A model generated the notes under the pieces. It ran no database searches and was not told where the DNA came from. It saw only the letters and a program-made list of their open reading frames with translations. Below, piece by piece: positions 1 to 44,131 of a DNA stretch of 44,131 nt; the first letter of the stretch is position 1; every line of letters begins with the position of its first letter. Both the position numbers and the translations under genes were made by a program. Origin of the DNA: Candidatus Peregrinibacteria bacterium CG_4_9_14_0_2_um_filter_41_14 (GTDB taxonomy: Bacteria > Patescibacteriota > Gracilibacteria > UBA1369 > UM-FILTER-41-14); contig PFRW01000051.1 in NCBI GenBank assembly GCA_002788755.1, forward strand, positions 1 to 44,131. The letters are read 5' to 3'.

Positions 1-572
1 TGGCCAGTGGTATCAGAGCTCCCAATTAATCCGGAAGTAATAAAAGCTTCTTGTGAAAAATTAGCCTTAACCGCCTCATTAACCAAAGCAACACGCCCAT
101 CGGGCGCATATCCCAATTTAAAACTCTTAATCAAATCCATCCCAACCCCCCTATTCTCCAAATACCCAACAACTTTTTGACCGGCATCCGTCTCCAATAA
201 TTGCGCATGATAAAAATTAGCGGCAATATCATGCAACTCTTTAATATCTTGCTTCTGACTTTTTTGATGTTTGAGCTCTGCACTACTAACTTTAGCCTCA
301 ATTTTAACGCCAACCTTATCGGCCAAATTACTTAAGGCCTCAACAAAATCAACTCCTTCGATTAACTGATAAAACGCAAAAATATCCCCTCCCTGATTAC
401 AACCAAAACAATAGGCCAACCCTTTTTCGGGACTGACTACAAAACTAGGTGTCTTCTCACTATGAAAAGGACAAGCACCTTTAAAATTACGACCAGCCTT
501 CTTTAATTCAACATACTCCGAAACAAGGTCATATATCGATAATCGCTCCTTAATCTCCTCAACTTGATCCAT
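1..572 (-). CDS. dnaG: DNA primase DnaG, N-terminal part (runs off the window edge)
   Basis: Own translation of the minus strand from ATG at 572: MDQVEEIKERLSIYDLVSEYVELKKAGRNFKGACPFHSEKTPSFVVSPEKGLAYCFGCNQGGDIFAFY..., a CHC2 zinc finger (CPFH...YCFGC). Absent from the ORF track because it is truncated. Overlaps the end of the upstream ORF by 14 nt. Confidence 0.95.
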   Translation of the reverse strand, partial: MDQVEEIKERLSIYDLVSEYVELKKAGRNFKGACPFHSEKTPSFVVSPEKGLAYCFGCNQGGDIFAFYQLIEGVDFVEALSNLADKVGVKIEAKVSSAELKHQKSQKQDIKELHDIAANFYHAQLLETDAGQKVVGYLENRGVGMDLIKSFKLGYAPDGRVALVNEAVKANFSQEAFITSGLIGSSDTTG

Positions 573-1575
573 ATTTTTCTTCTAAATAAACAAGAATAAT
601 CGCTACAAACAACAAAATAGCAAATAAAATCATTGCCATAAAGCCCTTTAATTGCGTTGATAAAATCAACAAAGACACAACCGCAATCAAACTCATAAAC
701 AACAAATAAAAGAACACCAACTTTTGTGATGAAATGCCCACTCGCTGCAATCGATGATGCAAATGCGCCAAATCTCCCTTAAATGGCGACTTACCTTTTA
801 AAACTCTCCTAAACACAATCCAAAAAGCATCAAAAATCGGCACAAATAAAACCAAAGCAGCCGTAGCTACCTTGCCACCACCATAAACAGCCACAACACC
901 CAACATAAAGCCTAAAAACATACTTCCCGTATCTCCAATCAAATATCGCAATTTAGGCCAACAAAAGCCGGTAACCACCAACGAGGCCACTCCAAGCAAC
1001 AAAGTTAAAACTGTTACCCCCTGTTGCGGCAATGTATGAATTTGCGGTAATACACTTAAAGCAAAAATCGTAAAAAACCCAATCGTACTGGACCCAGATG
1101 CCAAACCAGGTGCACCGTCCAGCCAGTTCATCACATTTATTACCAACATAAGCCAAAGCGCCGTAATCATTTGTCCCCCAAATTGCCCAAATTCTAACCA
1201 GCCATAAAACGGAATATTAAACCCATAAATAAAGGTTCCCGTTGCCACCACCACCACGGCCGCCACCGCCTGTATCCACAACCGCAAATACGGCGACAAA
1301 TCATAACGATCATCAATAAAACTCGTTACAACCAGCAATGTGGCCCCAATAATCACCCCAACCAACTTCATATTAATATCCAAAAACACCAATGCACCCA
1401 ACAAAAAAATAATATATAAAACTATCCCAGCACTATAAGGCACCGGCTTACGCTTAAACCCATATTTTTCCGGATTATCCATTAAACCCAACCGCGGAAA
1501 ATACTTCAAAACCAACCTACTCAACAGCAACGACCCCACCAAAGCAAAAGCAATAACTGCTAAATAAAGCATCAA
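559..1575 (-). CDS. Glycosyltransferase family 4 (WecA/MraY-type undecaprenyl-phosphate sugar-1-phosphate transferase)
   Basis: Multi-TM protein with FIDDRYDLSP, NVMNWLDGAPGLASG, GDTGSMFLGF and HLHHRLQRVG motifs. Confidence 0.9.
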   Translation of the reverse strand: MMLYLAVIAFALVGSLLLSRLVLKYFPRLGLMDNPEKYGFKRKPVPYSAGIVLYIIFLLGALVFLDINMKLVGVIIGATLLVVTSFIDDRYDLSPYLRLWIQAVAAVVVVATGTFIYGFNIPFYGWLEFGQFGGQMITALWLMLVINVMNWLDGAPGLASGSSTIGFFTIFALSVLPQIHTLPQQGVTVLTLLLGVASLVVTGFCWPKLRYLIGDTGSMFLGFMLGVVAVYGGGKVATAALVLFVPIFDAFWIVFRRVLKGKSPFKGDLAHLHHRLQRVGISSQKLVFFYLLFMSLIAVVSLLILSTQLKGFMAMILFAILLFVAIILVYLEEKYGSS

Positions 1576-1635
1576 CTATTATTAGTAAAACACAAGTAGA
1601 TTAGTGCCACAGCCACATTACTGCAACAAGAAAAA

Positions 1636-2499
1636 CTACATAATCACCGCCATCTTCATCTTACCAGGCAGCCTTAACACCGGCTCAAGCAAACAAACCA
1701 TTTCATCATTTAACACACCGGCCGTAACCCCATCAACCGCAATTAACGGGCTGATAAATTGCCCCAACTTTAACTGCTCCCACTCACCGGTTTCCAAATA
1801 ATATTTTGGCCGCACCCCCCAAGCCTCCAACAAACCAATTTTACCAACTGCCCAACTCCCCTTCTCTATCGCTTCCATCTGAACCCAATTGTCCATATTA
1901 AAACAGCCAACGCGCGTACGCTCCAAAGCCGTTAAATAGCCACCAACCTCTAAAGCCTCTCCCAAATCCGATGCCAAACTTCTCACATAAAAACCTTTAC
2001 CACAAACAACCCGCAACTTTAATATTGGCCAATCGTAAGTAATGATATCAATACTTTTCACAAAAACCGGACGCGCCTTTAGTTCAAACTCCTTACCCGC
2101 ACGGATCAAATCATAAGCCCGCTTGCCCTCAACCTTAATTGCCGAATACTTAGGCGGAATCTGCATAATCTCACCAATAAAAGCCCTCAAGGCCACTTCA
2201 ACAGCAGACAGGGCCAGCTTGGCAGCTGGCTTTACATCAGCAATCTCCCCTTCTGTATCACCGGTTGTCGAAACTTTGCCCAATTCCACGGTAGCAATAT
2301 ATTCTTTTTCATCTTCTTGTAGATACTGAATCAATCTTGTTGCCTTATTAAAGGCTAAAGGCAAAACCCCGGTGGCAAAAGGGTCTAATGTCCCCAAATG
2401 ACCAACCTTTTTAATACCAACCGCTCCCCTCACCTTTTTAACAACATCAAACGAAGTCCAATCACTCGGTTTATTTATATTCAAAAAAAAATTCTCCAT
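1636..2499 (-). CDS. truB: tRNA pseudouridine(55) synthase TruB
   Basis: Likely start at MENFFLNINKPSDWTSFDVVKKVR; KKVGHLGTLDPFATGVLPLAFNKATRLIQYL catalytic motif. The ORF track start (2556) is upstream of the probable start. Confidence 0.93.
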   Translation of the reverse strand: MENFFLNINKPSDWTSFDVVKKVRGAVGIKKVGHLGTLDPFATGVLPLAFNKATRLIQYLQEDEKEYIATVELGKVSTTGDTEGEIADVKPAAKLALSAVEVALRAFIGEIMQIPPKYSAIKVEGKRAYDLIRAGKEFELKARPVFVKSIDIITYDWPILKLRVVCGKGFYVRSLASDLGEALEVGGYLTALERTRVGCFNMDNWVQMEAIEKGSWAVGKIGLLEAWGVRPKYYLETGEWEQLKLGQFISPLIAVDGVTAGVLNDEMVCLLEPVLRLPGKMKMAVIM

Positions 2500-2500
2500 A

Positions 2501-3814
2501 TTATAAGTTAACGACATGTTCACGCTCCAAAATTTCACGCACCACCTTGCGGTCATCCCATGGCACTAATTTATCACCAATAGCAATCACCTGTTCACAC
2601 CCTTTACCGGCAATTAACACTGTATCCTCCGGTTGCGCTATTTCTAAAGCATATTCAATAGCTGTCCGCCGATCAACAATTTTTGCCAATCGCTCCCCTT
2701 CTTTACGATTAATTCCAACCGCAATGTCTTCAATAATTTGTAACTGATTTTCGTTATATGGATCATCATTAGTTAAAACAATTTCATCTGCCAACTTATC
2801 GGCAATTGCTCCCATTTTAGGCCGTTTGGCTTTATCTCGACCGCCACCGGTACAACCAAAAACGAGGATGGTCTTCCCTTTGGTCACACTGTTAAAAATA
2901 CTACACAGTTTTGCCAACGCATCTTCCGTATGTGCATAATCAACAATCACAGCATACGGCTGCCCGAATTGTAATGGCTCATACCGCCCCGCAATTGGTC
3001 GCATACTATCAAACCCCTTCTTAATTTGTTCAGGCGTTAAACCTTGCGACAGCACAATTGCCGTAGCAGTCAGCGCATTATAAATATTAAAATCACCAAT
3101 CAAAAGCAACTCAACCTCAAAACTAGCATTTGGTGCCTCAATCGTAAACTTACTACGATCCGGGTACAACTCAAAACCATTGACCTTAATCGACCCATTT
3201 CTAAAACCAAACGTATACTTACGATTAGCCTGAAACTGATTCATATACTCAAATTGATCATCATCAGCATTTAAAACCAACACTTTGTCCACCCCAACTT
3301 TGCGACGCATCCCCTGTACACTAGACAAAAAACTCGCCTTTGTGCGCAAATATTTTTCAAAACTACCATGATACTCCAAATGATCATTACTAATATTTGT
3401 ATACGCCGCCACATCAAAATTAATCCCATAAATACGCGACTGCGTAATTGCGTGCGACGTTACCTCCAAAACCGCATAATCACACTTGGCTTTAACCATC
3501 GCTCTTAACATTTTTTGTGTAAAAAAAGCCGATTGCGATGACATTTTCGTCTTATTGTCCCACCGCTTATCAGCAATTTGAAAATTAATCGAAGTCATCA
3601 TGCCCACCTTATAATCAGCATCCATCAATAAATGTGCCACCATATTGCAAGTAGTGGTTTTGCCATTAGTACCCGTTATACCAATTACTTTAAGTTTACG
3701 CGCCGGATACCCATAAACCACCGCCGCCACAAATGCTTTAATCTTATGATAAAACAACAAAAAAGCATTTTGATCATTAATATACTTACGTAGCAATTTT
3801 TTTAATAAATTCAT
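2501..3814 (-). CDS. murE: Mur ligase family protein (MurE-like UDP-N-acetylmuramyl-tripeptide synthetase)
   Basis: GITGTNGKTTTCNM P-loop, YAVLEVTSHAI, TNISNDHLEYHGSFEKY, VDYAHTEDAL, VFGCTGGGRDKAKRP. Confidence 0.85.
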   Translation of the reverse strand: MNLLKKLLRKYINDQNAFLLFYHKIKAFVAAVVYGYPARKLKVIGITGTNGKTTTCNMVAHLLMDADYKVGMMTSINFQIADKRWDNKTKMSSQSAFFTQKMLRAMVKAKCDYAVLEVTSHAITQSRIYGINFDVAAYTNISNDHLEYHGSFEKYLRTKASFLSSVQGMRRKVGVDKVLVLNADDDQFEYMNQFQANRKYTFGFRNGSIKVNGFELYPDRSKFTIEAPNASFEVELLLIGDFNIYNALTATAIVLSQGLTPEQIKKGFDSMRPIAGRYEPLQFGQPYAVIVDYAHTEDALAKLCSIFNSVTKGKTILVFGCTGGGRDKAKRPKMGAIADKLADEIVLTNDDPYNENQLQIIEDIAVGINRKEGERLAKIVDRRTAIEYALEIAQPEDTVLIAGKGCEQVIAIGDKLVPWDDRKVVREILEREHVVNL

Positions 3815-4173
3815 AAAAGTTGATTAGCAGCAGCAATATCCTGCTGTATTTGCGCCTTCAAGTCGAGTAAATTTTCAAACTTACGCACTTCTCTAATAAA
3901 TCCTCTAAATTCTAACTTTACCTCCATGCCATAAACATCTTGCGCAAAGTCAAAAACATTTACCTCTAAATAATTTCGCCCCGGCTCACCGTTTCCTTTA
4001 GGACCCCAGTGCAACACACCATTATACCAATTATCGGCAATCTCAACTCGACACGCATAAACACCGTGCGGCCAACAAACCTCTTTTAAAGGCGACAAAT
4101 TTAGGGTGGGCACCAATTCCTTGGCACCCACACCTAAACCTTTTTCAACTATCGCTTTAATCATTGCTACCAA
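3811..4173 (-). CDS. Stand-alone riboflavin kinase domain (RibF C-terminal domain only)
   Basis: VPTLNLSP...WPHGVYACRVEI...NGVLHWGPKGN...LEVNVFDF..DVYGMEVKLEFRGFIREVRKFENLLDLKAQIQQDIAAA; 120 aa, no nucleotidyltransferase domain. Confidence 0.85.
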   Translation of the reverse strand: MVAMIKAIVEKGLGVGAKELVPTLNLSPLKEVCWPHGVYACRVEIADNWYNGVLHWGPKGNGEPGRNYLEVNVFDFAQDVYGMEVKLEFRGFIREVRKFENLLDLKAQIQQDIAAANQLL

Positions 4174-4759
4174 TTACACCTTCACGCTGTTCCAACTCCA
4201 CCAAACCATAACCTTGGCCGTCACTACGCTTATAAACTAAATTGTATCGGTCAGTTCGCTCATTTACAAAAATAAAGAACGTATGCCCCAACGTTTCCAT
4301 TGTGTCAACAGCCTCCATTTCGGACATTGGGTACAAATCGGTAAACAACTTACGTCGCGTAATTTTATACATCGGCTCGTTAACAACCGCTTCCGGCGTA
4401 GTTTCCTGCATCGATGGCATGGCCTGCATAGGATTATGCATATTATGCATATGCTTTTCCTTATAACGATCAATTTGACGCTTCAACTTTTCAACCACCA
4501 AATCAACAACTTCTTCAATAACCTGACCAGAAGCCTCACCTCTAATTAAAGCATGTGGCACCGACATGTTCACCTTAATAATAATATGCTGTGTACTATC
4601 TTTAATACTGCGACTTTCCACCATTACCTTAATATTAATCGCCTCTTCCTTCATCTTCAAAATTTCCGAATACTTACTTAATACATCCAATTTATTCAAA
4701 ATATAATCCTTATGATGATCCAATAATTCGATATGTTCTGACGAAATCTGAATATTCAT
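4157..4759 (-). CDS. hpf: Ribosome hibernation-promoting factor, long form
   Basis: N-terminal S30AE/YfiA-like domain plus C-terminal domain ITRRKLFTDLYPMSEMEAVDTMETLGHTFFIFVNERTDRYNLVYKRSDGQGYGLVE. Confidence 0.92.
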   Translation of the reverse strand: MNIQISSEHIELLDHHKDYILNKLDVLSKYSEILKMKEEAINIKVMVESRSIKDSTQHIIIKVNMSVPHALIRGEASGQVIEEVVDLVVEKLKRQIDRYKEKHMHNMHNPMQAMPSMQETTPEAVVNEPMYKITRRKLFTDLYPMSEMEAVDTMETLGHTFFIFVNERTDRYNLVYKRSDGQGYGLVELEQREGVIGSND

Positions 4760-4787
4760 ATGTATGTGGTTAATTATTTACACAATA

Positions 4788-5462
4788 TCACACTACCGGG
4801 TACCCCGACAACAAATCTCGCAAAGCCGCAGCAGGATCAGCCGCCTTACAAACTCCCGAAGCAACCAACACCCCTCTAGCCCCATACTCTACGGCAATTC
4901 GCACATCGTCGAAATCACGTACGCCGGCACCAACTAACAATTTGTCACCCCCAATTAGCTTTAACGCCTTCTTTATCACATCAGCTTGCGATTTTGAAAT
5001 CGAAATATCTCCACCAATCAGTTCCGGTGGCTCTACAGCCAAATAATCCGGCTCAAACTCTAAAAACGACCATCCTTCCTCCGCCGTCTCACAACAAACA
5101 ATTGTCACCAACCCAGACCGTTTTGCCGAAGTAATCGATTCTTTTAACACTTCTCGCTCCAATCTATTTTCTGAATGATTCAAAATCGTCCCCCACCCCC
5201 CCATATTTTTAACCCGCTCCGGCACAATTTTCCCTGTATAAGACCCCGCACAAGCCGGATCCACATGTTGCGCCAACTTTTTTACATTTGGAAAATCCGA
5301 AACCGCCCCAAAATCCAACGCCTGCACCGCACACGTCACATTTACATGCGGAAATTCCCCTGCCACTTCGTCATGAATTTTTAAAAGCGCCTCCGCATTA
5401 ACTCCAGAAGCCTCTGTATAAGTCTTAAAATTAGTGATGAATAGAAAATTGTTGGTAGCCAT
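4788..5462 (-). CDS. tpiA: Triose-phosphate isomerase, short archaeal-type
   Basis: 224 aa; NFKTY, GWGTILNHSENR, YLAVEPPELIGGDISIS, VGAGVRDFDDVRIAVEYGARGVLVASGV. Confidence 0.88.
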   Translation of the reverse strand: MATNNFLFITNFKTYTEASGVNAEALLKIHDEVAGEFPHVNVTCAVQALDFGAVSDFPNVKKLAQHVDPACAGSYTGKIVPERVKNMGGWGTILNHSENRLEREVLKESITSAKRSGLVTIVCCETAEEGWSFLEFEPDYLAVEPPELIGGDISISKSQADVIKKALKLIGGDKLLVGAGVRDFDDVRIAVEYGARGVLVASGVCKAADPAAALRDLLSGYPVV

Positions 5463-5464
5463 AG

Positions 5465-5493
5465 TTGAATTATTAGTAATAGTGTGCTATTAT
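5465..5493 (+). promoter_or_regulatory. Candidate sigma70-type promoter for the giant ORF
   Basis: TTGAAT (5465-5470), 17-nt spacer, TATTAT (5488-5493), 34 nt before ATG 5528; palindrome TAATAG-TGTG-CTATTA overlaps the -10. Confidence 0.55.
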
Positions 5494-5527
5494 TTAAAGA
5501 TTTTGAAATATATAACGTACTTGTCTC

Positions 5528-8500
5528 ATGTTACAAAACCAATTTGGAAGCCACAAGACGAATAACCAAAATAGTTTCACCTTTAAGGAAAAACACCTAA
5601 TCGGATTCGAACTGTTTGGCGATCTTGAAAATGAAAGTACCAACGACCCAAAAATTGAAACAGTGCAAAACCTCCAAAAAAGTCTCAATACAATCAAAAA
5701 AAATGACGAAGACACAACCGAACATAACACAAGCATTGAAAAATCAATTTATGAATTACTAAACGACGAACACGACCTAGACACAACAACGGCAAGCATG
5801 ATTGCTAAACATTTAAGCAATAAACTTAAAGAAAAAAACGGCGCCTATCCGGACGGAAACCTCCAAAACCGCGATATCGTTGTCAAAAACAAAGGTAACA
5901 AAATTACCGTCTCAACCCACGAAGAAACAAGCTGGTACGACCTCGAGAATTACGAAAACACCTATTTTACAGACACAGTGGATTTAACAGATGAAGATAT
6001 TCAAGAAATCATTAACGAAAACATTGCAAACAAAGCCGTAGCAACCAGTAGCCTTTCCAGTTACATAGATCGATCCAAAGTAGTTCCCGAAGATGATCGC
6101 TGGAGAAGCAGATATCTACTATTTCAAACCGAACAATCGTTACAACAGATCAACAAAGAACCCCTGGAATCAGATGAATATTACGGTGTACCTAAAAACT
6201 TTACCGATCGTTTTAATGACGCAACAGGTATGAGAGAAGCAATTTTAACCGAACAAATTAGTGATAGTCAAAATCTCGTTAAACTATTTGCCAGGCTTGG
6301 CATCAACCAACGTCAATTTTTAGAAGAATCATTTGGCTCAAGTTTTTTTGGCAATCTAGAACCTGGTGTTTCCGCACAACAAATTTTTGAATTCAGCAAT
6401 TTAAGCAAAAAATACGACACAATTGAAGATGCCCAAAATCGTCTTCAAATTTTAGCCAAAGATCCCGACACAAATCGCAAAGAAATAAGCGAAATCACCA
6501 GAAACATCCGTGATATCCGCGCCCTTGGCGAAATGTTAAGAGACTTGGAATACCACGCGCCTGACAAAAAAAATCCTGACTACATTAGTAAAATTAATTT
6601 TAGCAATGCCCTAGATGCCAAAAGTAAAGAAGCCTTTAAAGATAACCCAGCAATTATAATGGCACTTATGGGCTATCTATATGGCTTAAAAAATCTACAA
6701 AAAGAACAATACGTCAGCTACAGTCTAAACTCCGATCAACGGTTCGAAGCCTTTATCGAAGAAGTACCGGCAAGAGACTACGACAAATTACTAAAAGCAT
6801 ATCAAAAAATTGATATCACATGGGCACTTGGAAGCCAAACTCTAACGGAAGGTATTCAAGAATTATCAAAACCGGAATATGCGGACGTAAGAAGCATCCT
6901 CGATGCTGCAAAACTAGATTACATTGGACAAGGTGACAGCCCCATTGCAAGTGACATCGCAAGCCTTATCGCCAATCCTCTGAATACAGGTCCCATTAAC
7001 GAAGACTATGAAACATTAACTCAAGAAGAAATGACCGGTCCCGGCGCTACCGCCGAGTCTGCAAACTTTGTTAATCGTCAATACTCACAAAAAGCGATCT
7101 ACGAAAGTATTCTCCGTGACTGCCGTGACTTTAAAACAAACCAATACGATCTAACAAAATTAGAAACAAATCTAAAACGCTACGCCGAATATGGACGTTT
7201 ATACATCGCCCAAAACCCGGAAGCGCTTAAAGAAAACAATACATCACTTCTAAATACTCAGTGGCCGGAGAACACACCGCTACTCAACGCTCTAGCCGAT
7301 AAAAACTTAATTCAACTGATTCGACATGGCTTTTTACTAGAACAAAAAGTAAAAAATTCAACAAAAAAACAAGTAAAGGGATTAGACCAAGACTTACAAC
7401 AAAACAAAATTAATCCTCAAGAATTAGCACACTTCCTCACCGGCCTACACCTTGATAAAGACGGACTAGAAAAATTAGGTCTTGGCGCCGCACTAGTGAT
7501 CAATTTAGACGATGCAGGTAATCCAAACCAAAACAGTATTCATGTTGGCGGTGCAGCCAATGTCCTTGATCCAAAAGAAAGCGGCATTATTATCACATTT
7601 AGCCGTAACAATACGGAAACCGGAACCGAAGCCAGTGCTGGCACAGTGCTCAACCCTTACACAGCCAATATCGGTTTCAGTATTAAAGGTGAAATTTCTA
7701 AAAATTACCACATACGTCTTAACGGTGGCATTGGCACATTTGGACCAGTCCTTGCCGCCAGTATAGGCGCCGGCTTTGGTCGCGACTTAAAGACTTACAC
7801 AACCGAACACGAAGAAGAAACAATCAAAGAATTCTACGACACAAAAGGCACTGTTTTTGAAGAACTCAATGCGGCTCAAAAAGCCAAAAAATCCGAAACA
7901 GAGCAAATGGCGATTGTTAATAAAATCCCCCACCTTAAAGAACTACACGAATATTTCACAAAGCAAACCCCGCCTTTACCAGAAAAACAAATTAATGAAA
8001 TTTTCATCGGTGAAAACGGACTAGCTAATGAACTACAAAACAACATAAAAAATTATGCCGTTGAAAACACAAGCGAAGTAGGTTGGGAAGTTGGCGGTGG
8101 ACTTGCGTTCGTCGATATTTTTGGCGTAACAGTTCCTATCCCCTATGCCTACATTAGTCTGGAACTTCCAACCGGCAAAACCATTATGCGTTACAGCATG
8201 CCATCAGACGTTGAAGCCAACACACAAATTCAAATGGAAGATGCCATTCAAGCACAATTACTTGAACAAGCGGGCACAAGCCAAAATCTAATAGTTACAT
8301 CAACAAAAAGCGGCGAAGTTTATTTCGATAAAGAAACCGGCCAATGGCGTATAAACCAAACGCGTGGGATTCCAGAACTTGGCACTTTAAATGCAGACCA
8401 AAAAGCCAAAGCCAAAAAACTCACAGAAGCATACAAAGCTTATGGCATCACCTTTAGTGAGATTACAGATCCAGCCTATACCACAAAAGATGGACTCAAA

Positions 8501-10339
8501 GACAATGGCTATCTAGCTATGGAACTAAATACAGATTTTATTGGAGATAACAATGTTGAAGTCCACGTTGATCCATCCGCTAGCGGCATTCACCTAACCA
8601 CCCTTGGCGAATCAACCGATGACGGTAAGCTTAAATTTGCCGCCAACGTTAATGGTGCCAAAAATCTATTCATTACAAGACGAGAGAACCTCAAAGCTGA
8701 CGGTACCAACAATATCATCATCACAATCACCGACAAAAAAGGTATGTCACTCGAAGAAATCGAAACCAAAGAGCCCGGATATTATCATTTCCAAAACAAC
8801 CGTATGAAATATGTAAATGGTACATATTTTGAAGGACAACCACCAACGCCCGACAAATTAACTTTAGGAGGATCAAATCGTAATATCGAAAACAGACTAT
8901 TCAATAATCAAATAATTACGCCAGAGATACTAAATAGTAGTGAATACATTAACAAAACACTAACTACAACCACATCTCCGGACAGCCTTATGGCAGAACA
9001 TACACAAACATTAAATACATTAGTTAAGAAGCTAAGCACAAAAGATAAAAAAGGGTACGCCGCAATTTCAACTCTAAAATTAAAAGATGGCGAAATGCCA
9101 AATCTAGAAAAGATTAGCACTTTCATCAACACACAATACAAAAAAGCATTCCCGGGCAAACAGATAACCCAAGCGGAATTTCAATACCTCTATGAAAAAA
9201 TTACAGAAGAAACATTTGTCGATCTTAATACGATAAAAAATAAAGAAGCTCACATCAACCATGTAATAGGCATGTCCGATCGTTTCATAGATCGCGCCCT
9301 TAAAAACGCACCTACACTTAAAACAAAATTCACACCTGCAGAAATACTAATCATTAGACAAGAAATCAAAGAAGATTTTAAAATCGCCCTTCAGGGACCA
9401 AGTGAAACAAAGTTCAACACTCAATCATTAAAAGACGCCGGTCTTATCGAAAACTACTTCGTCTCCACAGCAGCCAACCAAGCGGTTGGCCTAGAAAACA
9501 AAGGATACCGCTACGTTGATACCAATGATGATAGCAGCATTAAAATACTAGAAAACTCAATAACTCAATACAGCTTGACCAAGGAAGGTGCATCAAACGA
9601 AGAAAAACTTGTAGCCAAATTCATCCTAGAACTCAGCGATCCTATTGAATCAACATCAAATGCTATAGATCAAGCCCACACATTACTCGGCTCACAATTA
9701 GCCATCAAACTTGCAACTCTACCAATTGGTATGCAAGGTGGCAAAACAATCAATTTCTTAGCACTAAAGATGGGTCCACAAAATGCACAAATAATAGCTG
9801 ACCTAATTAATGATCCACTAAATCTCTTTAGTGGTAACGGACAAGAATTCGCCCCTGAAATGAGCCCCGCTTATAATGAATTTTTACAATTTGTAAAAGA
9901 AATACGTCAAAATCAAATAGACGGTAAACCATATAAATTTGAAGTAGGAGAAGGCAACAACAAAATGCAAATTGAAATGAACATGCCAACACAACTATCC
10001 AGTCTCCTTTTATCTCGATGCGGTAATACAACTTTTGCCAGCCATGAAGGTATCGAAATCAAAGTCACCAATGCTCAAGGCGAAATGCTAGGAGGCTACG
10101 CCGAGAACAAACTTCACGGATACAAGACAACAGAAAGCGCCGACACTGCCAAGCTTACACTAGGATTATCATTTAAACCTGATGTCCCAACTAAGAAAAC
10201 ACCTGGAGGAGGCGGCGACGGAGAAGGCGGCAAAGAACCCACCCCACGCCCTGATGATACCGGCGGCAGTCCCGCTGTTCCCAAAGAAGACTCTAAAACA
10301 GTAACAGGTGGCGGTGGCACCACAGAACCAAGCCGCTAA
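5528..10339 (+). CDS. Giant protein of unknown function (1603 aa) with Gly-rich strand-like segments and a Gly/Pro-rich C-terminus
   Basis: Uninterrupted ORF; no signal peptide or TM segment seen; segments such as TANIGFSIKGEISKNYHIRLNGGIGTFGPVLAASIGAGFGRDL; tail KTPGGGGDGEGGKEPTPRPDDTGG...GGGGTTEPSR. Confidence 0.85.
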   Translation: MLQNQFGSHKTNNQNSFTFKEKHLIGFELFGDLENESTNDPKIETVQNLQKSLNTIKKNDEDTTEHNTSIEKSIYELLNDEHDLDTTTASMIAKHLSNKLKEKNGAYPDGNLQNRDIVVKNKGNKITVSTHEETSWYDLENYENTYFTDTVDLTDEDIQEIINENIANKAVATSSLSSYIDRSKVVPEDDRWRSRYLLFQTEQSLQQINKEPLESDEYYGVPKNFTDRFNDATGMREAILTEQISDSQNLVKLFARLGINQRQFLEESFGSSFFGNLEPGVSAQQIFEFSNLSKKYDTIEDAQNRLQILAKDPDTNRKEISEITRNIRDIRALGEMLRDLEYHAPDKKNPDYISKINFSNALDAKSKEAFKDNPAIIMALMGYLYGLKNLQKEQYVSYSLNSDQRFEAFIEEVPARDYDKLLKAYQKIDITWALGSQTLTEGIQELSKPEYADVRSILDAAKLDYIGQGDSPIASDIASLIANPLNTGPINEDYETLTQEEMTGPGATAESANFVNRQYSQKAIYESILRDCRDFKTNQYDLTKLETNLKRYAEYGRLYIAQNPEALKENNTSLLNTQWPENTPLLNALADKNLIQLIRHGFLLEQKVKNSTKKQVKGLDQDLQQNKINPQELAHFLTGLHLDKDGLEKLGLGAALVINLDDAGNPNQNSIHVGGAANVLDPKESGIIITFSRNNTETGTEASAGTVLNPYTANIGFSIKGEISKNYHIRLNGGIGTFGPVLAASIGAGFGRDLKTYTTEHEEETIKEFYDTKGTVFEELNAAQKAKKSETEQMAIVNKIPHLKELHEYFTKQTPPLPEKQINEIFIGENGLANELQNNIKNYAVENTSEVGWEVGGGLAFVDIFGVTVPIPYAYISLELPTGKTIMRYSMPSDVEANTQIQMEDAIQAQLLEQAGTSQNLIVTSTKSGEVYFDKETGQWRINQTRGIPELGTLNADQKAKAKKLTEAYKAYGITFSEITDPAYTTKDGLKDNGYLAMELNTDFIGDNNVEVHVDPSASGIHLTTLGESTDDGKLKFAANVNGAKNLFITRRENLKADGTNNIIITITDKKGMSLEEIETKEPGYYHFQNNRMKYVNGTYFEGQPPTPDKLTLGGSNRNIENRLFNNQIITPEILNSSEYINKTLTTTTSPDSLMAEHTQTLNTLVKKLSTKDKKGYAAISTLKLKDGEMPNLEKISTFINTQYKKAFPGKQITQAEFQYLYEKITEETFVDLNTIKNKEAHINHVIGMSDRFIDRALKNAPTLKTKFTPAEILIIRQEIKEDFKIALQGPSETKFNTQSLKDAGLIENYFVSTAANQAVGLENKGYRYVDTNDDSSIKILENSITQYSLTKEGASNEEKLVAKFILELSDPIESTSNAIDQAHTLLGSQLAIKLATLPIGMQGGKTINFLALKMGPQNAQIIADLINDPLNLFSGNGQEFAPEMSPAYNEFLQFVKEIRQNQIDGKPYKFEVGEGNNKMQIEMNMPTQLSSLLLSRCGNTTFASHEGIEIKVTNAQGEMLGGYAENKLHGYKTTESADTAKLTLGLSFKPDVPTKKTPGGGGDGEGGKEPTPRPDDTGGSPAVPKEDSKTVTGGGGTTEPSR

Positions 10340-10369
10340 ACACTAACAATTCGTTAACTAATATCTTCC

Positions 10370-10597
10370 ATGCAAAAAAAGAAAACTAACTACACAGTAT
10401 TATTGACAATAGCGGTAGTTGTTGTTATAGTAACTCTCTTGAGTATATCTTATTACAAAGCTCATTATGGTCCTCTTCCATACGAACAAGACTATAATGA
10501 ACTAAATGCGGAGCAAGGATTATCGGGCATCGACTACGAATACAAAGGGCCGAATCTCGAAAACTTCCCTCCACCCCCACAAGCACCATCTAACTAA
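10370..10597 (+). CDS. Small single-TM protein with Pro-rich C-terminus
   Basis: MQKKKTNYTVLLTIAVVVVIVTLLSISYY N-terminal anchor; ends NFPPPPQAPSN; tightly spaced between same-strand ORFs. Confidence 0.75.
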   Translation: MQKKKTNYTVLLTIAVVVVIVTLLSISYYKAHYGPLPYEQDYNELNAEQGLSGIDYEYKGPNLENFPPPPQAPSN

Positions 10598-10605
10598 ACT
10601 ATACA

Positions 10606-13515
10606 ATGCCTAAATGGAAAATCATGAAAAAAACCGGTATGTATCTGGCAGCAACAGCCACCGCCGCTCTACTTAGCTTAGCGCTATTTCAAACTGCCAC
10701 AATCGCACAAAGTACATGTACTCCAAATCAAAACACTTTTAGAGATGGACTTGTATTAGAGGAATGTCCCAATGGTACAACCTCCCCAACTTTTAATGCA
10801 TACAAAAATTACGAATACAAAGATTACACTCGTTTTGATGAAAGAAATTTCTTACAAGTACGTAAACTTACAAACGGTGCTTACGTCGATAACGTCTCAG
10901 TATTACCAGGTGACACACTACGTTTTAACGCTTATTTACACAACAACTGTGATCCAAGCTTAAATGATGGTGGCAATGGTGTTTGTGTTGCGCACAATGT
11001 CGAAACATTTGTTCGACAATTCCTTGAGAACAATCAACAAAACTTTCAAACCACACCCTCACTTAAACAAACAATTACGCAAACGTTTTCAGCATCAAAC
11101 GCTACACCAAGACAAGTAACAGATGACGTCGTTGTACGAAGTGCTGACAATCAAAATATCGTCTTAGAATACATCCCAAATACCGCTCTTTACTATAATG
11201 CGCTCAATCCTGATCGCACATATAAATTATACGCCAGAGAATTATTTGGTAATGGTGCGCAAGTAACATCAGTTAATCGTAATGGCACAATAAATAACGA
11301 CGGTGACTTTTTTGGCAGCTCCGCTTACATCACCTACTTTAATTTCGACGTCATCATCAAACGACCCCCAACCCCACCGCCAAGCGCAGCGTGTGTAAAC
11401 CTACAAATTACAAACGTTGTAAATAATGCCGATGGCTCAATTAATTTTAGCTGGACCACAAATCCAACTGACTATGCAGATAAAGCGGTACTAGCCCTTA
11501 AACAAGGCCCTGGTACTTTAGAAATGCTCGGCAACAACCGGGCACGTCTTAGCAACTTTAACAAAGATACAGTTGTTACTGTATTTGTTCCGGGATCAGA
11601 GCAACAATGTAAAGATGAGCTACCTGTAGCCCCTTACATTCCCCAAAATCCATGTTATGACCTTGTCTTAACTCCAGATAAGTTTAACCCACTCGAACCT
11701 AGTCATAGATTCAGTGTGCAAACTAATCCAAACAACTATAACGAATTAAACTGGAAACTAACCGGACCAAACACCGACGTAACCGTGATGGTTGCCGGTG
11801 ATAAACGTTCGGCCGTCTTTACCAATTTAGGACCCGACCATGTAGTTAGCGTCTTTGCCACAGGTGAAGTTGCTCCGGGCAAAAAATGTGAAGACGAAGC
11901 TCGATCACAATTACCTCCTCCAACAGAATACTGTTTAGCTGCTAACCTAAAACCAAATCATTTCCCTGCCAATGGCGGACGCCGTGAATTTGTATTTGAA
12001 TACACACCTAACGAATACAAAGGTGACTTCATTTGGCGCACAGTTCCTGCCAATGTTGGTCTATTTGCCGACGGTTCGCAGATTGGCAATGCCATTACCA
12101 CCCGTGCCCGTCGCGTTGTTTATCGCGGTGGTCAACCGGGTACACAAGTAATTGTCGAAGCCAAAGATCCGGCCTTTAGATCAAAATGTACCGACATTGC
12201 CATTGCCCGAAACGACGTCCCGGCCGACGAAAACGACAACCTAGTTAAAACTGCTGATATCAGTCTTGCAAAACCAGGTGACACAGTGACTTACAATATC
12301 ACTTACAAAAAAGACCCGTTCTTCCAAAGCGACACAAACAACGTCACAATCTTCGATACTATTGGTAAAGAAGGCTTTGTCAGCGGTGATCGTGGTGGCA
12401 AAATTGTACCTGTAGCGGGATCGATGCGAGTAAACTTGCCAGTTTGTACCGGACTTGCCGCCACTAACTGTTACACAGGCTCAATCCTTAATCCAAACGG
12501 TATCACCTTACAACATTTTACAAATACCGCTCCGGTTAACATCTCTTACAAAGCAACCGTAAACACAGTGATTAATGCCGCCCTTTGCGAAAACCTTACC
12601 AACACTTTCTGTGGAGAAAAATTCACAAACGAAGCATTCGATACCGAAAATCACTTTGCTACTTGGACAATTACCGTTTTATGTCCAGCCTTCCGCAGCT
12701 TCGGCTTTGGCGATATCTTCCTAGAAGATACATTTAAAGGCGGTATCGATACCCTAAAATGTAACGGTAAACCAAATACTCAAGGTATTGTGGTAACTCC
12801 AACTAAACCAACAGACAACAAAATCGTAAGTACAGGTGAAGACGCTTCTCGTCGTCCAGAACATGGCGAATGTAAAAATAGTGATATCTTCCCTAACTTA
12901 TCGTCAGCTTTATGTGAGTTACAATCACAATTATCTGACGAGTTCACCAACAATCCTTTACGAACATTAACTCGTAATGCCGAACTGGTTTGTACCAATG
13001 CCTTAATTCGCGATAACGTGACCCTAAGAAACGGATCAATTTCCGAACTTCGTCAATACGCCAATCCAAACAACACTAACGAACTTGTAATCTGTGCCAA
13101 CACAATCACAACAACCGGCCCAATTACAATCGATTACGATGGCCCTGTAACTTTGGTCGCTAAAAAAGGTCTAACCATTAATGGTGACATCCTTTACAGC
13201 AAAAACACCAAAATCACACCATCTGTAGTCGCCGTAACCAACGGTGCTATTACCACCAACAAAACTAAAAAACTAAGCGGTATTTATATCGCCCTACCAA
13301 ACAGCGACAATCTTATTGCACCAATGGTCATCAATAACGATACAAGCCGCCCCGGTGCCCCGTTTGAAGTAGTTGGCTCCCTAATTGGTACCAGTTTCGA
13401 AGTTCAAAACAACGACTTCAACATCATCTACGACCTCGGTCGCTTCCTAATCACAGAACCTTCTGTGCTAAACGATGCCTTAGACTTTATTCAAGAAGTT
13501 ACGGTTAATCAGTAG
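10606..13515 (+). CDS. Secreted multidomain surface protein (tandem Cys-bracketed repeats, DUF11-like domain, C-terminal beta-rich domain)
   Basis: Signal peptide MKKTGMYLAATATAALLSLALFQTATIAQS; three Cys-bracketed repeats; KTADISLAKPGDTVTYNITYKKDPF...TNVTIFDTIG-like segment; ITTTGPITIDYDGPVTLVAKKGLTINGDILY-like C-terminal region. Confidence 0.85.
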   Translation: MPKWKIMKKTGMYLAATATAALLSLALFQTATIAQSTCTPNQNTFRDGLVLEECPNGTTSPTFNAYKNYEYKDYTRFDERNFLQVRKLTNGAYVDNVSVLPGDTLRFNAYLHNNCDPSLNDGGNGVCVAHNVETFVRQFLENNQQNFQTTPSLKQTITQTFSASNATPRQVTDDVVVRSADNQNIVLEYIPNTALYYNALNPDRTYKLYARELFGNGAQVTSVNRNGTINNDGDFFGSSAYITYFNFDVIIKRPPTPPPSAACVNLQITNVVNNADGSINFSWTTNPTDYADKAVLALKQGPGTLEMLGNNRARLSNFNKDTVVTVFVPGSEQQCKDELPVAPYIPQNPCYDLVLTPDKFNPLEPSHRFSVQTNPNNYNELNWKLTGPNTDVTVMVAGDKRSAVFTNLGPDHVVSVFATGEVAPGKKCEDEARSQLPPPTEYCLAANLKPNHFPANGGRREFVFEYTPNEYKGDFIWRTVPANVGLFADGSQIGNAITTRARRVVYRGGQPGTQVIVEAKDPAFRSKCTDIAIARNDVPADENDNLVKTADISLAKPGDTVTYNITYKKDPFFQSDTNNVTIFDTIGKEGFVSGDRGGKIVPVAGSMRVNLPVCTGLAATNCYTGSILNPNGITLQHFTNTAPVNISYKATVNTVINAALCENLTNTFCGEKFTNEAFDTENHFATWTITVLCPAFRSFGFGDIFLEDTFKGGIDTLKCNGKPNTQGIVVTPTKPTDNKIVSTGEDASRRPEHGECKNSDIFPNLSSALCELQSQLSDEFTNNPLRTLTRNAELVCTNALIRDNVTLRNGSISELRQYANPNNTNELVICANTITTTGPITIDYDGPVTLVAKKGLTINGDILYSKNTKITPSVVAVTNGAITTNKTKKLSGIYIALPNSDNLIAPMVINNDTSRPGAPFEVVGSLIGTSFEVQNNDFNIIYDLGRFLITEPSVLNDALDFIQEVTVNQ
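11393..12189 (+). repeat. Three tandem Cys-bracketed Ig-like protein repeats within the 969-aa protein
   Basis: CVNLQIT...QQC / CYDLVLTPDKF...GKKC / CLAANLKPNHF...RSKC, each about 75-90 aa with a shared 'N-P-x-x-Y...W' pattern (TNPTDY, TNPNNY, YTPNEY). Confidence 0.65.
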
Positions 13516-13562
13516 TCGAGCCCCAGCGAGACCTTGCGATGTCCTGCGATGTTTTCCCCCCA

Positions 13563-13590
13563 AGAGCCAGCAAATAAGCTGGCTCTTTTC
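13563..13590 (+). terminator. Rho-independent terminator-like hairpin
   Basis: AGAGCCAG-CAAATAAG-CTGGCTCT (8-bp stem) followed by TTTTC, 48 nt after the stop of the 969-aa ORF. Confidence 0.75.
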
Positions 13591-13614
13591 CTTACACAAA
13601 GGTATTTTAGCACC

Positions 13615-14571
13615 ATGAGCAAACCAAACATCTTCATCTTTAGCGGCAGCAACCAACAAGATGCCAAAACCGAAATCAACAAATGGCAACAAAGCTTTAA
13701 AGCAAAGCACAACGAAATCAATTTAGAAGTTTTTGACACAAACATAACCACTTCTCAAATTATTCAAAGCAGCCACACAATGCCCTTTTTAGGTGAACGC
13801 CGCCTGATCATTGTTCACGATTTTTTTAGTACCGCCAAAAAAGAAGAACTGGAAGCCCTAGTCAGCAAAGTTGCCGAAACCCCAGATACAACAATTCTTG
13901 TTTTTTTTGAAACAACACCACTCGATAAACGCCTAAAAACCTCCAAAGACTTACTAAAAATTGCCACAGTTAAAGACTTTCCCATTCTTCACAAAAATAA
14001 TATTCCCAAATGGATCATTAACAAAGCCGCCCAATTTGACCAAACAATTGACTACCACCTAGCAACAGAACTTGGCCACCAATTCAGTCAAAACCCAGAG
14101 CGACTAGACACCGAAATCACTAAACTATGCACATACAATGCACAAACCGAAATCACCAAAGAAGCCATTCAAGCCATCAACACCCTCCCCTTCCACGATT
14201 CCATTTTTGACCTAACCGACGCCCTAACCAGTACCAACAAACAAAACAAACTAACCATCCTCCACAATTTGTACCACCGCGGCGAAGACCTAATTAGACT
14301 CTTATACATGCTCATAAATCAAATCCGACTACTCACAATTACCCATTTGGTTAATAGCAACTTTGACAAAGTCGCCGAACTTAAAATTCACCCTTTTGTT
14401 CAGCAAAAACTCAAGCAACAAAGCCGCAACATTACCCTCCCCAAACTACAACAAATTTACGCCCGACTTCAATATTTAGACGAAGCCATTAAAACCGGCA
14501 AAATCAAAACCACCAAAGGCAATCAACAAGAAATTCTTTTTGCTCTGGAGCGACTACTGTTTATTGCCTAA
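13615..14571 (+). CDS. holA: DNA polymerase III subunit delta
   Basis: MSKPNIFIFSGSNQQDAKTEINKWQQSF...LGERRLIIVHDFF...; HolA-like C-terminus LQYLDEAIKTGKIKTTKGNQQEILFALERLLF. Start moved from 13534 to 13615. Confidence 0.8.
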   Translation: MSKPNIFIFSGSNQQDAKTEINKWQQSFKAKHNEINLEVFDTNITTSQIIQSSHTMPFLGERRLIIVHDFFSTAKKEELEALVSKVAETPDTTILVFFETTPLDKRLKTSKDLLKIATVKDFPILHKNNIPKWIINKAAQFDQTIDYHLATELGHQFSQNPERLDTEITKLCTYNAQTEITKEAIQAINTLPFHDSIFDLTDALTSTNKQNKLTILHNLYHRGEDLIRLLYMLINQIRLLTITHLVNSNFDKVAELKIHPFVQQKLKQQSRNITLPKLQQIYARLQYLDEAIKTGKIKTTKGNQQEILFALERLLFIA

Positions 14572-14577
14572 TCAGAT

Positions 14578-14652
14578 TGCAGTGAGTACTGCAGCCGTAC
14601 CCGGAATCAACGCTTGGTAACCAACCAAATGCGTAATTCCCGGTACGCTGCA
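14578..14652. other. Tandem stem-loops between convergent genes (candidate bidirectional terminator or structured RNA)
   Basis: TGCAGT-GAGT-ACTGCA (14578-14593), then an extended hairpin at 14590-14652 with TGCAGC/GCTGCA, GTACC/GGTAC, GGAAT/ATTCC, ACGC/GCGT and TTGGT/ACCAA arms. Confidence 0.65.
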
Positions 14653-14808
14653 TCTTTTCTGGTGTTTTCGCTAAATCGGCACGCCGGATAAAACATAAAA
14701 TCCGATCAAATACATCATAACCTGTTTTATATCTAAATTTCCATCCAATTTATAATAACAAATAGACAAATTAGCAAATTGCCATTACAAGCCAACATTT
14801 TGCGCAAA

Positions 14809-17800
14809 CTAACGAATCTGCACTACCCCTTTGTCTGTTCCCGATAAAACAATTTGCTCTTTATCTTTTAAGTTTTGTAGTGTGGCCGGCTCTGTCACAA
14901 ATTCACCCGGATTAACCACACGTGCATAATAGTAATAGTCATGGTCATTACAACTATTATCGCCAATCACACAGAAAATACTGGCACGTACATTCTGGCC
15001 AAGCTGATAATTTAAATACAAACGACCCTGAGACCACTCAGCATAATTAACTACAGGAAGCACTTTCAAACCACTTGGTAAAATATCGCCAATCACATAT
15101 GACCCCTCGTGGTCCCCAACATTCACATCAAAGACAACCTTAACTATATCCCCTTTGCTAAATGCTGTCGTTTGTTTTCCATCTACCCAATAACTACGCT
15201 TAATCTTAAGGACATCAGCTTGTTTAACATCAGCGTAAGCCACTTTTTGAGCATAATCAGTTACTGCAACTAAATCACCTTTAATATCAGACACCTTTAA
15301 TGAGGCAATTTCTTTGGGCAATAAATTCATTTCATAAGTTTGATTACCAACCAATTTCACTTTCTTACTATTAACCTTAAATTCAATCGCTTCGGTAAAA
15401 CCTTTCCCTAAACGTGACTTTGTATAAATTAACTGTTCCAGTAAAACACTATCATTTTGAGAAGCCACAAATTCACTACTTGTCGCATAAGCATGCTGCC
15501 ATAAGCGATCACGTTGATCACTATTAAGCTCTGAAGCAACATAAGCCAACATTGTTTCCGCCGCCACAGCATCCTCCGGCACAACAAACTCTTGAGCATT
15601 AAAGCTTACTACCGCCTGCCTAAACCAATCTGCGGCCTTTGACTTAGCACCAACTTTGGCATAGGCAACTGCCACCCACAACTGCTCATCAAACTTATTT
15701 AACTTTTGATTTGCAACCAAGTAATCCAAATCCACTAAGACAGACTCTTTTAATCCGGCCAAACCGGCTAAAGCTTGTAATTTTTCCACCAATTGATTTT
15801 TATTACTTAAAACAGAATTAAAATAAATTTTCATCTCTTCTTGATTCCATAAAGCAGGAGCCAAAATCGCCAATTTTGTTGTCGCCTCCAAACTAGCATC
15901 ACTATAAGCAAATAAACTAATTCCACCTTTATTTTTAGCCTCTTGATAAACCAATACCGGTGTATCCACTTTTAACAAACCACGCTTATAATACTCATTC
16001 AATAACTCACCTGCCACATACTGACCAGCCACATAATCGGCTCGATCAACATTATTATATAAAGACCGTGACAACAACGGATACAGCTTCCCCAGTTCTT
16101 GATTAACAAAGGTCAAATTAACACGACCATCATATTGTTGAGCAGCAAACGGCATCCCCTCTGTTACCTGTACAACCGCTTGTGCCGCTACTTTAAATCG
16201 AGAATCAACAACCTCAATCGGCAACTCAATTTTATCTGACTTTCCTTTTGCCTTCACAACGGTACTAATCACATGCTCACCCAATTTTAAAGGCAATGCA
16301 AAGTAGCTATTACTAAAGGCTTTGCCCGTTTTTGATTCATTATATCCTAAAGTTTTTGCAATCATTTCAAAATCGACTTTGTCAGTTACCGCCAAAATCT
16401 TACCAAACGCACGTACCGGAATTTGCGGCTTATCACCAACATTGTAGTCTGCACTAATTACCGGCAAAGCAAACAAATCTTGTGTCACCACAACCGGTGC
16501 CACCGCTCGTCCCACTCGCACAACATCACCACCGCTAATTGCCACAACCGATAAACGCCACTCGGTAATATTATCCGGTAATTTAACTTTTAAAGTTGCC
16601 TTACCACTACTATCAGTATTAACAGACGCAAAATAGGCTGTATCCTTAAAGTCACTGCGTCCACCTTTATCGTTATGCACATAAACTCCTTCCGCAAAAT
16701 AAGTATGATACTGCTCAACTTCAAAATTATAAACTGTGACAAATTCCCGCTTAAGCTCAACACTATTAACCAAAACCTCTTCACCATCACTTGTAACCAA
16801 ACGATCACCCACTTTAATTTTAGCGGCCAACTGCCACTGATTATTTACCCACACTACATGCACACCGGTCACATTAATTCGCTCATTAATTACCAAATAC
16901 TCATCTACGTTTGTTTGATGTAACCCGGTAACACGACCATTCACCAACGTTGAATCCCACTCGCTCGCACGTGTTTTAACTTGATCATCAATTTGTACAT
17001 CTTCAATTACCTTATAGCTACCATCTGCCATTAAAACTTTAGTACCAGCCAAGAAACACCCTCCCTTCTCACCACTTACATCATCTATTTGAGTATGAGA
17101 AAGATAAGAATAACTACCATCTAAATACAAATGTTTATAAATAGCCCCCAATGGGTCGGTTAACGCCTCACTAAATAGTGCATAGTAAGCTTCATCCACC
17201 AAGCGCACAGTTAAGTTGGCCGCCACCGGTTTCCCGGTATTGGCATCCTTAACCTCTACTTCAATGTCCGCTTCGTCACTGGGAGCATACTCGGCTTTAG
17301 TGGCTTTGGCATTAACGGTTAGTTCCCTATCGCTAGTATCCAAACCAATATCAATTGTAGTAGAACGACTATAATGCCGCCCATTAAATACCATCATCGA
17401 TGCATACACATTCGGCACATCTTCCTTGCCAAATTTAAACTCATAATTAGCATCACTTTGTAATTTGTAATTAAGACCTCCAACCTGCTTATTCATAAAC
17501 AAATAAGCAGTATTTGCCGACTTTGGACCAACAGCGGTTAAAGAGACCGTTTCCCCAATTTTATAATTAAACTGATTCCAATCACGGCCATCGGTGGCTT
17601 CCAAACTATAATAATCACTATCAGTAGACGTAGTGCCAAGATTCAAAAATTTACTCCCCTGATAGTCACGCCCCGACTTAACTACATACGACAACGTATA
17701 ATTAAAATCGGAATCCAAAGGCGCATCAAACTTAAAATCAATCTCCCCATTAGCATCAGACACAAAAGTATTTTTCATTACCGAATTCGTCCTCTTTTTG

Positions 17801-20130
17801 TACTCATACTTTTTACGTGTAACTTTACCAACGTAATCATAATATTCCCCAGCCAACACCCGGTCATACCGTGAACCTTCCACATTCACTACCACACTTA
17901 CATTGGCTGCTGACCCAACAATAATATCCTCCAAATCAGGGATAGAAAGTGCATTGCGATCTACCTTATTTAAATCAATTTTCGCTATATTCAAAGCAAA
18001 ACCATCTTGATCAAATTCAACATTTTCCACCGCTTCGCGGCCCTGATAAACAACAATATCCAATGAGTCAGCAATATAGCCCAATTCTTCACTAACAGTC
18101 GTTACAGTATGCCGATCACCTCCCACTAAACCGGACATACGATAAGCCTCCTCATCCGGAGACAACTTAACTGTCACCTTGCCCAAGTCATCAGTTGTAT
18201 AAACATTATTATCCAATTTAATCTTTGTTTGCGGAACAGGTGTACCGTCAAAGAAATTGGCTTTAACCTCCAAATTTACATCTTCATCATAATAATACAA
18301 ATACTTATCAGCCTGTAAATCCAAACCATATGCCGGCTTCACATAATCTTCAATCGCAATCCCCTCCGTCATTAACCAATTATCATCTTGATACACCGCT
18401 AATGTGTAATACTGATTAGGATTCAAATTGGCAAAACTAAATTCGCCACTAAAGGAACCGGTACCATCAAGTTCAATTCCCTGCTTTGCCAAAATCTTAC
18501 TGACATCGGCAGGTTTGGTTCTTGCACCAAAATAATCATCTACCAAAATCACTTCCGCTTTTCCCCTCAGCTTACTGAATCGCCCTTGTAAAAAGCCGGA
18601 GAACTTTACCGTATCGGTAGGCTTATAAACAGTACGATCAGTCATAAATAAATTCCAACTATCTTCACCAATCGCTTTGGAATCCAAACTATACTGCGGT
18701 ACATAATATGTAGTCATCGCCTCTGTTTCAACCACTACACCGGAATCATTGGCAATCTTATAATTAAACAAAGCAACACCGTCCTTTCCGGTTTTAATAA
18801 CATCTTTATCCACAGATACTTTTGCCCCCACCACCGGTTTACCGGTAGCAATATCATTAACCCAAACCAACGAGGCCGATTCGGTAATATCGATGTAAGT
18901 AGCCGTATTTGTCACCTGCAAGAAAGCCTGCCCCACTCCACCGGCACTTGCCAATTTTATCAAAAAATAACCAGCCGGCAGCTTGTCCGGAAATCCAATC
19001 TGATAACGCCCATTAACCAATCTTGCTTCGTATTCTTCCAAATCAACAATTTTAGTTAAGTTAGTCGTACCACTCTTATAATTCCTACTTTGATAAGAAG
19101 TCCAACTTGGTGCATTTTTTACATAATTAAGACGTTCGTTCAAAAAGGCGTCTCCACTCGGATATTGATAAACAGTAAGCGCAACATTAGCAATATCCTG
19201 CTCATTATTTGCAGAATCATAAAACTCTATCCCCTGATTATCCAATGGTGAAAACTCATAAAGACTCCGCATTATAGAGAAATAACTCTCCCTATCAGCC
19301 CCCCTACCTGTTTCAAATTCAAAACTATATTCACCAAGCTCCCGACCCTTAATTGTCACGGTATAAATGGACATTGGCGCTAAGCTTTCATCAGGCACAA
19401 ACAACATTGTCTTACCTCGATTTTCAAAACGCCCAGCAACAACCGGACTAATACTAAACATTTTTTTATAATCATCAACAGTCAAACCAGCATGTGAAAA
19501 AGTAATCTCAATCCCCGAATTAATTGGTGCATTTATCCCATACTTACCAGGTACGGTGGAAGTAACACGCAACCCATCATTAATCTGAAACGCCCACTGC
19601 AACTGTTGATCCGCCAAGGCCAACTGATAAATCTCTCCCGGCTGTAGCTCAGTTTTTGGCTTAATAGTGATCTCATTGGTACTTACCTTTTCAAGATCAA
19701 ACTCCGTTAGTGGTGCAAATGTTAAATTAGCTTGAATACTACTCACATCCAGATCGATTGTCTTGCTTGTTAATTTAAATCCTGAATCAACCGCCACAGC
19801 ACCGTTAACTTCCGTCACAGGTGTAATTTTGTACTCATCGTAAGCACTGGCAACATCAATCAAGTTTGGCAAAAGAATCAAGTTTCCGCCCGGCGCCAAA
19901 AACTGTGTCACAACTGCAATAAGCACTACTACCGCCGTAACCGGAGCCAACCATTTAAATGTCAGCCAATTACGCTTAACGCCAACATGCGAGACTTGTT
20001 CAGCCTTTTCAAGTAACCGCGCCCGTAAAGTCTGTTTAAAATACTGCTGCTTATCAACATCTATCTGTTTTTTAAATTTATTAGCCATATTTTTGAGAGT
20101 TTGTTGAAGTTTATTAAACGAATTAGTCAT
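14809..20130 (-). CDS. Membrane-anchored alpha-2-macroglobulin family protein with inserted Hint domain
   Basis: Cytoplasmic N-terminus plus TM (FKWLAPVTAVVVLIAVVTQFLA); MG-type domains including TDRTVYKPTDTVKFSGFLQGR, VDEAYYALF, DFKDTAYFASVNTDSSGKATLKVKLPDNITEWRLSVVAISGG; no CxEQ motif seen. Confidence 0.88.
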   Translation of the reverse strand: MTNSFNKLQQTLKNMANKFKKQIDVDKQQYFKQTLRARLLEKAEQVSHVGVKRNWLTFKWLAPVTAVVVLIAVVTQFLAPGGNLILLPNLIDVASAYDEYKITPVTEVNGAVAVDSGFKLTSKTIDLDVSSIQANLTFAPLTEFDLEKVSTNEITIKPKTELQPGEIYQLALADQQLQWAFQINDGLRVTSTVPGKYGINAPINSGIEITFSHAGLTVDDYKKMFSISPVVAGRFENRGKTMLFVPDESLAPMSIYTVTIKGRELGEYSFEFETGRGADRESYFSIMRSLYEFSPLDNQGIEFYDSANNEQDIANVALTVYQYPSGDAFLNERLNYVKNAPSWTSYQSRNYKSGTTNLTKIVDLEEYEARLVNGRYQIGFPDKLPAGYFLIKLASAGGVGQAFLQVTNTATYIDITESASLVWVNDIATGKPVVGAKVSVDKDVIKTGKDGVALFNYKIANDSGVVVETEAMTTYYVPQYSLDSKAIGEDSWNLFMTDRTVYKPTDTVKFSGFLQGRFSKLRGKAEVILVDDYFGARTKPADVSKILAKQGIELDGTGSFSGEFSFANLNPNQYYTLAVYQDDNWLMTEGIAIEDYVKPAYGLDLQADKYLYYYDEDVNLEVKANFFDGTPVPQTKIKLDNNVYTTDDLGKVTVKLSPDEEAYRMSGLVGGDRHTVTTVSEELGYIADSLDIVVYQGREAVENVEFDQDGFALNIAKIDLNKVDRNALSIPDLEDIIVGSAANVSVVVNVEGSRYDRVLAGEYYDYVGKVTRKKYEYKKRTNSVMKNTFVSDANGEIDFKFDAPLDSDFNYTLSYVVKSGRDYQGSKFLNLGTTSTDSDYYSLEATDGRDWNQFNYKIGETVSLTAVGPKSANTAYLFMNKQVGGLNYKLQSDANYEFKFGKEDVPNVYASMMVFNGRHYSRSTTIDIGLDTSDRELTVNAKATKAEYAPSDEADIEVEVKDANTGKPVAANLTVRLVDEAYYALFSEALTDPLGAIYKHLYLDGSYSYLSHTQIDDVSGEKGGCFLAGTKVLMADGSYKVIEDVQIDDQVKTRASEWDSTLVNGRVTGLHQTNVDEYLVINERINVTGVHVVWVNNQWQLAAKIKVGDRLVTSDGEEVLVNSVELKREFVTVYNFEVEQYHTYFAEGVYVHNDKGGRSDFKDTAYFASVNTDSSGKATLKVKLPDNITEWRLSVVAISGGDVVRVGRAVAPVVVTQDLFALPVISADYNVGDKPQIPVRAFGKILAVTDKVDFEMIAKTLGYNESKTGKAFSNSYFALPLKLGEHVISTVVKAKGKSDKIELPIEVVDSRFKVAAQAVVQVTEGMPFAAQQYDGRVNLTFVNQELGKLYPLLSRSLYNNVDRADYVAGQYVAGELLNEYYKRGLLKVDTPVLVYQEAKNKGGISLFAYSDASLEATTKLAILAPALWNQEEMKIYFNSVLSNKNQLVEKLQALAGLAGLKESVLVDLDYLVANQKLNKFDEQLWVAVAYAKVGAKSKAADWFRQAVVSFNAQEFVVPEDAVAAETMLAYVASELNSDQRDRLWQHAYATSSEFVASQNDSVLLEQLIYTKSRLGKGFTEAIEFKVNSKKVKLVGNQTYEMNLLPKEIASLKVSDIKGDLVAVTDYAQKVAYADVKQADVLKIKRSYWVDGKQTTAFSKGDIVKVVFDVNVGDHEGSYVIGDILPSGLKVLPVVNYAEWSQGRLYLNYQLGQNVRASIFCVIGDNSCNDHDYYYYARVVNPGEFVTEPATLQNLKDKEQIVLSGTDKGVVQIR
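16672..17058 (-). other. Hint (intein/BIL-like) domain, 129 aa, inside the alpha-2-macroglobulin-like protein
   Basis: Begins CFLAGTKVLMADGSYKVIEDVQIDDQV, block-B-like TGVH, block-F-like FVTVYNFEVEQYHTYFAEGVYVHN, followed by Asp. Confidence 0.9.
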
Positions 20131-20416
20131 TGTAAATTGGGGTTAGATGCTTAGATAACCGTTTTAAAGCCCGGTTAAGCTTAACTCCCACATTACTTGT
20201 GGAAGTATTAAGAACATTAGCAATATCTTCATAAGAAAGTTCTTCAAAATAACGAAGCGTTAAAACGTCTTGATCTCGGACTTTAAGCGCCGTAAAAGCC
20301 ACCGATACCTGTAAAATATCTTGCGCACGCTCTTCCTGTAGCTCTTCCGTTTTTAGTGAATGATCAGCTGCATCCGCAGACCAATCAAACTGTTGCATTT
20401 TTTCCTTATACGCCAT
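20123..20416 (-). CDS. ECF-type sigma factor, C-terminal region 4 (separate frame)
   Basis: LKVRDQDVLTLRYFEELSYEDIANVLNTSTSNVGVKLNRALKRLSKHL, a sigma region 4 HTH. Stop overlaps the start of the A2M-like ORF. Confidence 0.85.
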   Translation of the reverse strand: MAYKEKMQQFDWSADAADHSLKTEELQEERAQDILQVSVAFTALKVRDQDVLTLRYFEELSYEDIANVLNTSTSNVGVKLNRALKRLSKHLTPIYND

Positions 20417-20700
20417 TTCCGACTTTTACTCCTAAAATGCTGCCGTAATTCGTTCAGCGCAATTTTATACAGCCACGCAATAAAAGGCTTGCCGGTCCAT
20501 GTATAACCATCAAGCTTATTTAAGGCTATCAAAAAAGTTTCAGCTGTTAAATCTTCAGCCAAACCCACTTCGCCCAATCGCGTCAGCAAATATCGATAGA
20601 TTGCATCAAAGTACAAATCGTACAAAGCAACAAATTTGGTTTTATCAACCTTGGCCGCTGCTACCAATTCCTCCACATTAATTTCATTTTCCATTGCCAA
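20353..20700 (-). CDS. ECF-type sigma factor, N-terminal region 2 (frame ends early)
   Basis: FVALYDLYFDAIYRYLLTRLGEVGLAEDLTAETFLIALNKLDGYTWTGKPFIAWLYKIALNELRQHFRSKSRKWR, a sigma region 2; the frame is lost near the A6 run at 20398-20403. Confidence 0.85.
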   Translation of the reverse strand: MAMENEINVEELVAAAKVDKTKFVALYDLYFDAIYRYLLTRLGEVGLAEDLTAETFLIALNKLDGYTWTGKPFIAWLYKIALNELRQHFRSKSRKWRIRKKCNSLIGLRMQLIIH

Positions 20701-20707
20701 TATTAAA

Positions 20708-20734
20708 GGGCTTTACAACTATAATGCAAAGCCC
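20708..20734 (-). terminator. Terminator-like hairpin after glnA
   Basis: GGGCTTT / AAAGCCC, 7-bp stem with 13-nt loop; on the minus strand followed by TTTAATATT (weak T tract). Confidence 0.45.
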
Positions 20735-20752
20735 TCCATTTTATTACACTTT

Positions 20753-22090
20753 TTAATAAAACTCCAAATACCGATCTCGCTCCCACTGTGTAACTTGCAT
20801 GCGATAATCATTCCATTCAGCCGTTTTAGCAGCATAATAAACCTTAAACGAATGCTCCCCCACTGCAGCTCTAATTACCGGATTATCACGCAATTCATCA
20901 ATCGCCTCTTTTAAGGTTGATGCCACAAAACCAATACCACGTTTTTCCAATTCCTTCGGACTAAAATCAAAAATATCTTCTTCCACCGGTTCCGGTGCCT
21001 CCATTTGTTTTTCAATCCCATCCAAACCGGCTGCCAACATTACCGCAAAAGCCAAATACGGATTTGCCGTTGGATCCGGACATCTTAGCTCACAACGCAC
21101 AGCCTGATCTTTACCGGGTGTAATTCGTGGAATTCTAATTAAAGCTGATCGATTGCGCGTTGCCCAAGCCACATTTACCGGTGCTTCATAACCAACCACT
21201 AACCGTTTATAAGAATTAACCAACGGATTCATAATCGCATTCATTGCCTTAATATGAAACATTTGCCCGGCAATAAACTGCTTAGCCAACAACGACAATT
21301 TGTGTGTATCTGCTCCATCAAAAAAGACATTTTTCCCTTCACTAAAAAACGACTGATGCACGTGCATCCCCGAGCCATTAATTTTAGCCACCGGCTTTGG
21401 CATAAAAGTAGCATGCAAACCTCGCTTAGAAGCAACCGACTTTAAGACATGCTTAAACGTTAAGGCGTTGTCTGCAGTGGCAACGGCCAAACCATACTTA
21501 AAATTAATTTCGTGCTGCCCCTCAGCAACCTCATGATGCAACGCTTCTACATCCACCCCCATCTCCTGTAACGCATGTGTCATCTCACATCGAACCTCGG
21601 CTGCCAAATCCAAATCTTGATCAAAATACCCACCTTTATCGTGCGGTAAAGTCTGGAGCTCACCATCACCATTACGAGCAAACAAAAAGAACTCCAATTC
21701 CGGCCCTACATAATAATCAAAGCCCAACCTTGCAGCCCGTTCCACCTGCTTTTGCAAAATATAACGTGGGTCACCTTCAAAACGTGATCCATCCGGCATA
21801 TACACATCACAAATAAACCGAGCAGTCACATTATTTGTTTTCTTTGTCCAAGGCAAAATCGCAAATGTAGTCAAATCCGGCTTTAAATACATGTCACTCT
21901 CAAAAATCCGCGTAAACCCTTGAATACTCGATCCATCAAACCAAACATGATCCTCCAGCGCATCCGCCAACTTAGAAACAGGAATCGTCACCGCTTTCAA
22001 CATCCCATGCAAATCCGAAAATTGCAGATCGATAAACTGCACCCCCTGCGCCCTACTCTTTTCTAAAACTTCTTGTTTCGAATATGTCAT
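20753..22090 (-). CDS. glnA: Glutamine synthetase type I
   Basis: MTYSKQEVLEKSRAQGVQFIDLQFSDLHG...WFDGSSIQGF...GPELEFFLF...HHEVAEGQHEI...GSGMHVHQSF...NRSALIRIPR. Start moved from 22174 to 22090. Confidence 0.95.
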   Translation of the reverse strand: MTYSKQEVLEKSRAQGVQFIDLQFSDLHGMLKAVTIPVSKLADALEDHVWFDGSSIQGFTRIFESDMYLKPDLTTFAILPWTKKTNNVTARFICDVYMPDGSRFEGDPRYILQKQVERAARLGFDYYVGPELEFFLFARNGDGELQTLPHDKGGYFDQDLDLAAEVRCEMTHALQEMGVDVEALHHEVAEGQHEINFKYGLAVATADNALTFKHVLKSVASKRGLHATFMPKPVAKINGSGMHVHQSFFSEGKNVFFDGADTHKLSLLAKQFIAGQMFHIKAMNAIMNPLVNSYKRLVVGYEAPVNVAWATRNRSALIRIPRITPGKDQAVRCELRCPDPTANPYLAFAVMLAAGLDGIEKQMEAPEPVEEDIFDFSPKELEKRGIGFVASTLKEAIDELRDNPVIRAAVGEHSFKVYYAAKTAEWNDYRMQVTQWERDRYLEFY

Positions 22091-22245
22091 ACAAGCAAAA
22101 TTAAAAAATGAACACCTATCATATAGACGATTCTCCCCCGCGCTGTAAATATTGACAATTAAGCCGATCTGCAAGCGTCTAAAAAGCCAACAGCACCCAA
22201 AAAGTCGATCCTTCCTATTGCTTCGCTTTTTAACAACTCATACAC

Positions 22246-22262
22246 TGTAGAAGATTTCTACA
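22246..22262. promoter_or_regulatory. Palindromic candidate operator upstream of the TrmB-like gene
   Basis: TGTAGAA-GAT-TTCTACA, perfect 7-nt arms, 17 nt before ATG 22280. Confidence 0.5.
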
Positions 22263-22279
22263 ACATAATTAAAATTGAC

Positions 22280-22999
22280 ATGATCAAAGAAATTACCGCC
22301 AATACCAACATGACCGACAAAGAAGCCCGCCTCTACATTGCCTGCCTCCAAAGCGGCCAAAGCACAATCACCCCCATTGCCAAACAAGCCCGCCTAAACC
22401 GCGTTAGTGCCTATTCCATTGCCGAAAAACTCATTGCCAAAGGCTATTTTACCACCAGCCGCAAAGGCAAAATCACCTATTTTGATGCCACCAACCCCCA
22501 AGACATTTACGAATCAATCAACCAACGCACCCAAAAACTCAAACAAATCCTCCCCGACCTACGCCGCCTCCACAAAAACGCCGACCACCCCAACATCCGC
22601 TACTTTGAAGGCATCGACGGCGTTAAAGCCCTTTACCTAGACTCCCTTAACAGCTCCACCGAAATCCTCAACTACGCCAACTCCGAAGACCTCCGCAACT
22701 TCTGGCCCAACTACGACGAAGAGTACGTCCTTAAACGCGCCAACAAAAAAATCTACCTCCGCGGCTTCGCCCCAAACGACACCTACGGCCAACGCGTCCA
22801 CGACACCGACAAAACCTACTACCGCCACATCAAACTCCTCCCCCCCCAAAAAGCCCTCTTTCACAATGAAACCAACATCTACGACGACAAAATCTCCCTA
22901 GTCTCCTTCAAAGACCGCCCCATGGGCATCATCATTCAAAACCAAGAGTTGGCGGATACGCAGAGGTCTATTTTTGAGTTGTTGTGGGAGTTGGTTTAG
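22280..22999 (+). CDS. TrmB-family HTH transcriptional regulator
   Basis: N-terminal wHTH (MTDKEARLYIACLQSGQSTITPIAKQARLNRVSAYSIAEKLIAKGYFTTSRKGKITYFDATNPQDIYE) plus C-terminal effector-like domain. Confidence 0.82.
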   Translation: MIKEITANTNMTDKEARLYIACLQSGQSTITPIAKQARLNRVSAYSIAEKLIAKGYFTTSRKGKITYFDATNPQDIYESINQRTQKLKQILPDLRRLHKNADHPNIRYFEGIDGVKALYLDSLNSSTEILNYANSEDLRNFWPNYDEEYVLKRANKKIYLRGFAPNDTYGQRVHDTDKTYYRHIKLLPPQKALFHNETNIYDDKISLVSFKDRPMGIIIQNQELADTQRSIFELLWELV

Positions 23000-23802
23000 C
23001 CTCCCCAATTCTCCTCAATAAACCCCGCGCGCCCCGACCCCGCCTTATACCTTTGGTAATAAGCCGCCTGCTTTTGGGCAAAATTTTGATGGTTGGCTTC
23101 CGCTTTAAAAAAAGTTGTAAACGGTAAAATCTTGGTTGCAATTGGCGCACTAAATTTGCCGCTTTCCGGCACCGCATCTCGCGTTTTTTCCGCAATCTGT
23201 TTTTGCTCTTCATTACGATAAAAAATAGCCGTTGTATAATGATGACCGCGATCCGCAAACTGGCCCCCGGCATCGGTTGGGTCTATTTGACGCCAAAATA
23301 AATTTAAGACCTCCTCATAGTTTGTTTGCTTTGGATCAAAATAAACCTGCACCGCCTCACGATGCTCCGTTAGTCCACGCGCCACTTTGTCATATTGAGC
23401 CGTCTCCTCTGTACCACCGGCATAACCGGAAATTGCTGCATACACACCATCCATCTGATCAAAAGGCGCTTCTATACACCAAAAACAGCCGCCGGCCAAA
23501 GTTACAATCTCGGCATCAGCCGGAATATTTTCATCACTAATATCGGCAGCTACATCAATTTTTAAAACAATCTTAATCTCGGAGTCCCCCTCTGCCCAAA
23601 TCACACCACTTGTATATTCAACATCGTCTTTTGTTAGTTGATACTTAAATTTTGCCAACTCTTTGCTATACTCCGACTCATCACAACCACTGCTAACCGG
23701 CCACACTGCCATTACCCGTGGTGGCAAACCACCTACACTAAGATAACGACGAATATCGTAATTTTCTGCCTGTTTTATAACTGTATAATTCGATTTTTCC
23801 AT
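22996..23802 (-). CDS. msrA: Peptide-methionine (S)-S-oxide reductase MsrA with about 100-aa N-terminal extension
   Basis: LAGGCFWCIEAPFDQMDGVYAAISGYAGGTEETAQYDKVARGLTEHREAVQVYFDP...GGQFADRGHHYTTAIFY. Confidence 0.92.
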   Translation of the reverse strand: MEKSNYTVIKQAENYDIRRYLSVGGLPPRVMAVWPVSSGCDESEYSKELAKFKYQLTKDDVEYTSGVIWAEGDSEIKIVLKIDVAADISDENIPADAEIVTLAGGCFWCIEAPFDQMDGVYAAISGYAGGTEETAQYDKVARGLTEHREAVQVYFDPKQTNYEEVLNLFWRQIDPTDAGGQFADRGHHYTTAIFYRNEEQKQIAEKTRDAVPESGKFSAPIATKILPFTTFFKAEANHQNFAQKQAAYYQRYKAGSGRAGFIEENWGG

Positions 23803-23859
23803 ATATTGACGACTAAAATATTACTGATATCCTACATTCAGACATCTAAAAAATCAAAC

Positions 23860-25188
23860 ATGCGCACAACCCCAACAGCTCACCCAAATACCGAGTTACT
23901 TGTTTATGGAATCCGTGAAATTGTTGATGTAGCAAACAAAATCAAGGGGCTAGATCCTGCGCTGGAACTAACCTGGGAAAACATTGGCGACCCTGTTGCC
24001 AAAGGCTGGTCCGTCCCTCAATTTTTAAAAGAGATCCTAACCGAAGAAATTCACCGCGCCGACAACCGCAGTTTTGCGTACACGCACTCCCGCGGGAATA
24101 TCGAAACTCGCAAATGGGCCGTTACCTATGCCAAACAATTTTGCCCATCATCTACCTTAGACTACGAAGACATCCTCTTTACCAACGGCCTTGGCTCCGG
24201 CATCGCCATGCTTTACCAAATGGTCGCCCCCGGCAAACGCATTTTGCAACCATCACCCACCTATCCTACCCATGCCTCATTTGAATCATTCTGCTCCGGC
24301 AATGCCCCCATCTTTTACAAACTCGACCCCGAAAAAGGCTGGGCCCCCGACATTGCCGACATCGAAGCCCAACTCCAAAACCACCCCGACATTGTGGGCA
24401 TAACAGTCATCAACCCCAACAACCCCACCGGCACCATCTACAGCCAAGAAACATTAGAAGCAATCACCCGCCTGGCCGAAAAATACAACGTCATGATCAT
24501 CTCCGACGAAATCTACTTCCGCATGGTCTTCCCCGGCCACACACACGTACACATGGCCGAACTTGCCCACGCCCGCGTCCCCCTAATTGTGTTACGCGGA
24601 TTATCCAAAGACATCCCTTGGCCCGGCGGCCGCTGCGGCTGGCTCGAATTCCACAACACCGACCTCGACCCCGCCTTTAAAGACTACTGCGAAGCCGTCA
24701 AAAAACGCGTTCTCTTAGAAGTCTGCGCCTCCACCCTCCCCCAAATGGTCATACCAACCGTTTACAATCATCCCGAATTTAACGCCTGGAACCAACAATA
24801 CAGCACCGAACTCCAAACCGTAGCCGACTCTATTGCCGACACCCTCAACCAAATTCCCGAACTAACCGTCAACAAAACCCTAGGCGCCTTTTACCTCATG
24901 CCCCGCTTTAAACAAGGCTCCCTCAACAACCGCCAAACCCTCCCCATCACCAATCCGCAAGTAAAAGCCTACATCGAACAAGCCGTCGCCACCCCAAACC
25001 TAGCCGACGACAAACGCTTCACCTACTACATCCTCGCCAACACCGGCATTGTCTGCGTCCCCGCCTCCGACTTCTTCAGCCCCTACCCCGGCTTCCGCCT
25101 CACCACCCTAAGCCGCAACCCGGAAGAACGGAAAAAGACTTATGAAAGGTTTGCGGAAGCGACAAAGGCGTATTTGGGGTCGGGGTAG
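23860..25188 (+). CDS. Pyridoxal-phosphate-dependent class I/II aminotransferase
   Basis: VINPNNPTGTIYSQETLEAITRLAEKYNVMIISDEIYFRMVF...LRGLSKDIPWPGGRCGWLEF. Start moved from 23638 to 23860. Confidence 0.9.
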   Translation: MRTTPTAHPNTELLVYGIREIVDVANKIKGLDPALELTWENIGDPVAKGWSVPQFLKEILTEEIHRADNRSFAYTHSRGNIETRKWAVTYAKQFCPSSTLDYEDILFTNGLGSGIAMLYQMVAPGKRILQPSPTYPTHASFESFCSGNAPIFYKLDPEKGWAPDIADIEAQLQNHPDIVGITVINPNNPTGTIYSQETLEAITRLAEKYNVMIISDEIYFRMVFPGHTHVHMAELAHARVPLIVLRGLSKDIPWPGGRCGWLEFHNTDLDPAFKDYCEAVKKRVLLEVCASTLPQMVIPTVYNHPEFNAWNQQYSTELQTVADSIADTLNQIPELTVNKTLGAFYLMPRFKQGSLNNRQTLPITNPQVKAYIEQAVATPNLADDKRFTYYILANTGIVCVPASDFFSPYPGFRLTTLSRNPEERKKTYERFAEATKAYLGSG

Positions 25189-25216
25189 GGGGGACTCAAA
25201 TACGCCAATATAATCA

Positions 25217-26254
25217 TTAAACATCTCTAGCTGCTTTCAACAATGCTTCAGCACCCTCAACACCATATTTCAACATTGATGTTGCCCTTTGGCGTGCATA
25301 GAAATATAAACCTTCATCCATAAGACGTTGATAATCAGGCAATAAAAGCCTTTTCAGACGTTGTTTAAGAAGATCATTATTGGGATCTAAAGAAAGCTCC
25401 TCCTTTAATTCGTCCCATTTTTTGAAAAAATCAACATCTACAAGAACCTCCGTCATTCGAGCGTTACTAGTATCTGGTGAACTAGCTGTAAGCAAAACAA
25501 TCCTACTACGGATATTTAATAATTCTTCTTCAGAATAAGACTTACTTGGCTTAAATTGGGGATCAAAAATTTTAGTATGACTTCCACCAACCATCGCCAA
25601 TACATTACCTTTAAGCTCTAAATTTTTAACTAAATGCCAACTAATATCATTTGACACTGTAAGCAATTTCTCAAAAGTAACTCGTGCTTTTCTCTTTTCG
25701 GTCTCAAGATTTTGAACAATCATTACGGACAAAATTTCAACACTCGCTATACTAACATTAAAAAGTCTACTAATAGCATTCACTAACAAACCAATATTAT
25801 CTTTATACCTTAGTAACTCAGCTACCATCAGTGCACATATTGCATCCCTATGTGATACACCAGCCAAATCAGCAATCACAAAATTATACGGAGTACATAT
25901 AGCATCCTCCACATCAATACCCATTGCTTGCGCACGCTCCATCAAATATTGCACTTCTGGCGTAGCATTTCCCATGCCCTCCACAATAATAGAATTTGGC
26001 TTTTCCTGTTCATCTAAAATTTTATCCAATATATATATTGCAGATGCTGAGTAATGCTCCATTAATCCAACTGTCTTAATTTTAAAATCTGGATGAACAA
26101 AAGTAGCTACATCTGGAGACTGTTCATCAGCAGGAACCTCTGAAGATGCTATCAAATCTAAAGCTCTTTGTCTCACACCCCTAATTTGATCCAATTGAAT
26201 AGGTTGAACACCCCCCCCATTTTCTCGTTCATCACAACCAATTTCATTTTCCAT
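25217..26254 (-). CDS. Hypothetical protein, possible TraB/TIKI-fold relative
   Basis: Probable start MENEIGCDERENGG; KTVGLMEHYSASAIYILDKILDEQEKPNSIIVEGMG and NVLAMVGGSHTKIF segments resemble, weakly, TraB-superfamily motifs. Confidence 0.5.
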   Translation of the reverse strand: MENEIGCDERENGGGVQPIQLDQIRGVRQRALDLIASSEVPADEQSPDVATFVHPDFKIKTVGLMEHYSASAIYILDKILDEQEKPNSIIVEGMGNATPEVQYLMERAQAMGIDVEDAICTPYNFVIADLAGVSHRDAICALMVAELLRYKDNIGLLVNAISRLFNVSIASVEILSVMIVQNLETEKRKARVTFEKLLTVSNDISWHLVKNLELKGNVLAMVGGSHTKIFDPQFKPSKSYSEEELLNIRSRIVLLTASSPDTSNARMTEVLVDVDFFKKWDELKEELSLDPNNDLLKQRLKRLLLPDYQRLMDEGLYFYARQRATSMLKYGVEGAEALLKAARDV

Positions 26255-26343
26255 AGTATTATATATTAAATGAATATACGACACTATAAAACAAAGGAAT
26301 AAAAATGTCAATCCACGATTCGCCGCACCCCTTCATTAAGACC

Positions 26344-27759
26344 CTACCGCCCTGCCATCTCATAAGCATGCCCAACATTCAACAACTTTGCCTCACTCCA
26401 CTGCGGGCTCATCAACTGCAAGCCTACCGGCAAACCATCGGTGGTATTACCGCAAGGAACAGACAAACCGGGTAAACCAGCAATGGCAGATGGGATTGTG
26501 AGCGCATCAGCATTGTACATTGCGACGGGATCATCCGACTTCGCGCCAATTTTAAAAGCGGGGAAAGGTGAAACGGGAGCGGCTAAAACGTCGACCTCCT
26601 CAAAAACTTGCTCAAAATCTTGGCAAATTAAAGTTCGCACTTTTTGCGCTTTCAGATAGTAGGCATCGTAATAACCGGCAGATAAAGCGTAAGTTCCCAT
26701 CATAATCCGACGTTTCATTTCCGGGCCAAAACCTTTACCTCTGTTTTTTAAATAAAATTCATATAAATCTTGAGGATCTTCGCCTAAACGCGGACCATAA
26801 CGCACACCGTCAAAACGAGCCATATTGGAACTAACCTCACTTGGCGAAATAATGTAATAAACGGCCACACCATACTTGGTCATTGGCAAAGAAACTTCCT
26901 TAATAATCGCCCCCTCATTTTTCAAAACCTCGACCGCTTCCATTACACGCGCTCGCACATCAGGCTCTACGGACTCACTAAAATACTCTTTTGGTAAACC
27001 GATGCGCATGCCTTTAATCGAATTATTAATTCCACCCAAATAAGCATCAACTTTAACATTTGGCGCAGTTGTATCTAAACGATGACTACCGGCAATTGCA
27101 CCCAAAACCAAGGCGGCATCATAAACCGTTTTAGTTAAAGCCCCCACCGTATCCAAAGACGATGCCATCGAAATAACACCGGAACGCGGCACCCGGCCAT
27201 AAGTCACTTTTAACCCCACAGATCCACAAAAAGAAGCAGGCTGTCTAATCGAACCACCGGTATCGGTCCCCATCGAAAAAGCACACAAATTAGCGGCAAC
27301 AGCAGCAGCCGACCCACCACTGGAACCACCGGCCACACACTCTAAATTTGCCGGATTTTTAGTCACACCAAAAGCGGAAGTCTCGCTAGAAGCACCACAT
27401 GTAAATTCATCTGTATTTACCTTACCCAACAAAATTGCCCCTTGATCATATAAACGATCTACAACCGGCGCATTGTATGGTGGTTTAAAACCTTTTAAAA
27501 TATTGGAACAAGCAGTCGTTTCAATTCCCTCGGTCGAAAAAACATCTTTAAGAGCCATTGGCACATTTGCCAAACTGCCCTGCGCACTTTCATCAATCTG
27601 ACTTTTTGCCACATCTACCGTTTCTAAAATATAGGCATTTAGTGCGGGATTTTCTTGTTTAATTGCGTCAGCATAAGCGTCTACTACTTCTAAAGGCGAA
27701 AAGGTTTTCGCCTGATAACCCTCCAACAACTCCTTAACCGAAAGCGTGTTTAATTCCAT
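26344..27759 (-). CDS. gatA: Asp-tRNA(Asn)/Glu-tRNA(Gln) amidotransferase subunit A
   Basis: MALKDVFSTEGIETTACSNIL...GASSETSAFGVTKNP...VAGGSSGGSAAAVAA...GTDTGGSIRQPASFCG amidase signature. Confidence 0.96.
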   Translation of the reverse strand: MELNTLSVKELLEGYQAKTFSPLEVVDAYADAIKQENPALNAYILETVDVAKSQIDESAQGSLANVPMALKDVFSTEGIETTACSNILKGFKPPYNAPVVDRLYDQGAILLGKVNTDEFTCGASSETSAFGVTKNPANLECVAGGSSGGSAAAVAANLCAFSMGTDTGGSIRQPASFCGSVGLKVTYGRVPRSGVISMASSLDTVGALTKTVYDAALVLGAIAGSHRLDTTAPNVKVDAYLGGINNSIKGMRIGLPKEYFSESVEPDVRARVMEAVEVLKNEGAIIKEVSLPMTKYGVAVYYIISPSEVSSNMARFDGVRYGPRLGEDPQDLYEFYLKNRGKGFGPEMKRRIMMGTYALSAGYYDAYYLKAQKVRTLICQDFEQVFEEVDVLAAPVSPFPAFKIGAKSDDPVAMYNADALTIPSAIAGLPGLSVPCGNTTDGLPVGLQLMSPQWSEAKLLNVGHAYEMAGR

Positions 27760-27761
27760 AA

Positions 27762-28067
27762 TTAACTGTTAAATACAGATGGCACCACAACTTGATTATC
27801 GATCACTTCGCCATCAACGTTACCTAGCAATCGTTTTTTATCTTCGACAAAATCAATAACTTTGTCTTCTTCAAAAATGTTAGTTAGTCCGGTAACTTGT
27901 GCGGTTGGCTTCACACCCTCTGTATCCACCTCCGCCAAAATTTCAATTGCTCCTAAAATATCCTGCAACTGGCCGGCAAACTTGGCAACTTCCGCTTCGC
28001 TTAGTTCCAAACGGGCTAAATGCGCAATTCTTTGCACAACCTCTTTTGTAATTTTTACATCTGACAT
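27762..28067 (-). CDS. gatC: Asp-tRNA(Asn)/Glu-tRNA(Gln) amidotransferase subunit C
   Basis: VVQRIAHLARLELSEAEVAKFAGQLQDILGAIEILAEVDTEGVKPTAQVTGLTN; directly upstream of gatA. Confidence 0.95.
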   Translation of the reverse strand: MSDVKITKEVVQRIAHLARLELSEAEVAKFAGQLQDILGAIEILAEVDTEGVKPTAQVTGLTNIFEEDKVIDFVEDKKRLLGNVDGEVIDNQVVVPSVFNS

Positions 28068-28116
28068 ATTATAATGATCAATAAATGCAGTCCAAGCTTA
28101 GGGATTTAAGCGAAAA

Positions 28117-28145
28117 GTGACAAGAGAAAATTCTTCCATTATAGT
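28117..28145 (+). promoter_or_regulatory. Candidate promoter for a leaderless transcript
   Basis: GTGACA (28117-28122), 17-nt spacer, TATAGT (28140-28145); ATG at 28152, only 6 nt between. Confidence 0.5.
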
Positions 28146-28151
28146 AGATAT

Positions 28152-28508
28152 ATGATTGAAACAGTCCCCCATATAAATACCGAGTCCAAAAACAAAACTA
28201 CGGCAATTTACCAAAATATTAACTGTGTCAGTTTTTATTTTTTCGCTACTCTTGGCTTTGTCCACCTTATTAGCGGTCTTTTTGTCGCCAACGAAATCGC
28301 GCTTAAAGGCATGTGGCTAATCAACCGCTTACTCGATGTCCCCTTCTTTATCGTCAGCTATCTTTACTTTGCCTCACTATTTAAACTACAATTAGACTCC
28401 GATGCAACCAACACCAACGTTTGGGATTTACTTATTATTGTCGTTGGCATCGGCTTATTGTTATTTCTTCAGGTTTACGACTTAGTTTTCCCTAATTTGC
28501 AGCCATGA
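28152..28508 (+). CDS. Small integral membrane protein of unknown function
   Basis: 118 aa with about three hydrophobic segments (VSFYFFATLGFVHLISGLFV, LLDVPFFIVSYLYFASLF, DLLIIVVGIGLLLFLQVYDLVF). Confidence 0.7.
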   Translation: MIETVPHINTESKNKTTAIYQNINCVSFYFFATLGFVHLISGLFVANEIALKGMWLINRLLDVPFFIVSYLYFASLFKLQLDSDATNTNVWDLLIIVVGIGLLLFLQVYDLVFPNLQP

Positions 28509-28921
28509 AACGCGTTCTCGCCTTTGGAACTTTCGATTATTTTCACATTGGACATCAATACTACCTTAATGAAGCCGCAAAACTTGGCGACGAACTTTAC
28601 GTAATCATTGCCCGCGACGACACGGTCAAACAAGTTAAAGGCTTTAAAACAGACGAAAACGAAAAAACTCGTCAAAAAAAAGTTGCAAACTGGCCAACCG
28701 TTACCAAAGCAATTCTCGGTAGCAAAAAAGATAAGTACGATGTATTAAAAAAATACAAACCTGATATAATTTGCCTCGGATACGATCAATACGCTTTCAC
28801 ACAACAACTCCAAAATAAAATAATCGAACTCAAACTTAACACAAAAATTATCCGCCTACCGGCGTATCAACCTCAAATCTACAAATCCTCAATCATTAAA
28901 AAAGCACAAAATGCGAACTAA
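28505..28921 (+). CDS. Cytidylyltransferase-family nucleotidyltransferase, RibL/FAD-synthase-like
   Basis: MKRVLAFGTFDYFHIGHQYYLNEAAKLGDELYVIIARDDTVKQVKG...KPDIICLGYDQ. Confidence 0.8.
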   Translation: MKRVLAFGTFDYFHIGHQYYLNEAAKLGDELYVIIARDDTVKQVKGFKTDENEKTRQKKVANWPTVTKAILGSKKDKYDVLKKYKPDIICLGYDQYAFTQQLQNKIIELKLNTKIIRLPAYQPQIYKSSIIKKAQNAN

Positions 28922-29822
28922 AAAATATTTCCACGAAGCCATCACCGCCATTATTCGCAATCGCTTTTTGTCGGCCGTCACCATTTTAAGTATCGCCTTC
29001 ATCCTACTAATTTTTAATGTACTGCTAGCCGTTAATCAACTCACGCACAGCACTATTCAAGACCTAAGCGAAAAAATAACCCTCACCGTTTACGTAAAAA
29101 CCGACATCGACCCCAAAACACTAGACCCACTCATAAGCGAAATCAACCAACTACCCTTTGTTATCGATACTCAATACCAAACCGCAGCCGACGCCCTCAC
29201 AAAAATCACCACCAAATATCCGGAAAGCACAAAATTTTTAAGCCAATACAACGTCCCCAATCCGCTACCGGCAACTGTTAACATCAAAACCAACAACCTC
29301 GAAGACCAACGCCAACTAATTAAACTGTTTCAAAACGAACCATACAAAAACATCTTCCGTGTTAACGAAAACGATCAACAACGTAGCACAATCCAAACCG
29401 TAATCAATAACCTGATCAACCTTAAAGGTTTTACGTTTCAAGTTATTCTATGGGTCATTTTAACCTTTACTATTGGCGGCGCCCTGCTTATTTTCAACGT
29501 TTTAAACGTTACCCTCTTTAGTCGCCGCAAAGAAATCCAAATCATGCAATTTGTCGGTGCCACTCATGCCACAATTCGCATGCCGTTTGTGTTTGAAGGA
29601 ATTTTATACGGAGTGGCCTCCTTCATCCTCAGCTTTATATTACTATTAATCATCCAAATATTTATTCCGGAATCAATTCAGGAATTTCGCTCCATTCTTT
29701 TATCTGGTAGTTTTCAATTCACCTTAATTATCGAACTCATCGCCATTGGCATAATTAGTGGCGTCATCAGTGTTTTAACCGTCGAAAATCATCTTAAACA
29801 CAAAGGCATTCTAGCCGATTAA
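28911..29822 (+). CDS. ftsX: Cell division protein FtsX (permease)
   Basis: N-terminal TM, extracellular domain (KITLTVYVKTDIDPKTLDPLISEINQLPFV...), C-terminal FtsX TMs with FSRRKEIQIMQFVGATHATIRMPFVFEGILYG. Confidence 0.9.
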   Translation: MRTKKYFHEAITAIIRNRFLSAVTILSIAFILLIFNVLLAVNQLTHSTIQDLSEKITLTVYVKTDIDPKTLDPLISEINQLPFVIDTQYQTAADALTKITTKYPESTKFLSQYNVPNPLPATVNIKTNNLEDQRQLIKLFQNEPYKNIFRVNENDQQRSTIQTVINNLINLKGFTFQVILWVILTFTIGGALLIFNVLNVTLFSRRKEIQIMQFVGATHATIRMPFVFEGILYGVASFILSFILLLIIQIFIPESIQEFRSILLSGSFQFTLIIELIAIGIISGVISVLTVENHLKHKGILAD

Positions 29823-29831
29823 TTTTTTTAC

Positions 29832-30575
29832 ATGTCACGTTTTCGGGAAAAATTTACCAACGGCTTTATTATTGGTAGTAATCAAGCCCCCAACAACGTT
29901 ATTTATCTTCAAATTTTTACCAAAGAACTAGGTGTTATTACCGCTAAAGCCAAAGTCAGCCCCAAACTAACCGGCAAATTCCAAGGCAAATTAGAGCCGC
30001 TAACCAAAGCAATGTTTGTTTTATACAAAGGCCAAACTACTTGGAGCATCAAAGAAATAACCAACGTCCAAAACACCCATCTCGACCTAGTCACACATCC
30101 AATTCAAGAACTTATTCATTTCATCTGCAAGATTTATCGCCAACTCCTCCCCGAAGACGAACCACTAGCCTCCCTATTTGTAATGCTTGAACAAGTACAC
30201 CAAAATATTGCAAACCACATTTATTCCACAAGCAGCATCATCTATTTTCTAGCACAAACTCTCGACAAAATCGGCATCTTGCCAAATCTCAAAACCTGTC
30301 CCGGCTGCAAATCCGAAATCACCGGCAACGCCACTTACGACCCGGCTCAACAAGAAATCTTCTGCACAAACTGCATCCCCAATCACTCGGAACAGCTTGT
30401 CCAAATTAATCTCAACCAACGCAAAACAATCTACTACGCCACCAAAACCAACCTCATCGATTTCAACAAAATCCAAATTGATCCAAACATTCAAGCCAAA
30501 AGCATTCGCCTATTACAAGTCATTACGGCAAACTACTTGGGCAAATCCCCTAGTCTAGTTTCTTTACCGATTTAA
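29832..30575 (+). CDS. recO: DNA repair protein RecO
   Basis: LQIFTKELGVITAKAKVSPKLTGKFQGKLEPLTKAMFVLYKG...; Zn motif CPGCKSEI...FCTNC. Confidence 0.85.
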   Translation: MSRFREKFTNGFIIGSNQAPNNVIYLQIFTKELGVITAKAKVSPKLTGKFQGKLEPLTKAMFVLYKGQTTWSIKEITNVQNTHLDLVTHPIQELIHFICKIYRQLLPEDEPLASLFVMLEQVHQNIANHIYSTSSIIYFLAQTLDKIGILPNLKTCPGCKSEITGNATYDPAQQEIFCTNCIPNHSEQLVQINLNQRKTIYYATKTNLIDFNKIQIDPNIQAKSIRLLQVITANYLGKSPSLVSLPI

Positions 30576-32787
30576 CATTTGGCACTTCCTGAATTTTTTG
30601 AATTAAACGTGCCAACTGATCATAATCTTTTATCGCCACTTCAAACTCTCTAAAAATAAAAGTGGAATTGGTCGCTTCATTAAGTGCCATTTTTGTAATA
30701 TTGATGCCCATTTGCGAAGTTAAACAAGAAATATCCGACAACAACCCAATACGATCCTGCATTACCACCTCAAGTGACACCCTGTAAGTTGGCGCCGCCA
30801 CATCCTTACGCCAGTGCGCTGCAATCAGCCTCTCCGTTTTACGATTATTAATTACCTTACAAGCCTTTTTGTGCACAGTCACCCCACGCCCACGGGTAAT
30901 ATAACCAATTATGGCATCACCGGGATTTGGCTGACAACAAGTCGCCATCTTTATCGGAAAATCCGTATATCCATCCACAACAACCTCATTTTTTCCAACC
31001 TCTTCTATGGCCTTTTTCTTATCTTGTTTCTTTTTCTTAATTTCGATTATACGAGACCGCGAACGCAACAATTCCTCTGCCGGAAATAGAGTTTTAATCA
31101 CAACATTCGGGTACAACATTCCCCTACCAATATCCCGTAATAACTCTTCTCGATCCTTCAACGTCAACTTACAACCACCATAATTTTTCAATAGCTGTAA
31201 ATCAGCATCCAAAGGTGCCTTACTAATTTGCTCCAAATGTTTATTTAAAATTTCTCGACCCTCGCGCAAAATTTTCTGAGGATCAGCATTAGACCTAAAC
31301 CATCCTTTAATCTTACTCTTTGCCGAACTGGTTTTAACAAAAGATAACCAATATTGATTTGGCTCTGCATTATCACGCGTAATAATTTCAACAACATTGC
31401 CATTTTGTAGCTCGTAATCCAAAGGCACAATGGCATCATTAACTTTAGCCATTGCACAATGATTCCCCACCTCCGAATGAACAGCATAAGCAAAATCGAT
31501 TGGTGTGGCCCCGGCCGGCAAATCTTGCACATCTCCCGCTGGTGTTAAAACAAAAATCCGTCTATGAAAAATATCACGATGTAAGTCATCAATAAATTCT
31601 TCATTATTAGATACTTCTTCCTGCAAACTATTTAAAGCTTTTACCCAACCCAATCGCTCACCAAACTTACTACTATTCCTAATTTCTTCAGCATCCATAC
31701 CCGCAGTTGCGCCACCGGTCTCACCATAAAGCCAATGCGAAGCCACACCGCGCTCCGCCTCACCATGCATCGATTCTGTTCTAATCTGAATTTCGGTTGG
31801 CTGATTACGCGACTTTGGGCCCAAACCAACAACAGTTGTATGCAAACTCCGATAACCATTAGGCTTTGGCACAGCAATGTAATCCTTAAATCGCTGCTGC
31901 AAAGGCGCCCACATGCCATGAATCACGCCCAACGCCTCATACAAATGCCCAGTATACTCCCGTCCATCCTTTTTCTGATCTTGCAAAATAATGCGCATCG
32001 CAAAAATATCATAAATCTCATCCACCGAACTTAAACTTTTACGGCTCAACTTAACGTGAATACTATACAAACTCTTTAAACGCGCCTCGACCTTAAATTT
32101 TTTAAAACCGCCACCCGCCAAACATTTAGTTAACGTTTTCTTAATGTCCAAAATTAGTGGATCCGTCATTCGACTATAACTACTAAGTTGTTCTTTTACA
32201 TTTTCATAATGTTCCGGTTCCAAAAATTCAAAACACAAATCCTCTAATTTACTTTTTAAATTATAAATACCTAAACGCGCTGCAATTGGCACATACACAT
32301 CCAAAGTCTCCGTAGCAATTCGCTCTTGTTTATGCGGTTTAACATATTCCAAAGTCGACATATTATGTAAGCGATCACAAAGTTTAATAATAATAATTCT
32401 AAAATCGGCCGCCATATGCACAAACATCCGCCGCAAATTTTCCGCATAAGGCTCATCAATACGCGATCTCACTTTACTTAACTTTTCCAACCCCTGAACC
32501 ATATAGGCCACTTTTGGACCAAACTCCGCTTCAATCTGCACCAAGGTACGATCCGTATCCTCAGAAACGTCATGCAACAAAGCCGCAATAATCATCTCCT
32601 CATCCGGATTATAATCCAACAAAATATCGACCACCGCCACCGGATGAATTATGTAAGGCTCCCCCGAAAAACGCTTTTGCCCCTCGTGAGCATCACGCGC
32701 ATATTCATAGGCCCGAACAATCCGCTCCATATCATACGAAGGAGATTGCTTTTTAATTCGATCTAAAACTGGTGCAAAAAAATTCAT
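30550..32787 (-). CDS. Bifunctional (p)ppGpp synthetase/hydrolase (Rel/SpoT)
   Basis: HD domain AALLHDVSEDT; RLHNMSTL; synthetase YRSLHTTVVG; TGS domain (RRIFVLTPAGDVQDLPAGATPIDFAYAVHSEVG); C-terminal ACT. Confidence 0.95.
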   Translation of the reverse strand: MNFFAPVLDRIKKQSPSYDMERIVRAYEYARDAHEGQKRFSGEPYIIHPVAVVDILLDYNPDEEMIIAALLHDVSEDTDRTLVQIEAEFGPKVAYMVQGLEKLSKVRSRIDEPYAENLRRMFVHMAADFRIIIIKLCDRLHNMSTLEYVKPHKQERIATETLDVYVPIAARLGIYNLKSKLEDLCFEFLEPEHYENVKEQLSSYSRMTDPLILDIKKTLTKCLAGGGFKKFKVEARLKSLYSIHVKLSRKSLSSVDEIYDIFAMRIILQDQKKDGREYTGHLYEALGVIHGMWAPLQQRFKDYIAVPKPNGYRSLHTTVVGLGPKSRNQPTEIQIRTESMHGEAERGVASHWLYGETGGATAGMDAEEIRNSSKFGERLGWVKALNSLQEEVSNNEEFIDDLHRDIFHRRIFVLTPAGDVQDLPAGATPIDFAYAVHSEVGNHCAMAKVNDAIVPLDYELQNGNVVEIITRDNAEPNQYWLSFVKTSSAKSKIKGWFRSNADPQKILREGREILNKHLEQISKAPLDADLQLLKNYGGCKLTLKDREELLRDIGRGMLYPNVVIKTLFPAEELLRSRSRIIEIKKKKQDKKKAIEEVGKNEVVVDGYTDFPIKMATCCQPNPGDAIIGYITRGRGVTVHKKACKVINNRKTERLIAAHWRKDVAAPTYRVSLEVVMQDRIGLLSDISCLTSQMGINITKMALNEATNSTFIFREFEVAIKDYDQLARLIQKIQEVPNVKSVKKLD

Positions 32788-32802
32788 ACCCCAAACAATA
32801 CA

Positions 32803-33858
32803 CTATTCCGCCGGAATCACCAAGTCCAAGTCAATCGTCGGGAAATCAATCACCTTTACACCTTTAACAAATGCATCTCGATTTGATTCCACCGCCAAAA
32901 TTTTATCAGTTACAATGGGTAAACCACGTTCATAACGAACAATAATCTGCTCCCGCGCACGCACTTCCGATCTAACCACAATGTACTGCTCTGCTAAGCG
33001 TTGATAAGTTTCTAGCAATTCCGGTAACCTTTCACTGGCAAGCTGATCCGCCGCATCTAAATAACGTTCTTCAGACGCATTCCTTGTTTCTTCCAATCGT
33101 ACCAATGTTTCATTTAAAATTGCGGTCTCTTGTCTTATATCCTCATAAGCTCGTGTCGCCTCCGCATAACTCGCCTTCAAATCATCTAAATACTGATCAA
33201 AAGCAGCATTACGAACCGAACTACTATCTAACAATAAAAAGATGTCTGTATTAAAAATGTTCTGCATTCGTCGATAAGTTCGCACATAGTAACTTAAACG
33301 ATTAGGCAATTGATCCACTGCCCCAAGCTGATTAATCACAATAAACAAATCCGTACTTAAATTTTCCACCGGTTTCGAGGTTGGCAACGCCTCTTCCTTA
33401 CCAATATCAGTCACCACTTTAACTGTTGATATATCCGATTCAACAGGAGTCTCGGTTACAACAGGATTTTCAGTTGCAACAGGTTCTTCAGTTATCACTT
33501 CATCCTTATTGCCACCGGTCACTTTATTCCAAATACGAGATAAAAAGCCCGGACCATCATCTACAGCCGGCACTGTTACCACTATCTCCGGTGCCTTATT
33601 TTGCTGAGCCAAAGGATCCACGCTATCGTTCAAATACCCCAACAAAAAAACAAAACTCGCCACAATAATTAAAATGAGCGATACAATAAAAGCAATAATT
33701 CCAAAAAAATGACTGCGCCCAATGTGCAACTCTGCCAAAATTCCTTTAACTTCATCAATAACACCACCATCACCCGGAATATGTTCCGGCTTAGGTTCTG
33801 GAACATTTGATGGCTCAGCATCCAAAGTTTCGCCTTCTATAACGGTATCGTCTGGCAT
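32803..33858 (-). CDS. Single-TM protein with acidic linker and predicted coiled-coil region
   Basis: TM HFFGIIAFIVSLILIIVASFVFLLGYL; helical ASYAEATRAYEDIRQETAILNETLVRLEETRNASEERYLDAADQLASERL. Confidence 0.75.
   Translation of the reverse strand: MPDDTVIEGETLDAEPSNVPEPKPEHIPGDGGVIDEVKGILAELHIGRSHFFGIIAFIVSLILIIVASFVFLLGYLNDSVDPLAQQNKAPEIVVTVPAVDDGPGFLSRIWNKVTGGNKDEVITEEPVATENPVVTETPVESDISTVKVVTDIGKEEALPTSKPVENLSTDLFIVINQLGAVDQLPNRLSYYVRTYRRMQNIFNTDIFLLLDSSSVRNAAFDQYLDDLKASYAEATRAYEDIRQETAILNETLVRLEETRNASEERYLDAADQLASERLPELLETYQRLAEQYIVVRSEVRAREQIIVRYERGLPIVTDKILAVESNRDAFVKGVKVIDFPTIDLDLVIPAE
33441..33494. repeat. 3 x 18-nt degenerate tandem repeat in coding sequence
   Basis: caacaggagtctcggtta / caacaggattttcagttg / caacaggttcttcagtta, encoding the TEEPVATENPVVTETPVES linker on the minus strand. 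Confidence 0.75.
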
Positions 33859-33995
33859 AAATAATTACTAAGAATCTAATAATTATAGCATAAATAAGCC
33901 TGTATTAGAAGACAAAAGCAACTAATTAACAAAGAACCACTTAAATAAATCATCAAAATTAGCTAAATTAAAAAAGTCCCTAACCAAAAACAAAA

Positions 33996-35462
33996 ATGAA
34001 GTTAAATCTCCTCAAAACATATACTACAGCTGATGCAATCCTTTTGCCTCTATTTGAAAACAAACTTAAAGACGCCATCGACCAACTACCAGCCACCCTC
34101 CAAAAACAAATAGCCCATTTAGTAGACCATAAAGTCACCGGCAAACGCGGCGATATCGAAGTTTTTCACACCGCCACCGGCAAAACCAACGTCAGTATCT
34201 ATTTTATTGGCCTAGGCGAAAAAGCCAAACTTGACTCCGAACAACAAAAGTTAATGGGCGCCAAAACCGCTCAGGCCATCAAAAAATACAAATACGACAA
34301 AGTTGCCATTTTCCCCATCAACAAAAAAGAAAACATTAAAATCATGCACTTTTTTGCCCTCGGCTTTTTACTTGGCAGCTACAAATTCGACACCTACATC
34401 AACGACAAAAAAAAGAAACAACACATCTATAAAGAAATCCAAGTAATAAGCCCCGACAGCAAACTCACCAATACCGAATTTGACGAACTAAACACAATCA
34501 CCCAAGCAATTTATTACACACGTGATTTAGTTAACACACCGCCCAACGAACTCACTCCTACGCAATTAGGAAAAGAAGCACTCGCAATCGGCAAACTGTC
34601 TCGCCAAATTAAAGTCACCATTTTTGACGACAAACTACTCAAAAAACACAAAATGGGCCTAATTTTAGGCGTTGGTGCCGGCAGCCACGAAGAAAGCCGT
34701 CTAATTTTTATGGAATACAAAAACAAACCAACTAACAAAAAACCATTGTTAATTGTTGGCAAAGGCGTAACTTTTGATGCTGGCGGCTTAAACATCAAAC
34801 CAACCAACAATATCGAAGATATGAAAAGCGACATGGCCGGTGCCGCCAGTGTTCTCGGACTAATGCAAATTTTAGCAAAACTAAAACCAAATCTACACGT
34901 AGTTGGTGTTATTTCATCTGCCGAAAATCTTCTCGGTGACAAAGCCATGAAACCGGGTGATATCCTAACCGCCTACAACGGCGAAACCGTCGAAATCACC
35001 AACACCGATGCCGAAGGCCGCCTCGTCTTAGCCGACGCCCTTGCCTACAGTACCAAAAAATATAATCCCGAAATAATTGTAGATATCGCCACCTTAACCG
35101 GCGCCTGCATTGCTGCCATTGGCTTCCAAATAACCGGTGTTGTCAGCAACAACGATAAACTCTACAACAAACTAGAAACCGCCAGCAAAAACTGTGCCGA
35201 CCTAATTTGGCATCTCCCCCTAACTCAACACTTTCAGGATAAAGTCGCCAGCGACATCGCCGACTACAAAAACTGGACCGCCGGTGTAAACGCCGGTGCC
35301 AGCATGGGTGCCGCCTTCCTCGAAAAATTCATCAACAACCACAATTGGGCCCATTTAGACATCGCCGGCTCCAGCTGGACCCCCGAAAACACACCCACGT
35401 CTCACCAAGGCGCCACCGGTGTCCCCGTCCACATGCTTTGGGAACTGATTAAGCAATATTAA
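33996..35462 (+). CDS. pepA: Leucyl aminopeptidase, M17 family
   Basis: VGKGVTFDAGGLNIKPTNNIEDMKSDMAGAASVLG and NTDAEGRLVLADALAY signatures. Confidence 0.94.
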   Translation: MKLNLLKTYTTADAILLPLFENKLKDAIDQLPATLQKQIAHLVDHKVTGKRGDIEVFHTATGKTNVSIYFIGLGEKAKLDSEQQKLMGAKTAQAIKKYKYDKVAIFPINKKENIKIMHFFALGFLLGSYKFDTYINDKKKKQHIYKEIQVISPDSKLTNTEFDELNTITQAIYYTRDLVNTPPNELTPTQLGKEALAIGKLSRQIKVTIFDDKLLKKHKMGLILGVGAGSHEESRLIFMEYKNKPTNKKPLLIVGKGVTFDAGGLNIKPTNNIEDMKSDMAGAASVLGLMQILAKLKPNLHVVGVISSAENLLGDKAMKPGDILTAYNGETVEITNTDAEGRLVLADALAYSTKKYNPEIIVDIATLTGACIAAIGFQITGVVSNNDKLYNKLETASKNCADLIWHLPLTQHFQDKVASDIADYKNWTAGVNAGASMGAAFLEKFINNHNWAHLDIAGSSWTPENTPTSHQGATGVPVHMLWELIKQY

Positions 35463-35548
35463 TTTCACTACCGCAATTATATTTTGTAAGATCAAATTGC
35501 CGCATGGCATTTTAAAGCATACAATAAAGCCTTCATTTAAACAGTAGT

Positions 35549-35755
35549 ATGCAAGCCACAATTGCCGAATTTCAAGAAACAAACGCCATCGTGCAACTAA
35601 CCGAAACTGGTCATCGCTTTGCCTTCCCCATCAAACTTTTACCGGATGACATCAGCACCGGCGACGAAATCGAACTCCGTATCATTACCAAAAAGGATAT
35701 TGAAGCTGACAAAATCAAAAACATGAAACAACTGCTTCAAGAACTAATTAACTAA
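35549..35755 (+). CDS. Small conserved-type protein, possibly DUF3006-like
   Basis: 68 aa MQATIAEFQETNAIVQLTETGHRFAFPIKLLPDDISTGDEIELRIITKKD...; followed by a terminator hairpin. Confidence 0.6.
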   Translation: MQATIAEFQETNAIVQLTETGHRFAFPIKLLPDDISTGDEIELRIITKKDIEADKIKNMKQLLQELIN

Positions 35756-35763
35756 TCAACACA

Positions 35764-35795
35764 AAAGACCTTTCCAACTAAGGAAGGGCCTTTTT
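35764..35795 (+). terminator. Rho-independent terminator (possibly bidirectional between convergent genes)
   Basis: AAAGACCTTTCC-AACTAA-GGAAGGGCCTTT with one mismatch and one G-T wobble, then TT. Confidence 0.75.
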
Positions 35796-35816
35796 AAAAT
35801 CTACAAAATACAATTA

Positions 35817-36476
35817 CTACTTTTCACCATCACCATCTTTTTTCTCATCTTCCGGTTCACCCGCTGCAATTGCTGCTGCTTCAATTTCTTCCGGTGTCAA
35901 ACCTTCATCAGCAACTTCTTCCTCTGCACGTGGAGCAGATACTGTAACAATCGTTGATTCAGCATCTTCAAGCAACTCAACATCATTTGGAATGACTAAA
36001 TCACTAATATGAATTGCCATATGGAAATCAGCAAGGACACTAATATCAACTTCGAAATAACTTGGGATCTTGTTTGGTAAACATTTAACTTCAATTTCAG
36101 TCATTTGTGGTGTTAATGTACCGCCCAAACCTCTTACGGCAGGAGCTTCACCAACAAATTCAATAGGTACCATGGCAGTAATTGCCTCTTTAAGATTCAC
36201 TTTATAAAAATCTACATGTCTAATTTGATCTGTAACAGGATGAAATTGTAATTCCTTAAACAAAACAGAAACAACGTCTCCATCAATCTCTAAATCAACA
36301 ATAGTTGTTTCACCAGCTTTAAGATAAGCCTTTCGTACCAATTCATACGGCATTACTACGCTTACACTTTCAAACCCATGACCATAAACCACACCAGGCA
36401 ACTGACGATCCTTGCGATAATCCTTAGCTTTAATACTTAAATCCCTTTTTTGGGCTGAAAGAGCAACTTGTACCAT
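35817..36476 (-). CDS. rplY: 50S ribosomal protein L25 (general stress protein Ctc type)
   Basis: MVQVALSAQKRDLSIKAKDYRKDRQLPGVVYGHGFESVSV...LQFHPVTDQIRHVDFYKV; acidic C-terminus. Confidence 0.93.
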   Translation of the reverse strand: MVQVALSAQKRDLSIKAKDYRKDRQLPGVVYGHGFESVSVVMPYELVRKAYLKAGETTIVDLEIDGDVVSVLFKELQFHPVTDQIRHVDFYKVNLKEAITAMVPIEFVGEAPAVRGLGGTLTPQMTEIEVKCLPNKIPSYFEVDISVLADFHMAIHISDLVIPNDVELLEDAESTIVTVSAPRAEEEVADEGLTPEEIEAAAIAAGEPEDEKKDGDGEK

Positions 36477-36555
36477 AACATTCTTCTTAAATTATCAAAA
36501 GCAGGCGGATAGTAACCAAAAACATATAAAAGAGCAATAGAAAATTAAGGCAAGT

Positions 36556-36584
36556 TTGTACAAAACCTAAAAATAATATACAAT
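36556..36584 (+). promoter_or_regulatory. Candidate sigma70-type promoter
   Basis: TTGTAC (36556-36561), 17-nt spacer, TACAAT (36579-36584); ATG at 36613. Confidence 0.55.
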
Positions 36585-36612
36585 CACACAGACAAAATTC
36601 TTTACAAATTAT

Positions 36613-36915
36613 ATGGACCAAACACTTCACCCAACTTTGCAAAAACAAATCAAAAAACATTTAGGCCTAACGGATATTTCCAAATTAGATCAAAACATAC
36701 AAAATTTCATCTACGCCATCAACAAAAGCTACTCAACATGTGAAACAGAAACACATATCAGTACTAAAATAAAAGCATACCAACGCCAAATAAAAGAAAA
36801 CGAACGTCTTACCAAAGTAATGATTAGGCGAGAGTTAAAAATGCTCGAATTAAAAAAAGAAAATGAAACTTTAAATAACCAACTATCTAACCTCAAAAAT
36901 AATGAAAAAGCCTAA
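36613..36915 (+). CDS. 100-aa helical/coiled-coil protein of unknown function
   Basis: HPTLQKQIKKHLGLTDISKLDQNIQNFIYAINKSYSTCETE... followed by a heptad-rich C-terminus; overlaps the start of the asparaginase ORF. Confidence 0.65.
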   Translation: MDQTLHPTLQKQIKKHLGLTDISKLDQNIQNFIYAINKSYSTCETETHISTKIKAYQRQIKENERLTKVMIRRELKMLELKKENETLNNQLSNLKNNEKA

Positions 36916-37903
36916 GATCTTACTATTATTTGCCGGTGGTACAATTGCAATGGTCAACAATTTAGAGAACACACTAGCCCCAGCCCCCTACGCCGAGGAA
37001 TTCACCAACTTAATCCCCGAATTAAACGACCACTTCAACATCGATAGCCAATTTATTACCAGCGTCGACAGCACCAATATTCAAATTACCCATTGGGAAA
37101 AAATTGCTACAATTATTGAAGCCAACATTAGCAATTATGACGGCTTTGTTGTAACCCACGGCACCGACACAATGAGCTTTACCTCTTCCGCCGTATCCTA
37201 TGCCTTACAAGACCTAGGCAAACCAGTAGTGTTCACCGGCGCCCAACTCCCTATTAGCCATTGGCGTACCGATGCAAAATTAAACCTTATCAACGCCATG
37301 GCAGTTGCCTCCATGAATTTAGGAGAAGTAGTCATTGCCTTTGGAAGTAAAATTCTGCGCGCTAACCGTTCAACTAAACAAAGCGAATCAGATTTTAGCG
37401 CTTTCGTTTCTAACAAATACCCATTTATTGGCAACATAAAATCAGAAATAACCCTAAACAGCTTTCACAAACCACGATCAAACAAAAAACCAACGCTTAA
37501 AGCTAATTTTGATGAAAATGTTGTCGTCCTCCCCATTATTCCCGGCCTCAACCCCAAACATTTTGACGCCCTCCTCAACAGCGGTGTTTCCGGAATCGTC
37601 ATTACCGCAGTTGGCGCAGGCAATATCCCTAATGGTGCCAAAACATTAACACCTAGTCTTGTTAAAGCCACCGAAATGGGCATCCCCGTCGTTATTGCCA
37701 CACAATGTAATCAAGGTACCGTTCATATGAATTTATACGAAACCGGTGTCGCCGCCTTTGACTCCGGCGCAATCTCCGGCCAAGATATGACACTAGAAGC
37801 AGCCACCACCAAACTAATGTGGGCACTCGGTCAAACCAAAGACCTCAACCAAATTCGCGAAATTATGGAAAAAAATATTGCCGGTGAGTTGACCGTAAAA
37901 TAA
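36902..37903 (+). CDS. Type I-like L-asparaginase
   Basis: LFAGGTIAMV, VVTHGTDTMSFTSSAVSYALQDLGKPVVFTGAQLPISHWRTDAKLNLINAM, VVIATQCNQGTVHMNLYETG. Confidence 0.92.
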   Translation: MKKPKILLLFAGGTIAMVNNLENTLAPAPYAEEFTNLIPELNDHFNIDSQFITSVDSTNIQITHWEKIATIIEANISNYDGFVVTHGTDTMSFTSSAVSYALQDLGKPVVFTGAQLPISHWRTDAKLNLINAMAVASMNLGEVVIAFGSKILRANRSTKQSESDFSAFVSNKYPFIGNIKSEITLNSFHKPRSNKKPTLKANFDENVVVLPIIPGLNPKHFDALLNSGVSGIVITAVGAGNIPNGAKTLTPSLVKATEMGIPVVIATQCNQGTVHMNLYETGVAAFDSGAISGQDMTLEAATTKLMWALGQTKDLNQIREIMEKNIAGELTVK

Positions 37904-37943
37904 TAAATCTCTATAGTTCACACAAAATTTAACAAACAAAATT

Positions 37944-38237
37944 ATGGGAGTATTTGATAAAGCAAAAGACTTATACAAAATGCAAAAGGAGGCTCGCAAA
38001 ATTAAGAAAAAACTAGCCAACATTCACATTGAAGCCGAAGCCGATGGTGTCGTCATTACCATTAACGGCGAACAAACCATAATCAAAACTGAAATCAAAG
38101 ACAAAAGCCTTTTAAGCGATCAACCAAAACTAGAAACAGCACTTACAACCGCCTTTAATAAAGCGATCAAAAAATCACAAGAAATTGCTGCCGAAGAAAT
38201 GAAAGATATTATGGGAAACCTTGGACTTAGCGGTTAA
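37944..38237 (+). CDS. YbaB/EbfC family nucleoid-associated protein
   Basis: KDLYKMQKEARKIKKKLANIHIEAEADGVVITINGEQTI...ALTTAFNKAIKKSQEIAAEEMKDIMGNLGLSG. Confidence 0.82.
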   Translation: MGVFDKAKDLYKMQKEARKIKKKLANIHIEAEADGVVITINGEQTIIKTEIKDKSLLSDQPKLETALTTAFNKAIKKSQEIAAEEMKDIMGNLGLSG

Positions 38238-38263
38238 TTTGGCTTTATCCAAAAAATAAAAAT

Positions 38264-39256
38264 ATGAACTTTCACATCCGCAAAGTTAAACGTAAACCAC
38301 TGTGGCCCAAAATTACCGTCATTGCCGTTGTTGTTTTTATTGTCATCAAACTTCTTACAGGGGAATCTGTCCCAACTACAGTTACTTTCAACATTCCCCT
38401 AGGCACCAGCGGTAAAGAAATCGCCAAAAAACTGGATGATAATGACCTTATTGGTAGCCAAATTTTATTTAGATTAAAAGCTAAAGACTACCCGGCAATT
38501 CAAGCCGGCACCTTTTCTATTCCCAGCAACGCCAGCCCCGCCCAAATCCTTCAAATCATCACCCAACCCGCCGAAAACTTCCGACTAACCATCCCCGAAG
38601 GCTACACCATTGCCCAAATCGACCAAAAACTAACCGAACTCAATTTAATCAATAGCGGTGAATTTTTAGAATGCACCAAAACATGTCCCCTGCCTGCCGA
38701 CTTTTCTTACAGCCAATATTTAAGCAACAATCGTAACATAGAGGGCTTCCTCTTCCCCGATACATATTTTTTAAATCCCAAAGATTTTAACAGCGCCCAA
38801 TTTCTTAATCAGTTAATAAAAAACTTCACCACCCAAATTAACCAACTAAACATCACAAACCAAACAAACCACAATTTTTACGAAGTACTAACCATGGCCT
38901 CAATTTTAGAAAAAGAAATCAAAACCAAAGCCGACCTCCCCACCGTCTCCGGACTCCTGTGGAAACGTCTCGATAACGACTGGGCCATAGGCGCCGATGC
39001 CACTCTTCTATATACTCAAAACGACCGCACCCTCACTTATCAAGATCTCCAAGACAACAGCCCTTATAACACCCGTAAATTTAAGGGGTTACCACCAACT
39101 CCCATCAACAATCCCGGTCTTTCAACAATAAAAGCCGCCATGCAACCTATAGACTCCGAATATTGGTTTTACCTAACACCACCCAATTCGACCCAAGTAA
39201 TTTATGGTCGAACAAATGCCGAACACGAAGCTAACAAAACGCAATATCTACGCTAA
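38264..39256 (+). CDS. mltG: Endolytic transglycosylase MltG (YceG-like)
   Basis: LTIPEGYTIAQIDQKL, NIEGFLFPDTYFL, VLTMASILEKE, SPYNTRKFKGLPPTPINNPGLSTIKAAMQP. Confidence 0.95.
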   Translation: MNFHIRKVKRKPLWPKITVIAVVVFIVIKLLTGESVPTTVTFNIPLGTSGKEIAKKLDDNDLIGSQILFRLKAKDYPAIQAGTFSIPSNASPAQILQIITQPAENFRLTIPEGYTIAQIDQKLTELNLINSGEFLECTKTCPLPADFSYSQYLSNNRNIEGFLFPDTYFLNPKDFNSAQFLNQLIKNFTTQINQLNITNQTNHNFYEVLTMASILEKEIKTKADLPTVSGLLWKRLDNDWAIGADATLLYTQNDRTLTYQDLQDNSPYNTRKFKGLPPTPINNPGLSTIKAAMQPIDSEYWFYLTPPNSTQVIYGRTNAEHEANKTQYLR

Positions 39257-39259
39257 ACG

Positions 39260-40537
39260 CTAAAGTTCTGCCTCTGCTTCTGCCGTTGGTGGCGCAGGTG
39301 GCGTTGTTACAATATCAACACCTTCTGCCACAGGCACTGTATACGTAAACGTAACGACTGTTGGTTCGCTTTTATTGCCATCAGCATCAATTGCCCGTAC
39401 TTCAAATTTATTTTCACCTTCAGCCAAATTGCCACCATCATATGTTGCAATATAGCGCCAAGATTTAGAACCGGCTTCATAACGTTGTAATACATAAGGC
39501 ACAGCACGACCATCTTCAAAGGAAGTAACTTCCAGTCTTTCTGTAGTAGCGCTTGTCGTCCCCTCAATTACAACAGAACCGGTACTCAAGCTTGCACCAA
39601 CAACCGGACTACTTACTAATGGCGCCGGCAAAGCACTTGTATCTGTTGCGGGTTCTTCATCCTCTGTAGCTGTCTCGTCTTCCACAGTTAACGTATCGTC
39701 AGGATTTTCGGTAACTGTTGGAGCTTCATCCGGTCCACCTACATTAGCCAACGGAGAATTGCCGGTAAAGCTCAAAACCAAAGCCGGATTTAAATCCAAG
39801 GCCACGTTCCAATCATACCAAGCCGATCTTTCAAACTGCTCGCTAATTGCGCCCAAAACTTCTGCCGCACTACGTGCCACAAAAGCATCCAACGCTGCCG
39901 GTGTTAATGTTAACTCTTGAGCAATACTAACAGGAACCGACTCCAAAACACGTTGTTCACCACCTTCAATTGTCTTTACTTCAACACTAACGCTACCAGA
40001 TAAAACACGCACATACTCAGGTAATTGCGCTTTCACATCAAACTTATTGCCTGTCGCTTTCACGTTCATATTCGCAGTCGAAACCACGTAATCATATTCC
40101 TTTGTTGGATCAGTTCCAAGAACAGAAGACCAAACTTCACCTCTATTTAAATTTAAATGAACTACTTCCTTACTATCACTACTCTCAACCTGATCAATTT
40201 CAAGTTCTGAATTTGGAGCTAATCTAATTTGCGTTGCATCAAAAAAGACTAAAACCGCTCGTGAAGAAGAACCGGTTCGAATAATATCACCCGCAAACAC
40301 CGGTTGACCCGGAATAATTTGTGTAAGTGGCGCATCCTCACCAAATGGCTCTACCGTTACTGACCCTTGCTCTAAATAAAGTGCCACCTTGGCATCATCA
40401 TTCCCCATGCTAAACAAATAGCCAACTCCTTTTACCAAAAAATACCCACCAACAAAAACAAGAACCAAAATAATTAAAGGGAATAAATAGGATTGTAAGC
40501 GTCGTTGACGTTTACGACGACGATAATACATAGTCAT
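39260..40537 (-). CDS. FecR-domain membrane-anchored protein
   Basis: N-terminal TM; VFAGDIIRTGSSSRAVLVFFDATQIRLAPNSELEI...LNLNRGEVWSSV...STANMNVKATGNKFDV; C-terminal Ig-like domain. Confidence 0.85.
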   Translation of the reverse strand: MTMYYRRRKRQRRLQSYLFPLIILVLVFVGGYFLVKGVGYLFSMGNDDAKVALYLEQGSVTVEPFGEDAPLTQIIPGQPVFAGDIIRTGSSSRAVLVFFDATQIRLAPNSELEIDQVESSDSKEVVHLNLNRGEVWSSVLGTDPTKEYDYVVSTANMNVKATGNKFDVKAQLPEYVRVLSGSVSVEVKTIEGGEQRVLESVPVSIAQELTLTPAALDAFVARSAAEVLGAISEQFERSAWYDWNVALDLNPALVLSFTGNSPLANVGGPDEAPTVTENPDDTLTVEDETATEDEEPATDTSALPAPLVSSPVVGASLSTGSVVIEGTTSATTERLEVTSFEDGRAVPYVLQRYEAGSKSWRYIATYDGGNLAEGENKFEVRAIDADGNKSEPTVVTFTYTVPVAEGVDIVTTPPAPPTAEAEAEL

Positions 40538-40614
40538 AATTATATTTATTTTAAGGATAAACAGATCTTAACAAAGGAATTCTATCGCAAAGAAACCCAA
40601 TTATCAAATCAAAG

Positions 40615-42027
40615 CTAAAGCCCCATCTCTCTTTTAATCGCACCAATATCTCGTACCAATTTTTGATCAACCTGCAACGAATCACAAATTTTACTATACG
40701 CATGCATTGCCGTTGTATGGTTTCTACCTCCCATTACATCGCCAATTTTTTCATACGCATAATCAAATTCATGTCGCATAATATACATCGAAATCTGCCT
40801 AGGAATCATAATTTCTCGACTTCGACGGTCCCCAATTAAATCGGATTTTGTCACATTAAAATAATCAGCAATTTTATCTAAAATTTCATCACTACTAGTA
40901 ATCGATTTTGGCGCTATCATCTCATTACCAAATTGATTAACCTCCTCCGTCCGCCCAAGCCGCTTTAAAATATCGCGCACATCATTAACCGATGCTGCCG
41001 AATTCTGCAATTTTGCCCGAGCAATTAACTGCATTAATACGCCCTCAAGCTCCCTAATATTATGATGACAATTAAACGCAATAAACTCCAAAACCTCTTT
41101 AGGTAACAACGCCTCCTGCTCCTGACACTTATTTTGCAAAATCGCCAAACGGGTCTCGTAATCGGGAATACTAACATCTACAATCATCCCCATTTCAAAT
41201 CGACTAACCAAACGATCTTCCAACCCCGCCAACTCTTTAGGCGGACGATCCGAACTTATAATAATTTGCTTATTACCATCGTAAAGCTCATTAAAAGTAT
41301 GAAAGAATTCCTCCTGCGTTTTGCCTTTATTAGCAAAAAATTGGATATCATCCAAAATCAAACAATCCGCATTCCGATACCGACGGTGAAAACTACGTGT
41401 GTCGTATTTTCTAATTGCATCCACAATTTCATTAGTAAATTTTTCTGCTGTGCCATAAACCACATTTACATCCGGGTGCATTCGTAACATTTCGTTACCC
41501 GTAGCTTGCAACAAATGTGTTTTGCCCAAACCAACACCACCATAAATAAACAAAGGATTATAAGCCGCCCCCGGGCGTCTGGCCACTGCCGAACAAGCCG
41601 CATGCGCCAAGCGATTATCCCCTCCCACCACAAAGTTTTCCAAATTATATTTAGGATTCAACATTTTACTAATCATTTCACCTGCCACTTTGACCTCCTG
41701 CCGATTTGGCATTTTGCGCACCTTCTTTTTTTGCGACTTCATCATCGTTTGCAAATCAACGCCCCTGCCATCCGCCACTAAAGACGTATCAATTTCAAAA
41801 TCGATCTCATAAATCGTATCATCCACCGCTTTTAATGCCGCTTTAATATCGTCTCGATACCGTTTCTGAAACCAATCCTTAGCAAAAATACTGGGCAAAC
41901 CAATAATTGCTACACCTTGCTCAATTTTTAAAATATTCGTGCCCTGAAACCACACTAAAAAATCCGCTTTCTTAATATTTTGTTGTAAAATATCTAGAGA
42001 CTTTCGCCAAATATCAGTTTGATTCAT
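40615..42027 (-). CDS. dnaA: Chromosomal replication initiator DnaA
   Basis: NPLFIYGGVGLGKTHLLQATGN, DCLILDDIQFFANK, RDRRSREIMIPRQISMYIMRHE-like domain IV (GDRRSREIMIPRQISMYIM), GGRNHTTAMHAYSKI. Confidence 0.97.
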   Translation of the reverse strand: MNQTDIWRKSLDILQQNIKKADFLVWFQGTNILKIEQGVAIIGLPSIFAKDWFQKRYRDDIKAALKAVDDTIYEIDFEIDTSLVADGRGVDLQTMMKSQKKKVRKMPNRQEVKVAGEMISKMLNPKYNLENFVVGGDNRLAHAACSAVARRPGAAYNPLFIYGGVGLGKTHLLQATGNEMLRMHPDVNVVYGTAEKFTNEIVDAIRKYDTRSFHRRYRNADCLILDDIQFFANKGKTQEEFFHTFNELYDGNKQIIISSDRPPKELAGLEDRLVSRFEMGMIVDVSIPDYETRLAILQNKCQEQEALLPKEVLEFIAFNCHHNIRELEGVLMQLIARAKLQNSAASVNDVRDILKRLGRTEEVNQFGNEMIAPKSITSSDEILDKIADYFNVTKSDLIGDRRSREIMIPRQISMYIMRHEFDYAYEKIGDVMGGRNHTTAMHAYSKICDSLQVDQKLVRDIGAIKREMGL

Positions 42028-42073
42028 AAATAATACAGATGAAATCAGGAAGTAAACAGTACATTAACGCAAC

Positions 42074-43690
42074 TTATTCTGCCAGCCGAATTACATCTTT
42101 TAAACTGATAATTAAAATTAATAAAATCAAAAAGACAAACCCGACCAAATGAATAATTGATTCAACCCGCGGATGAAGCTTTTTGCCGCCTCTAAACACC
42201 TCAATAACTACAAACAAAATGCGTCCACCATCTAACGCCGGAATTGGCAAAACATTAATAACCGCCAAACTCAACGAAATAAGCGCCACTAACCAAATCA
42301 ACGACTCTTTATCATACCGCAAAAACTGCGTTGTAATTTGTGTAACCGCTACCGGTCCGCCTACTTCATCCGGAACTTCAAACTTGGTAAAAATTCTTGC
42401 CACTACCGAACCAAAACTTTTCACAGTTGTCTTCCCTAATCGATAAGACTCTGTGACAGCAACAAAAGGCGCCACAGGCCAAGGTGCCTGCAATTTTTTC
42501 GCCGTAATAATCGATCCCAACAAAGGCGACATCACAATCTTATTTACAATTGGCCGGATCATAATCACTTCATCCAAAAAGACACCAATTCGCCCATTAT
42601 CTTTTTCTAAAATTTGGATTTCTTGCGGCACGCCCTCTACTAACAATTTTAACGTAATCGGTGCCGCCAACTCATTCAAAGTTTGGCTAGCCTGCATTGC
42701 CGATGTTACTTTTATATTATTTACAGCTACCAAAATTCCTGCTTTAGGAACCAAATTTTTGGCCGCGGGACTGCCCTCTAAAACATCACTAATAACAACA
42801 CTGTGCTCATTACTTGCCTGTACCTTTAACTCAACAACATTGCCGCCTCTATATACAAGAATCCGATTCACATCGATCAAACTTGCATTTGCCAAATCTT
42901 CAGCATTAAAAACCGGCCGCTCATTAATCCGCAAAATTACATCACCAACCGCCAAATCATAATTATTTGTTACATCCAACTCTAACACTTTAGGTCGCAA
43001 CAAATTTGCCGGCGAATACATATTAGCACCAAAAGTCGTAACTGTTCCGGCAGCAAACACATGCGCCTGCACCGTTTGCCCATCCGGATTTTTAAAGACA
43101 AACTCATGATCCTGCGGAAGTGGCGCCGTCAACAACTCAGACAATTCCACATAAGTCTCCGGAGCCTGTTTATCGATTTCAACTAAACGAGCCAACTTTT
43201 GAATACCAGCTTTATCGGCCTCAGAACCAACAGCCACCGACTTCACTACCAAGTTTGGCACATGTAAAATTTCACTATTTTCCAGCTTATCCCTAAAATC
43301 ATCCAAATCCCCAATAATTGGATCCATCCCAAACCCAATACCAATTGTTAGCAACACAATCGCCACCAACAAATTCATCACCACCCCCGCCAACAAAATC
43401 TCAATCCGTTGCCAAGGTGTCTTACTCGCAAAACTATGTTTCGACTGCAAAATCCCCCCATCCGTTTCATCTTCCCCATAAAGCTGCACATAACCACCAA
43501 ACGGAATAATATTTAATGAATAAACCGTATCCCCCACTTTCTTCTTAATTAACTTGGGACCAAAGCCAATTCCAAACGCTTCCACCTTCACACCATTCTT
43601 TTTGGCCATCAAAAAATGTCCCAACTCATGAATAAAAATCAGAAACCCCAGAATTAAAATTGCGAATATAATTGCGAGCCATAAAGGCAT
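42074..43690 (-). CDS. rseP: RseP-type site-2 (M50) zinc metalloprotease with PDZ domains
   Basis: GFLIFIHELGHFLMAKKNGVKVEAFGIGFGPKL, PFGGYVQLYGE, C-terminal NVLPIPALDGGRILF. Start moved from 43765 to 43690. Confidence 0.92.
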   Translation of the reverse strand: MPLWLAIIFAILILGFLIFIHELGHFLMAKKNGVKVEAFGIGFGPKLIKKKVGDTVYSLNIIPFGGYVQLYGEDETDGGILQSKHSFASKTPWQRIEILLAGVVMNLLVAIVLLTIGIGFGMDPIIGDLDDFRDKLENSEILHVPNLVVKSVAVGSEADKAGIQKLARLVEIDKQAPETYVELSELLTAPLPQDHEFVFKNPDGQTVQAHVFAAGTVTTFGANMYSPANLLRPKVLELDVTNNYDLAVGDVILRINERPVFNAEDLANASLIDVNRILVYRGGNVVELKVQASNEHSVVISDVLEGSPAAKNLVPKAGILVAVNNIKVTSAMQASQTLNELAAPITLKLLVEGVPQEIQILEKDNGRIGVFLDEVIMIRPIVNKIVMSPLLGSIITAKKLQAPWPVAPFVAVTESYRLGKTTVKSFGSVVARIFTKFEVPDEVGGPVAVTQITTQFLRYDKESLIWLVALISLSLAVINVLPIPALDGGRILFVVIEVFRGGKKLHPRVESIIHLVGFVFLILLILIISLKDVIRLAE

Positions 43691-43838
43691 GATAAAAATT
43701 TTAAATAAAGCTAAGATACAATAAGGGAAACTATGGGAGTTTGCAACTTTGGTAATAATTCCCAAAAAACTAACTAAGAATTACACAACAGAACCGCAAA
43801 TATAGGAAATCTGTTCCCGGGACAACACTAAAGATCAA

Positions 43839-44131
43839 CTACTTTTTAGTATGATGTCTTGCTTGTTGATATGCAGCCATAACTAATGCGACTAAAACCG
43901 CAAACCCAATCTCTGTGCCAATTGATTCCGGTGTTGTGGGACTGACACCAACAACCGCACAACCTTCCTTGGGCTGTTCTGGTGATGGTGATGTAGGAAA
44001 TCCAGGATCACCAACTACATCCGGCTCGACAGTAGAATCGCCACCCGTGTCTGGTGGCGTAACATTGCCTGTATCACTACCAAGTCCCGTATCGGACCCA
44101 GGCGTTGTTGGACAAATATGAGGATTTGGCG
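43839..44131 (-). CDS. C-terminal end of a surface protein with P/T/D/G-rich stalk and C-terminal TM plus basic tail (partial)
   Basis: Own minus-strand translation, open to the window edge: PNPHICPTTPGSDTGLGSDTGNVTPPDTGGDSTVEPDVVGDPGFPTSPSPEQPKEGCAVVGVSPTTPESIGTEIGFAVLVALVMAAYQQARHHTKK*. Not in the ORF track (no start in window). Confidence 0.7.
   Translation of the reverse strand, partial: PNPHICPTTPGSDTGLGSDTGNVTPPDTGGDSTVEPDVVGDPGFPTSPSPEQPKEGCAVVGVSPTTPESIGTEIGFAVLVALVMAAYQQARHHTKK

Follow-up and report, generated by a model that had tools for sequence, protein, structure and literature searches.

The analyzed window (the whole stretch of 44,131 nucleotides under study) harbors a block of three co-directional genes on its plus strand, here referred to as P1, P2 and P3, located between tpiA and holA. 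The intergenic gaps (30 nt for P1-P2 and 8 nt for P2-P3, from the ORF coordinates) agreed with those of the first-pass annotation, and so did the product types: P1 has neither a signal peptide nor a transmembrane (TM) segment, P2 has one TM segment and a PPPPQAP tail, and P3 carries a signal peptide that is typical by eye. The features of the locus were as follows.

4788-5462, minus strand: tpiA (triosephosphate isomerase), divergent flank upstream of P1 and conserved neighbor
5465-5493, plus strand: candidate sigma-70-like promoter, TTGAAT-17-TATTAT with TG, 9/12 consensus matches
5528-10339, plus strand: P1, 1603 aa, giant protein of an order-specific family
5576-5608, plus strand: P1 residues 17-27 (FTFKEKHLIGF), divergent copy of an N-terminal motif, 12.3 bits by position-specific scoring matrix (PSSM) vs. 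at most 5.6 elsewhere in the protein
7430-7792, plus strand: P1 residues 635-755, eight-strand antiparallel Gly-rich beta meander (AlphaFold, Foldseek, composition)
8081-8197, plus strand: P1 residues 852-890, additional beta-domain strands that follow a helical insert (AlphaFold)
10019-10027, plus strand: P1 residues 1498-1500, C-x-N motif (RCGNTT in the window; consensus GAYxKCxN)
10178-10336, plus strand: P1 residues 1551-1603, Pro/Gly/Ser/Thr-rich tail, found in most family members
10370-10597, plus strand: P2, 75 aa, single-TM anchor with a short Pro-rich tail
10606-13515, plus strand: P3, 969 aa, adhesin-like, 20 Cys, Sec signal peptide
12445-13512, plus strand: P3 C-terminal conserved region, with most of the invariant Cys/Gly columns; beta-rich C-terminal domain
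13562-13587, plus strand: intrinsic terminator-like hairpin, 10-bp GC-rich stem followed by a T-rich stretch
13615-14571, plus strand: holA (DNA polymerase III delta subunit; PF21694/PF06144), downstream flank and conserved neighbor; its ORF is listed from 13534, the likely ATG being at 13615

The promoter upstream of P1 had previously been described as strong; it turned out to be a 9/12 site, and sites of that quality were no more common in the region than expected by chance (21 observed vs. 21.6 expected). The terminator proposed 3' of P3 was confirmed: the hairpin was overlooked by a consensus scan and detected by folding against shuffled sequences (z = -3.2; 1 of 200 shuffles equally stable), and the terminator is real. 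An Rfam search of the window returned no match. Further along the window, positions 14809-20130 (minus strand) encode a 1773-aa bacterial alpha-2-macroglobulin (A2M) with a Hint/intein-like domain directly before the A2M domain (residues about 1024-1154, with a Cys start and a VHND end), possibly an intein or a bacterial intein-like domain processing this protease-trapping protein. Just upstream of that gene, one ECF-type sigma factor has its Sigma-70 regions 4 and 2 in two separate, overlapping frames (20123-20416 and 20353-20700, minus strand), a split that represents a frameshift, either real or due to a sequencing error.

The window genome (an assembly of 0.96 Mb in 69 contigs) belongs to an order of the Saccharibacteria, ultra-small bacteria, and the locus was compared among genomes of the same order, representing at least 16 families. 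In Candidatus Saccharibacteria bacterium CG2_30_41_52 (MNZN01000005.1), the C-terminal 788 residues of P1 have a counterpart with 100% identity (best segment). The gene order in relatives was tpiA (reverse orientation), giant P1, small P2 in part of the loci, P3 and holA. P1 and P3 were adjacent and co-directional in all 53 loci having both on one stretch, which cover most families of the order, with P1 being called by position and size rather than by profile in a few of the most divergent loci. At the flanks, 30 loci had tpiA and P1 on one stretch and showed them as divergent neighbors in 26 cases; holA was co-directional with P3 in 41 of 44. Single-sequence searches yielded weak matches to P1 in 6 of 58 genomes (its own included) and matches to P3 in 25 of 58, often a few kb away from P1; with profiles, P3 was recovered in 72 and P1 in 64 of 89 genomes from the order, usually in one copy. 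The locus is thus almost certainly a conserved, order-wide, single-copy core locus, and the maintenance of P1 and P3 together, which had been set beforehand as the check on the proposal of a joint unit, supports their being one functional unit. In two loci, L038 (G048, 5200-9181) and L043 (G045, 7532-12799), P3 was split into 2-3 ORFs, either assembly errors or decayed copies.

Sequence identity was unevenly distributed along the locus. Homologues of tpiA at the same place in relatives shared 35-50% identity (mostly 42-50%) and those of holA mostly about 31%, whereas values were 15-20% for P1 (between families) and 19-29% for P3. P1 and P3 thus diverge much faster than the flanking genes, as would be expected of surface parts.

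P1, initially labeled an orphan, belongs to a protein family whose shortest complete member has about 1480 aa and whose longest has 3344 aa; most members also lack a strong TM prediction. Neither the protein alone nor the family alignment (43 members, window residues 490-1560) gave any significant match against Pfam, NCBIfam, PHROG or PDB. A phage or prophage origin was considered and discarded, given that no PHROG or phage-record match was found. Outside the order, P1 was essentially absent from a class-level search, which returned one partial and two weak matches. The partial match, in a 3226-aa protein (G459:C8:128397-129428), covers the region of the P1 beta domain (E 1.4e-20), and this protein may be a distant P1 relative. 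The only invariant positions among the 43 aligned sequences were C1498 and N1500, with R1460, G1466 and S1371 nearly invariant. The AlphaFold model of the window P1 (mean pLDDT 68) comprised, in order, an N-terminal helical part, the beta meander, the helical insert, the further strands, mixed domains, and a C-terminal helical/beta domain, modeled with confidence, that holds the C-x-N motif and is followed by the Pro/Gly-rich tail.

The beta domain (20% Gly) was also modeled from a relative (39 sequences), with pLDDT values mostly of 83-95 for most strands. Its Foldseek neighbors in PDB were almost all transmembrane beta-barrels, including porins, invasin/intimin barrels, BamA, LptD, ushers and designed transmembrane barrels, with probabilities up to 1.00, yet none of these matches reached an E value of 0.001 (best E 0.003, at a TM-score of 0.22; TM-scores 0.2-0.46). 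The same picture was obtained among viral models and, for the most part, with the full window P1 model. As in porin-like proteins, the P1 model contains an antiparallel meander of at least eight strands. Neither its structure nor its sequence showed significant homology to any known barrel family. Designed transmembrane barrels, the top PDB profile hits (E 0.015, not significant), were set aside as evidence, since a domain-only profile ranked unrelated proteins higher. The domain reads as barrel-like and probably transmembrane, and not as a member of any known barrel family, although a soluble barrel would give the same strand pattern, and the monoderm nature of Saccharibacteria counts against the transmembrane reading.

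Compared with outer-membrane porins and transmembrane barrels (R. blastica porin 1prn, NanC, designed TMB10), P1 is alike in its Gly-rich antiparallel meander with strands of 10-15 residues, but differs in that the barrel-like domain lies inside a 1600-3300-aa protein of a monoderm lineage, with a large helical insert and no Sec signal. With autotransporter and invasin-type proteins, P1 has in common a barrel-like domain and long adjoining domains on one chain, and the barrels of intimin and invasin were among its structural neighbors; unlike them, it has no signal peptide, carries the barrel in mid-protein, comes from a producer without an outer membrane and shows no sequence match.

P2 was present in 20 of the 53 loci, either as a single-TM peptide or as a lipoprotein. 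Twelve loci have, between P1 and P3, an ORF of 54 aa or more that encodes a single TM segment, and all 8 loci with a gap of 153-204 nt and no called ORF contained a TM or lipoprotein ORF of 44-77 aa, several of them with a lipobox. In the remaining loci P1 abuts P3, and many families lack an intervening P2, a point against the three proteins always acting as one complex; the median gap over loci without a called intervening gene was 36 nt. The window P2, whose TM segment spans residues 9-27, shares GIxYxxxGPN with the 69-aa lipoprotein-like P2 of locus L036 and KGPN with the 47-aa P2 of locus L032. In one family, P2 versions of 163-178 aa with a beta-rich ectodomain were found; a cohesin identity of this larger form was discarded (1 of 5 proteins, E 0.0018, below the cut-off). 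From its distribution among the loci, P2 is a recurrent but dispensable anchor.

The N-termini of P3 in relatives also scored as hydrophobic. In the P3 alignment, Cys and Gly are invariant at many positions, most densely in the C-terminal half. The full-length protein is order-specific, but both its N-terminal and its C-terminal domain are also seen in other proteins of Patescibacteria. Depending on the lineage, homologues contain different inserts (SpaA, MucBP, peptidoglycan-binding domains and Cys-rich repeats). The DUF11 assignment originally made for P3 (TIGR01451) did not hold, as it scored 11.5 bits against a cut-off of 24 and was recovered in 1 of 13 homologues (E 0.018). P3 resembles DUF11/SpaA-type Gram-positive surface proteins in its beta-rich modules and in the SpaA and MucBP domains of its homologues, and has the Sec signal peptide of Gram-positive adhesins of the SpaA/MucBP type; prealbumin-like/MucBP modules were present in some homologues and absent from the window P3. 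Unlike such proteins, the window P3 showed no module above cut-off and no LPXTG sorting signal was seen in it, while its conserved Cys-rich C-terminal region is absent from every library. The earlier proposal of a surface structure is well supported, as far as sequence features go, for P3 (signal peptide, conserved cysteines and the domains in homologues) and for P2 (TM or lipoprotein anchor); in the case of P1, we infer a surface role from the barrel-like domain and from a motif that it has in common with lytic enzymes.

This motif, L-x-[KF]-E-x-R-[FL]-[VIL]-[FYW] (short form KExR[FL][VI][FY]), lies within the first 45 residues and is nearly all that the N-termini of P1 homologues share, with only 16 of 38 complete homologues scoring at least 13 bits for it. 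The motif profile matched further ORFs in the same genomes, nearly all at the very N-terminus of proteins without a TM segment; no further motif protein was found in the window genome. In these proteins the motif is followed by a Pro/Glu/Ala/Lys-rich linker, and the domains detected were Phage_lysozyme2 with GDSL lipase, Glucosaminidase, Beta-lactamase2/S11, and WG or choline-binding (cell-wall-binding) repeats, all of them with a usual site of action outside the cytoplasm; for a further ten motif proteins, Pfam returned nothing. When a PSSM trained without genome G013, although with homologues of the same families from sister genomes, was scanned over the 611 ORFs of G013 (691 kb), four hits of at least 17 bits were obtained, all at residues 9-16 of TM-less proteins and none internal: P1, a neighbor pair of 1325 and 360 aa, and an 849-aa lysozyme/GDSL protein. 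A single internal window out of 171,653 reached at least 12 bits (13 bits). The motif was also N-terminal in all but a few of 30 further loci. Its presence as a pan-Patescibacteria feature was rejected, since among 240 genomes across the phylum three outside the order had a single chance-like match, two of these being 37-aa ORFs. The neighbor pair of motif proteins recurs (L099:3612-8679 in G013, also L094 and L104), with a large member of about 1325-1359 aa (G013, G047) and a partner of about 340-360 aa, no Pfam domain being found in those scanned; it is another candidate secreted pair. The substrates of type VII secretion (ESX) also lack a signal peptide and carry a short recognition motif, WxG/YxxxD/E; the likeness lies in export without a signal peptide and recognition through a short motif, and the difference in the motif itself, here the N-terminal KExR[FL][VI][FY]. 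A search of the literature available to the analysis found no earlier description of the motif, of pore-forming or giant proteins, or of non-classical secretion in Saccharibacteria.

A Sec-exported P3, an anchor P2 and a signal-less P1 carrying the motif of lytic enzymes suggest a contact apparatus served by two export routes. In the mechanism proposed here, the locus would be a core host-contact (cell-surface) locus of the order. P3 would act as a Sec-exported, disulfide-rich, modular adhesin-like protein that varies between lineages, while P2, where present, would be a small membrane anchor whose short extracellular tail holds the complex to the epibiont membrane. P1 would leave the cell by a Sec-independent route marked by the N-terminal motif, its barrel-like domain would enter a membrane at the contact between epibiont and host, and the C-x-N domain and flexible Pro/Gly tail would link it to P2/P3 or to the wall. 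Export and membrane insertion of P1, physical association of the three proteins and the host-contact role are all steps that we infer. A surface or host-contact role of the locus is likely, and the complete model with P1, P2 and P3 stands at about even chances; export of P1 by the motif-marked route falls slightly short of that, and a pore or channel function is doubtful. Tentatively, and with a similarly low expectation, the motif might be a new, lineage-specific export signal of Saccharibacteria through which enzymes and giant proteins lacking a signal peptide leave the cell. P1 would then be the largest protein exported in this way, forming a giant beta-barrel channel that cooperates with the P2/P3 adhesin where epibiont and host meet, perhaps within the envelope of the host.

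The candidate route for P1 is the type IV secretion machinery of these bacteria, a link that we hypothesize from the co-presence of a VirB4-like ATPase, found in 50 of 56 genomes including that of the window. In a member of the same bacterial group, S. epibionticum, envelope adhesins and type IV secretion/pili were essential for epibiotic growth by Tn-seq; no coupling or relaxase proteins are recognizable in its type IV secretion system, for which protein export or another role was proposed (PMC10633639). The likeness to the present case lies in the occurrence, within one bacterial group, of envelope proteins with adhesion-type domains (VCBS, FN3, dockerin) and of an essential candidate machine for protein delivery, but the accessible portion of that account describes neither a giant-protein locus between tpiA and holA nor an N-terminal motif (PMC10633639).

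The near-universal secretion motor, the essential type IV secretion system of S. epibionticum (PMC10633639), the motif common to P1 and muralytic enzymes, and the barrel-like domain would also suit P1 as an effector that reaches the inside or the surface of the host cell by type IV secretion or another Sec-independent route and acts alone there, for instance as a pore, with P2 and P3 as co-expressed attachment factors. This is rather unlikely: a gene kept in single copy, in fixed synteny and always paired with P3 would more typically encode a structural component than a variable effector, and P1 has no toxin-like enzyme domain. The lack of a signal peptide or TM helix in P1, and of strong TM predictions in most homologues, would be in keeping with a cytoplasmic scaffold or cell-organizing protein, in which the motif is an intracellular localization tag, the beta domain is soluble and only P2 and P3 are on the surface; that possibility is also a minor one, considering that the motif proteins include enzymes with peptidoglycan substrates and that nearly every structural neighbor of the beta domain is a transmembrane barrel. 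A structural layer of the envelope, S-layer or wall-like, formed by P1-P3 with no special host-contact role, compatible with large, single-copy core proteins and with wall-binding domains in P3 homologues, is very unlikely, since the very fast divergence relative to flanking genes and the lineage-specific adhesin domains point to a variable partner.

How Saccharibacteria and other Patescibacteria attach to and feed on host bacteria is a long-standing question. With two very large, fast-diverging core genes kept in single copy at one position throughout an order, the locus is a strong candidate for a part of the host-contact apparatus, and the interval from tpiA to holA is where to find it in any genome of this kind. 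The motif would mark a possible export route missed by signal-peptide predictors, and with it candidate secreted effectors may be listed genome by genome.
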